From Acidobacteriaceae bacterium (GTDB taxonomy: Bacteria > Acidobacteriota > Terriglobia > Bryobacterales > Bryobacteraceae), in assembly GCA_019240405.1 (NCBI GenBank), contig JAFAYL010000021.1:1-64000 (forward strand): a DNA stretch of 64,000 nt, given 5' to 3'. Position 1 is the stretch's first letter. Each line of letters begins with the position of its first letter. The notes beneath the pieces are model-generated. The model worked only from the letters and a program-made list of their open reading frames with translations, searched no databases and was not told where the DNA came from. Below, piece after piece: positions 1 through 64,000 of the stretch. Made by a program: the position numbers and the translations under genes.

Positions 1-3000
1 GTCCCAGATATAGCTCACCTGCAGCCGCGAATTATAGCCGAACAGTCGCGCGAGGCTGTTTCCATAAACGAAAGAGCCAGGATCGCCATCTGGAAAATAA
101 GAAGGACTGCTCACGTAACTTGTCTGAGTCGTCCCTAAGCCTCCGAATACCTCCGAAATCCGGCCCGCTCCATCGTAGCTATTGTTCATTACGCGGCCGG
201 ACGGATACATCTCCGACGTAAGCTGCCCCGCCAAGTTGTACGTATAGGCGAAGTTATAGATCTGGCCTTCGGTGATTTGCTGGCTCGCGGTAATCTCCCC
301 CAATCCGTCGTACCCCAGCACATTCGTCGTCGAGATGCCGTTGCTTGTCTGGATCAACCGCCCCGCGCTCAAAGGGACCGCTGAACCGCCATCATACGTG
401 TAGGCGACAGCGGGCGTGCCATCCGAATACGCCTTGGATGTAATTCGATTCAGCGCATCGTAGGTGTAGCTCGTGGCGATGTTCCGCGCATCCGTTTTCT
501 TTACCAGATTTCCGTCATTGTCATAGGCGTAATATGTGGCGCCGCTCTCCGGATTGGCTACGGAACTCAACCGCTTCAGCGAATCATAAACAAACGAGCG
601 CGTCATTCCGGATTGATTCACTCCCGTAACATTGTCGAGCGTGTCATACGAGTAAGTGGTCGAGTAATTCAGATGTCCGGGATCTTCCACTACACTTACC
701 AGCCTTCCCACGCCATCCACCGCGCTCTTCCGCGCATTCCCCGCTTGGTCCGTCACTGTCGTATATTGCGCGTCGTAACTGGTTGATACTGTCCCGAACG
801 AGTTCGAGTTGCTTCCCCAGGGGCCTGGCAAACCGCTCCCATCGAGTGCCTGCGTGGAAACTACACGATTACTCTGATCGAAGGTGGTCAGCGTCCAGCC
901 CATCGCGCAATTGGCAAAATTGTTGTTGCAAGCTGTGCTCGCCGCTCCTGAATTCGGCTCCCGGTACGGATTCGAGACTAACTTGTACGAATTTGAGCTG
1001 CTGTACATATACCGGGTCTGCACCTTGATTCCCGCGGTCAGATCCGTCGCACTCTGGCTCGAGGCATTCTCCAGCTCTTGAATTAACGCGACTTTTCCCA
1101 GTTGGTCGTAATTCGTCACGCTCACCAGCAGACCATCCGTGCTCTTGGATTGATCGTGTTGAACGATCACCCGACGATTCGCGTCATCGTAGGTCGTGTT
1201 CGTCTGCCGCGCCAAATGCGTGGCGTCCTCGGTCACGTTTGTCGGTCGTCCGAGGGCGTCGTAGCTGTAGCTGGTTGTGATGGTGTTGTTGGCGTCCGTC
1301 TTCGACGTCAGTAATCCACTGTCGAAATCCCACCCGTAGTTGAATGTACGCGCGATGTTGGTGCTGAAGGCCTGAACCTTCTGGGAAACGTACAGGTTAT
1401 TGCCGTCGTAGGTATATTTAGTAACGTTGCCCGCCGGATCAGTGGCTTGGGTCACGTTGCCGTAGCCATCGAAAACGTAGCTCGTAACTGCGGCGTTTGA
1501 GCCCGTAAGACTCGCCGGTAAGGTCGCAGCTTTGGTGGAATCCCAGTGCCGCTCCTGCGTAGGATTCGCATTGATATCGTACGAAAACTCGGTGGCTGCG
1601 GAGTTCGCCCCACTACCGGTCAACACCGAGCGGGAGAGCAGGTGGAGGAATTTCTTCGAGGCCGGATTCCAGTATGCATTCGCATCGTCTGCCACACTCT
1701 CCGCTCCGGTTCCGGCCTGGGCGGAGGTGCCTATTGTATAGCTGTTCTGCGTGGAGTGCAGGAGCGCGGAACCCGGGGCCGTCGGAAGACTCGTAAGCAC
1801 GCCATCCCCATCGCGGCTCAGAGATGAATAAGCTGCCCAATCATAAGTCTTCGCGGTGAGCTGGTTCCCGTTCTTATCAGCCGTATAAAGCGAAATCGAG
1901 GACTCCGCTCCGGAGCCGTTACTCGCGGCTATATTATGCACCTCGGCCGCTAGCCACGGGTTGAATACGGTGGACGCGCCCTGCGGATACGCAATTCCGT
2001 ACGGACGGTTTCCTTCGTAGAAATAGTCCACGGAATCGCCATTCGGCTGAACTATCTTTGTGGCCAAAGATCCTACCCCGAACGATCCTGTCGGGCCGGC
2101 CCCCATACAACTCGTCTCTTTGCCTCCATCGGGCCCAACTCTCGTAAAAAGTACATGACCCGCTGGGCTGCTGGACCAAGAATACGACCAATCCTCGACA
2201 CGCTGGGTGTTTCCGCCATCCGCCTGGTCGTACCAAACAACTTGCTTGCTGGTTACGGCGTTCTGAAGAAATCCATTGAAGCATTTCTGATAATTCGAGC
2301 ACTGATATGAGTAAGTAGTCGTTGCTCCGGTGGGTAACGTGACCTTCTGCAGCAATCCGCTGAGTGGAAAGTACTGAAAGGTGTACACAAGTGGATTGTT
2401 GGCGTCATTACTCGGCACCTGAAGCTGGTCTGTCCCGCCCCCACCCGAGTATTCAGTGCAGGTTGTGCCAGTAGAGGGTACGCAAATGTATTGAAACGTG
2501 AATGCTGCCCCGTTGGAGTTAGGGGCGGGGCCGAAGGTCCACGTCAACGACTCGCCGCTATAGCCGGTCTGCGTAATCTGCGAATAGTCGCCCGGTGGCG
2601 CGCTGATTTTTACTGTCCGACCAACATCGTCTGTTAACAAAGTATACGGCGATGATGTCTGGAAATACTGGATCGTGATTTTGTTCGCGTTTCGGTCTGC
2701 GATAACCTGTTCTGGAACGCCTCCGGAGCAGCTTACTGTGCAGTTAGTAACCGTAGTGCCGTCCGGGAGGTGCGCCGCCCAGGTTCCCGAATTCAAAGAA
2801 GCATCAACTCTGATATAGCTGCCATCAGAGGTGAAGGTCTGGACATTTCCATTAAGCGATGTGTAATTGGTACAACCGCTCAAGCCGCGGTAATCCCAAG
2901 GGTAGTACCCTGTCCCATCGCCGGTAAAGCTTTGTGGAAATCCATAGAACTGCAGAATGTGTCGCGAGCCGTCAGGCATGACGAGGCTCGAGCGCTGGGT

Positions 3001-3468
3001 GCCAGTGCCTGTGTTGCAATTCTCGGAGCTGGTGAGCGGCCTGCTTTCGGTGTATATGCCGTATCCAGCAGTAACTTGCCAGCCGCCGAAGGGATCAGTC
3101 TGAAGGGTCTGATTCAAAATAGGCGAGTAAGGGGGGGAGGTCTCATAGGTATACGAATAGCTGTAATCAAACTGCGCGGAATTGTAGACTAAGTTAATTG
3201 GTATCGACATGCCGCCGCGGCCTAACGGCATTGTGGTTAGCGGAATGGTATATGTCAGAACGGTTGATTTGCTGATGGCTTCTAACTTGTCAAACGTATA
3301 AGAGCCGATGGGAGAAACGCCGCGCTGAGGCGCGGTGTCGGGAAAAGAGACACCGTCTTGAGACCATGCGGTGATCGGCAGGGATACCAGCACTGCGCAC
3401 GCTCGAATAAGCCAAGGAAAGCTTGTTGCTCTCGGTCCTCCACTAGCCTCTGACTTACGGTTTTGCAT
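1..3468 (-). CDS. Secreted RHS/YD-repeat protein, partial (C-terminus beyond left edge)
   Basis: The frame is open from an ATG at 3468 to the left edge, 1156 codons without a stop. Residues 1-36 look like a signal peptide: basic start, hydrophobic core near 20-34, then AWS-QDG. The first half is rich in Tyr, Thr, Ser and Gly and looks like the N-terminal beta-rich part of large RHS proteins. From about residue 650 YD/RHS repeats are clear, for example YTYDGNN, TSYSYDALGRP, YAYDNDGNLVKKTD and TYDALNRI. Known relatives form shells that enclose a variable C-terminal toxin or act as large surface proteins; the deciding C-terminus is not in the window, so a toxin role cannot be claimed. The start overlaps the stop of the upstream FG-GAP gene by 14 bases, which suggests coupled translation. 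No Shine-Dalgarno sequence is obvious. Confidence 0.9.
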   Translation of the reverse strand, partial: MQNRKSEASGGPRATSFPWLIRACAVLVSLPITAWSQDGVSFPDTAPQRGVSPIGSYTFDKLEAISKSTVLTYTIPLTTMPLGRGGMSIPINLVYNSAQFDYSYSYTYETSPPYSPILNQTLQTDPFGGWQVTAGYGIYTESRPLTSSENCNTGTGTQRSSLVMPDGSRHILQFYGFPQSFTGDGTGYYPWDYRGLSGCTNYTSLNGNVQTFTSDGSYIRVDASLNSGTWAAHLPDGTTVTNCTVSCSGGVPEQVIADRNANKITIQYFQTSSPYTLLTDDVGRTVKISAPPGDYSQITQTGYSGESLTWTFGPAPNSNGAAFTFQYICVPSTGTTCTEYSGGGGTDQLQVPSNDANNPLVYTFQYFPLSGLLQKVTLPTGATTTYSYQCSNYQKCFNGFLQNAVTSKQVVWYDQADGGNTQRVEDWSYSWSSSPAGHVLFTRVGPDGGKETSCMGAGPTGSFGVGSLATKIVQPNGDSVDYFYEGNRPYGIAYPQGASTVFNPWLAAEVHNIAASNGSGAESSISLYTADKNGNQLTAKTYDWAAYSSLSRDGDGVLTSLPTAPGSALLHSTQNSYTIGTSAQAGTGAESVADDANAYWNPASKKFLHLLSRSVLTGSGANSAATEFSYDINANPTQERHWDSTKAATLPASLTGSNAAVTSYVFDGYGNVTQATDPAGNVTKYTYDGNNLYVSQKVQAFSTNIARTFNYGWDFDSGLLTSKTDANNTITTSYSYDALGRPTNVTEDATHLARQTNTTYDDANRRVIVQHDQSKSTDGLLVSVTNYDQLGKVALIQELENASSQSATDLTAGIKVQTRYMYSSSNSYKLVSNPYREPNSGAASTACNNNFANCAMGWTLTTFDQSNRVVSTQALDGSGLPGPWGSNSNSFGTVSTSYDAQYTTVTDQAGNARKSAVDGVGRLVSVVEDPGHLNYSTTYSYDTLDNVTGVNQSGMTRSFVYDSLKRLSSVANPESGATYYAYDNDGNLVKKTDARNIATSYTYDALNRITSKAYSDGTPAVAYTYDGGSAVPLSAGRLIQTSNGISTTNVLGYDGLGEITASQQITEGQIYNFAYTYNLAGQLTSEMYPSGRVMNNSYDGAGRISEVFGGLGTTQTSYVSSPSYFPDGDPGSFVYGNSLARLFGYNSRLQVSYIWD

Positions 3469-5341
3469 TTTCAATGGCGACCACCTTTCCGTTGAAGTAG
3501 ATGTACTCTTTGACGGGCGAGAGCGCCCCGTCGGCGATTCCGGGCGTTTCGATGCCGTCGCCCCACTTAACCGGGGTGGCCGCTGCGTTCGTGCTGCTCA
3601 ACCAGACGTACAAATAGCCGGTCGATGGCCGATACACCGAAAAGTCATCCTTTCCATCGCCGTCAAAATCGCCCACGATCGGCACATCGCCCGCAGCTCC
3701 CCACTGCTTACTGATCGTTCCGCCGCTGCTCAGCATCACGTACCAATAAGCGCTTGCAGGCCGGAATACTGCGTAATCCGTCTTGCCATCTCCGTCGAAA
3801 TCGCCCGGCACCGGGATGTCCCCTGGCGCTCCCCACTGCTGCGAGATCGTTGTGGCGGGATTCGAGCTTGGCTGCACATACCAGTAGCCGCTCGAGCCTC
3901 GGAAGACCGCGTAATCTGATGCGCCATCCCCGTCGTAATCGCCCACCACCGGCACATCGCCAGGCGCGCCAAAAGTAACCGGCGTCTTGCAGCTTGTGCA
4001 ACTGCTGAACTTCACCCACCACGAGCTGTCCCACCGCCGGTAGGTTGCATAATCGGTTTTCCCGTCGCCATCGAAATCTCCAGGCACAGGCATGTCTCCA
4101 GGGTTGCCCCAAGTGATGGGCGTTGCCTGGGACTTCGTGCTGCTCAACATTACTCGCCAAGTGCTGTCGGAAGGGCGGTACACCGCGTAATCGTCTTTGC
4201 CGTCGCCGTCGAAATCACCCACCACCGGCACATCGCCCGGTTGTCCCAATGCCTGCTGGCTCTGCGCCCCCGTGAAGCTTGAAGTCACATACCAAGTGCT
4301 GTTCACCGGCTTGAAAATCGTGTAATCCGTCGTTCCGTCGCCATCGTAGTCGCCGGAAATTTTCTTGTCGCCATCGAAATCACGGTTCACCGGAACGTCG
4401 CCCAACATGTTCCACGAGTATGAGCCCGGCGGGCTGCCGCCGCTGTAGGTAATCAACCAGCTCGCATCCGACGGCCGATAGAGCGCGTAATCCGTTTTTC
4501 CATCCCCGTCGAAGTCGCCAATCACCGGGATGTCGCCCGGCTGGCCAAACCCCAAGCTGATCTGATTTGCAGGATTCGCGCTGGGGATCACATACCAGGT
4601 GCAGCCGCCGGGAGCTGACGGGCGGAACACTGCAAAATCGGCTTTGCCGTCGCCGTCAAAATCGCCCGTCAACGGGATATCACCGGCGCGGCCCCATTGC
4701 TGCGTGATCTGATTTGCTGGATTCGTGCTCGGAATGATGTACCACATACCGTTCGATGGGCGCCACACCGCGAAATCGGTCTTGCCATCGCCATCGAAGT
4801 CCGCCTGTACGGGAATGTCGTCTGCAAGCCCTAACTGTTGCGTGACGAGCTTCCCAGTGGAGCTTTGCACGACGTACCAAGTCCCGTTTGCCGGCCGGAA
4901 AACTGCCATATCCGTCTTCCCGTCCCCGTCATAATCGCCGGGCACGGGAATGTCGCCCGCTGTTCCGAGCTGCCGTGAGATGTTCGATCCGCCGTGAGAC
5001 GGGATGATGTACCACATTCCGCTCGCCGGCCTCCACACCGCCATATCTACTTTGCCGTCCCCGTCGTAATCGCCCGCGACGGCGATGTCCTTCATCGTTC
5101 CCCACTGCTTTGCGAGTTCTTGCTGCGTCTTGCTCTGCCATACGTGCCACGTGCCATCGGAGGGCCGCCATACCGACATGTCGCTTTTGCCATCGCCGTC
5201 AAAGTCGAACGGAACTGCATGCGTAATGGCCCGTAGCGGAGTGGCCAGCGCCGCCAAGCCGAGAAGCGAGAGAAGTTGAAATCGGGACCAATCTATTCGG
5301 CGCAGAAGGCGCACGAAGAACAGCGGAGCGTAACTAGGCAA
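3455..5341 (-). CDS. Secreted FG-GAP/VCBS repeat protein with RHS-like C-terminal tail
   Basis: 628 residues. The start is TTG, chosen because GGAGG lies five bases upstream. A long signal peptide (about residues 1-38, ending near TPLRA) is followed by about twelve tandem repeats with period near 46-48 residues, each containing a calcium-loop motif such as DFDGDGKTDYAVFRP followed by W-Y-V. These FG-GAP/VCBS repeats are expected to fold as a calcium-binding beta-propeller or similar surface module. The seventh repeat is compressed: two loop motifs (DFDGDKK and DYDGDGTTD) lie almost back to back, as after an unequal exchange. The last residues (KEYIYFNGKVVAIENAKP) resemble the closing motif of RHS proteins rather than an FG-GAP repeat. 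It precedes and overlaps the RHS gene. Probable function is an extracellular or surface partner; this is inference. Confidence 0.88.
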   Translation of the reverse strand: MPSYAPLFFVRLLRRIDWSRFQLLSLLGLAALATPLRAITHAVPFDFDGDGKSDMSVWRPSDGTWHVWQSKTQQELAKQWGTMKDIAVAGDYDGDGKVDMAVWRPASGMWYIIPSHGGSNISRQLGTAGDIPVPGDYDGDGKTDMAVFRPANGTWYVVQSSTGKLVTQQLGLADDIPVQADFDGDGKTDFAVWRPSNGMWYIIPSTNPANQITQQWGRAGDIPLTGDFDGDGKADFAVFRPSAPGGCTWYVIPSANPANQISLGFGQPGDIPVIGDFDGDGKTDYALYRPSDASWLITYSGGSPPGSYSWNMLGDVPVNRDFDGDKKISGDYDGDGTTDYTIFKPVNSTWYVTSSFTGAQSQQALGQPGDVPVVGDFDGDGKDDYAVYRPSDSTWRVMLSSTKSQATPITWGNPGDMPVPGDFDGDGKTDYATYRRWDSSWWVKFSSCTSCKTPVTFGAPGDVPVVGDYDGDGASDYAVFRGSSGYWYVQPSSNPATTISQQWGAPGDIPVPGDFDGDGKTDYAVFRPASAYWYVMLSSGGTISKQWGAAGDVPIVGDFDGDGKDDFSVYRPSTGYLYVWLSSTNAAATPVKWGDGIETPGIADGALSPVKEYIYFNGKVVAIENAKP

Positions 5342-5346
5342 GCGAT

Positions 5347-5351
5347 CCTCC
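5347..5351 (-). promoter_or_regulatory. Ribosome binding site deciding a TTG start
   Basis: GGAGG on the minus strand, five bases before the TTG at 5341 of the FG-GAP gene. No ATG with a comparable site lies near, so this site fixes the start. Confidence 0.7.
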
Positions 5352-5365
5352 GAGACGAAGGGTCA

Positions 5366-5392
5366 CGCCTGGAGTACCGCAGGTACCCGGCG
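5366..5392 (-). other. Hairpin in the leader of the FG-GAP gene
   Basis: An imperfect inverted repeat: CGCC pairs with GGCG and GTACC pairs with GGTAC around a three-base loop, giving about eleven pairs with two single-base bulges. It lies about 15 bases upstream of the ribosome site of the FG-GAP gene. It is not followed by a T run, so a terminator is unlikely; a leader structure or a chance fold is possible. Confidence 0.3.
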
Positions 5393-5582
5393 TGCCGTAC
5401 TACAACTAAACCGATGAAGGGCTAGAATGCCAGCTAATGTAACGAAAATCAAGTACACGAAATGAGTTAGTAGTACTATCCCGTGCAAAAGAAGGAGGTA
5501 GCTATCACGAAAGGAGGAGCAGAGCAATCACGGCGATGAAGGGATCGGACGACAAAACTCGACAGGAGAAAAAGGCCGGAGA

Positions 5583-6875
5583 TCAAGCGCTTTCCGCCAA
5601 GCCGGTCGATTTGTCCGCTGAGACCGCGATACTCGGCTCGGGAATTAATCGGTCGACACCGCGCAGAACAGGAAACAACCAATTCCACAGGATTACGATT
5701 ACGATCGTTCCCACTCCGCCGAGCACAACAGCGGGTACGGTTCCGAACCATTGGGCCGTGATCCCCGACTCAAACTGGCCGACTTCGTTTGACGCGCCGA
5801 TAAACACCATGTTCACTGCGCTCACGCGCCCGCGCATTTCATCCGGCGTGCCGAGCTGAACCAAAGTGTGGCGGATAATCACGCTCACCATATCTACCGC
5901 ACCGATGAGCACCAGCATTGTAAGCGAAAGCGCCAGATTGCGCGAAATTCCGAACACCACGGTAAACGCTCCGAATGCGAACACGCACAAAAGCATGGCG
6001 ATGCCGGCGCGCCGCTTCAGCGGCCAATGCGCGACCACAATCGCCGTGATCACGGCCCCGATTCCGGGCGCGCTGCGCAGGAGACCGAGTCCCGTGGCGC
6101 CGACGTGCAGAATTTCGCGAGCATAAACGGGCAACAGAGCCACCGCGCCGCCGAGCAGAACGGCAAATAAATCGAGCGAGATGGCGCTGAAGATCAGCTT
6201 GTTGCGCCAGATGTATTCCAGTCCGCCGAGAATCATGGCCCACGAAGCCGCCTCGCTTTGAGATTCTTGCCGCTCAATCTCGATCGAAGAGATAAAGATA
6301 AAGGATGAGAAATAGCCGATTGCGGCGCAAGCATACACGAGGCCGGGATGTCCACCGAACCCATAAACGAATCCGCCAAGCATAGGTCCGACAATCGTCG
6401 CGGTTTGAAAGATCGAAGCGCCCCACGCCACGGCATTCGGAAAATGTTCTTGCGGGACGAGCAGCGGCAGGAATGCCTGACTTGCAGGGCCCTGGAAAGC
6501 GCGGACGACTCCGTTCAGTAGCAAAGCCGCGTAAATGGGATACGGGGAAGCCGGCCCGCGGAGCGCGAACGCAAGCAGCATGAGAGAGCAGGTCGAGAAT
6601 CCGAGATAGCAAGCTTTGAGGATGCGCAGCCGTGGGAGTCGGTCGGCCGTGTGTCCAGCGATTAGGAAGAGAAGAATACCCGGCAGAAATTGCGCCAAAC
6701 CGACGAGGCCGAGGTCGAGCGGACGATGCGTGATTTCATAAATCTGCCAACCGACTGCAACCGATTGCATCTCTGACGAGGTGGTCGTCAGGAATCGGGA
6801 AGACATGTAATAGCGGAAGTTTGGATAACGAAATGCGGCGCGCGAAGAGGTCGATTCCGATGACGTCGCGTGCAT
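5583..6875 (-). CDS. MFS transporter, MFS_3 (EntS-like) type
   Basis: 430 residues from the ATG at 6875. The frame stays open upstream to 7103, but the extra 76 residues have no transporter character and would lie antisense to a better small gene, so the shorter start is preferred. The protein begins FRYPNFRYYMSSRF and shows the early MQSVAVGWQIYE helix typical of the MFS_3 group, then LPGILLFLIAGHTADRLPRLR (cytoplasmic loop 2-3 signature) and about twelve hydrophobic segments. Near residue 370 the motif VQLGTPDEMRGRV is typical of this subfamily. Members export siderophores, drugs or unknown metabolites; the substrate is not evident here. It diverges from the 90-residue gene at 6928. Confidence 0.9.
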   Translation of the reverse strand: MHATSSESTSSRAAFRYPNFRYYMSSRFLTTTSSEMQSVAVGWQIYEITHRPLDLGLVGLAQFLPGILLFLIAGHTADRLPRLRILKACYLGFSTCSLMLLAFALRGPASPYPIYAALLLNGVVRAFQGPASQAFLPLLVPQEHFPNAVAWGASIFQTATIVGPMLGGFVYGFGGHPGLVYACAAIGYFSSFIFISSIEIERQESQSEAASWAMILGGLEYIWRNKLIFSAISLDLFAVLLGGAVALLPVYAREILHVGATGLGLLRSAPGIGAVITAIVVAHWPLKRRAGIAMLLCVFAFGAFTVVFGISRNLALSLTMLVLIGAVDMVSVIIRHTLVQLGTPDEMRGRVSAVNMVFIGASNEVGQFESGITAQWFGTVPAVVLGGVGTIVIVILWNWLFPVLRGVDRLIPEPSIAVSADKSTGLAESA

Positions 6876-6927
6876 TCGGTCTTTGGTGCCAGTCTCCCAC
6901 GTCGCAAAACTGTGGCAATCTGGAGCT

Positions 6928-7200
6928 ATGGCACGCGGCTGGGAGAGCAAAGCTGTCGAGTCACAGATCGAATCAGCGGAAGCGGAACATAGGGGCGCGA
7001 GAGCAGCGCGGATTACGGCCGAGCAGCTCAGCAGACAGAGAGAACGCGAAAGCATCGAGCTTTCACGAACGCGAGTCTTACAGGATATGCAATCGGCCAG
7101 CAACCCGAAATATCGCGAGCTGCTTCAGAGATCGCTCGATTACTTGAACGAGAAGATTGCCGCTCTTGATGGCGTTAGCAAACAAGATCGTCGCGAGTAA
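6928..7200 (+). CDS. Small coiled-coil protein of unknown function
   Basis: 90 residues, beginning MARGWESKAVESQIESAEAE. A GGAG lies close before this ATG; an ATG further upstream at 6883 is possible but adds residues without the same character. The protein is highly charged, rich in Arg, Glu, Gln and Ala, and predicted to be one or two long helices, ending with NPKYRELLQRSLDYLNEKI. I recall similar short proteins in Acidobacteriota but cannot name a domain. Its last 26 bases overlap the 3' end of the convergent M16 peptidase gene. Cytoplasmic, with no signal peptide. Confidence 0.65.
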   Translation: MARGWESKAVESQIESAEAEHRGARAARITAEQLSRQRERESIELSRTRVLQDMQSASNPKYRELLQRSLDYLNEKIAALDGVSKQDRRE

Positions 7201-8461
7201 CTTGAATTCCACGAACCCGGCCAAGCATCGCGACCGCGATATTTTCGGTTGAAAAGAATTCCTGCGCCATCCGCTGAACCTCGTCGCGTGTGACGCCCTC
7301 GATCCGATCGAGCATTTCATCTATCGACATGAAACGCTTGAAATAGAGCTCCTGGCGAGCGAGATTCGACATCCGGCTGGAGGTTGACTCCATACTGAGC
7401 ATGAGCGAGCCCTTGAGGTGATCTTTGGCGCGGCGCAGTTCTTCTTCCGAGATTCGCTCGTCTTTAAGCTGGCGGATTTCTTCGATCACCGAATCGATGA
7501 CCTGTCGTGCGGTTTCAACGGCGGTACCTGCGTAGATACTCAGGCAGCCGGTATCGCTGAATAGATTCAGCTCGGAGTAAACCGCGTAGGCGAGCCCTTG
7601 TTTTTCGCGAATATTTTGAAATAGCCGCGAGCTCATCCCGCCGCCCAGAACGGTGTTCAAAACGTAGAGAGGAAATCGCAGCTCATGCGCAAGCGGATAC
7701 GTTGGTACGCCGATTGTGATATGTACCTGCTCCAGGGACTCTTTGTTCTTTAATACGATGGGCGCGTACGGGCGCGGAACCGAGTCGGGTGCGAGAGCGC
7801 CACGTTCTTTTAGCCCCGCGAAATTCTCGGCAACCAGATCCACAATATGCTCATGCTCGAGATTTCCCGCCGCTGTGATCAAGATGTTTTCAGGTGAGTA
7901 AACGCGATTGTAGTAATCGAGCAGCATGCCCTGTCCGAACTTCTTGACGGTTTCCTTGGTGCCCAAAATCGGTTTGCCGAGCCCGTGACCTTTCCAAAAA
8001 TTGCTGATAAAGGTCTCGTGCAAAACAGATTCGGGCTGATCGGCCTCCATTTTGATTTCTTCAAGGATTACGCCTTTTTCGCGCTCGATATCTTCTTCGC
8101 GGAATAGCGGGTTCAGAACCAGATCCGAGAGCACGTCGAAGGCTATGGGCAGATGCTCATCCATGACTTTCGTGTTGAAGCTGACGAGCTCCTTGCTGGT
8201 AAATGCATCGAGACCGCCGCCGACGGAATCGACGGAACGGGCTATATCTTCGGCTGAGCGATGTTTGGTTCCCTTAAAAAGCATGTGCTCGATGAAGTGG
8301 GAGATACCGTTTTCCGGGTCTCGCTCGATTCGAGAGCCGCTCGCGATCCATACGCCTAGCGATACGGAGCGGAAGTGAGGCATAGCTTCTGTGACTACCC
8401 GAATCCCGTTGGGCAGCGTTGCGCGCTCAATTTCACGTATTGCCGGGGATGCGAGAACCAT
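7175..8461 (-). CDS. M16 family zinc metallopeptidase (processing-peptidase type)
   Basis: 428 residues. The inverted zinc motif HFIEH is at residues 55-59, with the third ligand expected among E134-E135 (VILEEIKME). The C-terminal half contains the GGGMSSRLFQNIREKQGLAYAV stretch, whose R/Y pair is typical of the M16 C-terminal domain that closes over the substrate. This architecture and length match the single-chain, roughly 420-residue bacterial M16B peptidases (YmxG/PqqL-like short forms) related to mitochondrial processing peptidase. No signal peptide is visible, so it is probably cytoplasmic. It is divergent from rlmN with 45 bases between the starts. Confidence 0.92.
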   Translation of the reverse strand: MVLASPAIREIERATLPNGIRVVTEAMPHFRSVSLGVWIASGSRIERDPENGISHFIEHMLFKGTKHRSAEDIARSVDSVGGGLDAFTSKELVSFNTKVMDEHLPIAFDVLSDLVLNPLFREEDIEREKGVILEEIKMEADQPESVLHETFISNFWKGHGLGKPILGTKETVKKFGQGMLLDYYNRVYSPENILITAAGNLEHEHIVDLVAENFAGLKERGALAPDSVPRPYAPIVLKNKESLEQVHITIGVPTYPLAHELRFPLYVLNTVLGGGMSSRLFQNIREKQGLAYAVYSELNLFSDTGCLSIYAGTAVETARQVIDSVIEEIRQLKDERISEEELRRAKDHLKGSLMLSMESTSSRMSNLARQELYFKRFMSIDEMLDRIEGVTRDEVQRMAQEFFSTENIAVAMLGRVRGIQVTRDDLVC

Positions 8462-8506
8462 TGATCTTTATGCCTTTCCGAGTTGACGACGATACACTAA
8501 GTTTAG

Positions 8507-9568
8507 ATGTTGCAAGTACTTGAGAGCCGAGCCCTGGTTGGAATGGAGCTCTCCGACCTTCGAAATCTACTCGGTCCGGAGCAACCGGCTTATCGCGCCC
8601 GACAGCTATATGACGCTTTGTACAGGAAACAGGTGGCGGATTTGTCAGAAATCTCTAATTTGCCACAAGTACTCAGGAATCAGCTAGTTGAGAGTTGCCC
8701 GATGGGCCTGCCGGCTGCGGAGCGGCGTTTCGACTCGCAGGATGGGACGCGCCGGTACCTGCTCGGTCTAGAAGATGGCCGAACGGTGGAGGCGGTTCTC
8801 ATGCCGGAGGAAGGGCGCGACACCATTTGCATTTCGAGCCAGGTCGGGTGCCCTGTGGATTGCAAGTTTTGCCTGACAGCGCTGATGGGTTTAGAGCGGA
8901 ATTTGACGGCGGGCGAGATTGTGGGCCAAGTCCTTTATATAGGGCGCGAGAACGGTTTAAGGCCGACCGATAGCCGGATGAACGTGGTGATGATGGGCAT
9001 GGGTGAGCCGCTGCTCAATTTGGATAACGTGCTTAAGGCGACGAGATTGCTGTCGGACGAGAACGGAATCGGAATGTCGGTGAAGCGGATTACGGTGTCA
9101 ACTTCGGGCATTATTCCGAAAATCCAGGAGCTCGGGCAGGCTGAGATCAGGCCAAAGCTCGCGATCTCTCTCAATGCATCGAATGAGCAGCAGCGGCGTG
9201 AGCTGATGCCGATTACGAAGAAATATCATTTATCGGATCTCATAGAGGCTTGCCGGGCGTATCCGCTGCGGGCGTGGGAAAAACTGACGTTCGAGTACGT
9301 TCTGCTGAAAGACGTGAACGATTCCGATGAAGACGCGCGCCGTGTTGTGCGTTTGCTGGCACTTCTGAATTGCAAAGTGAACCTGATTGCGTTGAATCCC
9401 GGGCCAGGCATTCCGTTTGAGACCCCCAGTGCTGAGCGGGTGCACGCTTTTCAAGCGATTGTGCGAAAGGCGGTGCCGTGCTTCGTCAGGAAGCCTCGGG
9501 GCCGGGACATTTTCGCAGCCTGTGGACAGTTGAAGCGAGTGGATACGGATTTGGTGGGAATCGCGTGA
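8507..9568 (+). CDS. rlmN: Dual-specificity RNA methyltransferase RlmN
   Basis: 353 residues. A radical-SAM cluster motif CPVDCKFC has Cys at 115, 119 and 122, and GMGEPLLN follows as the SAM-binding GGE-like motif. A conserved C-terminal Cys (about 339, in FAACGQL) is the expected methyl-carrying residue of the RlmN/Cfr mechanism. The enzyme methylates A2503 of 23S rRNA and A37 of some tRNAs. The N-terminal part ([19 protein letters not shown]) matches the small accessory domain of RlmN. An alternative start is the ATG at 8543 ([10 protein letters not shown]), which is where many homologues begin; neither has a strong ribosome site. Convergent with the ThuA gene, 28 bases apart. Confidence 0.95.
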
Positions 9569-9596
9569 GGGCGCGTTAATCATCCGCACGCTGAAA

Positions 9597-10460
9597 TCAA
9601 GGTTGAGCCCGTGGATGGGATGCGGTGCTTCCACTTGTGAGGCCAAGCGTCCATTTGATGGCTTCGAAATACATCTTCTGAATGTCAGGATCGTCCCACG
9701 ATTCCTTGGTGTGCCCGAGAGTCGAATAGAACACGCGTCCTTTGCCGTACATCTTTGACCACGCGACGGCGAAATCGTGATCCGCACGATGGACTTTCGG
9801 ATTGTTCAAGTCGAGTTTCGCCGGATCGAGGCTTAACAAAACGTTTACCTTTTCGCGGGACCAATTCTTGTCCTGATAGATCTCGTCGTGCTTTACGAAA
9901 GCGTGCGGGAAATGGCGGACGGCAGGGAACGTCGGGTCTTCGACCACAATAGGCGCGTCGAACGTCATCCAGGGATGCTGATCGAACCAACCGCCGATCA
10001 TCTCGCCGTATTCGGGCCATTTGTAATTCGTATCAAGAGCAGCGTGGATGCCGACGAATCCTTTTCCATCGTCTTTGATAAACGACATCATGTCGGCCTT
10101 TTGGCTGTCGTCTAAGTCGAGCTCGCCGGTCGTACTGGCGAACACAAGCGCGTCAAAGGAATTCAAGGTGTGAACGTTCCGTTCTTTTATGTCTTTTTTC
10201 GTGATCAGCTCGGTGTCTGTGCGGATGGTGGCATCCCAAAGCTTCGTATCATGACCCATTTTCCAAATGTTGGCCATGGCATCGGGAATGGAATCATGCT
10301 CCCAGCCCTTGGTCTGGCCGATCACCAAAACGTGCTTCGTGGCTGATGAAGAGGCGGGTTGTTGTGCCTGGGCCACGCCTGAGCCGGTTTGGACGAACCT
10401 CGCGAGGGGCAACGCGATTGACACGGCCAGCGCCGCACGATAGAACAATTCCCGATTCAT
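9597..10460 (-). CDS. Secreted ThuA-domain protein
   Basis: 287 residues from the ATG at 10460; a GTG six bases upstream is also possible. A signal peptide covers about the first 32 residues, ending near VAQAQ. The remainder is a single ThuA-like (class I glutamine amidotransferase-like flavodoxin fold) domain: KHVLVIGQTKGWEHDSI at the start, GKGFVGIHAALDT in the middle and YSTLGHTKESWDDP near the end. ThuA proteins are linked to trehalose/disaccharide use in rhizobia, but most secreted members have no assigned reaction. The domain is complete and there is no partner domain. It diverges from the tricorn gene by 63 bases. Confidence 0.88.
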   Translation of the reverse strand: MNRELFYRAALAVSIALPLARFVQTGSGVAQAQQPASSSATKHVLVIGQTKGWEHDSIPDAMANIWKMGHDTKLWDATIRTDTELITKKDIKERNVHTLNSFDALVFASTTGELDLDDSQKADMMSFIKDDGKGFVGIHAALDTNYKWPEYGEMIGGWFDQHPWMTFDAPIVVEDPTFPAVRHFPHAFVKHDEIYQDKNWSREKVNVLLSLDPAKLDLNNPKVHRADHDFAVAWSKMYGKGRVFYSTLGHTKESWDDPDIQKMYFEAIKWTLGLTSGSTASHPRAQP

Positions 10461-10523
10461 TCTCACGACGGAGAGCTTAGCAGAGTAGAATCTCGATACG
10501 ATAGAACATTTGAAGGAGCTAGT

Positions 10524-13500
10524 GTGAAACCTACTTGCGCGAAAGTTTGCCTGTTAGCCATTTGCCTCGTACCGGGAATCGCTCGATCCGCACCCGGCAA
10601 TGCGCCGTTGATTTTGAGGCACCCTGCGTTGGGCAAGACCAAGATTGTGTTCTCTTATGGCGGCGATTTGTGGTCGGTGCCGCGCGAAGGCGGCGAGGCG
10701 ACGCACATAACCGCGGGACCGGGTGTTGAGAAGGATCCGGTTATTTCCCCGGACGGCACGCAAGTCGCATTTAGCGGCGAATACGAAGGCAACGAGGATG
10801 TGTATGTGGTGCCTATCGACGGCGGGATTCCCAGGCGATTGACGTATCATCCCGCTCCCGATACACCGGTGAGCTGGACGCCGGACGGTAAGCAGATCGT
10901 GTTTCGTTCGAATCGGGCAAGTTATTCCCGGTTCACGCAACTGTTCCAGATTTCAGTCGAAGGCGGGTTCCCGACGGAGGTTCCATTGCCGGCGGGATTT
11001 GACGGCTCCTATTCGCCGGATGAAGCGAAATTGGCGTATATGCCGGTCATGCCGGCTTTTCAAATATGGAAACGCTACCGGGGCGGGCGAACGACGCCAA
11101 TTTGGATTGCGACGCTCGCGAGTGGCGCGATTGAAAAAATTCCGCGGAACAACTCGAACGACATTAATCCGATATGGCTAGGACAGAAGATTTATTTTCT
11201 GTCGGATCGCAACGGCCCCGTGACGCTGTTTTCATATGATATCGAGTCGAAGAAGGTTACCGAGGCGGTGCATAACACTGGATTCGATTTGAAATCTGCG
11301 AGCGCGTTCGGCAACACAATCGCGTATGAGCAGTTCGGAACGATTTACCTTTATGACACAGGCTCTGGGAAATCGAAGAAAGTAGACATTCGCGTTGCGG
11401 GCGATGTTCCCGCCATCCGGCCATCGCTTCAAAAAGTCGATTCGAAAATTGCGAATGCGCGAATCTCTCCTACCGGTATGCGCGCTATTTTTGAAGCACG
11501 CGGAGAGATCTTCACCGTGCCAGCGGAGAAAGGTAGTATCCGTAATTTGACAAATACCTCCGCGGTTGCGGATCGCGATCCATCATGGTCGCCGGACGGA
11601 GCGCAGATCGCGTATTTTTCGGATGAATCAGGCGAATACCAACTCTATTTGCGCCCTCAAAACGGTATTGGCGTTGTAACGAAAATCTCTCTAGGTGAGA
11701 AGCCTGCGTTCTTTTATGGGCCAACGTGGTCTCCGGATTGCAAAAAGATTGCATATACCGACAACCGTCTGAATGTGTGGTACATCGATCTGGACACGAA
11801 GAAACCGGTGAAGATCGACACCGATACTTATGAAACGCCATTTCGAGATTTGCGCCCGACGTGGTCTCCGGATAGCAAATGGATCGCGTACAACAAAATT
11901 CTGAAGAATCACTTGCGCGCGGTCTTTGTTTATTCGCTCGATAGCGGGAAGAGCACGCAGATAACAGACGGTATGAGCGATGCCAACTATGCCGAGTGGG
12001 ATAAGAACGGAAAGTATTTGTATTTCGCCGCAAGTACGGATCGCGGCCTCTCGACGGCATGGCTCGATATGTCGAGCATTGATCGCAAGGTTACGAAGAG
12101 CCTCTACGTTGTCGTATTGCGAAAGGAGGACCCGTCTCCGGTTGCGCCTGAAAGTGATGACGAGAAGGTCGGAGAGGCGTTGAAAAAGACGGAGCCGGCG
12201 AAGGACGCTAAGCCCGAAAAGGCCGACAAGACACCGGTTGCCGTGCGCATCGATTTCGATGGAATCGATCAACGCATCCTGGCGCTGCCTCCGCCCGCTC
12301 GGGATTATCACGAAGTGTTTGCGGGCCAAACAGGAGTGCTGTATTTGCTTGAGGCGGCGGAAGCGAACGATCAGGCCCCCCAGAGACCGACCGTTACGGT
12401 TCAAAAATTTGACCTGAAAACGCGGAAGACCGAAAAAATAGTGGAAGGCATTTCTGCGTTCGACCTGTCATTCAATGGCGAAAAAATGCTGTTCAAGCAG
12501 GGCGATCGCTGGGCGATTGGCTCCGCGACTGCGGCAGCGAAACCCGGTGAAGGCACTCTCAATTTGAGCGGCATGGAAATCCGCGTGGATCCTCGCGAGG
12601 AATGGCGCCAGATGTATCACGAGGTATGGCGGATCGAGCGCGATTTCTTCTATGACCCGAATGCGCACGGCCTGAATTTGAAAGCGGCTGAAGAACGCTA
12701 CCGGCCGTATGTGGATAGTATTGCTAGCCGAGATGATCTGAATTATTTGTTTGAAGAGATGCTCGGTGAATTAACGGTCGGTCACTTGTTTGTGCGTGGC
12801 GGAGCGATGCCGGACATCAAGCCCGTGCCGTGCGGCCTATTGGGGGCCGATTACAAGATCGAAAATGGCCGGTACCGATTCGCGCGCGTGTACAGCGGGG
12901 AGAATTGGAACCCCAATTTGAAAGCGCCTCTCACCGAGCCGGGAGTTAACGTGGTTGCCGGAGACTATCTGCTCGCGGTAAATGGACACGACCTTCGACC
13001 GCCTCAAAATGTTTATGAACCGTTTCTCGCGACGGCCGGAAAGCAAATCATAATTCGTGTCGGCCCAGATCCTTCGGGAGCGAACGCGCGCGATGTAACG
13101 GTTGTACCCATCCCAGACGAGTCGGGATTGCGAAACCGGGATTGGATTGAAGCAAACCGGCGGAAGGTGGATCAGATGAGCGGAGGACGGCTCGCTTATG
13201 TTTATTTGCCGAACACGGCCGGGGCTGGGTACACGAATTTCAACCGCTATTATTTCGCGCAGATCGGGAAACAGGGTGCTGTGATTGATGAGCGCTTCAA
13301 TGGAGGCGGCGATATTGCGGATTATGTTATCGACTATTTGAAACGGCCGTTGACGAACTACTTCAGCACCCGCTACGGCTCTGATTTCACCACGCCACAG
13401 AATCAGATTTTCGGACCGAAAGCGATGATCATCAATGAATATGCGGGTTCCGGCGGCGATGCCATGCCCTGGCTTTTCCGTCAGGAGAACGTCGGGAAAC

Positions 13501-13874
13501 TGGTCGGAAAGCGCACGTGGGGCGGCCTGGTGGGAATTTTTGGATTCCCTGAGTTGATCGATGGAGGCACCGTGACGGCGCCTAATCTCGCCTTTTATAA
13601 TCTGACGGGCGAATGGGACGTGGAGAATCACGGCGTTCCGCCTGATATCGAAGTGGAATTTGATCCGGCGGTGGTTCGCCAGGGGCATGATCCACAGCTT
13701 GAAAAAGCTGTTGAAGTGCTTATGGAGGATCTACGCGAGCACCCGTTACCGGTTCACAAGAAGCCTCCGTACCCGAACTATCACCGTGCGGTTGAGTCAG
13801 CGGGAGTGCATGAGCCTCGTCCGGAAACGAAACGCGAAACTCCGAGCCTTGATTCAGATAACTCTCGACGCTGA
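10524..13874 (+). CDS. Tricorn-type S41 protease, exported
   Basis: 1116 residues, GTG start with AAGGAG five bases upstream. Signal peptide at about 1-22 (ending ARSA). Residues 25-550 hold two WD40/PD40-like beta-propellers with repeated SPDGTQVAFSG, TPDGKQIVF and SPDSKWIAY motifs. A core follows, then a PDZ-like region (about 780-860) and the S41 C-terminal domain. The nucleophile is Ser976 in YAGSGGDA, followed by Asp979; His754 (LTVGHLF) and a Glu-containing GVPPDIEVEF segment fill the other tricorn positions. Tricorn degrades oligopeptides to short products; with a signal peptide this copy would act in the periplasm. The last 155 bases overlap the 3' end of the convergent histidine kinase gene. 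Confidence 0.92.
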   Translation: MKPTCAKVCLLAICLVPGIARSAPGNAPLILRHPALGKTKIVFSYGGDLWSVPREGGEATHITAGPGVEKDPVISPDGTQVAFSGEYEGNEDVYVVPIDGGIPRRLTYHPAPDTPVSWTPDGKQIVFRSNRASYSRFTQLFQISVEGGFPTEVPLPAGFDGSYSPDEAKLAYMPVMPAFQIWKRYRGGRTTPIWIATLASGAIEKIPRNNSNDINPIWLGQKIYFLSDRNGPVTLFSYDIESKKVTEAVHNTGFDLKSASAFGNTIAYEQFGTIYLYDTGSGKSKKVDIRVAGDVPAIRPSLQKVDSKIANARISPTGMRAIFEARGEIFTVPAEKGSIRNLTNTSAVADRDPSWSPDGAQIAYFSDESGEYQLYLRPQNGIGVVTKISLGEKPAFFYGPTWSPDCKKIAYTDNRLNVWYIDLDTKKPVKIDTDTYETPFRDLRPTWSPDSKWIAYNKILKNHLRAVFVYSLDSGKSTQITDGMSDANYAEWDKNGKYLYFAASTDRGLSTAWLDMSSIDRKVTKSLYVVVLRKEDPSPVAPESDDEKVGEALKKTEPAKDAKPEKADKTPVAVRIDFDGIDQRILALPPPARDYHEVFAGQTGVLYLLEAAEANDQAPQRPTVTVQKFDLKTRKTEKIVEGISAFDLSFNGEKMLFKQGDRWAIGSATAAAKPGEGTLNLSGMEIRVDPREEWRQMYHEVWRIERDFFYDPNAHGLNLKAAEERYRPYVDSIASRDDLNYLFEEMLGELTVGHLFVRGGAMPDIKPVPCGLLGADYKIENGRYRFARVYSGENWNPNLKAPLTEPGVNVVAGDYLLAVNGHDLRPPQNVYEPFLATAGKQIIIRVGPDPSGANARDVTVVPIPDESGLRNRDWIEANRRKVDQMSGGRLAYVYLPNTAGAGYTNFNRYYFAQIGKQGAVIDERFNGGGDIADYVIDYLKRPLTNYFSTRYGSDFTTPQNQIFGPKAMIINEYAGSGGDAMPWLFRQENVGKLVGKRTWGGLVGIFGFPELIDGGTVTAPNLAFYNLTGEWDVENHGVPPDIEVEFDPAVVRQGHDPQLEKAVEVLMEDLREHPLPVHKKPPYPNYHRAVESAGVHEPRPETKRETPSLDSDNSRR

Positions 13875-15180
13875 TCGTCGCGCCGTGGCGGAGCGCAATG
13901 CTTTCAGCGAGCGCTAGGCCGAGCCCATGCCCGCCATCTGGACGGGTTCTCAGTCGATCTGCGCGGTAGAAGCGCTCAAAGATATGGGGAAGATCTTGAG
14001 GAGGGATACCCGGGCCGGAGTCCTTGATCGTGACCTCAGTCCTGTTCCCGGCGGTTCTCAAGAGAAGTTCGACGCGGCCACCCGGTTCTGAGTATTTGAT
14101 CGCATTATCCAAGAGGGCGAGAAAAAGACGGCGCAGCGCAGGTTGATTTCCCTTGACGAGTACGCGCGAATCGGGCAAGGAGCACATCACATTTACGTGA
14201 CGAAAATCCGCAATAGGCTGAACTTCTGAACACGCGCTTTGCACTGAGTTCGATAGATCGAGTAATTCCGTGGGCATTTCCACCGCGCTGGCATCGCTCC
14301 TGGCCAGGAATAGAAGGTCTTCGACTAGCTGGGTCATCCTTCCAATTTCCGTTTTGACCTGATTGAGCGACTCGCGATATTCTTCCGGCGTTCGAGGCCG
14401 CCGAAGCGCGAGTTCGGTACTCGTTCGGATGATTGCCAGTGGCGTTCGCAGTTCGTGCGAGGCATCCGCAGAAAACTGTAAGACTCTTTTTATGGCAGTT
14501 TCCAGGCGGTCGAGCATCGTATTCCAGGCTTCGGCGAGACGTTGTAACTCATCTCCGGTTTGGGGAACCGGCAAGCGCGATGAGATGTTATCGATACTTA
14601 TGGAACGCGCTGCCGCCGTCATGGCATCGACCGGCCTTAATGCTCGACGGCTTACCCAGAAACCGCCGATACAAGCGATCAGAATGATTGTGGGAATCAG
14701 GCTGAGAAACAGCGTTTCAAGCACATTCAGAACGTGTTCAATCGTGTCGAGCGATATACCGATTTCGAGCGTGTAATGCGTGCTCCGAGCCGAGATGTCG
14801 TGATGCAAGACCCGATAACGGTGACCTTGTACTCGAACAGCAACATACGGCAAATTCGCTTGCCCTGTCGAAGGCGGGTTCACGGGGTATGAAAACGTGA
14901 AATCGCCGTCTACACTGCGCAGCCGCAAAAATGATGAATCCGGCAGACCTTTACAGAACTCTTCCAACTCTTCTTTGAGCGTCGTGGCGGGGCCTTCGGT
15001 CAGCTCATGATTCAAGAAAAGCTCAAAGCTGCGCGCGCGGCTAGCGAGCCCTTCGTCTACCTCACGGATCAGAGTGTGCCGGAGCGAGATCCAAATCAAA
15101 GCAGCAAGTAGGAATAGGCCCGCTGCCAGGACTAGCGCGTACCACGCGGTTAAACGCAAGCGAATCGAGATCTCACGCAT
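13720..15180 (-). CDS. Sensor histidine kinase of the heavy-metal/efflux type
   Basis: 486 residues from the ATG at 15180, whose first eight bases (ATGCGTGA) overlap the stop of the response regulator, indicating translational coupling. Membrane segments lie at about 13-34 and 158-178 with a 120-residue periplasmic sensor region between. A HAMP linker follows (RRALRPVDAMT), then HisKA with phospho-acceptor His242 in SADASHELRTPLAIIR, and HATPase with LLDNAIKYSEPGG, DSGPGIPP and GGHGLGLALAESIA boxes. Organisation and sequence resemble CusS/IrlS kinases. It probably controls the divergent TolC-MFP-RND operon. The terminal 40 or so residues after FRVSFPDEA are probably dispensable and overlap the tricorn gene antisense. 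Confidence 0.93.
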   Translation of the reverse strand: MREISIRLRLTAWYALVLAAGLFLLAALIWISLRHTLIREVDEGLASRARSFELFLNHELTEGPATTLKEELEEFCKGLPDSSFLRLRSVDGDFTFSYPVNPPSTGQANLPYVAVRVQGHRYRVLHHDISARSTHYTLEIGISLDTIEHVLNVLETLFLSLIPTIILIACIGGFWVSRRALRPVDAMTAAARSISIDNISSRLPVPQTGDELQRLAEAWNTMLDRLETAIKRVLQFSADASHELRTPLAIIRTSTELALRRPRTPEEYRESLNQVKTEIGRMTQLVEDLLFLARSDASAVEMPTELLDLSNSVQSACSEVQPIADFRHVNVMCSLPDSRVLVKGNQPALRRLFLALLDNAIKYSEPGGRVELLLRTAGNRTEVTIKDSGPGIPPQDLPHIFERFYRADRLRTRPDGGHGLGLALAESIALRHGATISVESYLNQGSEFRVSFPDEAHALPLTQPHGDSSGTEASCEPVTGARVDPP

Positions 15181-15853
15181 CAACCGAATGCTCCTTGATA
15201 CAGTACCCAACTCCGCGGACGGTTTGGATCAGCTTTGGTTCCCGCGCATCGATCTTCATGCGCAATAGTCTGATAAATGCCTCGATCGTGTTCTCGCTGA
15301 CTTCGCTATCGAATCCCCAAACCGATTCGAGAATCGATTGCCGCGTAACCACACGCCCGGAGTTCCGCAGCAGAAGCTCGAGAAGCGCGAATTCGCGAGG
15401 AGTCAAATTGATGGCCTCGCCGTCACGCGTAACTTCCCTGGTTGCAGGATCGAGTCGAAGGCCGCCCACTTGAAAGGGCGGAAGACGGTCGATGCGCGCG
15501 CGCCGTGTTATGGATCGAAGGCTTGCAAGCAACACTTCAAAAGAAAAGGGCTTCGTCAGGTAGTCGTCGCCGCCGCTGTCCAAGCCGCGCACAATATCGC
15601 TCGTAGTATCGCGGGCTGAAAGCATCAGAATGGGTGTTTGGTTGCGCGATTCCCGAAGGCGGCGCGCAACCGTTAGCCCGTCCAGGCCGGGCAACACGAT
15701 GTCGAGAACGATCGCATCGAAACGAAGCGATCGTGCCGTCTCTAAACCTTCGATACCGTCCCGCGCAATGACTGCAAAATGACCTTCTTCGGTCAATCCA
15801 CGCTTGAGCAGCTCCGCCATCTGCGGCTCGTCTTCGACGATCAACACGCGCAT
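15173..15853 (-). CDS. OmpR/PhoB-family response regulator
   Basis: 226 residues. The receiver domain (1-115) has the acidic pocket E7/D8, phospho-acceptor Asp51 (FDAIVLDIVLPG) and Lys101 (DYLTKPFSF). The C-terminal winged-helix DNA-binding domain has LTPREFALLELLLRNSGRVV and the recognition/turn segment ENTIEAFIRLLRMKI, ending VRGVGYCI. It is most like CusR/QseB regulators of metal or drug efflux. It forms an operon with the kinase and diverges from the TolC gene; the 114-base gap between them holds a direct repeat of the kind OmpR-type dimers bind. Confidence 0.94.
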   Translation of the reverse strand: MRVLIVEDEPQMAELLKRGLTEEGHFAVIARDGIEGLETARSLRFDAIVLDIVLPGLDGLTVARRLRESRNQTPILMLSARDTTSDIVRGLDSGGDDYLTKPFSFEVLLASLRSITRRARIDRLPPFQVGGLRLDPATREVTRDGEAINLTPREFALLELLLRNSGRVVTRQSILESVWGFDSEVSENTIEAFIRLLRMKIDAREPKLIQTVRGVGYCIKEHSVDA

Positions 15854-15887
15854 CTGAACTTCATCCTATCCGGAATTCTGCGACATT

Positions 15888-15901
15888 AAGCGCCGGCGCT
15901 T
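15888..15901. promoter_or_regulatory. 14-base perfect palindrome between regulator and efflux operon
   Basis: AAGCGCCGGCGCTT is self-complementary over all 14 bases. It lies 34 bases upstream of the response regulator start and 66 bases upstream of the TolC start, in the shared divergent promoter region. It could be an operator or a chance GC palindrome. Confidence 0.35.
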
Positions 15902-15920
15902 TCAGCGAATTTTCAGGAAA
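15900..15920 (+). promoter_or_regulatory. Candidate OmpR-type operator (direct repeat, 11-base period)
   Basis: TTTCAGCGAA at 15900 and TTTCAGGAAA at 15911 agree at eight of ten positions and are offset by 11 bases, one helical turn. Tandem half-sites at this spacing are what OmpR/PhoB-family dimers use. The position, between the regulator gene and the efflux operon, fits autoregulation and activation of the operon. Confidence 0.4.
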
Positions 15921-15967
15921 CTCTGTTGAACTGGTGAGTGGCGCGCATTAAGTTGATGTGAGACTCT

Positions 15968-17317
15968 ATGTTTCGCAGTTTTTGCCGGCTTACGATTCTC
16001 GCTTTTCTTGCTTGCTTAGTACTGCAAGCGCAAACGACAGAAGTCCCGCGCACAATCGATTTGAAGGATGCGCTGGCCCGCGCCAGAAAGTACGGACTAC
16101 AACTTGATCCGGCAACGATTGCGGTCGAATTGGCGAAAGAGGACCGGAAACAAGCCCGAGCGGCGACACTTCCTTCTGCGAACGCGCTCAACCAGTTTAT
16201 TTATACCGAAGGGAATGGGACGCCGTCGGGGGTGTTCGTAGCGAATGACGGTGTTCATGTGTACAACGAGCAGTTACAGGTGCATGAAGAAGTTCTTTCG
16301 CTCGCTCGACGCGGGGAGATTCGGCGAACACAGGCGGCTGAAGCCGCTGCGCAAGCAAAACTCGACGTTGCCGCACGAGGGCTGAATGCGACGGTTGTAG
16401 GCGATTACTACGCGATTGTCTCGGCGCAAAGAAAACTTGCGAACGCGAGAACGAGTTTAAATGAAGCGGGACGATTTCTCGATATTACGCAGAAACAGGA
16501 AAAAGGAGGTGAAGTAGCGCACGCGGACGTTGTTAAGGCGCAACTACAAATCCAGCAGCGCCAGCGTGATCTGCAGGATGCGCAACTGGCGCTAGATAAG
16601 GCGAAGATCACCCTTGGCGTCTTGATCTTTCCGGACTTCCGGCAGGATTTTTCAGTCGAAGATGACCTACAGAAAGCGCTCGAGCTGCCAGCCTATCCTG
16701 AAGTCCAAACTCAAGCGAAGAGTAGCAGCCCAGATATCCGGGCGGCCCAAGCCTCCCTTCAAGAGGCGCGATTTGCTTCAGCGGTTGCGAGATACGCCTA
16801 TCTTCCGTCGTTCAGTCTTGATGTCTTCTATGGAATCGACGCTAACCAATTCGCGGCTCGAACGAATTCCCCGACGCAGGCGACAGGCCGGAGCACCCTT
16901 CCGCATTTTGAAGTTCCATACCGGCAAAATTTGGGTTATGTCGCGCAGGCGACTCTGACGATTCCGGTGTGGGACTGGGGCGGCATTCGCAGTAAAGTTA
17001 AACAGTCAGATCTGCGCAGGAGCCAGGCTGAAACGGAACTCACGCTCGCTCAGCGGCAATTGCAAGCGAATCTTGCCTCTTTTTACAAAGAGGCGCAGAC
17101 TGCGGAATCGCAAGTGGAATCGCTCCGATCCTCGGCTGATCTTTCGGCGGAGAGCCTGCGTTTGACCATTGACCGCTATCAGGCAGGCGAGGCGACCGTG
17201 CTCGAGGTTGTCGACGCGCAGACCACTCTTATGCAGGCGCGGAACGCTTTTGACGACGGGCTTGCGCGCTATCGCGTGGCGCTTGCTGAGCTTCAGACGC
17301 TCACGGGAACGCTGTAG
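15968..17317 (+). CDS. TolC-family outer membrane efflux protein
   Basis: 449 residues with a signal peptide at about 1-20 (LACLVLQAQ). Two OEP repeats are present, each with long alpha-helical heptad regions: the first contains RRGEIRRTQAAEAAAQAKLDVA and the second SAVARYAYLPSFSLDVFYG. Conserved points include GEVAHADVVKAQ in the first repeat and DRYQAGEATVLEVVDAQTTL in the second, as in TolC/CusC proteins. A trimer is expected to form the outer membrane channel and periplasmic tunnel. It is first in the efflux operon, with only four bases before the membrane-fusion gene. Confidence 0.94.
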   Translation: MFRSFCRLTILAFLACLVLQAQTTEVPRTIDLKDALARARKYGLQLDPATIAVELAKEDRKQARAATLPSANALNQFIYTEGNGTPSGVFVANDGVHVYNEQLQVHEEVLSLARRGEIRRTQAAEAAAQAKLDVAARGLNATVVGDYYAIVSAQRKLANARTSLNEAGRFLDITQKQEKGGEVAHADVVKAQLQIQQRQRDLQDAQLALDKAKITLGVLIFPDFRQDFSVEDDLQKALELPAYPEVQTQAKSSSPDIRAAQASLQEARFASAVARYAYLPSFSLDVFYGIDANQFAARTNSPTQATGRSTLPHFEVPYRQNLGYVAQATLTIPVWDWGGIRSKVKQSDLRRSQAETELTLAQRQLQANLASFYKEAQTAESQVESLRSSADLSAESLRLTIDRYQAGEATVLEVVDAQTTLMQARNAFDDGLARYRVALAELQTLTGTL

Positions 17318-17321
17318 AACT

Positions 17322-18626
17322 ATGCTCATCAAGGCCGTCGTAGCTGCAGATTTGTTGGCGGTTATTCTTCTCGCTGGCTGCTCTCGGGGCGTGAAAGAAG
17401 AAGCTGCGGAGCCTGCAACGCCTGTTCAGGTAGCGCGCGCGACACGCGGGTCAATTCAGCACACGATTACTGCGAACGCGATCCTGTTTCCACTGAACCA
17501 AGCGAATGTCACATCGAAGATTAGCGCGCCGGTACGGAAGATATTTGTGAATCGCGGTGATCACGTCAAGCAAGGGCAGCTTCTCGCGACTCTTGAGAGC
17601 CGCGATTTGGGCGCCGCTGCGCAAGAAAGCAAAGAGTTATATGACCAAGCGCAAGCCGCATATCAAACAACAACCGGGGCTACGGTTCTGGAAGACAAAA
17701 CCAAAGCGATTGCGGATGCGCGCGCGGCTCAACAGGCGCTCGACGCCACTCGGAAGGTATATGAAAGCCGGCTGAATCTGTTTCACGAGGGAGCGCTTGC
17801 GCGCAAGTTGGTGGACGATGCTCAAGTAGCGATGGTGCAGGCCCAAAGTCAATACGACACGGCCCAGCGCCATCTTGAATCATTTCAGCAAGTGAGCGAG
17901 CGGCAGCAGGTAAAGAGCGCGGAAGCCCAGCTCGCGGCGGCGCAGGCGCATTATCAAAGCGCCGAGGCGCAATTGTCGTACGCTGAGATTCATAGCCCGA
18001 TTAACGGCATCGTGTCCGATCGTCCTGTCTACCCAGGCGAGATGGCGAATAGCGGATCGCCGATCATTTCTGTCGTCGATATTTCGCAAGTGGTCGCTCG
18101 CGCAAACATCCCCGTTAAAGAAGCCGGAGCAATTCAAGCGGGTAGACCTGCGACGATTTCGGAGCCGGACGTGAATATTAGCGGGAGAGTGACCGTGGTC
18201 AGCCCGGCCGTCGATCCCAACACGACGACTATCGAAGTGTGGGTTCAAGCAGTGAACACGGGAGAGCGCTTAAAGCCAGGCAGCACAGTTCAAGTCTCGA
18301 TCAACGCTGAAACGGTAAACGATGCTGTCCTCATTCCCCCGGCGGCCCTCCTTTCTTCCGACGAGGGCGGAGAGAAGGTGATGGTGGTGGAGGCTGATTC
18401 TCTGGCGCACGAGCGAAGGATAGAAGTTGGCATTCGACAGCCGGATGAGGTTCAGATTCTGAGTGGCGTTAAAGAAGGAGACCAGGTAATCACGTTTGGC
18501 GGTCTTGGTTTGGAAGATAAAGCCAAGGTCACGATTGAACAGCAAAGCCAGGGTGAGGCGCCGGAAAAATCTGCCGAGGGCGAGACCGCGAAGCCAGACG
18601 CAAAGGGTACAGGCGAGCAACCTTGA
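17322..18626 (+). CDS. RND efflux membrane-fusion lipoprotein (HlyD/AcrA family)
   Basis: 434 residues from the ATG at 17322. The reading frame is open further upstream inside the TolC gene, but this start gives a lipoprotein signal with lipobox LLAGC (Cys20). Residues 40-100 and 220-260 form the split biotinyl-lipoyl domain (VTSKISAPVRKIFVNRGDHVKQGQ and AEIHSPINGIVSDRPVYPGEM), with a long coiled-coil hairpin between. The beta-barrel and membrane-proximal parts follow; a Glu/Lys/Ala-rich tail ends the protein. It should link the inner membrane RND pump to the TolC channel. Its stop overlaps the TTG start of the RND gene (TTGA). Confidence 0.94.
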   Translation: MLIKAVVAADLLAVILLAGCSRGVKEEAAEPATPVQVARATRGSIQHTITANAILFPLNQANVTSKISAPVRKIFVNRGDHVKQGQLLATLESRDLGAAAQESKELYDQAQAAYQTTTGATVLEDKTKAIADARAAQQALDATRKVYESRLNLFHEGALARKLVDDAQVAMVQAQSQYDTAQRHLESFQQVSERQQVKSAEAQLAAAQAHYQSAEAQLSYAEIHSPINGIVSDRPVYPGEMANSGSPIISVVDISQVVARANIPVKEAGAIQAGRPATISEPDVNISGRVTVVSPAVDPNTTTIEVWVQAVNTGERLKPGSTVQVSINAETVNDAVLIPPAALLSSDEGGEKVMVVEADSLAHERRIEVGIRQPDEVQILSGVKEGDQVITFGGLGLEDKAKVTIEQQSQGEAPEKSAEGETAKPDAKGTGEQP

Positions 18627-21600
18627 GCGAGATCACGACGCTCGAAGCAACGGAGCAGCGGATAACTGAGCATTGGAGCGCCCGATTTTCGCGCTCGATC
18701 ATTTTCGTCATTCTCACTCTGGTGGTTATGGGAGGTTATCTCGCCTTCACAATTCCCGTAGCTGTTTTTCCAGCAACCGACTTCCCGCGGATCGTGATCG
18801 GCGTAGACAATGGCGTCGCGCCCATCGATCAGATGCAAGTGACCGTGACACGCCAGATTGAAGAGACAGTGAATACTGTTCCCGGTTTGGAGCAGGTGCG
18901 TTCGATTACCAGCCGCGGATCGGCCGAAATCAATTTGTTTTTTAACTGGGAGGTCGACATGTTCCAGACACTGGAATATGTAAACGCAGCTTTGGCGCGC
19001 ATTCAAACGAGTCTTCCGCCTACGGCGAAGGTGACGAGCAACCGTTTGACTTTCGCGGCGTTCCCGATCATCGGCTATAGCCTGACTTCCCCAACCGTGC
19101 CTCAGACTACGTTATGGGAACTCGCTACTTACACGATCAAACCCCGATTAAATCGCGTCAACGGCGTGTCGACCATCGTTGTTCAAGGCGGTCAGGAGCC
19201 TGAGTTCCAGGTTGAGCCCGATCCGAGCAAGTTACTCGAGACGCAAGTGACGGTTCCCGAGCTGGTGGATGCGCTCTCAAAAAGCAACCTGATCGATTCG
19301 CCGGGGCTGTTCGAAAATAATCACCAGCTCGTGCTTACGCTGGTAAGCGGCCAAGTTCGAACTCCTGCTGAAATTTCAAATATTGTCGTTAAGACAACCT
19401 CAGCAGGTGTTCCCGTACGCGTGGGTGATATCTCGAACGTTGCGCCATCTGTGATGCCGATCTATACGGCCGTTCGAGCGAATGGCAAGCCGGCTGTTCT
19501 TCTCAATCTCTACCGTCAACCTGATAGCAACACGGTCGCCGTTGCGGATGCGGTGAGCAAAGAACTAGATCAGATCAAGAAATCGCTTCCGCCGAATGTA
19601 AATCTGGTGTCCTTCTATGACCAATCCGAATTGGTGCGGGATTCGATTACGAGTGTTCGCGATGCGATTTTGATCGGCCTGATTCTCGCGGCCATTATTT
19701 TGGTTCTGTTCCTGCGGGATTGGGGCAGCTCGCTCGTGGCCGGCCTGGTGATTCCCGCAACTATCGCGATCACGTTCATTGCGCTCCGCCTGCTTGGCGA
19801 GAGTTTTAACTTGATGACACTGGGCGGGCTTGCGGCAGCAGTTGGTCTCGTAATTGACGACGCCATTGTGGTGGTCGAGAATATTGTGCTGCATCGCGAT
19901 TCGGGTCAGACACGAGGCGAAGCGATTCGCAGCGCACTGCGCGAAATTCGTGTCCCGCTTATCGGCTCGACGATTACGCCGATTGTGGTTTTTCTGCCGC
20001 TGATCAGCATCACCGGTGTAACCGGCACGTTCTTTCGCGCACTCGCGATCACTGTCGGGACAGCGCTTCTAACGTCGCTAGCGCTCGCGCTCACGTGGAC
20101 GCCTACCTTGAGTCATTACCTGCTGCGGAGGCGGCCAGGCGCTCATGTGCTTTCATCTGCGGATAGGCATGGTCGTGTGGCAAGCGCCGGTTTCATGGGA
20201 AGACTCACTCGTGCATATGATCGAGCGTTGAAATTTGTACTCGCTCATCCGTTTACGCTTGCGGCCGCGTGCGTCCTGCTGATAATCGCATCCTTCTTCT
20301 GCTATCGGCTCCTTGGTACCGATTTGCTTCCGGCGATGGACGAGGGTGGCTTCATTTTGGACTATTTGATGCCCGCTGGTTCGTCGCTCGACGATACGAA
20401 TCGAGTGCTGAGCGGCGTCGAAAAAATTCTCGCGTCGATTCCGGAAGTAGAGAGCACGTCGCGCCGAACGGGCTTGCAGCTTGGGCTCGCGGCAGTAACG
20501 GAAGCAAACAACGGCGACATTTCAGTGAAATTAAAACGCAAGCGCGAGCGGGGAATCGACGAGGTGATGTCCGACGTTCGCGAAAAGGTGAACAAACAAT
20601 ACCCGCAACTCGATACGGAATTTGTCCAACTGCTTCAAGATATGATTGGCGACCTCACCAGTTCTCCCGAGCCGATCCAAATTAAGCTGTTTTCGGAGAA
20701 CCCGGACTTACTCGCCCAGTGGGCTCCAAAGGTGGCGGACAAGATCAAAACGATTTTTGGCGTCACCGATGTGAAGAACGGAATCGAGAATACGATTAGC
20801 GGCCCGGCCTTAATCATGAAAGTAGATCCGGCTGTCGCGGCGCGAGCCGGATTCACACCGCAGGAAGTTGAGCTGGATGCGAGCGCGATCCTCGAAGGCG
20901 AGCCGGCCCCCACGCCGGTTGTGATCAACAGCCGACCCTACACAATGCGGGTGCGGTTTCCGCCAGAGACCAGGGCATCGCTGGATGCGATCAAGAACAC
21001 TCTTCTCACGAGCTCCACTGGGAAGACGGCTACGCTCGGATCGCTTGCGGATATTTCCACTGAGGCAGGGCAGACCGAGATCCTTCGTGAAAATCTTCAG
21101 CGTGATGTTGCTGTAACCGGCCGCTTCGAAGGCGTAAGTCTGGGGAAGGGAATGGCGGCCGTGCAACGAGCAGTGGCAACGCTTCACATTCCGGCGGCCA
21201 TTCGTGTCGTATACGGCGGTACCTACGAAGAGCAGCAGCGCTCTTTTCGTGATCTTTTGTTTGTGCTTGCTCTCGCGGTGGTACTTGTGTTTACGGTGCT
21301 GCTGTTCGAGTTCGGCACTTTTGCCGCGCCCGCTGCAATTCTGGCCTCGGCTTTGCTGTCCACATCTGGCGTTTTTCTAGCCTTACTGATCACGGGCACC
21401 ACGTTCAACATCTCATCGTTTATGGGTCTGATCATGGTGATCGGCATCGTTGCGAAAAACGGAATCCTATTACTTGATGCCGATCAGCGCTTCCGTGCTG
21501 AGGGGTCCTCCGCATACGATGCAATGCTGCTTGCGGGCGAGCGCCGGCTGCGGCCGATCATCATGACGGCGATGGCCACAGTCGCGGGAATGATTCCGCT

Positions 21601-21745
21601 ATCTCTGGCTATTGGGGCAGGATCACAAATGTTGCAGCCGCTCGCGATCGCCGTAATCGGGGGAATCCTTGCGTCGATGGTGCTTTCGCTCATCGTTACG
21701 CCAGCCGTTCATTATTATTTGACCCGCAGAGGCGAGCGCGTCTAG
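18623..21745 (+). CDS. RND efflux pump, HAE-1/AcrB-like
   Basis: 1040 residues, TTG start overlapping the previous stop by four bases. Size and twelve membrane segments match AcrB/MexB pumps (1030-1050). The proton relay is intact: Asp412-Asp413 in GLVIDDAIVVVENI (segment 4) and Lys945 in GIVAKNGILLLD (segment 10). Two large periplasmic loops follow segments 1 and 7, as expected for the porter and docking domains. Substrate cannot be read from sequence: the Asp-Asp pair and length point to organic compounds more than metal ions, while the regulator pair resembles CusRS. Translationally coupled to the fusion protein; complete tripartite system with TolC. Confidence 0.95.
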   Translation: MSEITTLEATEQRITEHWSARFSRSIIFVILTLVVMGGYLAFTIPVAVFPATDFPRIVIGVDNGVAPIDQMQVTVTRQIEETVNTVPGLEQVRSITSRGSAEINLFFNWEVDMFQTLEYVNAALARIQTSLPPTAKVTSNRLTFAAFPIIGYSLTSPTVPQTTLWELATYTIKPRLNRVNGVSTIVVQGGQEPEFQVEPDPSKLLETQVTVPELVDALSKSNLIDSPGLFENNHQLVLTLVSGQVRTPAEISNIVVKTTSAGVPVRVGDISNVAPSVMPIYTAVRANGKPAVLLNLYRQPDSNTVAVADAVSKELDQIKKSLPPNVNLVSFYDQSELVRDSITSVRDAILIGLILAAIILVLFLRDWGSSLVAGLVIPATIAITFIALRLLGESFNLMTLGGLAAAVGLVIDDAIVVVENIVLHRDSGQTRGEAIRSALREIRVPLIGSTITPIVVFLPLISITGVTGTFFRALAITVGTALLTSLALALTWTPTLSHYLLRRRPGAHVLSSADRHGRVASAGFMGRLTRAYDRALKFVLAHPFTLAAACVLLIIASFFCYRLLGTDLLPAMDEGGFILDYLMPAGSSLDDTNRVLSGVEKILASIPEVESTSRRTGLQLGLAAVTEANNGDISVKLKRKRERGIDEVMSDVREKVNKQYPQLDTEFVQLLQDMIGDLTSSPEPIQIKLFSENPDLLAQWAPKVADKIKTIFGVTDVKNGIENTISGPALIMKVDPAVAARAGFTPQEVELDASAILEGEPAPTPVVINSRPYTMRVRFPPETRASLDAIKNTLLTSSTGKTATLGSLADISTEAGQTEILRENLQRDVAVTGRFEGVSLGKGMAAVQRAVATLHIPAAIRVVYGGTYEEQQRSFRDLLFVLALAVVLVFTVLLFEFGTFAAPAAILASALLSTSGVFLALLITGTTFNISSFMGLIMVIGIVAKNGILLLDADQRFRAEGSSAYDAMLLAGERRLRPIIMTAMATVAGMIPLSLAIGAGSQMLQPLAIAVIGGILASMVLSLIVTPAVHYYLTRRGERV

Positions 21746-21821
21746 CCGGCCTCCAGGCGCTCGGAATTCGGTGTCGTTTTTGCGGTGGCGGGCCTTTCTC
21801 TGCCATCCTTATAATTTCGAC

Positions 21822-22892
21822 ATGATTACATTGCCTTCACGAACCGAGATGCAGCGTGCGTTCTTTTTGAAAGACTCGTCCTACAACGGCCTGTTCTTTA
21901 CGGCAGTTCGTACGACCGGCGTATTTTGCATGCCCTCCTGTCCTTCGCGGCGCCCAAACGCCGAAAATATCGAGTTCTTCCCTAGCGCGCGCGAGGCGCT
22001 GGCTGCTGGATATCGACCATGCAAGCGATGTTCTCCTATGCAGGCGAATGGCGCACCGCCCGACTGGACGCGGCCTTTGTTTCAACTGGCTGAAGATGCT
22101 TCGGTGCGCCGCATCCGCGAAGAGGATATCCGCCGGCTCGGTATTGATCCGGTACGCGCCCGGCGCTATTTCATGCAGAACTACGGCATGACGTTCCAGT
22201 CTTATTGCCGCGCACAGCGGATGGCCGGCGCGCTCGAATCCATTCGCAATGGCGTGATGCTCGATGACGTGATCGGCGAAAGCGGGTACGAATCGCACAG
22301 CGGTTTTCGAGACGCATTCCGCCGCGTTTTCGGTGATCCGCCGGTGCGCACGCGCAGTAATGATTGTGTTTTGGCGACATGGACGGAGACGCCTCTCGGC
22401 CCGATGGTCGCGGGAGCGAATCGCGATGGGGTCTGCCTGCTTGAATTTACCGACCGTCGCAAGCTCGAAACGCAATTCCTGACCACGCGAAAGCGTTTCC
22501 GCTGCACCGTGGTCCCTGGCACAAACGAGCATCTGGAGCAATTGAAAGACGAGTTGCCCCGTTATTTCGCAGCGCAGCTTACGCGGTTTACCGTTCCGTT
22601 GGTCTATCCAGGCACACCGTTTGAGGAGCGTGTTTGGAACGAATTGCTCAAAATTCCCTATGGAGATACGCGCTCTTACGAGGAGATCGCGGCCGCGGTG
22701 GGGGCAGCAGGGGCGTCTCGCGCGGTGGGCGCAGCAAATGGGCGCAATCGTATTTCGATCGTGATTCCATGTCACCGCGTCATCAACAAGAGTGGCCTAT
22801 TAAGCGGCTATGGCGGAGGCGTGTGGCGCAAGCGGATACTCCTGGAGAGCGAGAAGGCGCGCACGCCGATTGAACGCGGAGCGGTGGCTTAA
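21822..22892 (+). CDS. ada: Bifunctional Ada-type methylated-DNA repair protein and regulator
   Basis: 356 residues from the ATG at 21822; a GTG at 21771 would add 17 unrelated residues. The N-terminal Ada zinc domain keeps Cys36, Cys40, Cys67 and Cys70 (VFCMPSC and CKRC), Cys36 being the expected acceptor for phosphotriester methyl groups. An AraC-type helix-turn-helix follows at about 90-185 (RRYFMQNYGMTFQSYCRA). The C-terminal O6-methylguanine transferase has PCHRV with acceptor Cys317, then the GGGVWRK loop. E. coli Ada is 354 residues with the same order, so both repair and methylation-dependent activation are expected. It stands alone, 76 bases after the RND gene. Confidence 0.93.
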   Translation: MITLPSRTEMQRAFFLKDSSYNGLFFTAVRTTGVFCMPSCPSRRPNAENIEFFPSAREALAAGYRPCKRCSPMQANGAPPDWTRPLFQLAEDASVRRIREEDIRRLGIDPVRARRYFMQNYGMTFQSYCRAQRMAGALESIRNGVMLDDVIGESGYESHSGFRDAFRRVFGDPPVRTRSNDCVLATWTETPLGPMVAGANRDGVCLLEFTDRRKLETQFLTTRKRFRCTVVPGTNEHLEQLKDELPRYFAAQLTRFTVPLVYPGTPFEERVWNELLKIPYGDTRSYEEIAAAVGAAGASRAVGAANGRNRISIVIPCHRVINKSGLLSGYGGGVWRKRILLESEKARTPIERGAVA

Positions 22893-22965
22893 TCTTTCGG
22901 TATCTCTGTAATCCAAAAAACTGTCCGGCTTGCGTCTACAATGAAGACGCATCGTTCGGAAGATT

Positions 22966-24816
22966 ATGGCGGCACGTTCTAAACGGGCCTCGGAATTATC
23001 GCCGTTATCAGCAGTAATCACGATTGGCATCGTGATTACGACACTGTATTTCGGCAAGGACGTGCTTGTCCCTTTCGCGTTAGCGTTGCTGATCAGCTTC
23101 CTGCTCACTGCGCCGGTGACGTGGCTCGAAAGTCTCAAACTCGGCCGTCCGTTATCCGTATTGATTGTCCTCTCGATCGCGCTGTGCATTGGAGCTGGAG
23201 CGCTCTGGGTGGGTGCGCAGCAACTATCCGAGATCGTAAGCAATCTGCCCCATTACCAGGAAAATATCCGCAGAAAGATAGAAGCCGTACGAAATCCGAA
23301 GGGTCCCGCGCTGGAGAAAGCAACGGAAGGGATACAGCAGATCACCACATTAGTAACCGGCGACGGCTCGCCTGCTGAACGAGAGAAGAATCTTTCGCCT
23401 GCAAATGTTGCGCGAAAACGGGCCACGAAGACTCCCCAAGCTCCGGCACCCGTGCCGGTCGAGGTCGTCAGCCACCGCACAAGCACGCTGCAGTCACTTG
23501 GGCTGATCAGTACATCGCTGGCGCGCTTTCTTGGCGTAGCCGCTGCGGTAATTGTCCTCACGATTTTCATGCTGATGAAACGAACGGATCTGCGAAACAG
23601 GCTTTTCCGGCTCTGGGGCCGCGGACGTTTGGTCGTTGCAACTACAGCACTCGACGATGCCGCCACACGCGTCAGCCGCTATCTTTTGACTCAGTCGCTT
23701 ATTAACACAACCTTCGGAACGCTGCTTGGTTTCGGGCTGTATTTCATCGGCGTGCCTTACGCGCCATTTTGGGGCGTGCTCGCCGCGCTTTTGCGATTCA
23801 TTCCGTACGTGGGCACATGGGTAGCCGGTGCGTGCCCAGTCCTTCTGGCCCTGGCGGTTTTTGAAGGTTGGACGAAGCCGCTGCTCACACTGGGCCTGTT
23901 CGTGGGGATTGAGGCGGTTACATCCGGACTTGCCGAGCCATGGCTTTATGCAACCCGCACAGGCATCTCTTCTTTGGCAATTCTCGTTTCCGCCGCCTTT
24001 TGGACCCTATTGTGGGGGCCCATAGGGCTCGTGCTTTCTACCCCTTTGACGGTTTGTCTGGCCGTGGTTGGCCGCCATGTCCCGCAGCTCGAGTTTCTTT
24101 ACATCCTCCTGGGTGACGAGCCGGTCCTCACGCCGGAAGCTCACTACTATCAAAGATTGCTTGCCATGGATGAAGACGAAGCCGCGGAGGTAGCGGAAAG
24201 ATTCCTTGATAAAAGCAGCCTGACGGAACTTTACGATTCGGTTCTCATTCCGGCGCTCTCGCTGGCTGAGCGGGACCGGCACGAGGACAGACTCGACGAG
24301 CAAAGACAGAAATTCATTCATCGCAGCACTAAGGAAATAATTGAAGAGCTCGGTGAGCGCACGCTGGCTTCTGAAGAACGACCGGTTCCCGCGAATCGTC
24401 GTGAATCGGGCCTGACGATACGCTGCATTCCGGCGAGAGACGATGCAGATGAGCTCGTGGGCCTGATGCTTGCGCAACTGTTGCGCGGATTGGGATACGA
24501 TGCGGAAGCGATTTCTCTGGGACCCGTTGACAGTATGCTCGATCAGCTTGTACGCGCGGAAGCGGATGTGCTTTTCGTCTCGGCGTTACCGCCCTTTGCT
24601 GTTACTCACGCCCGGGCAGTGTGCCGAAGGGCGCGGCAGATGCGGCCGGATCTAAAGGTCATCGTCGGAATGTGGGACCCAACTATTCAACTGGATAGAG
24701 TTAAAGAGCGCTTGGGACCGGATTGCTCAGAGGCCGTAATGACGACACTGGCGCAAGCGGAGGCTGAGGTGAGAGTTCTCGAAGCAGCAAATCCCCTCAC
24801 TAGGCACTCCGCATGA
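22966..24816 (+). CDS. AI-2E family transporter with extra C-terminal Rossmann-like domain
   Basis: 616 residues, against 340-380 for a plain AI-2E (YdiK/TqsA/PerM) protein. Hydrophobic segments at about 13-30, 33-50 and 60-80 precede a soluble, poorly conserved stretch (about 85-175), and the core transport block lies at about 180-370 (TFGTLLGFGLYFIGVPYAPFWG, GPIGLVLSTPLTVCLAVVGRHV). After a charged helical linker, residues 470-600 form a soluble alpha/beta domain (IRCIPARDDADELVGLMLAQ, ADVLFVSALPP, LKVIVGMWDP) that resembles the B12-binding fold without its DxHxxG cobalamin motif. Known members export AI-2 or act as Na+/H+ antiporters; this one cannot be assigned. Confidence 0.88.
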   Translation: MAARSKRASELSPLSAVITIGIVITTLYFGKDVLVPFALALLISFLLTAPVTWLESLKLGRPLSVLIVLSIALCIGAGALWVGAQQLSEIVSNLPHYQENIRRKIEAVRNPKGPALEKATEGIQQITTLVTGDGSPAEREKNLSPANVARKRATKTPQAPAPVPVEVVSHRTSTLQSLGLISTSLARFLGVAAAVIVLTIFMLMKRTDLRNRLFRLWGRGRLVVATTALDDAATRVSRYLLTQSLINTTFGTLLGFGLYFIGVPYAPFWGVLAALLRFIPYVGTWVAGACPVLLALAVFEGWTKPLLTLGLFVGIEAVTSGLAEPWLYATRTGISSLAILVSAAFWTLLWGPIGLVLSTPLTVCLAVVGRHVPQLEFLYILLGDEPVLTPEAHYYQRLLAMDEDEAAEVAERFLDKSSLTELYDSVLIPALSLAERDRHEDRLDEQRQKFIHRSTKEIIEELGERTLASEERPVPANRRESGLTIRCIPARDDADELVGLMLAQLLRGLGYDAEAISLGPVDSMLDQLVRAEADVLFVSALPPFAVTHARAVCRRARQMRPDLKVIVGMWDPTIQLDRVKERLGPDCSEAVMTTLAQAEAEVRVLEAANPLTRHSA

Positions 24817-24827
24817 AGCGGTTCCGT

Positions 24828-25850
24828 TTAAGCCTTTTCCGCAAGAATTAGCGGAGACGGCCCGGGAACATCGAGCGTCCTCATATTCTGGAATCCGGAA
24901 TGGCGCAGCCAGTCTGAAATCTCTTCGAATGAGTATGTCCCGCCCGCTTCGGTATGCACAAGCATATTGACCGCGAAAATTAACCCTTGTGGCGGTCCGC
25001 TCCGTTCGGGATTCACAAGGAATTCAGCGATTGCGATGGTGCCGCCCGGGCGCAGTGCATCCCGCACGCGGCTCAAGAGCCGTTTACTGCGATCGACGCC
25101 CTCGCTGTGCAAGATGTGCCCTAGTGTTGCCACGGAGTAATTCGAGCCGAAATCCGCTTCGAGCAAATCGCCAGGAACGAACCGGAACCGGTCCTGCAGG
25201 TTGAAACGGGCTACCATCTTCTTCGTTGTTCCGATCACCTGCTCCCAATCGACCACAGTCACTTCCACTGAAGGCGATGACTGCGCGAGGGCGATGCCCC
25301 ACACGCCGGAACCAGCGGCGAGATCGAGGACCCGCGCCGGTTCCTTGAACTGCGAAAGATTCACCTCTTCGGCGAGTATTTTTGCTGCAGGATAGCCCAT
25401 CGGGAGAAGGGCTTCGACGAATTGTTCAAAAAACGGAGCGCCGTGTTCTTGACGATTTGCTGGAGAGACAGGGTTCCCGGTTTTAACACACTCCGAGACT
25501 TGCAGCCACCTCGGGATTAGATCGCGCCTCACATGGTGGAAAATTCCACCCTGAAATTCAAGCTTGCCCCGCACCAGGAAAGCTGCCGATTCAGGTGTCA
25601 AACGGTATCTTCCCTCCGAGTCCTTGCTAAGAAGCTCGAATCCGACGAGCGCGTCCGCAAGAGCCGCAATTCCGCGTTCCGATGCTCCTGTCTCAGCGGC
25701 GAGTTCTTGCACCGAGAGCGCACGATCTTCCAAAACGTCAAATAACCGGTTTTCGACCGCAGCCTCGATTAGTAAGGGCGGAGCGAATGCCCACATCATT
25801 TTGAGGATTCGTTCAGGACTTATTTGCGGTTGTTGCTGCGTTTGAGGCAT
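24828..25850 (-). CDS. SAM-dependent O-methyltransferase (acetylserotonin/hydroxyneurosporene type)
   Basis: 340 residues from the ATG at 25850; a GTG at 25865 would add five. The N-terminal winged-helix dimerisation domain (about 15-100) has AAVENRLFDVLEDRALSVQE and the LTPESAAFLV segment typical of small-molecule O-methyltransferases. The SAM-binding domain starts with RVLDLAAGSGVWGIALAQ near residue 178, continues with the VVDWEQV acidic loop and ends with GGTIAIAEFLVNPER. The family methylates hydroxyl groups on small aromatic or polyketide substrates; no biosynthetic neighbours suggest which. Convergent with the AI-2E gene, 11 bases apart, and divergent from DUF4331. Confidence 0.9.
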   Translation of the reverse strand: MPQTQQQPQISPERILKMMWAFAPPLLIEAAVENRLFDVLEDRALSVQELAAETGASERGIAALADALVGFELLSKDSEGRYRLTPESAAFLVRGKLEFQGGIFHHVRRDLIPRWLQVSECVKTGNPVSPANRQEHGAPFFEQFVEALLPMGYPAAKILAEEVNLSQFKEPARVLDLAAGSGVWGIALAQSSPSVEVTVVDWEQVIGTTKKMVARFNLQDRFRFVPGDLLEADFGSNYSVATLGHILHSEGVDRSKRLLSRVRDALRPGGTIAIAEFLVNPERSGPPQGLIFAVNMLVHTEAGGTYSFEEISDWLRHSGFQNMRTLDVPGPSPLILAEKA

Positions 25851-26001
25851 TGTTCCAGGGTACACTCCGCGCCTTGTCCTGCCAATCGCGTCCCGATTTC
25901 TTAAAATCTGCCGTCCTTAATCCGATGCGTCTGCCAGTCCGTACTTATAAACACGAAAGATCGCATCCGCGATCCATTTGAGTATTGGAGGCCTTCACTT
26001 T

Positions 26002-27495
26002 ATGGTTCGATTTCGAGGATCAGCATTGAGCGTCGTGCTAGTCTTCACGTTCTCGCTTTCCCAGGCCGGCTTTGCCGCAAGTCATCGGGAAGCTCCCATC
26101 ACTGCCATTGACCAGAAAGCGGACATCACGGACTGGTTTACCTTCGTCAGCCCCGAGAATCCCGACAAAGTGGTGATGATCATGAATGTCGATCCGTTCC
26201 TTGAGCCCTCGAACGGCCCGAATTATTTTCCCTTTGATCCAGGAATTCGGTACGCGATGTTGGTCGACAATGACCACGATGCGGTGCCCGACGTCATTTT
26301 CGAATTCCGGTTCAAAACTGAAATCCGGGCGCCTGAGGTCTTCACGGGATTCGTTGGGGGGATTCCGGGAATCCCGCCAATCACCTCGCTCGATGGCGCT
26401 GGATCTGCCGGATTGAGCCTCCGCCAAACCTACACCGTGACCATGATCAAGAACGGTGTTCGCACGGATCTTACGGCAGGCCGGACGCTCTTTGCCGTTC
26501 CCAGCAATGTAGGTCCGCGCACGATGCCCGACTATGACGCGCTCCGAAAGGAGGGAATTTACACCCTCGATCATGGCATCCGCGTTTTCGCGGGAACCGT
26601 CGCCGATCCGTTCTTTATTGATCTGGGTGCCGCATTCGATTCGCTAAATTTCCGAAAGGCTGCCGGTGGTGGGGTGTTGACTCCCGCGGAAGATGCCGCC
26701 GACAACGAAAACTTTGCGCCAAATGCAGTGGCCGGGTTCAACGTAAATAGCATTGCCTTGGAGGTGCCCATCACGATGCTGACGGCGGATGGCAAATGGC
26801 ACCCGAGCTGTGAAAAGCAAGCGGTCATCGGCACCTGGGCGACAACATCGCGCCAAAACAATCACCTGCTCAGCAATGAGAAGGCTAAATCGAGCAATCC
26901 CTACGAGTGGACCCAGATCCAAAGGATGGCTAACGCGCTGATTAACGAGCTCATCATCGGCACGGGTGACAAAGACAAATGGAGCCAAGCCGAGCCTAAG
27001 AACGATGCTACTTTCGCAAATTACGATCTAAACCCGGTGCTCGCTCAAGTCTTCAAGTCGATCGGCATCCCGGTGCCCTCCGCACCCCGAACTGATCTCT
27101 TGCCTTTGGTTATCTATACAGCGCCGATCTGCCCCGGCTGCGGCAAGAATGACGCAGGTCCGATCGCCGATCTTTTGCGCTTGAATACAGGCGTGGCTCC
27201 CAGGAAGCCTGGCAGTGAGAGGCGTCTCGGGCTGCTGGCGGGCGATCCGGCGGGTTATCCAAACGGAAGACGGCTAATCGACGATGTTGTTGACATTTCG
27301 GCACGCGCGGTGGAAGGCATCTTGAAGGATGCGGCAAAATACAACCTTCGAATCGGCGATGGCGTGAATACGGCAAGCTACGAAAAGCCGGAACCTGAGT
27401 TTCCCTTTGTTGCTCCTGCCTACAGCGGGCGTGATAGTCACCACTTAGGCCCCGGACAGCCGGGTTGTGCCGGCGGAGATTGTCCCGTCAATTGA
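26002..27495 (+). CDS. Secreted DUF4331 protein
   Basis: 497 residues from the ATG at 26002, with GGAGG about ten bases upstream. A signal peptide ends near residue 25 (SQAGFAA), and the mature protein begins with the family hallmark SHREAP. DITDWFTFVSPENPDKVVMI follows, then a beta-rich domain with an Asp-rich loop (LVDNDHDAVPDV) that could bind metal. Cys pairs occur near residue 264 and in APICPGCGK, and the tail carries GCAGGDCP. The DUF4331 family has no established activity. The neighbouring NicO permease gene and convergent TPR gene are a combination I recall around DUF4331 elsewhere. Location should be periplasm or cell surface. Confidence 0.9.
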   Translation: MVRFRGSALSVVLVFTFSLSQAGFAASHREAPITAIDQKADITDWFTFVSPENPDKVVMIMNVDPFLEPSNGPNYFPFDPGIRYAMLVDNDHDAVPDVIFEFRFKTEIRAPEVFTGFVGGIPGIPPITSLDGAGSAGLSLRQTYTVTMIKNGVRTDLTAGRTLFAVPSNVGPRTMPDYDALRKEGIYTLDHGIRVFAGTVADPFFIDLGAAFDSLNFRKAAGGGVLTPAEDAADNENFAPNAVAGFNVNSIALEVPITMLTADGKWHPSCEKQAVIGTWATTSRQNNHLLSNEKAKSSNPYEWTQIQRMANALINELIIGTGDKDKWSQAEPKNDATFANYDLNPVLAQVFKSIGIPVPSAPRTDLLPLVIYTAPICPGCGKNDAGPIADLLRLNTGVAPRKPGSERRLGLLAGDPAGYPNGRRLIDDVVDISARAVEGILKDAAKYNLRIGDGVNTASYEKPEPEFPFVAPAYSGRDSHHLGPGQPGCAGGDCPVN

Positions 27496-27525
27496 GTCGG
27501 GGCACTTCTAAAAACGTGAGATGAC

Positions 27526-27547
27526 CCGGGCTCCATCCTGAGCCCGG
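27526..27547 (+). other. GC-rich hairpin between DUF4331 and NicO genes
   Basis: CCGGGCTC pairs perfectly with GAGCCCGG around the six-base loop CATCCT. No T run follows, so full termination is doubtful. The 3' arm ends 12 bases before the NicO ATG, where no ribosome site is visible, so it may slow transcription or influence translation of the permease. Confidence 0.45.
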
Positions 27548-27559
27548 ACCTCTGCTCTT

Positions 27560-29125
27560 ATGTCCCGAATTCGGCTGTTATTGCTAGTTTTCCTAACCGC
27601 GCTTCCCCTCTGCTCCCACCCGATGGGGAACTTCAGCGTGAGTCATTACGCTCGGCTTGATCTATCGAGAAACGGGAGCAGCTTGACATACGTGCTCGAT
27701 TTCGCTGAGATCCCTACCCTCGAACTGCTTCAGGAATGGAATCTGGATGCGAACCAGACAGCAGAACTCAAGTTGCGAGCGAGACAGGAGGCGAAGCAGT
27801 GGCTGAAGGGACTCGCCATCGAGGAAAACGGACGCGCCATTTCAGCCTGGCTCCAAACAGTTCAGATCAACATTCAAGATGGCGCGGGTGGTATGCCGAT
27901 CTTGCGCGTCACAATGATTTCGAGTCTTGGCCTGCGATCCGGAAAGCTCGAATACGAGGACCGCAACTATCCGGGCCGGACAGGATGGAAGGAAATCGTC
28001 ATTCATCGCGGCAGCAGTGCGAGAGTTGTCGCAGCCTCAAGCGGTGATACGGATATCAGTCATGCATTAACCAGTTATCCGGCAGATCCTTCCTTTGTGC
28101 CCCCACAAGCACTGAAGGCTTCCGTGGATTGGAAGTGTGAGGCCCCGCCGGTCGTTTTTGCTGCGAAGCAAGTTCCTAGCAATCCGGAAGTCACCGTTCC
28201 CAACGTTCGGTCGGCACTCAAACCTTTCGCCGCTCAACAGCCGATCGCGCCGGGCACCGTCGTCAAAGGAGACTTTCTTTCTCGCCTTCTGAAAATGCAC
28301 ACCATCGGTTTAGGGCTTGTCTTTATCGGTATTGCTGTGGCATTCGGATTGGGCGCAATGCACGCTCTTTCGCCAGGACATGGCAAGACGATCGTCGCTG
28401 CTTACCTGGTGGGCAGTAGGGGAACAATTAGGCACGCCGTGTTTCTCGGTTCCACTGTCACGCTGACCCATACGGTGAGTGTGTTCTTGTTGGGAATCGG
28501 CGTCCTCTGCTTTGAGCGGTACATCGTGCCGGATCGAATTATTCCCTGGCTGGGAGCGTTGTCGGGACTATCGATTGTGGTAATCGGGCTGTGGCTACTC
28601 TATCAACGCGCCAAGGTTCTTGTCGCAAGGCATAGCGAACATGGACATGCCCGTAATCACCCGCATAGCCATTCTCATCCTCACGCGCACGACCATTCGC
28701 ATGACCACCATCACGACCATGATCACGCGAACCACGCGCATACGCACGATCATGGTGACCGGCCGCACACCCACGTCGTTCCAGAGAAAGTTTCGCTTGC
28801 CAGCCTCATTGCTCTAGGGGTCAGCGGAGGGCTGGTTCCGTGTCCGTCGGCTCTTGTCCTGATGCTCAGCGCAATCGCTCTAGGTCATGCGGGCCTCGGG
28901 TTAGCATTGCTTGTTGGATTCAGCTTGGGGTTGGCGTTAGTTCTCATGGGCATCGGTATTCTCGTGATCCATGCGAAGAATCTCATCCCGAACCGCCCTG
29001 CCGTGATCGCTCACCCGTTCTTTCGTTTGGTGCCGGTGCTTTCTGCCGCCCTTGTTCTGTGTCTCGGGCTCGGCATGACAGCCGTATCACTCGGCTGGCT
29101 ACGGCCTGGCGGCCTCGGCATCTGA
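27560..29125 (+). CDS. NicO/RcnA-like nickel-cobalt permease with periplasmic N-domain and His-rich loop
   Basis: 521 residues. Signal-like N-terminus (about 1-19, ending LCSHPMG) is followed by about 220 residues of beta-rich domain (GNFSVSHYARLDLSRNGS), probably periplasmic. From residue about 250 come the membrane segments. The family motif HALSPGHGKTIVAAYLVG is at about 268-285, and a second conserved stretch SGGLVPCPSALVLML lies after the loop. The loop at about 358-407 contains 22 His in 48 residues, alternating with Asp, Ser and Ala, as in metal-gating loops of RcnA and related carriers. Import or export of Ni2+/Co2+ (or another divalent metal) is inferred. It follows DUF4331 by 64 bases and overlaps the convergent TPR gene by 27. 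Confidence 0.88.
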   Translation: MSRIRLLLLVFLTALPLCSHPMGNFSVSHYARLDLSRNGSSLTYVLDFAEIPTLELLQEWNLDANQTAELKLRARQEAKQWLKGLAIEENGRAISAWLQTVQINIQDGAGGMPILRVTMISSLGLRSGKLEYEDRNYPGRTGWKEIVIHRGSSARVVAASSGDTDISHALTSYPADPSFVPPQALKASVDWKCEAPPVVFAAKQVPSNPEVTVPNVRSALKPFAAQQPIAPGTVVKGDFLSRLLKMHTIGLGLVFIGIAVAFGLGAMHALSPGHGKTIVAAYLVGSRGTIRHAVFLGSTVTLTHTVSVFLLGIGVLCFERYIVPDRIIPWLGALSGLSIVVIGLWLLYQRAKVLVARHSEHGHARNHPHSHSHPHAHDHSHDHHHDHDHANHAHTHDHGDRPHTHVVPEKVSLASLIALGVSGGLVPCPSALVLMLSAIALGHAGLGLALLVGFSLGLALVLMGIGILVIHAKNLIPNRPAVIAHPFFRLVPVLSAALVLCLGLGMTAVSLGWLRPGGLGI

Positions 29126-30409
29126 TTGGCGGCTGTCAATCGATTTCGCTATACGCTGCGCCTCAGGAGCAAAGCGGAAATCGAATTTCGGATTCAGAGA
29201 CAGAGCGCGATCCAGATTCTGCTTCGCTTTCTCCTTATCGTTTAGCGCGAGATCAATCAATCCCGCATGATAGTAAAGCATTGGATCCGGCGTATCCTTT
29301 GCGAGCGCTTTCTCACTTGCCGCGGTTGCTTCCTTGTAGTTCTTCCGCCGGTACTCTACCCAGCTCAGAGCGTCGTAGGTGAAGACATCGCCACGCACCG
29401 CAAGCTCAGCCCGGGCAAGCTCCAGCGCGCGATCAAGCCGCCGGTCCTCATCAGCCAAAATCACGGCGAGATTGCGATTCATCGTCTCGCCATTGATCCT
29501 CATGAGCTTATCGACTGTGTCGATCAACGCTAGTTCATGATCGGCTTCACGGGTCTGCCCTGTGCTCCGATATAACGCTTCGAGCATGGCGGCATAATCC
29601 GGAAACGGGACGCTCGCTTGCGCGCTCCTGAAGTGCTCAATTGCGGCTTTAAAGTTGCCCTGCGCCGCAAACAAGCGCCCCAAACCTGCATACGCACGGT
29701 GATACCCGGGAAATGTGGTCAGCGCCTGCTCGTATGTAGCTCGCGCATCGTCGAAGTGGCCGCTTTTGAAAAGGAGATCGCCGAATTCCACCAGGCACCA
29801 AGCCTGATTTTCAGGCGAGTCGCTTCCCGCGCGTACGGCTTGTTGCATCCAGGAGAGAGCCTCTCCCATGTTGCCGGTGACAAAGCGGTGATAGGCAACG
29901 CGGTTGTAGCTGAAGAGATTCGGCGAGAGCTCCAGCATCCGCTTATACGCTTCTCCTGCTTCCTCGTACCTGCCCATCTCCATGAGGGCGTCGCCGAGCA
30001 GGCCGACGGTGCCGGAATCACTCGGATTCCGCTCGAGTAGACCACGAGCGCGTGCCGCTACTTTAGGAAAATCGTGCCGCTGCATGTCGATCTCGTTCTG
30101 AAGCCGCAAGGCTTGATAGCTTTTGGGATTCGCCGAGAGCATTTTGTCAACAACGCTGGCCGCGTGCTTGAGGTAAGCAGGATCGATGGTTTCGCGGAGC
30201 TTCTGCAAGAACGCTGCCGCCAGAAAGCTCTCGAGTTGCTCGTTGTTCGGTTGCTGCTTCAGTTTTGTTGCGAGAAATGCAATCCGGTCATCTGTCTTCA
30301 TGCCGTTCAGTTCGGCCATCGTGTACCGGCTTTGGAGTCCCGACAAGGGACGATCGGTTTGGGCCAACATGATCGCTGCCAAAACAAACATGCTGATGAG
30401 GATTTTCAT
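29099..30409 (-). CDS. Exported TPR protein
   Basis: 436 residues. A signal peptide covers about 1-16 (MFVLAAIMLAQT). The rest is alpha-helical TPR repeats, the clearest being GLLGDALMEMGRYEEAGEAY, AYAGLGRLFAAQGNFKAAIE and YYHAGLIDLALNDKEKAKQN, with about nine units in total. No catalytic domain is present. TPR arrays act as protein-binding scaffolds; the genomic pairing with DUF4331 and the permease suggests it works with them in the periplasm, which is inference. The 3' end overlaps the permease gene on the other strand, so the two transcripts would be partly antisense. Confidence 0.87.
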   Translation of the reverse strand: MKILISMFVLAAIMLAQTDRPLSGLQSRYTMAELNGMKTDDRIAFLATKLKQQPNNEQLESFLAAAFLQKLRETIDPAYLKHAASVVDKMLSANPKSYQALRLQNEIDMQRHDFPKVAARARGLLERNPSDSGTVGLLGDALMEMGRYEEAGEAYKRMLELSPNLFSYNRVAYHRFVTGNMGEALSWMQQAVRAGSDSPENQAWCLVEFGDLLFKSGHFDDARATYEQALTTFPGYHRAYAGLGRLFAAQGNFKAAIEHFRSAQASVPFPDYAAMLEALYRSTGQTREADHELALIDTVDKLMRINGETMNRNLAVILADEDRRLDRALELARAELAVRGDVFTYDALSWVEYRRKNYKEATAASEKALAKDTPDPMLYYHAGLIDLALNDKEKAKQNLDRALSLNPKFDFRFAPEAQRIAKSIDSRQSDAEAARP

Positions 30410-30533
30410 AGCTCTTTCTTAATACGTAGAATCGCGTCTTCTCGGACGCTCGCATTGCAAGCCGTTCGGGGCCGTGCTATCACATATTGTTGCCCCCAAG
30501 TGAAGTTACATCGGCGCCGCCGGGAGGTATCGG

Positions 30534-31490
30534 ATGCTCTCAGGCCTGAACATGCTCGATATCGCGATCGGGCTTTGCCTCGTTTACCTTGTTTTGAGCT
30601 TCATTTGTTCATCGGTCGTGGAAGGGCTCGAATCGATTCTTAAGAATCGATCGCGTCTACTGGAGCGTGGAGTTCGCGCCCTGTTACAAGATGAGGAGGA
30701 CGGCAGCATCACGCGGCTGATCTATAATCACCCGATTATCAGCAGCCTCTATCCAGGCGCATACAGGCCGCCGGGAAAGATGCTTCAAAAAACGAATCTT
30801 CCGTCTTATATACCTGCGACGAACTTCGCGCTTGTCCTGCTGGATGTAATGATTCCAGGGACTGCGGATACGCCTGGAGGCGCCGCGGGCGCGCTTGGTA
30901 GGTTCGCTCGGGATTTGGATCCGGCGGAGCTGTATTCTCGCCTCAGGACCGCTGCCGCGAATTTCCCGTCAAGCCGCCTTCGTCCCGCTTTGCTGGCGTT
31001 GATTGATGCTTCGGGAGGGGATGTGAACCGGTTTCGCGAGTCCATCGAAGGCTGGTACAACAATGCGATGGACCGGGTATCTGGCTGGTACAAGCGCCGT
31101 GCGCAATTTATCATTTTTTTCGTTGGCCTGGCAGTTACGGCAACCTTGAACGTCGATACTGTTGAAATCGTGAATCGGCTCGCGACCGATCCCGCGGTTA
31201 GGAGCTCACTGGTGGCGACGGCGCAGGAATACGCGAAGAGCTCCGGGGCGCAGGCCGATCCGCGGGTGAAAGAGAACGTTAAGCAACTCGAATCGCTCGG
31301 GTTGCCTATCGGGTGGCAACGCGCGCCGAGTGGCTATTTCTGGTTCGTGAAGGTTGCCGGGATTCTGGCTTCAGCGCTCGCCGCAACTCTCGGCGCGCCG
31401 TTCTGGTTTGATCTTCTGAACCGGTTCATCGTCGTGCGGTCGACCGTGAAACCGCAAGAGAAGAGCCGGCCAGAGAAGAGTAAAGACTGA
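30534..31490 (+). CDS. Membrane protein of unknown function
   Basis: 318 residues, with GGGAGG six bases before the ATG. Membrane segments are visible at about 7-27, 190-210 and 275-297. A long cytoplasmic or periplasmic part between the first two contains the recognisable stretch WYNNAMDRVSGWYKRRAQF, and after segment 2 NVDTVEIVNRLATDPAVR. I recall this pattern in uncharacterised membrane proteins of several phyla but cannot name a family. The C-terminus is basic (KPQEKSRPEKSKD). It is the first gene of a plus-strand group followed by two unknown proteins and a caspase-TPR gene. Confidence 0.8.
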   Translation: MLSGLNMLDIAIGLCLVYLVLSFICSSVVEGLESILKNRSRLLERGVRALLQDEEDGSITRLIYNHPIISSLYPGAYRPPGKMLQKTNLPSYIPATNFALVLLDVMIPGTADTPGGAAGALGRFARDLDPAELYSRLRTAAANFPSSRLRPALLALIDASGGDVNRFRESIEGWYNNAMDRVSGWYKRRAQFIIFFVGLAVTATLNVDTVEIVNRLATDPAVRSSLVATAQEYAKSSGAQADPRVKENVKQLESLGLPIGWQRAPSGYFWFVKVAGILASALAATLGAPFWFDLLNRFIVVRSTVKPQEKSRPEKSKD

Positions 31491-31575
31491 TTTCGGTAGG
31501 CGGACCCTAACTCTTTTCGAAAAACCAACCGATTGAATCAGTGATCGCCCTCCCGGCGAATCGAAAAAGGAAATT

Positions 31576-32085
31576 ATGCGATCACTGGTTTCTCATAGCG
31601 CGGCAGTATTGGCCTTACTTGGTTTTGCAGCATTTGCTTCGGCCCAAACAGGAGGTCGGCCCGGTCAATTGGCGAATGCATCAGGCATATCACAACCATC
31701 TTTCTCGGCAGATATGGCCGGTGCGAGCAGTTCGCCAGTGCTCCCGAAGGTGGAAATCGCAAGGATAGAAGACAAATCCGATACTAAAGGCCGCCGCTTA
31801 TGGATCGCCAGTATTTGCATGATGGTCGGAGCATCTGCAGCCGATGCAGCGACCTCCTGGGGAAAGTATGAAGGGAACTCATTTCTCGCGTCGTCCGACG
31901 GAAGGTTTGGGGCGAAAGGACTGAGCATTAAGGCTGCCATCGCGGGCGGGGGAATCGTTCCACAGCTACTGCTGCGGCGCCACCGGAACCTTTGGAAGCC
32001 ATTCACCGTAGCCAACTTCGTCGAGGCGGGGGTTTTCACAGGGACGTCGATACACAATATCGGAGTACCCGCCGCAAGGCCCTAA
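31576..32085 (+). CDS. Small exported protein with one or two membrane segments, unknown
   Basis: 169 residues, AAGGA five bases before the ATG. A signal peptide covers about 1-23 (ALLGFAAFASAQ). After a Ser/Pro/Ala-rich spacer comes a conserved-looking block: GRRLWIASICMMVGASAADA, TSWGKYEGNSFLASSDG, then a second hydrophobic helix (IKAAIAGGGIVPQLLLRRHR) and a final hydrophobic stretch. I recall comparable proteins in Acidobacteriota. No catalytic motif is seen, and function is unknown. It stands 85 bases after the membrane protein gene. Confidence 0.75.
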   Translation: MRSLVSHSAAVLALLGFAAFASAQTGGRPGQLANASGISQPSFSADMAGASSSPVLPKVEIARIEDKSDTKGRRLWIASICMMVGASAADAATSWGKYEGNSFLASSDGRFGAKGLSIKAAIAGGGIVPQLLLRRHRNLWKPFTVANFVEAGVFTGTSIHNIGVPAARP

Positions 32086-32150
32086 TCCCCCGGCACGGCG
32101 GGAGTACGCGCACTCATGCACTTGTTCACGTTCGCCGATGAGAATGGCGA

Positions 32151-32378
32151 ATGGCAGAACCCCATTTCTGCGACCTTTGTCTTCAGCTTGCAAACCTCCT
32201 GGCCGATTGCGCCGCGAGCCTGGCAGAAGAAGCCGCAGCTATGGAGCAATTCGTTCGTGATCGGGAGGATGTCGTCCCAACTGCCGCAAAGCTGAAACTG
32301 GAGCGCAGCCAAAAAGAGTGCGAGGATCTGAAGATCCAGCTCAAGCATCACTGCGCGGAGCACTTGATGCAGCCCTGA
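32151..32378 (+). CDS. Possible small Cys-containing helical protein
   Basis: 75 residues, beginning MAEPHFCDLCLQLANLLADC. The composition is coding-like: amphipathic helices, Glu/Lys/Ala rich, with five Cys including a CxxC. No strong ribosome site is seen, only a weak GAGAATGGCGA. It is the only candidate in the 323 bases between the small exported protein and the caspase gene. No signal peptide and no family recognised; it may be a chance frame. Confidence 0.4.
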   Translation: MAEPHFCDLCLQLANLLADCAASLAEEAAAMEQFVRDREDVVPTAAKLKLERSQKECEDLKIQLKHHCAEHLMQP

Positions 32379-32408
32379 GCCACTCTCAAATGATCTAAAC
32401 TACATGCG

Positions 32409-33884
32409 ATGGATCGACGTACTTTTCATTGCACGATTGCCGGCGCCTGTCTCGCCAATTGGACCCTTAAGAAACCCGGACAACAGCGGCGAGTAGGGCC
32501 AACCGGAACGCAGTCGCCGGCACAAGCCGCTCCCGATGCCGGTCCAGTCAATGCAAATGCGCGCAGAATTGCATTGGTCATCGGCAATAACCAGTATGTA
32601 CGAGCGCCGCAATTGCAAAATGCCGTAAATGATGCCCGAGATCTCTCGGCCACACTGCAGCGGCTTAACTTTGAGGTCACGTCAGTAACGGATGCGAGCC
32701 TCAGCACCGTGGAAAATTCGGTCAGGCAATTTGCATCGGGTCTGCGAAAAGGCGACATAGCGCTATTTTTTTATTCAGGACATGGCTTGCAAGTAGAAGG
32801 AGAAAATTACCTGGTTCCCGTCGATTTCGATCTAGCTAATGGCGAGGCAGGCGTAAAGTCGAAATGCTTTCCATGCTCCAAGGCGCAACTAAGCATGGAA
32901 GCATCGGTAGTATGGATGCAGATTGTCATCTTGGATGCGTGCCGGAGCAACCCTTTCAGCTCTCGAGCGGCGGGAACGAAGGGCATGGCTATGCCTGAGG
33001 TGGACCAAGGGACTTACCTAGCTCTTGCTGCAGGTCCTGGGCAAACGGCGAGTGATAATTCCTCAGAGCGAAATGGCCTTTTTACAAAATTTTTATTGAC
33101 CGAGCTGCCGCGACCTGGTCAATCGATCGATCAGGTATTCGGCAGAGTCAAGAAGCAGGTTGCCGACGCTTCGCGCAATGCTCAAAGGCCCTGGCTTCAT
33201 GCTGACATTCTCCAGGAGTTTTTCTTCAATGACGCCGGAGCGCCAGAAGGCCAAATCGCTAGCCGACGCACTCTGCGCCTTCGGGATCTCCTAATGGAGG
33301 GGAAGAGACAACTTGCAGCAAAACAATTTCAAGATGCCGCGGATCTTTTCGAGCAAGCTACCCACATCGATCCTGAGGATCCGTTCACATATAACGCTCT
33401 CGGGGCAGCATACACCAAAATGCAGCAATGGTCTTTGGCCGTTGCGACCTTTTCAAAAGCAATTGAGCTCAGCCCGGGCTACGCGGCCGCTTATTTCAAC
33501 CGTGGTGTTGCATATCACAATGCCGGGCGTTATCAACTAGCTGTCCAGGATTTCTCATGGGCAATAGATGAAGAGGCTTCTGATCCTCTTCCGCTGGATT
33601 TGCGAGGACGGAGTTATTTTGCCTTGCTGGATTACGAACACGCCAAGGAGGACTTTGACCTGGCACTCGAGCTAAATCCATCCGACTCGGCGGCCCTGTT
33701 GGGTCGAGGGCGCGTGTATTTCCGGCAAGGCAATTTCCCCGATGCGATTGAAGACTTGAGCTTGTCTATCAGACTTCGGCCAACTGCTGAGGCGTTTCTA
33801 GTCCGCTCTCAGGCATATCGTGCGATCGGGCGAATGGCGCTTTCGGATGCTGATCAGCAGAGGGCAACGCGAACCCAGCATTAA
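32409..33884 (+). CDS. Caspase-like (C14) peptidase with C-terminal TPR repeats
   Basis: 491 residues. The N-terminus (MDRRTFHCTIAGACLANW) resembles a short Tat-type or other export signal, then a Pro/Ala-rich spacer. The caspase fold spans about 51-270: RRIALVIGNNQYV, then catalytic His125 in FFYSGHG and Cys178 in IVILDACRSNPF, both intact, and LALAAGPGQTASD after them. Residues 290-480 hold about five TPR units (NALGAAYTKMQQWSLAVATF, YFNRGVAYHNAGRYQLAVQDF). Bacterial metacaspase/orthocaspase relatives cleave after Arg or Lys or act in stress and defence responses; the target here is unknown. It is convergent, four bases apart, with a related protein that has lost the catalytic pair. Confidence 0.9.
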   Translation: MDRRTFHCTIAGACLANWTLKKPGQQRRVGPTGTQSPAQAAPDAGPVNANARRIALVIGNNQYVRAPQLQNAVNDARDLSATLQRLNFEVTSVTDASLSTVENSVRQFASGLRKGDIALFFYSGHGLQVEGENYLVPVDFDLANGEAGVKSKCFPCSKAQLSMEASVVWMQIVILDACRSNPFSSRAAGTKGMAMPEVDQGTYLALAAGPGQTASDNSSERNGLFTKFLLTELPRPGQSIDQVFGRVKKQVADASRNAQRPWLHADILQEFFFNDAGAPEGQIASRRTLRLRDLLMEGKRQLAAKQFQDAADLFEQATHIDPEDPFTYNALGAAYTKMQQWSLAVATFSKAIELSPGYAAAYFNRGVAYHNAGRYQLAVQDFSWAIDEEASDPLPLDLRGRSYFALLDYEHAKEDFDLALELNPSDSAALLGRGRVYFRQGNFPDAIEDLSLSIRLRPTAEAFLVRSQAYRAIGRMALSDADQQRATRTQH

Positions 33885-33888
33885 CGCA

Positions 33889-35421
33889 TCAGTGCTCGAG
33901 TGAAAGGACCGGCTCTTCGGCTTCCGTGAATCTATATTGAGGAGTTTGCAACCCTCCGCTGGATCGTTGGACTGATTGTGCGACATACGCGCACAGCGCC
34001 CGCGCGGTAATCAATCCGGTATGGTTGCTATCGGCCGTGCCGGAAAGCCCCTCAATCAAGGCCCGCGCGAAGAAGTTGCGTGAAAGCTCTCCGGTTTTTG
34101 CTTCTTGCGAGTCCTGGCCCGCGGACCCAGAGACCAGGATTGAGCGGCCCGTCGGCTCATCGAACAGGTCGAGCAGATAAGCGTTCACTAGTGACTTTCC
34201 CGGGAACGCCCAATCGGGGCCCAATGGATGCTGGGCATCGAAGAACAGCAGAGTGTGACGGCACCGTATTGACTTGTTCAGCAAAAATTGCAGCTCAGAG
34301 GTTTTAATTGCCGTCTCGCTGAGGCTGCGGCGCCTCGAATCGCTCGCCATGAGATACACCTGATTTGGTGAAAGTGGATCGTGTGCGCCCTGCGTGGCGA
34401 AGTAGATTAATAGGAAGTCCTCAGGCTTCGCCTGCGCCGCAAAATCGCCGAGCGCAGCTCGAATTTGCTCGGCTGTAGCCTGTTCATCCGTGAGAAGCCG
34501 AATGTTTGCATCCGAAAAACCGTGTTCTTTCAAAGTATCCGCAAGTTGCTTTGCGTCATAAGCGGCGCCGGGCAGCGGTGGCGGTCCCTCCTTGCCAGCA
34601 CTGAACTGCGACACTCCGATCAACAACGCAAATCTCTCGCCGGCTAAGCGAAGTTTGTGCGATTCGCTGTGAGGATACTCAATTGGAATAGAAACGCTGC
34701 GCCGATTCCCCTTTTTATCGATGGCTTCCACAGTCACTTCCTTCTGACCTCGCGAAACGGGCGCATTAAACATGAACGACAACTTCAAGGGACCGGCTGC
34801 GTTGGCCACGACTCTGCCGTCTACGGACAAACTCTCGACACCCGAAGCTGCGCTAGCTGTGCCTTTCAACTGAATGATGAAAGACTCCGCGCCCCCCGCA
34901 AACTGTGGAGGTGCATTCGGCTCATCAAGGTTTAGATCTGGAGGGACGCCACTTTCGTCGCTGGGCGACATACGTGAAACGAAACGGAAATCAGGATTGG
35001 CGGCGACGCCGCTACGGAGAATCCAGTTCTGATAATAGACGCGCGAACGTTTGTCTTTGCCGTAAACCTCAACACGATTCACAGCCGGTTCAAATAGGGG
35101 ATCCGGCCGCATACGAAGAGTAGAGGGGTCCATCGCCAGAAACTTGCCTCGTTCATTGGATCCGCTATTGAATATGTTTCCTGCACCCTTTCCGTTGATG
35201 CACACGTGAACGTCACCATACCCGAGGTTCCGATCTGCAGATCCCAAAACCTGGATCATCATTCTGGACAATGCCTCGGCAGGAATGTCAACAGTCACGT
35301 CTTTCCCGCCGCCAATTGGCGTTTTCCCTGGCGGCACGATCAGCTCAAAATATCCTGAACTTTGCTGCGAGAAACTGGCCGCGCACATGAACGCGGCCAG
35401 CACCCCAAACCGGACAACCAT
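33889..35421 (-). CDS. Secreted caspase-fold pseudopeptidase (catalytic His and Cys replaced)
   Basis: 510 residues. Signal peptide at about 1-19. Residues 24-140 and 175-250 look like two beta-sandwich (Ig-like) domains. The caspase fold follows (about 262-505): ERFALLIGVSQF, AAYDAKQLADTLKEHGF and the C-terminal RNFFARALIEGLSG. At the His position the sequence is YFATQGAHD, with Gln344 where GHG is expected, and at the Cys position FFDAQHP, with Gln397 for the nucleophile. Both catalytic residues are therefore missing and peptidase activity is not expected; binding or scaffolding is more likely. The ATG follows the stop of the M48 gene by one base, so the two are surely co-translated. Confidence 0.88.
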   Translation of the reverse strand: MVVRFGVLAAFMCAASFSQQSSGYFELIVPPGKTPIGGGKDVTVDIPAEALSRMMIQVLGSADRNLGYGDVHVCINGKGAGNIFNSGSNERGKFLAMDPSTLRMRPDPLFEPAVNRVEVYGKDKRSRVYYQNWILRSGVAANPDFRFVSRMSPSDESGVPPDLNLDEPNAPPQFAGGAESFIIQLKGTASAASGVESLSVDGRVVANAAGPLKLSFMFNAPVSRGQKEVTVEAIDKKGNRRSVSIPIEYPHSESHKLRLAGERFALLIGVSQFSAGKEGPPPLPGAAYDAKQLADTLKEHGFSDANIRLLTDEQATAEQIRAALGDFAAQAKPEDFLLIYFATQGAHDPLSPNQVYLMASDSRRRSLSETAIKTSELQFLLNKSIRCRHTLLFFDAQHPLGPDWAFPGKSLVNAYLLDLFDEPTGRSILVSGSAGQDSQEAKTGELSRNFFARALIEGLSGTADSNHTGLITARALCAYVAQSVQRSSGGLQTPQYRFTEAEEPVLSLEH

Positions 35422-35422
35422 G

Positions 35423-37081
35423 TTAACGCTTTGTAATGGCGTCTTTCAGCGTTGCTTTTGTGTTCGACCGGTTCGCGCTGCCATTTACCGCCACAGCAGC
35501 TGCCGGCGATGTCCGGCCAATATTTGCTGTTGAATCCGTATAGCTGGCTACCATAACTTCCGCATCGGACGGTAGCTTAGGTTGCCAGTCTTTTATGTCG
35601 CCATAGAGGGAAATGTATTCGTAAATAGTCTCCAGGTTTGGCGGCAATAATTCGAGCTTGCGCAATTCAACCTGAAATCGCGTATAGTCCGTGACGTACG
35701 TATCTAGTTCGGTTCCGACAAGTTTATGGTCGGAACTCTTTTGATCGATCATCTCCAGCGCATAGTGCAGGTGTGATCCGAAATTCTCATGTCGGTGATC
35801 GTACTGATCCGCCCGCTGGAAGCATTGCACGGCGAGTCTGCGGTCATCATCGCTCCGCGCAATCAGTTCTAACACTTTGCCGTAATAGTACTGAGCAGCG
35901 GGATCGTTATCGCGGGTGCTGACAGCATCGCTCAGATTGTTGCGTGCGAGGTCAAACATGTCATAGTAGTACGCCATGATGCCGTTATCGCGCTTCAGCT
36001 CGGCCATCAGATTCCGATATTCTCCCGTATCGCCAATGAAGCCTTTCTGTAGTTGTAACTGAATTTCGGCCTTATAGGCTCCTTCGATGAGTTTTTGTGC
36101 TTGCTCGCGCCGCTCCCGAATCCGGCTTCGATCACCGAGAAAGCCGAGTGTCATTCGCCTGTCTTTAGAACTCGCCGCCTCTAGAGTTTGGAACACTTTC
36201 GGAACCTCCCGAACGTCGTAACGAGAATCGAGCATAACCTTGAATGCGAGCTTGTCGGCCTCATCCTCCTGAGCGCGATCCCACGCGACAACCGCATGTT
36301 GATTCAGCAACACGCCCACGACTCCGCCGGCAAGGGCTCCAGCGAGTCCGCCAACTACGGCACCACCGCCGCTCTTCGTTGCAAGACCACCAGTCAAGGC
36401 CCCTGCCAAGCCGCCTATGACGGCGATACGTTCCGCCTTTTTTGTCTGATCAGCGTTATATGAATCCAGGCCCTGTTCCATCATTACGCGGTCCTTCCAG
36501 TGGTCTTGCTGTACGTGTTCCATCTCGTGAGCAAGCACGTACGCCAATTGAGCTTGGCTGTCGAGCATTGCGACCATCCCGGTCGAGATATAAATCGTTC
36601 CGGTCGCGAGGGTGTATGCAGTCGGGGTCGGGTTGGCGATTAACCGGAATGCGAATACGTGATCCGATCCCGGCGGGACAAGATTCTGACCTACGCGGTT
36701 GATCCAATTTTGAACGCGTAGATTGTCATAGCGCCTCTCATACATACGGAACCGATCTTCGTCTACCGCGACGAGGCGAGAACGATAACGGGGATTGGTA
36801 TTAAAATCGAAGGCGTATTCACTTTGCTCGCGCAGGCGTTCAGCATAGGCATCGTCCACTTGATCTCGGAAGTCGGGATCTGTCTCATACTTATCCTGGG
36901 AGTAGGTTTTAATCTTGTCGTAGATGCGAAGATTCTTCGCATCGCGCTTCTCCTCTTTCTCCCGCAAAGCGTCGTTCTTATTCTTCTCCTTGTCTTTGCC
37001 AAGATGAAACTGTGCATGAACGCACAGATTACCTGCTACAGTCATGGCCAATGCCATGCTCACGATCCGTACTAATTTCAT
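35423..37081 (-). CDS. Periplasmic M48 metallopeptidase with TPR-like C-terminus
   Basis: 552 residues. Signal peptide at about 1-23 (NLCVHAQ). A charged helical region follows, then the M48 domain: TGTIYISTGMVAML, zinc motif HEMEH at 185-189 and the third ligand in EDEADKLAFKVM near residue 275. A Gly/Ala-rich hydrophobic stretch (about 220-262) between the motif and the third ligand may be a membrane-associated loop. The C-terminal 230 residues are helical with TPR-like pairs (YYYGKVLELIARSDDDRRLA). The layout recalls BepA and Loi-like envelope proteases, which degrade or help assemble outer membrane proteins. Downstream partner is the pseudo-caspase; upstream is the 206-residue protein. 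Confidence 0.9.
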   Translation of the reverse strand: MKLVRIVSMALAMTVAGNLCVHAQFHLGKDKEKNKNDALREKEEKRDAKNLRIYDKIKTYSQDKYETDPDFRDQVDDAYAERLREQSEYAFDFNTNPRYRSRLVAVDEDRFRMYERRYDNLRVQNWINRVGQNLVPPGSDHVFAFRLIANPTPTAYTLATGTIYISTGMVAMLDSQAQLAYVLAHEMEHVQQDHWKDRVMMEQGLDSYNADQTKKAERIAVIGGLAGALTGGLATKSGGGAVVGGLAGALAGGVVGVLLNQHAVVAWDRAQEDEADKLAFKVMLDSRYDVREVPKVFQTLEAASSKDRRMTLGFLGDRSRIRERREQAQKLIEGAYKAEIQLQLQKGFIGDTGEYRNLMAELKRDNGIMAYYYDMFDLARNNLSDAVSTRDNDPAAQYYYGKVLELIARSDDDRRLAVQCFQRADQYDHRHENFGSHLHYALEMIDQKSSDHKLVGTELDTYVTDYTRFQVELRKLELLPPNLETIYEYISLYGDIKDWQPKLPSDAEVMVASYTDSTANIGRTSPAAAVAVNGSANRSNTKATLKDAITKR

Positions 37082-37113
37082 AACTTCGCCTTTCTAGATT
37101 TATGCTGATTCGT

Positions 37114-37734
37114 TCAACGAGTAAAGTTTTGTTGTGTGATGGTCGCCAGCAAGACGGCTTCGGCTCGACTGTGGGTCTTCGCCATAAACGTGTAACTCTT
37201 GCCAGCGGCTTTGATAGAAATTCGTCCAGGAGCTCCGCCCGTCACGGTAAACTCCTTTAATTCGGCAGGGTCAATGGTAACGGAATGCTCTCCGGAATCC
37301 GAAATGAACACGAGTTTCCCGGGCGAGACCGATATCTTGCCTGCGCAGTACTGGTTTATGATGTCGCCGTGCAGTGCGGCGAGGCGCTCATGCGAATGGA
37401 AGACCAGAAAACTTGCCTGTCCTCCGTTGGCAATGGCCTTCTCCATTACCGGTTGCGCTTTGGCAGCATCATGTTCACCGTAAAGATAGGCCATTGCTAG
37501 ATACTCGGCTACCTTCGCGTCGCTCTGGTCTTCCTCCCAAATAGCTTCCAGCTTGCCGGCGGCTTCCGAATACTTCCCGCCTTGAAACAGGCCGATGCCC
37601 TGGGATTTCAAATCTGCGAAACGCCCGTTCTGTTGAGCACCCAGCAGAGCACAGGAAAGAACAAAGACCGGGACGAAGTAAACACGTGGTCTTTGCATAG
37701 ACAACTGCTGGCTGAATTTCCGCGAGTTTATCAT
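37114..37734 (-). CDS. Small exported TPR-like protein, first gene of the M48 operon
   Basis: 206 residues from the ATG at 37734 (GGGGA about nine bases upstream); the ATG at 37698 would give a more standard signal peptide (MQRPRVYFVPVFVLSCALLGA). After the signal come two TPR-like helical pairs (FQGGKYSEAAGKLEAIWEED, AEYLAMAYLYGEHDAAKAQ), then a beta-rich C-terminal region (GKLVFISDSGEHSVTIDPAE, GRISIKAAGKSYTFMA) similar to small PH-like or single-strand-binding folds seen after TPRs. No catalytic motif. It lies 32 bases before the M48 gene. Function unknown; envelope location is expected. Confidence 0.8.
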   Translation of the reverse strand: MINSRKFSQQLSMQRPRVYFVPVFVLSCALLGAQQNGRFADLKSQGIGLFQGGKYSEAAGKLEAIWEEDQSDAKVAEYLAMAYLYGEHDAAKAQPVMEKAIANGGQASFLVFHSHERLAALHGDIINQYCAGKISVSPGKLVFISDSGEHSVTIDPAELKEFTVTGGAPGRISIKAAGKSYTFMAKTHSRAEAVLLATITQQNFTR

Positions 37735-38003
37735 GGAAACTATTCCCCTGTCCAGACGAATTACCTTGGGAAGTGTGGGTATCAGCTTTAACTTCGTTTG
37801 GCAACTTAGTTACCATTTCGAAAACTCGCGCAATTTGTAAAAATTGGGCATGAAGTTGTTATCTTCCGGATAATGCATTAACGCTTCAGTACAAGGAACG
37901 GAGTTCTTTTTAAGATCAGTGACGCTTTCGGGTTGCACTCCGCTTACTGAGTCGCAGCTTTAAGTCTGGAGCGACATTTGCCGAGAGTATTCGGAGAACA
38001 TCA

Positions 38004-39386
38004 ATGTGGCGCCATTATCTCCTCGCATTTGTGGTTGCTTCTGGTGCCGTGTTCCGAATTGCGATCGGCGAGGAACTGCCTCCACTTACTGGAAATATTG
38101 GAGCGTATGCGCGCTTACAGACGGCAGTGGTTTCGTTGAAGGCAGGTCAACAGGTCGAGGTGCTTGCGACGGGGTCGAAGGATCTAGCGATTGATGTTTT
38201 CGTATATGAAGAAGTTACTCGTGAACTGATAGCTAAGTCAGACGATGACGCAGTCGAGCCGTTCTCTTGGGATGTTCCAAAGACAGGCCGCTACTACCTG
38301 ATTCTGCGCAATGCCGGGAGCGGCACGGGTTCGTACACGATCAAAGTAACTCCGCAAGGTAACCGAGCGCTAGAGATTCTCCGTCCGAACGCAGCGGTTG
38401 TGAAAGTGTTCTATGCGACCGATCGAGTACGTGTCGCAAACGGCGGAGAGGAGATGCAGTTTGGCGGAGAACCACAGGAACATCTTCAATTTGGTGTTTG
38501 TAAAGTTAGTATTCCACGTGGCCACAAAATGGGAGAGCTGGAAGGGCCGAGTATCTTACGGCTCGAATTTAGAGAGGATGTTGCCAAGCACATCGTGCTC
38601 ATGGCGGCGAAACAGGAAGACGAGAGGCTCTTCTTCAGCGATATTTCGAACCGTGTCGAGCAATCCGCCCACAAGGAGATTTTGGTTTTTGTCCACGGGT
38701 TTAACACGGACTTTGAGAGTGCGGCCAGAAGGACAGCCCAGATTGCATACGATTTGGGGTTCGACGGAGCGGCGGTGCTTTATAGTTGGCCATCGCAAGG
38801 GCGGATCGGATTGGTGGACTACAACAAAGATGGTCGAAACGCAGAGCTCAGTGTGCCTCATCTGGTCGATTTTCTGACGAAACTGGCATCTCAGACCGGT
38901 GCCGAACGGATTCACTTGATAGCCCACAGCATGGGTAATAGAGTTGTCACTAAAGCTTTAGCTTCACTTGCGCCTGATCGGGGCGCACGGAGGAGAGTTC
39001 AACAAGTTGCACTCCTGGCCCCCGATATTGATGCTGCAGAATTTCGGCGTTTGGCCGCTGTGTTCAAGAGTGTTGCCGGACACGTCACTCTATACGCTTC
39101 CTCGAGAGATGAAGCTCTGAAGGTCTCCCAGCGATTGCAGGGCTACCCTCGAGCGGGTGAAGCTGGGCCGAATATCGTGATCATACCCGGGCTGGATACG
39201 ATTGATGCTTCAGCTGTGGATACCAGCATGATCGGCCTCTCGCATTCCTATTTCGCCGACAATCAATCGATTCTGAGTGATCTTTTCTACTTGATCCGAG
39301 GAAATCCACCCGCCGAACGGACCCGATTACGCCGTCAAGAGACCTCGGCTGGGATGTATTGGGCATTTGTTCCAGCAGTTCGTTGA
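38004..39386 (+). CDS. Exported DUF900 alpha/beta hydrolase with N-terminal PPC-like domain
   Basis: 460 residues, GGAG seven bases before the ATG. Signal peptide at about 1-22. Residues 25-115 look like a bacterial pre-peptidase C-terminal (PPC) beta-sandwich (VSLKAGQQVEVLATGSKDLA, GRYYLILRNAGSGTGSYTI). The DUF900 alpha/beta hydrolase domain follows: KVFYATDR, EILVFVHGFNTDFESAARR, the nucleophile Ser309 in LIAHSMGNRV, an Asp in LLAPDIDAAEF and a late His in GLSHSYFADN. Substrate is unknown; the family is lipase/esterase-like. The preceding 269 bases hold only leader and promoter region for this gene and for the divergent M48 operon. Confidence 0.88.
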   Translation: MWRHYLLAFVVASGAVFRIAIGEELPPLTGNIGAYARLQTAVVSLKAGQQVEVLATGSKDLAIDVFVYEEVTRELIAKSDDDAVEPFSWDVPKTGRYYLILRNAGSGTGSYTIKVTPQGNRALEILRPNAAVVKVFYATDRVRVANGGEEMQFGGEPQEHLQFGVCKVSIPRGHKMGELEGPSILRLEFREDVAKHIVLMAAKQEDERLFFSDISNRVEQSAHKEILVFVHGFNTDFESAARRTAQIAYDLGFDGAAVLYSWPSQGRIGLVDYNKDGRNAELSVPHLVDFLTKLASQTGAERIHLIAHSMGNRVVTKALASLAPDRGARRRVQQVALLAPDIDAAEFRRLAAVFKSVAGHVTLYASSRDEALKVSQRLQGYPRAGEAGPNIVIIPGLDTIDASAVDTSMIGLSHSYFADNQSILSDLFYLIRGNPPAERTRLRRQETSAGMYWAFVPAVR

Positions 39387-39417
39387 TTTCAGATCTCAGC
39401 CGGGATTTGTGCGAACT

Positions 39418-39494
<77 letters not shown>

Positions 39495-39622
39495 GTCCAC
39501 GGCACTCCTTCTAATCTAACGTTAGCCGCCGGACTAAAATCCGCGAGAGGGCTTTCTTAACATGGAACAAGGTCCGCGCCGGTTTCGTAGTCTGGTGAAG
39601 TGGAAGGTTATGGGAGGGCATG

Positions 39623-40546
39623 ATGAAGTACGCGTGGCCAGTTTTGGTACTCGGCGGGATTTCCCTCGCAGGGTGTGATGATCTTGGGGATTTTTCCCAC
39701 ATAAAAGAAGATTTCCATTACTCGTATGCGATGCCGGCCGGGGGTCATTTAAATGTCGAAAACACCAACGGCTCCGTAGACATCGTAGGCTGGGACCGCA
39801 ATACGATCGACGTCTCAGGCACAAAATTTGCAGCTAACGCCGACCGCCTCCGAGAGATCAACATCAAAGTCAGTGTCAACGGCAATAGCGCTTCAATCGC
39901 AACCGAGACTCCAAAAGATTTCTGGCACGGATCTTTCGGTGCGAAGTATCTGATTCGTGTCCCGGGTCAGACTATGATCGAAAATGTCAAAACGACGAAT
40001 GGCACCGTAACGGTTGAGGATCTGCGCGGCGGCGGCCATGTCACAAGCACAAACGGACGTATCTCTTTGACGCGCGATACGGGCGATTATGACGTTCACA
40101 CGACGAACGGCGCAATTGAACTGCAAGATTGCAGCGGGAACGAGCGCGCGCACACGACGAACGGCGGCGTGCATGGCCGCTTGAAAGCAGGTGCTATCAA
40201 CGCGGAGTCGCAGAACGGAGGTATTGACGTAACCATCGAGCAGCCACAGGACGGGCAAGCTCTTCGCGCTTCCACCACCAATGGCGGTATCACTTTGGCG
40301 CTCGAGCAATTTCACGATAACCCTATCACCGCCGATACGACAAACGGCGGCGTAACGCTGCGCCTGCCCGCCAATATAGATGCGAAGGTGAAGCTCGATA
40401 CAAGCGTATCGAGTATTAGCAATGATTTGACTCTGTCGTCGACAGAGGAAACATCAAAGCACCATCTTTCAGGTCAACTGGGGAAGGGCGGCCCGCTGAT
40501 CTCGGCATCGACTACCACTGGGAGCATTCATCTCGAGCGGTATTGA
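39623..40546 (+). CDS. DUF4097 beta-helix lipoprotein
   Basis: 307 residues from the second of two tandem ATG codons, which sits five bases from GGGAGG. Lipobox SLAGC gives Cys18 as the lipid anchor. The body consists of short beta-strand rungs marked by recurrent TNG motifs (VENTNGSVDI, VKTTNGTVTV, HTTNGAIEL, STTNGGITLA, DTTNGGVTLRL), the hallmark of the DUF4097 right-handed beta-helix family. The end (SASTTTGSIHLERY) is the usual closing strand. Such proteins are often near anti-sigma or stress genes; here the neighbour is a small FixH-like gene. No enzymatic motif; an envelope structural or sensing role is inferred. Confidence 0.9.
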   Translation: MKYAWPVLVLGGISLAGCDDLGDFSHIKEDFHYSYAMPAGGHLNVENTNGSVDIVGWDRNTIDVSGTKFAANADRLREINIKVSVNGNSASIATETPKDFWHGSFGAKYLIRVPGQTMIENVKTTNGTVTVEDLRGGGHVTSTNGRISLTRDTGDYDVHTTNGAIELQDCSGNERAHTTNGGVHGRLKAGAINAESQNGGIDVTIEQPQDGQALRASTTNGGITLALEQFHDNPITADTTNGGVTLRLPANIDAKVKLDTSVSSISNDLTLSSTEETSKHHLSGQLGKGGPLISASTTTGSIHLERY

Positions 40547-40576
40547 ATACTCGGCGAATGCCGCTACAATAGGTCC

Positions 40577-40936
40577 GTGAAGTCTTTCGCTCTTCTGCTG
40601 TGCGCATTGGGTTTCCTGACTGCGGCGGCGGAACGGGAAGGAAACTTCAATATACGGTTCGAGCCAACGGCCAAGCTCCAAACCGGCGTGCAAGTTCCGT
40701 TTGAGATCCATATCAAAGATGCGCTCAGCCAGCCGTTGCTTGACGCGAAAGTAACGCTTCAAATCGAAACACCGGCTCATGAGCATATGAAAGTCTTTCC
40801 TGCTCCGGCGGTTGCGGCTGGTGTCTATGTAGCGAAACCAGTGTTTCCGGAAGCCGGTGAGTGGAATGTTTACGTCGAAGCGTACCGGAGCGATCAGATG
40901 AGCGCTCGTATGATTCAGTTCAACGTCCCCGAGTAA
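40577..40936 (+). CDS. Small exported FixH/YtkA-like protein
   Basis: 119 residues, GTG start (AGG four bases upstream). Signal peptide at about 1-18 (LLLCALGFLTAAA). The mature part is an Ig-like beta-sandwich: VPFEIHIKDALSQPLLDAKV, then ETPAHEHMKVFP and GEWNVYVEAYR, the pattern of FixH/YtkA-like domains found in copper-handling and cytochrome oxidase loci. The HEHM segment could bind copper. No oxidase or copper gene is adjacent, so function stays open. It follows the DUF4097 gene by 30 bases and is convergent with clpC. Confidence 0.78.
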   Translation: MKSFALLLCALGFLTAAAEREGNFNIRFEPTAKLQTGVQVPFEIHIKDALSQPLLDAKVTLQIETPAHEHMKVFPAPAVAAGVYVAKPVFPEAGEWNVYVEAYRSDQMSARMIQFNVPE

Positions 40937-40950
40937 CGGGACTCTGCCGC

Positions 40951-43437
40951 CTAGAACATGTATAGCGGCGTGCCGCTTGATGGCGCCGAAATCTCCTCCG
41001 GTCCTCCCGCGGCAACCGGCTGACCTTCTAACTCGCCGATCTGCCTACAGTAAATGCCGTTTTCACTGAGGTACACCTCGAGTTCAGCAGGTCGCGGCAG
41101 AGAGCCCTGAATCAGAGCTTCCGAAAGCGGATCCTCGATATACTTTTGCAGCGCGCGCCGCAGCGGCCTCGCTCCATAGCTTCGATCGCCGCAAGTCTTG
41201 TCGAGGATGTACTTCGCAGCCTCGGGATCGAGCCGGATTTTGATCTGCTTCGCGACAAGATTCCCGTTGATCTGCTCCACAAGCAAGTCAATGATCTTGA
41301 GCAGGTCCTCATCGGTAAGGGACGTGAACAGGATCACCTCATCAAGGCGATTTAGAAACTCGGGGTTAAAAGCGCGCTTTACCTCGCCCATTACTTGATC
41401 TTCAATTTTTTGCGGAATGCCTGTGGTCGATGGCGCCGAGAATCCGATCTGGCCTCTTTTATCGAGGAATCGTGCTCCCAGATTCGAGGTCATGATGATT
41501 ATCGTGTTCTTAAAATCGACTGTGTTGCCGAGTCCATCCGTAAGCTGGCCGTCTTCGAAGACCTGCAGCAGAATGTTGTAGATATCAGGATGCGCTTTCT
41601 CGATTTCATCCAACAGAATGGTCGAGTAAGGAGCCCGTTTTACACGCTCCGTCAGTTGACCGCCTTCCTCGTACCCGACATATCCTGGCGGCGAACCAAT
41701 CAGCTTTGAGATGGAGTGTTTCTCCATAAATTCCGACATATCGAATCGGATCAGAGATTTCTCGCTGCCGAACAGGAATTCCGCGAGCGCGCGCGCGACT
41801 TCCGTTTTGCCCACTCCGGTGGGTCCCAGGAATAGAAATGATCCCGCGGGACGCTTGGGAGACTTCAAGCCTGCGCGCGACCGGCGAATGGCACGGGAGA
41901 GGGCCGAAATGGCCTTCTCTTGGCTGATCACTCGCTTATGGAGCTCCTCTTCAATCCGCAACAGCTTATTGATTTCTTCTTCCTTGATGGAGGTCATGGG
42001 CACGCCGGTCCATCGCGCCACTACCTCCTCGATATCGTCTTTCGATACAAGACCCGTCGATGTGTCGTCGAGATTATATTTTTCTCGAAGCTGCCGTAAG
42101 TTTTCGCGTTCTTTCCGTTCTTCGTCCGAGTAGAAACGCGCTTTCTCGAATTCATGGTTCGCGATCGCGTTTTCCATGCGATGAACGATGAACTTGATCC
42201 GCTTCTGAATGTCCGCCACCTCGGTGGGCAGCGTTGTTTGCCGCAGCTTTACTCGCGCTCCGGCTTCATCGATCAAATCAATCGCTTTATCGGGTAGGAA
42301 GCGATCCGGTATGAAACGTGTCGATGTGTATACCGCCGATTCGATTGCTTCATCCGTGTAGGCGACGGCATGGAACTTTTCATACCGTTCCTTGATGCCG
42401 AATAGAATTCGAATCGCGTCGCCTTCACTGGGCGGCGGTACTTTCACCGCCTGGAATCGCCGCTCCAAAGACCGGTCTTTTTCAATAGATTTGCGGTATT
42501 CGGCAGGAGTGGTGGCGCCAATGCACTGAATCTCGCCTCGCGAAAGCGCCGGTTTCAAGATATTCGCGGCATCGAGCGACCCTTCAGCCGAGCCGGCGCC
42601 TACCAACGTGTGCAGCTCGTCGATGAAAATGATCGCGTTCTGATTCTCCATCAGCTCTTTCATGATGGTTTTCAGCCGCTCTTCGAATTGCCCGCGATAT
42701 TTTGTGCCGGCGACGATGAGAGACAGATCGAGCGCAAGAATTCGCTTGTCTGATAAGAAGGAAGGCACATCGCCGTCCGCAATGCGCTGCGCTAAGCCCT
42801 CCACGATTGCCGTCTTGCCGACGCCCGGTTCGCCGATCAATACAGGATTGTTTTTCGTTCGCCGGCACAGGATTTGAACCACACGATCCAGCTCGGAATC
42901 GCGCCCAATCAGCGGGTCGAGCATTCCGTCAACCGCAGCCTGAGTGAGATCCCGGCTGAATTCCGCCAATAGGGAGCTCTCTTTTGGGCGATTGGCCGAC
43001 GTTTTCTCCGAAGCCGAACGCGCGATCTCTTCGCGCACCGCCGAAAGCCGCAGACCTCGCTCGTGCAAGATCTCAGCAGCAAAACTCTTCTCTTCGCGTA
43101 ACAAACCTAATAGAAGATGTTCAGTTCCAATGTGCTTATGGCTCAACCGTTCGGCCTCCTCGGCCCCATAAGCAAGGACTCGCTTGCATTCGTGGCTCAA
43201 AGGCAGATCGACCGAAGTGGAAACCTTTTCGCGTACGGCGGTATGCGCTTCGATCTGCTTCCGAATGGATTCGATGGCGGCATGCGACCGCAAAAACCGG
43301 TTCGCGAGCGCTTTATCCTCCCGCAACAAGCCCAACAATAAATGTTCCGTTTCGATGTAAGGACTGCCGAACTGGCTCGCTTCATACCTCGCGAAAAAGA
43401 TTACGCGGCGTGCTTTTTCGGTATATCGCTCAAACAT
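40951..43437 (-). CDS. clpC: ATP-dependent Clp protease ATP-binding subunit ClpC
   Basis: 828 residues from the ATG at 43437, whose first eight bases overlap the stop of the ABC ATPase gene. Two Clp_N repeats (about 1-145; [30 protein letters not shown]), AAA-1 with GEPGVGKT near 203 and [14 protein letters not shown], a UVR-like coiled middle segment ([17 protein letters not shown]), AAA-2 with GPTGVGKT near 545, and a ClpB-small C-terminal domain. The middle domain is of ClpC length, shorter than in ClpB, so this is a ClpP-partner unfoldase. It unfolds substrates for ClpP; no clpP or mcsAB is in the window. Last gene of the nfo-leuS-ABC-clpC run. Confidence 0.96.
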
Positions 43438-44182
43438 AAGTGCCACCGTCAAGACGGGTTGCGTCTTGTACTAATCCGGCTTCCTGAAGCTCCATCAGAG
43501 ACGGCTCATACAGGCTGCCCTTCTTTAACTGTAAAACTCGATCACAACGATTGGCTAGTGCAAGGTTGTGCGTTACAAAAATCGACGTAAGATTGTGGGA
43601 TCGATGCAGGTCCCATAACAAATTGATGATTACTTCGGCAGTACGGAAGTCCAGGTTACCGGTCGGCTCATCAGCTAACAAAACGTTTGGACGGCCTACC
43701 AGCGCTCGCGCCAATCCCACCCGCTGCTGCTCGCCGCCTGAAAGCTCACCGGCGCGATGCGGCCCGCGATTTCCCAGCCTTACTTCCTCCAAGCACGCCG
43801 CTGATCTCGCTGCCGCTTCTTCCCGGCTAACGCCTCGGATTAACAAAGGCATCATGACGTTCTCGAGCGCCGTAAATTCAGGCAGGAGAGAAGGATTCTG
43901 CCATACAAAACCGATTTCGCGATTGCGAAAGTTCGCCAAAGCGCCTTCTTCCAAAGACGTAGTCTCCCGGCCGCCAAAAAATATCGTTCCGCGCGATGAT
44001 CTGTCCAAACCGCCCAGCAGATGCATCAGAGTGGACTTGCCCGCGCCCGACTCACCGATGATGGCGAGCCGCTCTCCCCGACGCACTTCGAGCGAGAGAT
44101 CCTTAAACACAACGAGTTCAGAGCCTCCGGAGCGGTAAACCTTGCTCAGGGATTCCGCCCAGATCGCACTTTCCGTGCTCAA
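43430..44182 (-). CDS. ABC transporter ATPase, LolD/MacB type
   Basis: 250 residues from a TTG at 44182, chosen because AGAGGTAAAGG precedes it and the ABC fold starts right after; the open frame upstream to 44542 lies inside leuS and is not ABC-like. Walker A GESGAGKS at 43-50, Q-loop IGFVWQNPSLLPEF, signature LSGGEQQRV, Walker B VLLADEPTGNLD and the switch His in VTHN are all intact. The sequence is of the LolD/FtsE/MacB group, which drives lipoprotein release or peptide/macrolide export with a FtsX-like permease. No permease gene is present in the window. It lies 92 bases after leuS. Confidence 0.92.
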   Translation of the reverse strand: MSTESAIWAESLSKVYRSGGSELVVFKDLSLEVRRGERLAIIGESGAGKSTLMHLLGGLDRSSRGTIFFGGRETTSLEEGALANFRNREIGFVWQNPSLLPEFTALENVMMPLLIRGVSREEAAARSAACLEEVRLGNRGPHRAGELSGGEQQRVGLARALVGRPNVLLADEPTGNLDFRTAEVIINLLWDLHRSHNLTSIFVTHNLALANRCDRVLQLKKGSLYEPSLMELQEAGLVQDATRLDGGTYV

Positions 44183-44274
44183 AACTGCCGCCTTTACCTC
44201 TAGAGTAAAACAGGATTGCTTCAGCCGGCCCCTCTGGTCAACTGCGGCGCGTTCTATTTGCGAGTTTGTCCGTA

Positions 44275-46719
44275 CTACTTGACGACGATATTCACAAGCT
44301 TGTCGGGAATTACGACTACTTTCACGACCTGTTTGCCGCTCGTGAACAATTTCACGCGCTCGTGCTGCAAGGCCAGGCGCTCCAGCTCCTGTTCTGTCGT
44401 CCCGAATGGCACTTCCAGATGAGCACGTAGCTTGCCATTCACTTGCACGGGGATCTCGGCGAGTTCCTCTTTCGCCAACACCGGGTCGTAGGTTGGCCAA
44501 GCTTGCCGGAAAACCGGACCTCGGTTGCCAAGGCTCTCCCAAAGGTCTTCCGCCACGTACGGTGCAAATGGAGCAATCATCAACGTCAATTTTTCAGATA
44601 CTTCGCGCAGGCATGGCGGTGAAAGCCGTGATTCGAGCGAAGTCAGCTCGTTCAAGAGTTCCATCAACGATGCGATCGACGTATTGAAGTGCCAGCGGCC
44701 GTCGAAATCGGTCGTGATCTTCTGAATCGTCTGATGCAGCTTGCGAAGAGCCTGCCGGTCTGCATTGTTGACCCCGCCATTAACCGGTCGGTCCGCATTT
44801 CGCGTGACAAACCGATAAACGCGCGCCACAAAACGGTACTGACCCTCTACGCTCGCTTCATCCCAGTCCATGTCCTTTTCCGGCGGGGCCGCGAAAAGTG
44901 TGTAGAGCCGGCAAGTATCCGCCCCATATTTTTCGACCATTTCGTCCGGATCAACCACATTGCCCTTCGATTTCGACATCGCACTCCCACCCATCAGCAC
45001 CATCCCTTGTGTGAATAGACGCTTCGTTGGCTCGCTGTTCTGGATCAGCCCAATATCGCGCATCATCTTGGTCCAGAAGCGTGAATAAATCAGGTGCAAG
45101 ATCGCGTGTGTAATTCCGCCGATATACTGATCGATGGGAAACCAGCGCGCAACTATTTCAGAATCGAACGGCGCCCGCTCGTTCTGCGGATCGCAGTATC
45201 GATAGAAGTACCAGGACGAGTCGATGAATGTATCCATGGTGTCGCTCTCGCGGCGCGCCGGTTCGCCGCACTTCGGACAACGCACGTTCATGAATGCGTC
45301 CACTCCTTCGAGGGGCGACCGCCCGGTTCCGGTAATCTTCACGTCCGGAGGCAACACAACTGGCAGCTCGTTCTCAGGTACCGGCACTATGCCGCACTTT
45401 GAGCAGTAAATGACTGGGATCGGAGTTCCCCAATAGCGCTGCCGCGAAATGCCCCAATCTTTGAGGCGATAGGTAATTGCCTTTGATCCAAAGCCGTTTT
45501 GTTCGGCGAACGCCGTCATTTTTTCCCGCGCCTCTGAGCTCGACAAGTTGGACCATTCGCCTGAATTATCGAGAATGCCGTCTTCAATAAAAGCTTCAGA
45601 GAGCGAACTGTTGACGAGCGTGCCGTCTACGGGGCGAATTACCGGCACGACCGGTATTCCATACTTCCGGCAGAATTCCAAATCGCGCTGATCATGAGCG
45701 GGCACGGCCATGATTGCGCCTGTACCGTATCCCATCACGACGAAGTTGCCGATCCAAATCGGAATCCTTGCCGCGTCGAACGGGCGGATCGCCTGGATTC
45801 CCGTGAATAGCCCTACCTTCTCCGCGATTCCCGGATCTAGCCGTCCGGCGGCGTCGATCATCTCCTTCACCTTGATCCGGTCGGATTCACGAGTGACCAG
45901 CTTTTCAACCATCGGATGCTGCGGCGCAAGAATCAGGCAGGTTGACCCGTAAATCGTGTCTATACGAGTGGTGAAGATTCTGATCCGGTCGTCCGATCCC
46001 TCGACCTTGAAGTCAACTTCCGCTCCTTCGGACCGGCCGATCCAGTTGCGCTGCATCGTCAATACGCGTTCGGGCCAGCCATTCTCGAGCTGCTTCATGT
46101 CTTCGAGCAGCTCACTTGCATAAGCGGTAGTCTTTAGAAACCACTGCTGCATCGGACGTTGTTCCACCGGCGTAGTCTCGTGCCGCCAACAACAGCCATT
46201 CACTACCTGCTCGTTCGCGAGAACCGTTGCGCACTCGGGACACCAATTCAGCAATGCTTCTTTGCGGTAGGCCACACTCCGCTCGAGCATTTTCAGGAAG
46301 AACCATTGATTCCAGCGATAGTAAGTCGGGTCGCAGCTCGCGATCTCACGATTCCAATCCAGCGCGAATCCGAGCCGCTGCATCTGCGCTTTCATATGCG
46401 CAATATTGGTGAGAGTCCAGTCCTGCGGCTCTCGCCCGGCTTTCAGTGCTGCATTTTCGGCAGGCAAGCCGAAGGCATCCCACCCCATAGGGTGCAGAAC
46501 GTTATATCCGCGCATCCACATATAACGAGCCAGCGCATCGCCAATCGCGTAGTTACGGACGTGTCCCATATGAAGAACGCCGCTCGGATAAGGCAGCATC
46601 TCCAAAACGTAGTATTTCGGCTTTTCTGGCGAATCGGCTACGTAGAGGGCTGTATCTTGCGACCAGCGCTCATACCACTTCTGCTCGATTGCTTTGTGAT
46701 CGTAAGCTTTTTCGGGGAT
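44275..46719 (-). CDS. leuS: Leucyl-tRNA synthetase, apparently initiated at ATC
   Basis: 814 residues if read from the ATC at 46719, against roughly 800-860 for bacterial LeuS. From there the frame reads IPEKAYDHKAIEQKWYERW and KPKYYVLEMLPYPSG, the standard LeuS N-terminus, with HIGH box HMGH at 50-53. AAGGAG lies five bases before the ATC. No ATG, GTG or TTG occurs in frame until the TTG at 46605, which would delete 38 conserved residues. The editing domain (ATTRIDTIYG-like, with FTTRIDTIYG and AVPAHDQRD) and anticodon-binding region are present; the KMSKS box reads AMSKSKGNV. The first 82 bases overlap nfo. It charges tRNA-Leu. Confidence 0.93.
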   Translation of the reverse strand: MPEKAYDHKAIEQKWYERWSQDTALYVADSPEKPKYYVLEMLPYPSGVLHMGHVRNYAIGDALARYMWMRGYNVLHPMGWDAFGLPAENAALKAGREPQDWTLTNIAHMKAQMQRLGFALDWNREIASCDPTYYRWNQWFFLKMLERSVAYRKEALLNWCPECATVLANEQVVNGCCWRHETTPVEQRPMQQWFLKTTAYASELLEDMKQLENGWPERVLTMQRNWIGRSEGAEVDFKVEGSDDRIRIFTTRIDTIYGSTCLILAPQHPMVEKLVTRESDRIKVKEMIDAAGRLDPGIAEKVGLFTGIQAIRPFDAARIPIWIGNFVVMGYGTGAIMAVPAHDQRDLEFCRKYGIPVVPVIRPVDGTLVNSSLSEAFIEDGILDNSGEWSNLSSSEAREKMTAFAEQNGFGSKAITYRLKDWGISRQRYWGTPIPVIYCSKCGIVPVPENELPVVLPPDVKITGTGRSPLEGVDAFMNVRCPKCGEPARRESDTMDTFIDSSWYFYRYCDPQNERAPFDSEIVARWFPIDQYIGGITHAILHLIYSRFWTKMMRDIGLIQNSEPTKRLFTQGMVLMGGSAMSKSKGNVVDPDEMVEKYGADTCRLYTLFAAPPEKDMDWDEASVEGQYRFVARVYRFVTRNADRPVNGGVNNADRQALRKLHQTIQKITTDFDGRWHFNTSIASLMELLNELTSLESRLSPPCLREVSEKLTLMIAPFAPYVAEDLWESLGNRGPVFRQAWPTYDPVLAKEELAEIPVQVNGKLRAHLEVPFGTTEQELERLALQHERVKLFTSGKQVVKVVVIPDKLVNIVVK

Positions 46720-47576
46720 ACTAACTCCTTGAGAGCCTGAACGTTTCGGAGATCGTCGCCTGGCTTATCGACCGGCGTTTCTAGGATGAATGCTTTCGTT
46801 CGCAATTTCGGATGGTTGAGAATGCGGCGGAAGCCTTCAACACCAATGTTACCTTCGCCGATGTGGGCGTGCCGGTCCAAGTGTGAGTTCAAAGGGGTCT
46901 TCGCATCATTGGCATGAATTACAGGTACATTCTCCAGCCCGAGCGTTTCAGATGCTGCTTGAAGTAACGATTCGAGCCCATCTTCATTGGCGACATCGAA
47001 ACCCGAGACATAACAATGGCAGGTATCGAGGCAATAGCCGATTGGTATCTCCAGGTAGTGCCCGACTAATTCGCGGATGACAGCCAGCTCGCGAAAATTG
47101 CCGCCGAGTTGTGCGCCCGCGCCCGCCGTGTTTTCAAGCAAAATGCTTAACTGCGCTTTGCGTTTCAACTTAGCATCTACGGTGCGCCAAGCGAGCACCA
47201 AAGCTTGGGCGGCATTGAATATGCCTTGTTCTGAAGTTAGGCCCTTATAGTTTCCGGGATGTGCAACCACATACTCGGCTCCGATAAGTAGCGCGCGCTC
47301 CAGCTCCGCAGCGAATGCGCGGATCGAAAGCTCTCGAATCACAGAGTTGTTCGTAGCCAGGTTAATTAGATAGCTATCGTGAATAACTAAAGGCGCCAGG
47401 TCGTGTTTCGCTCGCGCGCGACGTAACAATCGGACCTGCTCCGGGTCGGGAGCCTTAGCGCGCCACATGCGCGGGCTCGCGGAAAGGATCTGAAACGTAT
47501 TTGCGCCTAACTCGTTTGCTTTGAGGGCGGATCGCTCCAAAGAACTAGCAGTTGACGTATGTATCCCAATTCGCAA
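46638..47576 (-). CDS. nfo: Endonuclease IV (apurinic/apyrimidinic)
   Basis: 312 residues, TTG start at 47576 giving MRIGIHTSTASSLERSA. The AP-endonuclease TIM-barrel motifs are in order: NTFQILSASPRMWRAK, VIHDSYLINLA, the metal ligands in YVVAHPGNYKG, LLENTAGAG, YCLDTCHCYVSGFD, HANDAKTPLNSHLDRHAHIGEG and FILETPVDKPGDD. The enzyme cuts the backbone 5' of abasic sites and repairs oxidised 3' ends using a trinuclear zinc centre. Most family members are near 280 residues; the last 30 or so residues here lie in bases shared with leuS and look like read-through rather than domain. First gene of the operon. Confidence 0.95.
   Translation of the reverse strand: MRIGIHTSTASSLERSALKANELGANTFQILSASPRMWRAKAPDPEQVRLLRRARAKHDLAPLVIHDSYLINLATNNSVIRELSIRAFAAELERALLIGAEYVVAHPGNYKGLTSEQGIFNAAQALVLAWRTVDAKLKRKAQLSILLENTAGAGAQLGGNFRELAVIRELVGHYLEIPIGYCLDTCHCYVSGFDVANEDGLESLLQAASETLGLENVPVIHANDAKTPLNSHLDRHAHIGEGNIGVEGFRRILNHPKLRTKAFILETPVDKPGDDLRNVQALKELVSPKKLTITKQSSRSGMSAGRKIQPST
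46717..46730 (-). promoter_or_regulatory. Shine-Dalgarno plus ATC initiation site of leuS
   Basis: AAGGAG at 46725-46730, a five-base spacer TTAGT, then ATC at 46717-46719, followed at once by codons for PEKAYDHKAI. The spacing is optimal, and the codon stands where homologues have ATG. This site sits inside the 3' part of nfo. Confidence 0.65.
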
Positions 47577-47665
47577 ATCTCAGGATAGCGACATATCTCA
47601 TTTCGGAACCCGCTGGTATACTCGGCTTCGTCGAAGCGTTTAGAGCGCATCATATTGTTGATCCA

Positions 47666-48097
47666 ATGCCGCGTTACTTTACTTTGATAGAGGCAGAAGG
47701 ACTCCTTTCAAAAGTGGAGCGCCTCCTACGCGAATTGGTTCAGTTGAAGCAGAGCTATGATTCTGCCGGTGCCGAGCTCGATCGAATCAGTCAGCGCGTG
47801 GCCTTAACCGGCGGGATGATTGTTTCTCGCGAACAGGTTCAGCAGATTCGAATGCGAAAAGACGCGTTCGCTCGCCGCCTTCAGACGTCGGTCGAAGAAC
47901 TGCAAAATACCGGCTGTCTTCTTAAAGATGTCGATATCGGATTGGTCGACTTCCCCACTCTTTATCGCGATAAAGAAGTGTATCTTTGCTGGAAATTGGG
48001 GGAATCGGGGATTAAATTCTGGCATCACCTTGAAGACGGATATCGCGGCCGTCGCCCGATTGATACTGAATTCCTCGAACATCATCGCGGTGACTAA
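47666..48097 (+). CDS. DUF2203 protein
   Basis: 143 residues from the ATG at 47666 (MPRYFTLIEAEGLLSKVERL); the frame is open further upstream but homologues begin here. The protein is helical for about 105 residues and ends with the family block DVDIGLVDFPTLYRDKEVYL, CWKLGESGIKFWHH and EDGYRGRRPID. DUF2203 proteins are small, cytoplasmic and of unknown function. It is divergent from nfo by about 90 bases and precedes the DUF507 gene by 69 bases, a pairing that may form a small operon. Confidence 0.88.
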   Translation: MPRYFTLIEAEGLLSKVERLLRELVQLKQSYDSAGAELDRISQRVALTGGMIVSREQVQQIRMRKDAFARRLQTSVEELQNTGCLLKDVDIGLVDFPTLYRDKEVYLCWKLGESGIKFWHHLEDGYRGRRPIDTEFLEHHRGD

Positions 48098-48166
48098 GCG
48101 ATTTCAAGCCTGTGTTCGCCGGTTAGAACTTCACCAAAATATCCGAATTGTTAAACTAACGCTCGG

Positions 48167-48754
48167 ATGATATTGGCGCGAGAGTTCATCGGGTATCTGT
48201 CACGGCAGCTCGTCAGCCGTCTTAGTCCCGGTGCTTTTGAGACGTCAAATCCTGCCGTAGCCGCGGAGTTCATCGCACAAATTATCGGGGAGGATTTATC
48301 GTTAGAAGACAAGCTGAACGACGAAGTCCGTGAGCTGCTCGAGGACTATAGCGACTATATGCGCCGCGAAAATGTCTCCTATCACGAGATGTTTCGCCGC
48401 ATAAAGAATCAACTACTGGCTCAACGGAAAGTCGTTCGCGCTTCGGGTCGTGATACGGGAGATGGCATGAAGCTTTCACGAGATAAGGTGAATGACCTGG
48501 CTCACAAGCTCGTGTCGGCCATGCGCAAATCACGCGATTTCCGGGTGCGCAAGGATCCAAACGAGCTTCGGCTTTCGCTGGTTCGCGAGATTACTAGCAT
48601 CCTGCAGATGGAAGATCGTGTGGATCGCGCGGCTCGACAGAAAATCCGCACGCAAAAGCGGGATATCGCTGAGGGCGGCGAAGAATACGATCTCTTGCAC
48701 AAGCGGTATTACGCCGAGGAATTAAAAAAGCTCGGCATCAATCTGAACAGTTAG
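48167..48754 (+). CDS. Tandem DUF507 protein
   Basis: 195 residues made of two related DUF507-like halves. The N-half (1-98) begins MILAREFIGYLSRQLVSRL and contains LEDKLNDEVRELLEDYSDYM; the C-half begins at Met101 with MKLSRDKVNDLAHKLVSAMR and ends YDLLHKRYYAEELKKLGI, the usual DUF507 ending. Single-domain DUF507 proteins are about 90-95 residues, so this is a fusion or duplication. GGGAG sits five bases before Met101, which could produce the C-half alone. Function of DUF507 is unknown. The ribosome site before residue 1 is weak. The 3' end overlaps the convergent gene by four bases. Confidence 0.88.
   Translation: MILAREFIGYLSRQLVSRLSPGAFETSNPAVAAEFIAQIIGEDLSLEDKLNDEVRELLEDYSDYMRRENVSYHEMFRRIKNQLLAQRKVVRASGRDTGDGMKLSRDKVNDLAHKLVSAMRKSRDFRVRKDPNELRLSLVREITSILQMEDRVDRAARQKIRTQKRDIAEGGEEYDLLHKRYYAEELKKLGINLNS
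48457..48469 (+). promoter_or_regulatory. Internal ribosome binding site and ATG in the DUF507 gene
   Basis: GGGAG at 48457-48461, five bases, then ATG at 48467-48469, in frame and exactly at the start of the second DUF507 half. It is a stronger site than that of the full-length ORF. Confidence 0.55.
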
Positions 48755-50454
48755 TTACTTGTTTTTTGGAGTGCGCCCGAGGCTAGCCGCAACGGATTAG
48801 ACGCCTTCCTCAGATCGCGCGAGTCATAAACGACAAATTCACGGTTAGCGAACGCTGGTTTCACGTCGGCCAGTTCATGTGAGCGCCTAAGTACGAAATA
48901 ATCGACCGGCAGCGACAGCATGCGTTCCATCCGCTGCGGCGAGAAGGACTCCTGCATCGTCTCGTGCCATCGATCCCACCAGTCGTTTGCGAACGACTCG
49001 AAAAAATTTAGCAAGCTACCGCTTCGCCAGTCGACCCACAATGCACGCCGCGATTCGCCTCGAAATATTCCTGGGTAGAGATCGCGCCCCGCATCCGGAA
49101 ACAAAAACATCGAGCTGCCCCAGGTGTTTGCTTCCGCCCAATCCGCAACGTCAGCGATCTCGTTTTCATGGATGGCACGGGTATTTCCAAGGCGGCACAC
49201 TGTCGCTCCAGCAAACATTGCCAATAGCGGGATGATGAGAACAAAGCGGTGTGCTTTCCTTCCCTGATGTTGAATTAGCAGGTAAACAGAGAGACCGGCG
49301 AGCACAAGTGAGAAAGCCAGTTCGGCCAAATGTGCCGGACTCGAGACTCGCAATACGTCAAGAATCCGGGTTTGAAACGGAATCGCAAAGACGACAAAGA
49401 ACCATACAAAGGTCTCCCATTCTCTTCGCTCCAATGCTGCACGAACGCCAGCAATGCTAGACGTTAACACCGCCATTCCAGCAGTAAATATCAATTCTCT
49501 TGCCGGTTGGATCTGAGGAATCAGCGTCCAGCGCAATTTCTCTAAAAAGAGAAATGACACCGGTATGCTAACGATACCGAATAGGGGCAGTGCGATGAGG
49601 AACCATCGCATTTGGCGGTTTAGTATCGGCCAAATCCTTGCGGTTGCCCACATCCCGCAGAGCCAAATAGCCAGGTAACTCCAAATCTCTTTCCCCGCCC
49701 ATAGGGAGACCCATGCGCTACTTGACCAATAGCGTTGAAGATCCGCAACTCGCGCCGGCAGCTTTCCGAAAACTGCCTGCGATTCCACAACTCCCGGCTG
49801 TAACTGGGCAAGATTTGCCAGCAAAAGAGCAAAGACAAACAGCGACGTAAGAACTGGCCGAAATAGTGGGCGCAGGTCGCGATCAAAAATAGCTGCCAAG
49901 ACAATTACCAACCAAAAACTGGCTGCAATGGGTATGTCATAAAGCAACGCCAGGCCACCCGCCAAGCCAGCTAGGAGAGGCTTTCCCCTTGCGAGCAGGC
50001 CCATTCCGAGAAGAATGAGTCCCACGGCGAATCCGTACGGTAAAGGTTCTCGCTCCACCAACGCCACTCCGGGACCGGCCAATGTCGCACCTAAATTAAG
50101 CAGCGCCGCAACGAGAAACGAAAGTAAATCGGAGAGCCCGACTGCCCTTGCAAGCAAGAAAGCACCGAACACGCTCGCTGCGCGCCAAATAAGCTGCTGA
50201 ATTACCAATGCTGTCTTGAAATTTATTCCTGGGATTTCGCGCAAAGAAAGAGTAACTTCGTCATAAATCGTGTACTTAAGATGAGGGTGCGTGGCAACCA
50301 AGTCGCGAGACAGATATCCCGGGGCGTCAAGCCGCTCGAGCATAGGAACATAGACTTGTGTTTCACCGCGCAGGTAACTATGACCGGGGAAAACTGCAAA
50401 TTCGAAATAAGTTACCAGCGCGATTCCTACGGATAGGAGAAGCGCTCGCCGCAT
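48751..50454 (-). CDS. Polytopic membrane protein, unknown
   Basis: 567 residues with about ten to twelve hydrophobic segments from residue 5 to about 420 (for example ALLLSVGIALVTYFEFAVF at the start and GFAVGLILLGMGLLARGKPL), then a soluble C-terminal part of about 140 residues. The early loop reads GYLSRDLVATHPHLKYTIYDE, and the C-terminal part FLFPDAGRDLYPGIFRGESR. The layout recalls membrane glycosyltransferase-like or DUF6798-type proteins, but no catalytic Asp motif is certain, so no function is assigned. It begins immediately after the TAG stop of the TPR gene (no gap), so the two are co-translated. Confidence 0.8.
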   Translation of the reverse strand: MRRALLLSVGIALVTYFEFAVFPGHSYLRGETQVYVPMLERLDAPGYLSRDLVATHPHLKYTIYDEVTLSLREIPGINFKTALVIQQLIWRAASVFGAFLLARAVGLSDLLSFLVAALLNLGATLAGPGVALVEREPLPYGFAVGLILLGMGLLARGKPLLAGLAGGLALLYDIPIAASFWLVIVLAAIFDRDLRPLFRPVLTSLFVFALLLANLAQLQPGVVESQAVFGKLPARVADLQRYWSSSAWVSLWAGKEIWSYLAIWLCGMWATARIWPILNRQMRWFLIALPLFGIVSIPVSFLFLEKLRWTLIPQIQPARELIFTAGMAVLTSSIAGVRAALERREWETFVWFFVVFAIPFQTRILDVLRVSSPAHLAELAFSLVLAGLSVYLLIQHQGRKAHRFVLIIPLLAMFAGATVCRLGNTRAIHENEIADVADWAEANTWGSSMFLFPDAGRDLYPGIFRGESRRALWVDWRSGSLLNFFESFANDWWDRWHETMQESFSPQRMERMLSLPVDYFVLRRSHELADVKPAFANREFVVYDSRDLRKASNPLRLASGALQKTSN

Positions 50455-51174
50455 CTATTGTGCTGGAGTTTTTTCCAATTGCTGTTTAGCCCAGAGGCGG
50501 TTCGGATCGAGCTGTACGGCGCGCTGCAAGGCTTGTCTCGCTTCAGAGTTGCGGTTTGATTTCCGTAAAGCTATTCCTCGCCAAAGATAGGCTTCGGCTA
50601 AATTGTGGTCCAGCGATATTGCTTTATCGAAATCTTTAAGCGCGAGATCTACCCCACCGCCCATTGAAGGTGGCAAATAAAAATTTCCAACACCGCGGCT
50701 CACGTATGCAAGCGCAAGTCCATTGTCAAGTTGTATGGCCTTGTTGATTTCATCGCGAGCGCACTGTCCGTACTTGAGACTTCCGAAAACGGGATTGGCA
50801 GGAATCACTTGGCCGCAAAGTTCGCCTAAGAGACGATGGTATTCGGAATTCGCTTCGTTGAGAGAAACAGCTTTCTTCGCTGCCTCTACACCGGCTTCAG
50901 CGAGTTGCTCAGCTTTCTTTTTATCGCGCCCTTCAATCGCGACCTCTGCGGCATACGAGTACGCGAGCGCCGTTCGGTATTGGTTTTCGGGCAATTGCGA
51001 ATTTGCGTGCGCAGCTTGCTGGTATTGCGAGATCATGCCTTCGAGCGCCGCCAAATCCTGGCGATCCCTTGCTTCCTCCAAATCGCTTGTAGAAATGCTT
51101 GGTGGGGACGCCAGCATTGAAATTGAAAAAATCCATGCCGGCGCGAGAAACAGGCGCAGTACTTTTATCGACAT
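50455..51174 (-). CDS. Exported TPR protein
   Basis: 239 residues, GGAGG just before the ATG. Signal peptide at about 1-22 (LAPAWIFSISMLA). The body is TPR: QYRTALAYSYAAEVAIEGRD, LALAYVSRGVGNFYLPPSMG, AEAYLWRGIALRKSNRNSEA, about four to five units. There is no other domain. It directly precedes the polytopic membrane protein gene with stop and start codons adjacent, so a joint role in the envelope is likely; what it binds is unknown. Confidence 0.85.
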   Translation of the reverse strand: MSIKVLRLFLAPAWIFSISMLASPPSISTSDLEEARDRQDLAALEGMISQYQQAAHANSQLPENQYRTALAYSYAAEVAIEGRDKKKAEQLAEAGVEAAKKAVSLNEANSEYHRLLGELCGQVIPANPVFGSLKYGQCARDEINKAIQLDNGLALAYVSRGVGNFYLPPSMGGGVDLALKDFDKAISLDHNLAEAYLWRGIALRKSNRNSEARQALQRAVQLDPNRLWAKQQLEKTPAQ

Positions 51175-51206
51175 CAGCCTCCATTGTAAGGAGGCCGGCC
51201 CTGCCG

Positions 51207-52412
51207 CTACAGTTTCAAAATTCTGCGCTGGCCTATAAGAAAGTAAAACCCGAGCGCCACGAGCAAAAGGCCATTCGCGACCATCATCGCCGGCGCAGAT
51301 GTTTCTTTGATCAGCAAACCCGATACAAGACTGCCGAAGGGCATGCCGCCCCGGAATGCAACGTTGTAGACGCTCATCACTCGTCCGCGCATTGCGTCGC
51401 TCACCCGCAGTTGGACCAAAGAAAGATTAAAGGCAAATACGATCATGAGCGATGCACCTGCGGCAAATACGAGCAATGTGCTCAGAACGAGATTCCTCGA
51501 AAATCCGAATCCCGCAATCAAAATGCCGAGCAAGAGCATGACCAGCAGTGCTCGCTTCGCTTGTCCGATACGATTCTGGGTTCCTGCCACAACGAGCGCT
51601 CCTATGACCGATCCGGCCCCGGACAAGCACAGAAATAATGTAAAGGTGTTCGCATCCCCGTGTAGTACATCGCGCGCCATCACAGGCAGGAACGTGATTA
51701 GAGGAAAGGACAAGAGAGTTAGAAGGAATGCGAGCGCGACCAGGCTCGCCATCCCTTCCTGACCCCATATAAACCGTAGCCCCTCGTGCATGCTCTCAAA
51801 TACCGAGATTTCTTTGCGCTCCGGAACAAAGTGCACCCGGATCATGAGGAGCGCAAAGATCACGGCAAGAAACGAAACTCCGTTCAACGCGAAGCACCAG
51901 AACGCCCCTAACTTAGTCAGTGCAATACCGCCTAACATAGGGCCAAGAACACGCGCCAGATTGAATTGGATAGAGTTCAACGCGATTGCGTTCGGAATAT
52001 CTTCTTTGCTAACCAGCGTGGGAATCAATGCTGAATAAGCTGGTCCGCCAAATGATTGCGCCAACCCCACAGTGAACGAGAGGCACCATATATGCCAGAC
52101 GCGAACAATGCCTGTTTCGACCAGCCCGGCGAGCAAGAATGCACACATCATCTGTACTACTTGCGACGCTAGCAGCAGATTTCGCCGGCTCTTACGGTCC
52201 GCGAACACACCTCCAAATAAGGAGAACAAGAAAATAGGAATCTGTCCGAAGAACGCATCCAGCCCTAAATACACCGACGAGTTCGAGAGCTTGTACACTA
52301 ACCAGCTCTGAGCGAGAATCTGCATCCAGGTGCCGATGGTTGAGGTACATGCTCCCAACCACAACAAGCGGAAATCCGGATACTGGAACGCTCGAAAGAT
52401 GCGCTGTAGCAC
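51207..52412 (-). CDS. MFS transporter, MFS_3 type
   Basis: 401 residues, GTG start contiguous with the stop of the preceding gene (TAAGTG). It begins FRAFQYPDFRLLWLGACTS and has the subfamily features ISTIGTWMQILAQSWLVYKL-like helix 1, FSLFGGVFADRKSRRNLLLA in loop 2-3, the IPNAIALNSIQFNLARVLGP motif of helix 5 and VQLRVSDAMRGRVMSVYN in the second half, with about twelve membrane segments. It is homologous to the MFS protein at 5583-6875 and to enterobactin/EntS-like exporters. Substrate unknown. Co-transcribed with a small exported protein upstream. Confidence 0.9.
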   Translation of the reverse strand: MLQRIFRAFQYPDFRLLWLGACTSTIGTWMQILAQSWLVYKLSNSSVYLGLDAFFGQIPIFLFSLFGGVFADRKSRRNLLLASQVVQMMCAFLLAGLVETGIVRVWHIWCLSFTVGLAQSFGGPAYSALIPTLVSKEDIPNAIALNSIQFNLARVLGPMLGGIALTKLGAFWCFALNGVSFLAVIFALLMIRVHFVPERKEISVFESMHEGLRFIWGQEGMASLVALAFLLTLLSFPLITFLPVMARDVLHGDANTFTLFLCLSGAGSVIGALVVAGTQNRIGQAKRALLVMLLLGILIAGFGFSRNLVLSTLLVFAAGASLMIVFAFNLSLVQLRVSDAMRGRVMSVYNVAFRGGMPFGSLVSGLLIKETSAPAMMVANGLLLVALGFYFLIGQRRILKL

Positions 52413-52898
52413 TTAATAAACGGTGAAACAGAAAGCAGTATTGTCGCCTTCCGGGGAGAGAGAGTACTCACCAGGACTCAGCGATTCTGAGGATTCCAGC
52501 CGGAACAGCCCCTCATCGAGCCTGCGTACACTCAGATGAAACACCGGTTCATCACTGTTTCTCTTGCGTTTTCCAGATATAACGATTTCTCTCCGTCCAT
52601 TTCGCACCTCGAAACGGAATAGGCCGAGTTGTTCGGCTCTGAAGCGATCTGGCGAAAAGAGAAAGATCGGCTCGGCCAGCGGCGTTCGAGCCGGTGACGT
52701 CGCGCCTGGCACAAAAAAGAGCTGCCCGTCTTTCGATCGTGATTGGCTCGCATTCTGTACTTCGGTCATGACTAACTTGTCACCATGCAACAAGTAAGGC
52801 ACGTCTTTCTTCTCCGGCTTAGGTCCCGCATATTTGTCCTGAGCTGTCGCGGCCTGTAGCCCAAGTGAGAGTAACGCTAGAAGGATTCGCCGTGTCAT
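52413..52898 (-). CDS. Small exported protein, unknown
   Basis: 161 residues from the ATG at 52898, which gives a compact signal peptide (MTRRILLALLSLGLQAATAQ); seven more residues are possible upstream. The mature part is beta-rich: DVPYLLHGDKLVMTEVQNA near the start, then PIFLFSPDRFRAEQLGLFRF and the closing SPGEYSLSPEGDNTAFCFTV, which looks like a conserved ending. No catalytic motif is seen and I cannot name a family. Its stop abuts the GTG of the MFS gene. Divergent from the AsmA-like gene by 84 bases. Confidence 0.75.
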   Translation of the reverse strand: MTRRILLALLSLGLQAATAQDKYAGPKPEKKDVPYLLHGDKLVMTEVQNASQSRSKDGQLFFVPGATSPARTPLAEPIFLFSPDRFRAEQLGLFRFEVRNGRREIVISGKRKRNSDEPVFHLSVRRLDEGLFRLESSESLSPGEYSLSPEGDNTAFCFTVY

Positions 52899-52982
52899 AT
52901 GCTTTATTGTCGAACTCACAGAAATGTTAAAGGCTATAATCGTGACGATTCCCTTCCGTTCGCCGGCCAGTCAAGAAGCGGA

Positions 52983-55397
52983 ATGATAATCACCGCAAAA
53001 CCTGTATCCCGCCGTGTTTCACAGCTTGTATTGAGCATCTTTGTAGCAATTCTTCTTGCCGGTCTCATTGCGCCGCTGATCAATGCTGCTCATTATCGCG
53101 AACGCGTCCGCAGGGCTCTTGAGAATTCCCTCGGCCGGGAAGTCAATTTCCGGAATATTCATTTCACGCTTTTCTCGGGACCTGGCTTCGCGCTCGAAGG
53201 CGTGACAATTCAAGAAAGCCGCGCTTTTGGTATTGAGCCATTCGCGTATGTTCCCACTTTAGAGGCGCGTATCCGGGTGGACAAGCTGCTTCTTGGCCGG
53301 GTTCAGTTCTCGAGCTTGCGGTTTGTCGACCATCCCTCTGTGAATCTCGTAAAGCGAAGCGATGGCCTGTGGAATGTAGTCGAGCTCACGCGGCGCTTAG
53401 CAATCTCGCAACGGGCTACAAACCGGTTTCCGGCTCTCGAAATTTCTGACGGGCGCATCAATTTTAAATTCGGAACGCGCAAGACCACGTTCTATATTGC
53501 CGGGTCAGATTTTTCGATTTACCCGGAGGCTTCGGGCAAGCTTTACATCCAATTTTCCGGCTCACCGGCCCGTACGGATCGCCCCGGCAGCGGCTTTGGC
53601 CATTTGCACGGCACGGCGAATTGGTACCTTGTTCCGGAAGAGGTGACCGGGAACCAGCTCGAAGCTAACCTCGTACTCGAGCCGAGCAACCTCAACGAAA
53701 TAGCCACGCTGTTAGAAGGTTACGATGTCGGAGTCCATGGCACCGCAGCGGGTGATCTTCGGATCGATGGTCCTGCGACCGGGCTTCGGCTGGCGGGCGA
53801 ATTGCGGCTTGACGACGTTCATAGATGGGACCTCCTACCATCTAGCGGCGAGCACTGGCGCATTCGCTATCAAGGCAATGTCGATTTGCTTGCGCACGAA
53901 CTTCAGGTGGAAACTGTTCCGTTAAGTGCCAACGATGTAATGCCTGTTGCCTTTCAAATGCGCGTCAATGATTTCCTGGTCCGACCAATATGGTCTGCGC
54001 TAGTTCGTCTGAATGATGCGCCGGCTAAAGATCTGGTTCCACTCGCCAAGCGTATGGGCATCGCTTTACCTGATGGGCTCAGCCTTGAGGGCACGGTTGA
54101 TGGTGCGATCGGCTATTCGAGCCAATCGGGAATCCAAGGCGGCGTTCTGCTTAAAAATCTCGCCGCGAGTCTGCCTTCTGGCCCGCCGCTCCGTGCCGCC
54201 AATGCAATCGCGACTATCTCTCCTGAATGCGTTCATTTTGATCCCATTGCGATTGGGACGCCTTTCGACGGCTCCCTCCAGATCGGTGGTGACTACTATC
54301 CGTCAACCCGCCACCTTGCGGCATTGCTCGACGTATCTCGATTTCCCGTTGATGCGCTCAATCAAACCGTTGGCGCATGGTCCGGTACGCCGGCTGCACT
54401 CTCCGCTTTTGCCGCTGGTGATATGAGCGGTCGATTGGCATACAACCGTGACGAATCGGAGCCGCCCCTATGGTCCGGTCAGCTGGAATTTGTGAATGCA
54501 AGCTTCGTTCTCCCCGAATTCAACGTTCCACTCACGCGCTCGCAAGGCCGGATGAGTTTCGGTTCCAATAGCTTCGATATCGAGCGCTTCTCAAGTGACG
54601 TAGGGGATCAAGAAATAGACGGCGATTATCATTACAACGCCGCACTGAAGCACCCTGAGCGTGTACATCTGCATCTGTCTTCGGCTGATCTTGTCCAAAC
54701 TGAAGCCGCATTCGAGCCTACTCTGCGAGCGCAAGGTCTTCTCGCGCGTCTCCATGTGGGAGGCCGTGCGATTCCTTCCTGGCTTGCTTCGCGAAATCTG
54801 GAAGCCGATGTCGCGGTTGACAACTTTACCGTGAACCGCGTAAAGCTGGGCTCTCTCCGCGCTCATGTGATTTGGGAAGGACCGAAATTCCGATTCACTT
54901 CTGTCCGGTTGAACTCGCCGGAAGCATCGGTATCGGCTTGGGGGACGTTAGATGTCGTCGGTTATCTGCCGAAGTATGGATTTAACGCCGCGGTGAAAAA
55001 TTTTACCTGGCGCGGTGGGCTTCTCCAAGCCGAAGGTACCATCGAAACATCGGGTACAGGCTCTGAGGCGCTGAGGAATCTTCATGCGAGCGGCACTTTT
55101 TCAGGCGAAGATGTGAGCCTCTCGCCGGAAGACGAATTTGCGGCGCTCTCGGGCTTATTCGAACTCTCTTTGGAACCAGGCTGGCCTGACCTGCGGCTTT
55201 CTAATGTTCAGGCCTCTGACGACGAAGCTTGGAACGGTCAGGCTGTCAGCAGAAGCGACGGCAAGCTCATTTTTGAGCTCGAACATGCAGGTCAGCAGCG
55301 ACGCGTCGTCAGTACGCTGGCGCCCGAAACGCCGGTCGCTTCGTCCGTCCTCAAAGGTTCAGAAAATCGCGCGGAAAACTTCATCCGCCTCCGCTAA
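52983..55397 (+). CDS. AsmA-family envelope protein
   Basis: 804 residues from the ATG at 52983 (MIITAKPVSRRVSQLVLSIF); the frame is open 84 bases further upstream but those residues are not membrane-like. A single N-terminal membrane anchor (about 14-36) is followed by the AsmA N-domain (RRALENSLGREVNFRNIHFT, GPGFALEGVTIQES) and a long, repetitive beta-strand region typical of AsmA/TamB-like lipid-bridge proteins. These proteins influence outer membrane lipid transport and assembly. The C-terminus is short and ends SSVLKGSENRAENFIRLR. It begins a plus-strand series with the GAF-like and transglycosylase genes. Confidence 0.88.
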   Translation: MIITAKPVSRRVSQLVLSIFVAILLAGLIAPLINAAHYRERVRRALENSLGREVNFRNIHFTLFSGPGFALEGVTIQESRAFGIEPFAYVPTLEARIRVDKLLLGRVQFSSLRFVDHPSVNLVKRSDGLWNVVELTRRLAISQRATNRFPALEISDGRINFKFGTRKTTFYIAGSDFSIYPEASGKLYIQFSGSPARTDRPGSGFGHLHGTANWYLVPEEVTGNQLEANLVLEPSNLNEIATLLEGYDVGVHGTAAGDLRIDGPATGLRLAGELRLDDVHRWDLLPSSGEHWRIRYQGNVDLLAHELQVETVPLSANDVMPVAFQMRVNDFLVRPIWSALVRLNDAPAKDLVPLAKRMGIALPDGLSLEGTVDGAIGYSSQSGIQGGVLLKNLAASLPSGPPLRAANAIATISPECVHFDPIAIGTPFDGSLQIGGDYYPSTRHLAALLDVSRFPVDALNQTVGAWSGTPAALSAFAAGDMSGRLAYNRDESEPPLWSGQLEFVNASFVLPEFNVPLTRSQGRMSFGSNSFDIERFSSDVGDQEIDGDYHYNAALKHPERVHLHLSSADLVQTEAAFEPTLRAQGLLARLHVGGRAIPSWLASRNLEADVAVDNFTVNRVKLGSLRAHVIWEGPKFRFTSVRLNSPEASVSAWGTLDVVGYLPKYGFNAAVKNFTWRGGLLQAEGTIETSGTGSEALRNLHASGTFSGEDVSLSPEDEFAALSGLFELSLEPGWPDLRLSNVQASDDEAWNGQAVSRSDGKLIFELEHAGQQRRVVSTLAPETPVASSVLKGSENRAENFIRLR

Positions 55398-55412
55398 AAT
55401 CGACTTCGAGGG

Positions 55413-55931
55413 ATGAAGTATCTTGAAGGTCTGAACCAGCTCGTTCGTCGTTTGCGGCAGTATCGGACCGAGAATGAGTGGGCATCGGCTATCCTCGACA
55501 GCGCTTCGCAGTTCGGGCAGCAGATCGCACTCTTCAGTTTTCAAGACGGCAATTTGCGGCTGCGCGGCCAGCGAGGTCTGAATCTACCGGGAAGTCTCTC
55601 CCTCAATATTGCCTCCGCCGCTGCGTTTCAAAGCGCGATTAGCTCGCGGGACTCTGTAATCGCTCTGAGAACCGCTCCGGAGGTAGGCGAGTCGCTTTGC
55701 TCGCCTGATCCCAGCGCACGCGCGTACATTATTCCGATCGAGAACGGATCGCGCGTTGTTGCACTCCTCTTTGTGGCCGGCAAGCCAATCGAACTAAACG
55801 CAATCGATCTGATCGCCGGCGTCGCCTCAATGGCCCTCGAACGGGAAGCGAACAGGACTCTTCATACGCAGATTGCGGCTCAAAGCAATAGAAAGAAGTT
55901 GGGGGCAGAGTATCCGAGGAAGTTGGCTTAG
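55413..55931 (+). CDS. GAF-like domain protein
   Basis: 172 residues. The pattern (helix ASAILDSASQFGQQIALFSF, strands, SRDSVIALRTAPEVGESLCS, then RAYIIPIENGSRVVALLFVA and helix IDLIAGVASMALERE) is that of a single GAF domain; no kinase, cyclase or DNA-binding domain is attached. Function unknown, cytoplasmic. It lies 15 bases after the AsmA gene. Its last 59 bases overlap the TTG start region of the lytic transglycosylase, so the pair is tightly linked. Confidence 0.75.
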   Translation: MKYLEGLNQLVRRLRQYRTENEWASAILDSASQFGQQIALFSFQDGNLRLRGQRGLNLPGSLSLNIASAAAFQSAISSRDSVIALRTAPEVGESLCSPDPSARAYIIPIENGSRVVALLFVAGKPIELNAIDLIAGVASMALEREANRTLHTQIAAQSNRKKLGAEYPRKLA

Positions 55932-58107
55932 CCTTCTCTTGCTCATTGCAGCGTCGTCTGTAGCCTTTGCACCACCGCGCAGTCCAAAGAAGACTGCGCG
56001 ACCCGCTATCCACACGCCCAAGGTTGTTGGTATTGCGGGCCTGATTGCAGTCGCGCAACACCAGCTTGATCTGGGTAATTTGCCTGCGGCGGCGCAATCT
56101 GCCGAGTCAGCTTCTAGCAAAGCGCCGATGCTTGACGATTACGCGCAATACATTCGCGCTCAGGCAGAGTATGGGCTCAAGGACTATGTCGAGGTAGATA
56201 AAGCTGCTACGCGCGTCTTCAATCAAGTACTGCTCTCGCCGTTTGTGGGTCCGGCTGCAGCCATCGCCGTTCGCGCCGAGCTTGATAGCGGCAGCCCGAA
56301 ACAAGCCCTCGAACTGGTAAAGAAATACTACGATCGAATACCGCAGCCCGCGGCGGACCTGCTTCTCGCGCGGAGTTTCGAAGCGGTTAACGATCTGGCC
56401 CAGGCTGTCGAGTATTATGAGCGAGTCTATTACAACTATCCGAGCGCCAGAGAAGTTACTGATGCCGCAAATGCGCTCGTGACTCTGAAGCAGCGCATGG
56501 GCGATGCTTATCCCCCTCCGTTGCCCGCCGCAATGATCGCACGCGCGCAGAAGCTGTTTGATGCGAAGAACCCGGCCGCAGCACGGATTGAACTCGCTGC
56601 TGCGATTCCGCAAATCGGAGGGGCTCAGCGCGACTTGGCTCGCGTGCGCCTCGGTGAGGCTGATTTTCTCAGTAACAATACCGCTGCGGCTTTTCAGTAT
56701 CTGACCGCGCTGAAGGTTGACGATCCCGAAGCCGATGCAGAACGCATCAATTATCTAGTCCGCTGCGTGCGCAAACTGGATCGTCATGGCGATGTAAAGC
56801 CGTTTTTGAAACAGCTCGAAGAGCAGCACGCAAATTCGCCATGGCGTCTCGATACGCTAATCCTGGTCGCCGATCAAGCTCGCGTCGACAATGACGCAAG
56901 CACGTATTTGCCTCTCTATCGAACGTGCGCGGATACTTTCTCGTATGACTCCAAAGCGGCCTGGTGTCACTGGCGAATTGCCTTTGAAAGTTATCGCAGA
57001 GACCAGGACACGTATGATTCGTTGCGCAGCTATATCGAGGACTATCCCGATTCGAATGACGTCAACAATGCGTTGTATTTTCTTGGCCGGCTTCAGGAAC
57101 GCAAAAACGACGCGGGCGCCGCTCGCGCCTGTTATGAAGAGCTGATTAAGCGATTTCCGAATAGTTATTACGCAATCGAGGCTCGCGACCGACTGAGCCA
57201 GTCCGGTCTCAAGGCGGCGACTCCCGACTCGGCGACGGTCGAATTCCTGGAGTCAGTGGACTGGCCTCCGCGTCAGGAGTTCCCAAGCTTCTTGCCAGGT
57301 GAAACAGCGCAAGCTCGATTGGATCGATCGCAGTTGCTGCGACTTACCGGACTCAATGATTTTGCCGAAGGCGAACTAAAGTTTGGAGCGCGCAACGATG
57401 GCGAGCAGGAAAATGTCTATGCCTACGAGCTAGCGAAGCTTGCTGCCGAGCGCAACGATCCCGATCAGGCGCTGCGATACATAAAAGCATTTGCTCCGGG
57501 ATATCTCTATATGCCGCTCGACGAGGCGCCCATCCCTTTCTGGAAACTCGCGTTCCCAATTCCATATCGAGTTTCGATTGAGCAGCACAGCCGGGAACAA
57601 GGTCTCGATCCATTTCTTGTAGCTGCGCTAATTCGTCAGGAATCTGAATTCAACCCAAACGTCATTTCGCACGCAAATGCGTACGGGCTGATGCAGGTTT
57701 TGCCTTCTACGGGCCGAGGATTGTCGCGGCATTTCCGCGGGCGCCGTTACAATGCCGCGCAATTACTAAACCCGGATCGCAATGTCCAGCTCGGCACTTA
57801 TTATTTCCGGAACCTACTAAACTCGTTTGACGGCCAACCGGAACTCGCGCTTGCTTCCTATAACGCCGGTCCAGGCCGCGCCGCCCTTTGGCGGAGTTGG
57901 GGTCCGTTTCGCGAACAGGCTGAGTTTATCGAGACCGTTCCTTTTCACGAGACCCGCGGATACATTCAAATCGTGCTACGCAACGCTGATGTCTATCGTC
58001 GCCTCTACGCCGGGAGCGTGCCAGACGTACCGGTTTATCGTCCGAAACCGCCGCCCAAAAAATCTAGCGCCAAGCGAAAGAATGCTAGCGCCCACAAAGC
58101 GCGCTGA
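55873..58107 (+). CDS. slt: Soluble lytic murein transglycosylase (Slt70-like)
   Basis: 744 residues, TTG start; no other start codon exists in frame before the signal peptide (about 15-32, LSLLLLIAASSVAFA). Residues 40-560 form a TPR-like superhelical U-domain (YFLGRLQERKNDAGAARACYEE). The C-terminal SLT domain (about 575-715) has the catalytic Glu590 in RQESEFNP, then YGLMQVLPSTG and ALASYNAGPGR, then FIETVPFHETRGYI. The enzyme cleaves peptidoglycan glycan chains to 1,6-anhydromuramyl ends. A basic tail (KKSSAKRKN) ends the protein. Gram-negative Slt70 has the same order but is about 645 residues; this one has a longer helical region. Confidence 0.92.
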   Translation: MRLKAIERSWGQSIRGSWLSLLLLIAASSVAFAPPRSPKKTARPAIHTPKVVGIAGLIAVAQHQLDLGNLPAAAQSAESASSKAPMLDDYAQYIRAQAEYGLKDYVEVDKAATRVFNQVLLSPFVGPAAAIAVRAELDSGSPKQALELVKKYYDRIPQPAADLLLARSFEAVNDLAQAVEYYERVYYNYPSAREVTDAANALVTLKQRMGDAYPPPLPAAMIARAQKLFDAKNPAAARIELAAAIPQIGGAQRDLARVRLGEADFLSNNTAAAFQYLTALKVDDPEADAERINYLVRCVRKLDRHGDVKPFLKQLEEQHANSPWRLDTLILVADQARVDNDASTYLPLYRTCADTFSYDSKAAWCHWRIAFESYRRDQDTYDSLRSYIEDYPDSNDVNNALYFLGRLQERKNDAGAARACYEELIKRFPNSYYAIEARDRLSQSGLKAATPDSATVEFLESVDWPPRQEFPSFLPGETAQARLDRSQLLRLTGLNDFAEGELKFGARNDGEQENVYAYELAKLAAERNDPDQALRYIKAFAPGYLYMPLDEAPIPFWKLAFPIPYRVSIEQHSREQGLDPFLVAALIRQESEFNPNVISHANAYGLMQVLPSTGRGLSRHFRGRRYNAAQLLNPDRNVQLGTYYFRNLLNSFDGQPELALASYNAGPGRAALWRSWGPFREQAEFIETVPFHETRGYIQIVLRNADVYRRLYAGSVPDVPVYRPKPPPKKSSAKRKNASAHKAR

Positions 58108-58169
58108 CCTCATGCCGGAAAGCACGGGAGAGCGGCCACTCTGTTGTTGTAGCCGCTAAGATTAGAAAC

Positions 58170-59540
58170 ATGATTTCGCAGGAACCCACCTTAACAGCGG
58201 AACAGCTGTCGTCGGCCGAAATCAGCGAGCTGACGGCCCGGTACACATATGGAACCTGGCGTTTTCAGAAGGGTTGGAAACCGCTTCATATCGTCGATGC
58301 TGATGGGTGTTATTTCACAGATGCCGCCGGGAAGAAATACTTAGATTTTTCCGCGCAGTTGATGTGCGTCACGTTAGGACATAAGAACCGGGCTGTCGTT
58401 CAGGCGATTCGGGAGCAAGCCGAAAAACTTCCGTATATCGGGCCCGCTTACGCGACCGATGTGAGAGCAGAATTGAGTCAGCTTCTGCTCGAGGTTCTGC
58501 CGAAAGGCTTGGAGAAATTCTTTTTCACAACTTCCGGCACCGACGCAAACGAAGCGGCGTTCAAGATCGCGCGCATGGTGACGGGGAAAACGAAAATCAT
58601 CTCCCGGTACAGGTCCTACCATGGCTCGACCAGCGGATCCATTGCAGCCACCGGAGATATGCGGAGATGGGCGATGGAACCGGCTGGCAAAACCCCTGGC
58701 GTGATTTTCGCCCCCGAAGTGAATTGCTATAAATGTCCAATTCGCCACACGTATCCCGGCTGTGGAATTGCGTGCGTCGAGTACGTCGAACACATGATCT
58801 GTAACGAGAGCGACGTTGCGGCAGTGATTGTCGAGCCGGTCGTGGGCACAAATGGGGTTCTCGTCCCGCCGCCCGAATACATGCCTCGGCTCCGTGAAAT
58901 TTGCGATCAGCATGCTGTTGTATTAATTGCCGATGAGGTAATGACCGGTTGGGGAAGAACTGGGAAATGGTTTGCGATGGATCACTGGAATGTTAAACCG
59001 GACATTCTCACAACGGCAAAAGGCATAACGAGCGCCGCCATTCCGCTGGGTCTGTGTGCGACCACACCGAAGATTGCGTCCTACTTCGACACGCACTATT
59101 TCTCCCACGGGCACACCTATGAGGCACATCCGCTCACGCTGGCACCGGCAATTGCCGCCATTAATGAAACGAAGAGAATGAGCCTTGTCGAACGATCCGC
59201 GGAGCTCGGCAGTTATTTAGGATCCAAGCTCAGTGAGATGAAGGCGAAACATCCATCAATCGGCAATGTTCGCGGTCTCGGCCTGTTTTGGGGCGTCGAG
59301 CTGGTGAGGAATCGCGAAACAAAAGCTCCGTTCAACACTGCTGCGGATAAGGTGACGGGCGTGCCGCTAATGGTCGATGCGATCGCTTCGCGCATGATGA
59401 ATAACGGTGTATATCTTCAAGCGTGGGTCAGTCACTTTGTCATTGCGCCGCCTCTGATCATCACGCGAGAAGAAATCGATTTCGCGCTTCGAGTGTTCGA
59501 CGAGGCATTGAACATGGCCGATGAAGCTGTCGAGCACTGA
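58170..59540 (+). CDS. Class III PLP-dependent aminotransferase
   Basis: 456 residues. Family markers: YLDFSAQLMCVTLGHKN, FFTTSGTDANEAAFKIAR, SRYRSYHGST, DEVMTGWGRTGKWFA and the PLP Lys284 in LTTAKGITSAAIPLG, followed by HGHTYEAHPL. A Cys cluster (NCYKCPIRHTYPGCGIAC, five Cys counting MIC shortly after) is inserted between the SRYRSYHG block and the EPVVGTNG strand, as in taurine-pyruvate and some beta-alanine aminotransferases. Substrate is not decidable by sequence. It stands alone, convergent with larB, 73 bases apart. Confidence 0.9.
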   Translation: MISQEPTLTAEQLSSAEISELTARYTYGTWRFQKGWKPLHIVDADGCYFTDAAGKKYLDFSAQLMCVTLGHKNRAVVQAIREQAEKLPYIGPAYATDVRAELSQLLLEVLPKGLEKFFFTTSGTDANEAAFKIARMVTGKTKIISRYRSYHGSTSGSIAATGDMRRWAMEPAGKTPGVIFAPEVNCYKCPIRHTYPGCGIACVEYVEHMICNESDVAAVIVEPVVGTNGVLVPPPEYMPRLREICDQHAVVLIADEVMTGWGRTGKWFAMDHWNVKPDILTTAKGITSAAIPLGLCATTPKIASYFDTHYFSHGHTYEAHPLTLAPAIAAINETKRMSLVERSAELGSYLGSKLSEMKAKHPSIGNVRGLGLFWGVELVRNRETKAPFNTAADKVTGVPLMVDAIASRMMNNGVYLQAWVSHFVIAPPLIITREEIDFALRVFDEALNMADEAVEH

Positions 59541-59613
59541 AGCTGCTCGCCTGGTCTGATGAACGCGTACCGCAGCAGCACATCTTCGAGTCGTGAGCAG
59601 TGATTATGGGCGG

Positions 59614-60360
59614 TTACAGCCGGTTAATCAAACTGGCGACGTATCCGGCACCGAAACCGTTATCAATATTCACGACCGCGACATTGCTGGCACAACTGTT
59701 CAGCATGCCGAGCAGGGCGGCAAGCCCCTGAAAGCTGGCGCCATATCCAACGCTGGTCGGTACCGCAATAACCGGACAGGAAACGAGCCCACCCACAACG
59801 CTTGGCAGCGCGCCTTCCATCCCCGCGCATACTATCGCGACACGCGCTTGAGTGAGGCGCTGATGGTGGTGAAGCAGCCGGTGAATACCGGCGACACCAA
59901 CATCGCAGATCGCTTCGACATCGTTGCCCATAACCTCCGCCGTTAATTGCGCCTCTTCCAGAACGGGCAGATCGCTCGTCCCGGCGCAGACCGCGACAAT
60001 TTTACCTTTGCCGTGTATTTCCCTATCACGCCAGACGCGCACAACACCGGAACGCGCGAAATGTTCTGTTTCAGGAGCGAGTGAAGCGATGCGCGCCGCC
60101 ATTTCAGGAGTCGCTCGGGTGAGTAGAAGATTCGGGGATCGGCCGAGGAGCGCGGCCGCAATGCTTGCAACCTGCTCCGGATCTTTGCCCTCGCCGAGAA
60201 TGACTTCCGGCATTCCGTGCCGTAACGCCCGGTGATGATCGACTTTCGCAAAGCCCAAATCTTCGAACGGCATGTGCCGGAGGCTATCAATTGCCGCCTC
60301 TATTGTCGTCTCGCCATCGCGAACCTGCTCGAGAAGGTCTTGAAGCCGCCGTGAGTCCAT
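59614..60360 (-). CDS. larB: Nickel-pincer cofactor biosynthesis protein LarB
   Basis: 248 residues. LarB/PurE-like motifs: [19 protein letters not shown] near the start, [10 protein letters not shown]-type [14 protein letters not shown], then [46 protein letters not shown] and [20 protein letters not shown]. The enzyme carboxylates and hydrolyses nicotinic acid adenine dinucleotide, the first step to the nickel-pincer nucleotide of lactate racemase and related enzymes. larA, larC and larE are not in the window. It is divergent from the UbiA gene by 44 bases. Confidence 0.9.
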
Positions 60361-60404
60361 CTTTATTTTGTGAACGGTCTCGCTAAGATGGTAGCGTTCC
60401 CCGG

Positions 60405-61295
60405 ATGGCTCGCTTCTGGAAACGCCTGCGCCTCACACTCGAAATGATTAAGTTCGAGCATTCGGTGTTTGCCCTGCCATTTGCGTTAACCGGCGCGCTG
60501 CTGGCCTGGCGAGATAGCCACTTTGAAATTCCAGGTCTCGCGGGGCGGTTTGGTTGGATTATTGTGGCCATGGTTGCGGGGCGATCGGCCGCAATGGCTT
60601 TCAATCGCATTCTCGATGCGGAGATTGATGGACGCAATCGCCGCACGGCAAACCGCCATTTACCTACTCACGTCCTATCGCCCGGGTTTGCGTGGGGCTT
60701 CACATTCGCGAGTGCATTCATTTTCTTGTGGGCAGCGCGAGAGCTCGGGCGTTTATGCTTTTTCCTTGCACCAGTGGCACTCGCGATTTTCTTCTTCTAT
60801 TCCTATTCAAAGCGCTTCACGATGTTTTCCCATCTGATTTTGGGGTTTTGCCTGGGCATGGCTCCCGCTGCGGCGTGGATTGCGCTCCGGGGTGCTCTCG
60901 ACGCGCGAATTCTCTGGCTGACTGCCGCGGTGATGTTCTGGACGGCGGGATTTGATGTGATCTATGCCTGCCAGGATATTGAGTTCGATTGCGCTGAGGG
61001 TTTGTGCAGCATTCCGAAACGCTTTGGCGTACGTAACGCTCTGCTCATCGCTCGCGGACTGCATGCTGCCATGATCGTGTGCGTGATCGCTCTCGTCATC
61101 TCATTTCATCTTGGAGCGTTGAGTCTCGCCGGTGTGGCGGCCGTCGTCACCCTACTGATCTATGAACACGGACTCGTGAAACCCCACGATTTATCGCGGG
61201 TGAATGCTGCCTTCTTCACCGTGAATGGCTACGTCAGCGTTCTCTTCTTTATATTCTGGGCGGCGGATATCTTAACTCATCGCACCTACTTCTAA
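60405..61295 (+). CDS. mqnP: UbiA-family prenyltransferase, probably MqnP
   Basis: 296 residues, seven to nine membrane segments. The first Asp-rich motif is N67-RIL-D71-AEI-D75 ([15 protein letters not shown]), and the second is [16 protein letters not shown] near 183-198; both bind Mg-prenyl diphosphate. The sequence resembles the MqnP/UbiA branch of 4-hydroxybenzoate prenyltransferase-like proteins found with futalosine-pathway genes, and the following gene is mqnE, two bases after the stop. The assignment as MqnP (prenylation of 1,4-dihydroxy-6-naphthoate) rests on that neighbour; a UbiA of another quinone route is the alternative. Confidence 0.85.
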
Positions 61296-61297
61296 AC

Positions 61298-62416
61298 ATG
61301 CGACCGCTCATCGAAGACTCGCGTCTGAAGCCCATCTTCAATAAGGTAGAGTGCGGTGAACGCCTGAGCTTTGAAGATTGTGTCGTGATGTATCACAGTC
61401 CCGATATTCTGTCGCTCGGCTATATGGCAAATCTGGTTCGGGAGCGGATGCATGGAAATGTCACATATTTCAACGTGAACCGCCACATCAACCCGACGGA
61501 TGTCTGCGTAGCGAGTTGCCGCCTCTGCGCTTTCGGCAAGAAGGCGAAAGATCCGCATAGCTACACGATGTCATTGGAACAGGTCTGGGAGATTGCCGGG
61601 AAGGGCTACGCCGAAACTGTCACCGAGTTCCATATTGTTGGCGGATTGCATCCCGAGCTTACACTCGATTGGTATTGCGAGATGATCGCTGGCCTCAAGC
61701 AGCGCTATCCAGACGTGCATCTGAAGGCGTTCACGATGGTGGAGGTGGCTTATCTTGCAAAACGCTCAAGGATCTCGATACGCGAAACGCTGGAGCGGCT
61801 AAAAGATGCGGGAATAGATTCGATGCCGGGAGGTGGAGCGGAGATTTTTTCAGAGCGCGTGCGCCGCATAATTTGCGATCACAAGATCGATGGCGACGAA
61901 TGGATCGAGACCGCGCGGACCGCGCACGAAATCGGTCTGAAGAGTAACTGTACGATGCTGTATGGCCATCTGGATACAGCAGAGGACCGGGCCGACCATC
62001 TCGTTCGTTTGCGAGCGTTGCAGGACGATACTAGCGGATTCGTAACATTCATTCCGCTCGCATTTCATCCCGACCACACGGCCCTGAGCCATTTGCCGAA
62101 GACGACCGGTTTCGACGACCTGAAGCAGATCGCGATCTCGCGATTAGTCCTGGACAACATTGCGCATATTAAGGCCTACTGGATCATGATGACGCCCAGC
62201 GTTGCGCAGGTCGCCCAGCGCTTTGGTGCGAACGATATCGATGGAACCGTCGTCGAAGAGAAAATTTATCATGATGCTGGCGCTACCACAACCCAGCACC
62301 TCCGGCGTCAAGATCTGCTTCGATTGATTCGTGAAGCAGGGCGAGAGCCGGTCGAGCGCGACACAGCATACCGGCCCGTGACACGAACTGAGTCCACGTT
62401 TACTGTGCTTGTGTAG
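61298..62416 (+). CDS. mqnE: Aminofutalosine synthase MqnE
   Basis: 372 residues. Radical-SAM cluster CVASCRLC has Cys70, Cys74 and Cys77, after HINPTDV, as in MqnE rather than MqnC. Further blocks are EFHIVGGLHPELTLDWYCEM, HLKAFTMVEVAYLAKRS, DSMPGGGAEIFSERVRR, SNCTMLYGHLDTAEDR and AYWIMMTPSVAQ. The enzyme joins chorismate-derived enolpyruvyl-benzoate with SAM to give aminofutalosine in the futalosine menaquinone route. Start ATG is two bases after the UbiA stop. The last 17 bases overlap the convergent STAS-like gene. Confidence 0.93.
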   Translation: MRPLIEDSRLKPIFNKVECGERLSFEDCVVMYHSPDILSLGYMANLVRERMHGNVTYFNVNRHINPTDVCVASCRLCAFGKKAKDPHSYTMSLEQVWEIAGKGYAETVTEFHIVGGLHPELTLDWYCEMIAGLKQRYPDVHLKAFTMVEVAYLAKRSRISIRETLERLKDAGIDSMPGGGAEIFSERVRRIICDHKIDGDEWIETARTAHEIGLKSNCTMLYGHLDTAEDRADHLVRLRALQDDTSGFVTFIPLAFHPDHTALSHLPKTTGFDDLKQIAISRLVLDNIAHIKAYWIMMTPSVAQVAQRFGANDIDGTVVEEKIYHDAGATTTQHLRRQDLLRLIREAGREPVERDTAYRPVTRTESTFTVLV

Positions 62417-62879
62417 GAGATCCGGCGAAAGCGATTCGCAACGTGCGAAGAATTGCTAATAATTTACCCAGCCGCCGGCCAGATCGTGGATTCTTCTTGG
62501 CCGCGGCACTAATGATTGCGGAATGAATGACTCCGTTTGAAGGAAGCAGCGCTCCGGAAAGCGAGCTTGATGCGCATACCGCTCCTTGTACCGTCATAGA
62601 GGAAACCCATTGCCTTCCGTCTTCGTCGATAGCTGTTAGGTCTCTCAAATCCAAGATGAGCTTTCGGTTTCCGAGCGTTGTTTTAGCTGTGCGCCAGCAG
62701 CCATTAAGCTCTTCCAGATCGGCGCTCGTCAGTTCACCAATGAGTTGCAGACGGCAGGCGCTGACGCCATCATGGATGTAATACTTGAAGCGTGACGAGC
62801 GAACAAACGTGTTCGGAGGCTCGGAAGCCGGCGACCCTGCCCGTTCTGTATTCGATTTGTCACTTTTCGATTCCACCAT
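62400..62879 (-). CDS. STAS-like domain protein
   Basis: 159 residues from the ATG at 62879; a GTG at 62948 would add 23. After a polar, probably disordered 35-residue head, the segment YIHDGVSACRLQLIGELTSA, then LEELNGCWRTAKTTLGNRK, then LILDLRDLTAIDEDGRQWVSSM resembles the beta-alpha fold of STAS/anti-sigma-antagonist domains. The usual phosphorylated Ser sits in a D-S/T motif; here the position reads LTAIDEDG, without an obvious Ser, so classical regulation by phosphorylation is uncertain. A Lys/Arg-rich tail ends the protein. Divergent from the next gene by 27 bases. Confidence 0.6.
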   Translation of the reverse strand: MVESKSDKSNTERAGSPASEPPNTFVRSSRFKYYIHDGVSACRLQLIGELTSADLEELNGCWRTAKTTLGNRKLILDLRDLTAIDEDGRQWVSSMTVQGAVCASSSLSGALLPSNGVIHSAIISAAAKKNPRSGRRLGKLLAILRTLRIAFAGSPTQAQ

Positions 62880-62906
62880 ACGGTATCGTTTGATTTGATT
62901 CTCGCA

Positions 62907-63773
62907 ATGAGATCTGTGTTCCACGTTTTTCGTGCCGCCGCTACTCACCGGTGCATAAGTAAACGTGTGCTCTGCGGAGTTTTATCTCTGGTGGCGTTTG
63001 CGATTGCGGTGAACGTGGCGCTGTGCCAGGAAACCCAGAATTCTAGCACCCAGAGCAGCTCTTCCGCGTCGCAGCAGCCTTCTCAAAATCCTCAACAACC
63101 GGGACAACTGCCCCCGCGTGAACAACCTGGCGTTCAAGCCCCCGGCAAAACTCCGGAGGGGGAAGACAAGAGGATCTTCGGCGTGCTACCCAACTATCGC
63201 ACTGCTGAGCAACGTGCCGAGTACGAACCGATCAGCGCAAGCCGCAAAATGAAGATCGCGCTCAAGGATTCCTTCGATTATCCACTCATGATTCTCGCCG
63301 GAGCCTACGCGGGTCTTTACCAGCTTGAGGATTCGCATCCGCAATTTGGGCAGGGACTCGCGGGCTATGCGCGCCGGCTGGGCACTTCCTATGCGGATCA
63401 AGTGAACGGCAATATGTTGACCGAGGGTATTATGCCGATCTTGTTGAAGGAGGATCCTCGCTATTTCCGGATGGCTCACGGCCCAAAGAAACGGCGCACT
63501 CTGTATGCCCTAAGTCGAATTTTTGTCACGCACACCGATTCGGGTGGTACTTCTTTCAATTACGCAGAGGTGATAGGGAACGGAATGGCCGCCGGAATAG
63601 GACTCGCCTACTACACCGACAATCGCAACGTGCCCGATTTCATGTTGAACTGGGGTACGCAGTTAGGCACGGACGCGACGTCGCAGGTATTGAAAGAATT
63701 CTGGCCGGACGTGAAGCGCTGGTGGTTGGTGCGGCACGGTAGGCTCAACCCTGGCAATTCGCAGATTCCATAG
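62907..63773 (+). CDS. Exported protein of unknown function
   Basis: 288 residues from the ATG at 62907. Signal peptide at about 15-40 (CGVLSLVAFAIAVNVALCQ). A low-complexity Gln/Ser/Pro stretch (about 41-85) follows, and then a conserved-looking domain: VLPNYRTAEQRAEYEPISA, KMKIALKDSFDYPLMILAGA, LLKEDPRYFRM, the GTSFNYAEVIGNGMAAGIG region and WGTQLGTDATSQVLKEFWPD. I recall this as a recurrent unnamed family in Acidobacteriota. No catalytic motif. It is convergent with the PIN gene, one base apart. Confidence 0.8.
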   Translation: MRSVFHVFRAAATHRCISKRVLCGVLSLVAFAIAVNVALCQETQNSSTQSSSSASQQPSQNPQQPGQLPPREQPGVQAPGKTPEGEDKRIFGVLPNYRTAEQRAEYEPISASRKMKIALKDSFDYPLMILAGAYAGLYQLEDSHPQFGQGLAGYARRLGTSYADQVNGNMLTEGIMPILLKEDPRYFRMAHGPKKRRTLYALSRIFVTHTDSGGTSFNYAEVIGNGMAAGIGLAYYTDNRNVPDFMLNWGTQLGTDATSQVLKEFWPDVKRWWLVRHGRLNPGNSQIP

Positions 63774-63774
63774 C

Positions 63775-64000
63775 TCACTTCGTCCAATCGATTATCCGCA
63801 GCCCTTTTACCCGCGAAAACTCTCTTGTATTGGTAGTGATCAGGGCCGCCTCACGGCTTAACGCTGTTCCGGCGATCAGCAGATCGAGCGGCCCAATCAG
63901 CAATCCGCGAGATTCAAGATCTATTCGGACGCGAGCCGAGTTTTCTGCCGCTTCACGATCAAACGGAACCTGAGGGAAAGCCTTGAGGAGTTCGGTGGCG
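63775..64000 (-). CDS. PIN-domain (VapC-like) protein, partial
   Basis: The last 75 codons are visible and the start is beyond the right edge. The visible part reads DREAAENSARVRIDLESRGL, then IGPLDLLIAGTALSREAAL and TTNTREFSRVKGLRIIDW, which are the second half of a VapC-type PIN ribonuclease: the Asp in GPLDLLIA is one of the acidic metal ligands, and the ending is standard. VapC toxins are paired with an upstream antitoxin, which would lie outside the window. Solitary PIN proteins also occur. Confidence 0.85.
   Translation of the reverse strand, partial: ATELLKAFPQVPFDREAAENSARVRIDLESRGLLIGPLDLLIAGTALSREAALITTNTREFSRVKGLRIIDWTK

Follow-up and report, generated by a model that had tools for sequence, protein, structure and literature searches.

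A caspase homologue without its catalytic dyad, linked to a BepA-like M48 metalloprotease in an acidobacterial family

The gene that we analyzed lies in a stretch of 64,000 nucleotides of acidobacterial DNA (hereafter, the window), where it occupies positions 33889-35421 on the reverse strand. Judged from its sequence, the product of 510 amino acids, which we call the pseudocaspase, is a catalytically dead yet structurally maintained caspase homologue. Comparison with relatives by tree and gene order showed that its ancestor was a caspase with an intact dyad, encoded even then beside the same kind of M48 metalloprotease in the wider phylum. By parsimony, the catalytic Cys was lost once in the family, with subsequent changes of the His in three or more lines. 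The linkage of the dead caspase to M48 was shown to be stable.

Results

Structure of the pseudocaspase

The reading frame of the gene is intact, and the protein consists of a signal-like N-terminus, two Ig/FnIII-like domains (about residues 24-250), and a caspase domain (about residues 262-498). Residues 263-498 match PF00656 (Pfam Peptidase_C14) at an E-value of 2e-15, with 57.6 bits against a cut-off of 21.4. An AlphaFold2 model built from 12 aligned sequences had a mean pLDDT of 79, and its top Foldseek matches were MALT1, GSU0716, and metacaspases. The Pfam and Foldseek results place the protein in peptidase family C14 with regard to its fold, as the first-pass annotation had proposed. 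A search of PDB sequences with the pseudocaspase profile also found metacaspases and GSU0716, with an alignment that reached only the His region.

The alignment with dyad-keeping relatives showed that the positions of the catalytic His and Cys are occupied by Gln344 (CAG, 34390-34392, reverse strand) and Gln397 (CAG, 34231-34233, reverse strand), respectively, in agreement with the initial assignment of these two residues. That is, the His-Cys dyad of an active C14 peptidase is lacking. The acidic residue two positions before the Cys, which characterizes the acidic S1 pocket of C14B, is present as Asp395; it is Asp in seven of the eight members of the clade described below and Glu in the eighth. 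Presumably Asp395 is an S1-pocket residue, a role that we take from the structures of MALT1 and metacaspases. Asp289 is present in six of the eight members in the alignment.

The first-pass annotation had also assigned a signal peptide and two Ig-like domains to the N-terminal part (34657-35421, reverse strand). Two beta-sandwiches were indeed modelled there with a mean pLDDT of 84, and they matched RbmA, the FnIII modules of CbhA, and the Ig domains of NCAM with low TM-scores; the signal peptide remains a judgement by eye from the hydrophobic N-terminus.

Neighbouring genes in the window

The M48 metalloprotease gene (35423-37081, reverse strand) lies directly upstream, and the start codon of the pseudocaspase is one base past the M48 stop codon, as the coordinates 35421 and 35423 on the same strand confirm for what had been noted earlier. 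The M48 protein has a BepA-like catalytic region with the HExxH zinc site of BepA (HEMEH, residues 185-189) and an EDEAD motif, both intact. It matches the catalytic region of BepA (PDB 6ait/6sar, E about 1e-8; NCBIfam, E 1.6e-18, 66.8 bits), below the BepA family cut-off of 570 bits, and the match ends at residue 346 of 552. The first gene of the run (37114-37734, reverse strand) encodes a protein of 206 amino acids with weak TPR similarity, below the cut-off. Divergent from this run is a gene for a DUF900 alpha/beta hydrolase (E 5e-50) at 38004-39386 on the forward strand.

On the other side, a caspase-TPR gene (32409-33884, forward strand) is convergent with the pseudocaspase gene, with four bases between the two stop codons. 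Its catalytic His (CAT, 32781-32783) and Cys (TGC, 32940-32942) are intact within SGHG and DAC motifs, which agrees with the earlier description of this neighbour as an active caspase-TPR gene. In a comparison with known anti-phage defence systems, one PADLOC caspase model matches both the pseudocaspase (1.1e-14) and the caspase-TPR (1.6e-13); the PADLOC models gave no match for the M48, the 206-residue protein, or the DUF900 protein. The start of the caspase-TPR reads MDRRTF, and its relative in another genome of the family, G625, has SRRRYCLALGG near the start. Both resemble twin-arginine signals, and the RR motif could be a Tat signal.

Relatives within the family

A profile built from the N-terminal part was used to search the 237 genomes of the family, of which 27 matched at E 1e-5. 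Eight matched at E 1e-34 or better with a caspase domain following, namely the window, G625, G650, G751, G692, G727, G705 (split over two contigs), and G483. Two more, G743 and G501, matched at E 2e-13 and 5e-11, and the remaining 17, which were weak (E 9.5e-8 or worse, mostly to the second Ig-like domain only), were set aside. The module is thus rare (8/237), and none of the 16 genomes of the same genus has it. A further search of the family matched 142 of 200 genomes, the eight included, at E 1e-8; hits to the caspase domain only were set aside. A search of the genome contigs with the single protein found no relative.

The residues in the His and Cys columns are Q/Q in the window, Q/E in G625, H/G in G650, G751, G692, and G705, Y/N in G727, and C/S in G483. 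The Cys is therefore absent in all eight members of this group, which we call the dead clade, and the His in four. The first-pass annotation had asked whether the Gln pair is conserved in orthologues keeping the M48 neighbour. It is not: the pair is private to the window, the nearest relative G625 having Q/E and the others different residues, and what is shared by all eight is the absence of Cys. A functional motif made of the two Gln residues was ruled out by this lack of conservation.

The first-pass annotation had named a structure with His347 or another Cys in a catalytic position as a finding that would refute its reading. The alignment of the eight members places neither there, and it contains no conserved Cys at any position. 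His347 is found three residues beyond the catalytic column, and the four members with a true catalytic His have it as well. On this alignment, His347, His398, and an alternative conserved Cys were all rejected as catalytic candidates.

Dyad-intact relatives outside the family

A search of 396 genomes drawn evenly from the phylum gave 32 matches, of which 23 were weak (E 1.9e-12 or worse) and were set aside. The other nine loci, in eight genomes, contain the N-terminal part at E 5e-23 or better (G219, G339, G063 with two loci, G376, G172, G291, G051, and G346). G611, a further dyad-intact relative but with a looser M48 gene order, came from a sample of 299 genomes of the class. Both His and Cys are kept in all 10 of these M48-linked loci.

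In the trees, the eight dead and the ten intact proteins stand on opposite sides of one branch with a support of 100/100. By parsimony on the tree, the presence of Cys requires one change and the presence of His three; the same result was obtained without G611, and in that tree the identity of the residue in the Cys column requires five changes. Rooting with caspase-TPR proteins as the outgroup put the dead clade inside the M48-linked caspases of the same phylum that retain the dyad. The dead and the intact group came out as sisters in an earlier tree, which also contained the long-branched second caspase encoded in the window's genome. Under both topologies, parsimony makes the dyad the ancestral state. 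Orthologues with an intact His and Cys had been proposed at first as grounds for rejecting the dead-enzyme reading; such orthologues do exist, at the ten loci outside the family, but since a fully supported branch parts them from the dead clade, they show descent from an active-looking enzyme and do not refute that reading.

Several of these loci have features of their own. The dyad-intact gene of G376 (L138:4939-6345) has an in-frame TAG past the catalytic residues and before the last conserved block, which may be a truncation or a sequencing error; this sequence was cut at the TAG for the trees and omitted from alignment A1. G291 (L140:2032-11229) has, in one run, genes for an N-terminal caspase protein, an M48, the M48-linked caspase, and a WD40-like protein with a caspase domain at its end. 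In G063 (L137:9203-11218), a VMAP-C domain gene, caspase-like by eye at the N-terminus of its product, lies two genes past the M48-linked caspase.

Linkage to M48

The M48 gene adjoins the caspase gene in all 18 loci and in 17 of them it is immediately upstream and co-directional; in G705, it is upstream on the contig that bears the first part of the pseudocaspase. The exception is G611 (L036:1384-3735), in which the M48 is adjacent but divergent, the dyad is intact, and one Ig-like half is present. HExxH is kept in all 18 M48 proteins as well as in the M48 proteins of G743 and G501. A search of the 237 family genomes with the M48 found 10 genomes at E 1e-40 or better, which are the eight pseudocaspase genomes, G743, and G501.

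In G743 and G501, the gene directly after the M48 encodes a protein of 225 or 237 residues that matches the N-terminal part only and stops at the caspase boundary (profile E 1.6e-8 and 2.4e-6). These Ig-like-only partners are located at L155:1604-2281 and L156:6933-7646, and the latter is followed by a trypsin-like gene and then a TPR gene. The M48 proteins of G743 and G501 belong to the clade of the family (97/94), so the simpler explanation is that their partners have lost the caspase domain. The Ig-like part itself differs between loci: G063b, G051, G346, and G611 match its first half only, and G743 mainly the second.

Homologues of the 206-residue protein are encoded upstream of the M48 in G650, G692, G727, G705, G483, G219, G743, and G501. 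The contig ends before this position in G625 and G751, and BLAST found no homologue in the other eight fetched dyad-intact loci.

The second protease

A dyad-intact caspase-TPR adjoins the pseudocaspase in five of the seven assessable pseudocaspase loci (the window, G650, G751, G692, and G727). In G625, a dyad-intact caspase-TPR with 50% identity stops 57 bases short of the end of its contig, and 385 bases separate the pseudocaspase from the end of another contig; since these contig ends do not overlap, adjacency there is unproven. G483 and G705 have other neighbours by eye, a kinase-like gene and an unrelated gene, respectively. The gene of the Ig-like partner in G743 lies four bases from a different caspase-TPR gene, which by eye has GHG and DSC, and in G501 a trypsin-like protease and a TPR protein come next. 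Thus, the proposed tie to M48 was upheld at all 18 caspase loci and at the two domain-less loci, and a caspase-TPR is often, but not always, found beside the pseudocaspase; the tie to M48 is stricter than that to the caspase-TPR.

Within the fetched flanks, whose lengths vary, a second caspase was present in six of nine assessable family loci, pseudocaspase or domain-less, versus one of eight outside the family (Fisher two-sided p 0.05, with rows that are non-independent). G611 was left out of this count, and the downstream neighbour could not be assessed in G625 and G219. A protein kinase gene lies directly downstream of the caspase outside the family in G339 (by Pfam; L136:7695-9671) and in G063b, G051, and G346 (by eye; L141:3256-5112, L142:3347-5083, and L143:173-2026).

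When the caspase-TPR of the window was used as the query, 45 of 200 family genomes matched at E 1e-40. The best four non-self matches are all in pseudocaspase genomes (40-50% identity, at least 315 bits). They reach residues 456-488 of 491 and are the only ones to extend past residue 416 among the matches listed, and the next match had 213 bits. The caspase-TPR neighbour in G727 had 186 bits, below the caspases of many genomes without the module.

Constraint on the dead domain

Among the 28 pairs of the dead clade, the Ig-like part has a mean pairwise identity of 34%, the caspase domain one of 42%, and the M48 one of 48%. The corresponding values for nine dyad-intact loci (36 pairs, without G611) were 28%, 45%, and 38%. 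The mean ln-identity ratio of the caspase domain relative to the M48 was 1.20 in the dead clade versus 0.81 in the dyad-intact loci, the pairs being non-independent. This faster divergence would fit a relaxed catalytic constraint with the fold kept. Several positions are nearly fixed in the dead clade, namely D348-P349 (8/8), F394 (8/8), D395 (7/8), and the clade-specific W404 (7/8). Ser271 is invariant, and His347, Asp348, Asp395, and His398 are largely conserved.

Discussion

We tentatively favor the view that the pseudocaspase is an exported partner of the M48, in which the caspase domain would be a non-cutting scaffold or sensor and proteolysis would be provided by a neighbour. On this model, the lasting function is most likely that of the M48 partner, and the Ig-like N-terminal part may dock on the M48 or position it. 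The dead caspase domain would retain most of its presumed pocket for basic residues and may act as a binding module for substrates or for the neighbouring caspase, and the proteolysis that the domain once performed would now come from the second protease next door, usually the caspase-TPR. We infer the export from N-termini that look signal-like by eye; the docking, substrate binding, and hand-over are likewise inferences, as is the regulatory role proposed in the first-pass annotation. Since the M48 resembles the catalytic region of BepA, a role in envelope quality control is plausible. The partner model is weakened by the absence of the caspase-TPR in G483 and G705, its unproven adjacency in G625, and its low score in G727, by the faster divergence of the caspase domain relative to the M48, by the missing caspase domain in two genomes, by the variation of the Ig-like part, by the divergent M48 gene of G611, and by the rarity of the module.

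It is possible, though rather unlikely, that only the Ig-like N-terminal part matters and that the caspase domain is a leftover that is eroding, with the loss of Cys, then of His, and then of the whole domain. The two genomes that keep only the M48 and its Ig-like partner would suit such a course, as would the three or more changes of His following the loss of Cys and the raised divergence of the caspase domain relative to the M48. However, the caspase domain is in frame in all eight members even though identity in the closest pairs is no more than about 50-54%, it is better conserved than the Ig-like part just as in the active group, and the near-fixed positions outside the dyad (D348-P349, F394, D395, and W404) argue for its maintenance. 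An unlikely extension of the partner model is an exported two-protease system in which the M48 and its Ig-like partner form the core and the second protease is exchangeable. The latter would be a fused active caspase in the wider phylum and a separate caspase-TPR beside a dead caspase in the family; in a third state, the caspase domain would be absent and the second protease would be a caspase-TPR, or a trypsin-like protease with a TPR protein. The dead caspase would then be a receptor passing substrates or signals between the proteases.

The pseudocaspase may instead restrain, or activate, the neighbouring caspase-TPR protease as a decoy or dimer partner in the manner of FLIP, which we regard as improbable. 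An active-looking caspase-TPR does adjoin most of the assessable pseudocaspases, and its best four non-self matches lie in pseudocaspase genomes. According to the text of PMC3501461, negative regulation may be a function of dead caspase homologues in mammals. On the other hand, G483 and G705 have a dead caspase without a caspase-TPR, G743 has a caspase-TPR without the dead domain, and the stricter tie is to the M48. That the pseudocaspase is still an enzyme, by migrated residues or other chemistry, seems very improbable. Migrated catalytic residues are raised as a possibility in PMC10211241, and the invariant Ser271 and the largely conserved His347, Asp348, Asp395, and His398 could be seen in that light. 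The clade nevertheless has no Cys in common, with Q, E, G, N, or S in the Cys column, and His347 and His398 are outside the catalytic columns; Ser271 and His398 occur just as often in the dyad-intact relatives, so a new catalytic role is not needed to explain them. We give almost no weight to an error of sequencing or assembly or to a recently formed pseudogene. The genome of the window is a draft of 63 contigs, but a change from Cys to Gln takes three base changes, the frame is intact, and the relatives refute this explanation, as a separate genome, G625, has Q/E and a further six have lost residues in other ways.

Comparison with known systems

The M48 partner is like BepA, the beta-barrel assembly-enhancing M48 protease, in its catalytic region and differs from it in scoring far below the family cut-off. 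To our knowledge, BepA has no caspase partner. The caspase domain matches the EACC1-associated caspase model NF047832 (E 1e-19), but with 70.9 bits it is below the cut-off of 140, and it lacks the dyad. In animals, cFLIP and other pseudocaspase regulators have a dead caspase domain and occur alongside active caspases; we use them only as a working analogy.

Pseudo-orthocaspases are already known in bacteria, and the present protein is one in the usage of PMC6426788 (Klemencic et al. 2019), that is, a p20 homologue with one or both dyad residues replaced. According to the main text of that study, at least one dyad residue is missing from 858 of 9,994 bacterial orthocaspases, and Ig-like (Big_7) N-terminal motifs, comparable to the Ig-like part here, occur in orthocaspases. 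The Rhizobiales proteins described there most often have YS, YA, or FS, and QC (Gln at the His position, Cys kept) and HA (Cys lost, His kept) are among the dyads reported. In contrast to those proteins, the clade described here is acidobacterial and M48-linked, and the Cys is gone in all members; the terms 'acidobacteri' and 'm48' are missing from the main text of PMC6426788. The text of PMC3501461 (Asplund-Samuelsson 2012) states that 84% of bacterial metacaspases keep the dyad and that some are dead. Acidobacterial metacaspases are named there as keeping the dyad, the Acidobacteria are not among the phyla with less than 90% conservation, and that text contains no 'm48'. SyOC of Synechocystis is likewise a pseudo-orthocaspase, whose knock-out is more tolerant to oxidative stress in vivo (PMC7889975); the abstract of that report mentions no M48 partner. 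Our literature search on M48 and caspase, which covered mainly abstracts, found no paper describing the pair. The only bacterial paper found that mentions M48 and caspase together, PMC3355149, deals with them as separate proteins with a YARHG domain. No description of an M48-linked dead lineage turned up in the literature searched.

These comparisons put dead caspases next to a BepA-like M48 in a phylum distinct from the cyanobacteria and alphaproteobacteria, to which 90% of the described pseudo-orthocaspases belong (PMC6426788, main text). The lineage and its relatives form successive steps, namely a caspase with the dyad, one without it, and the absence of the whole domain, and the gene partner is the same throughout. 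Such a series allows one to test what a pseudoprotease does besides cutting.
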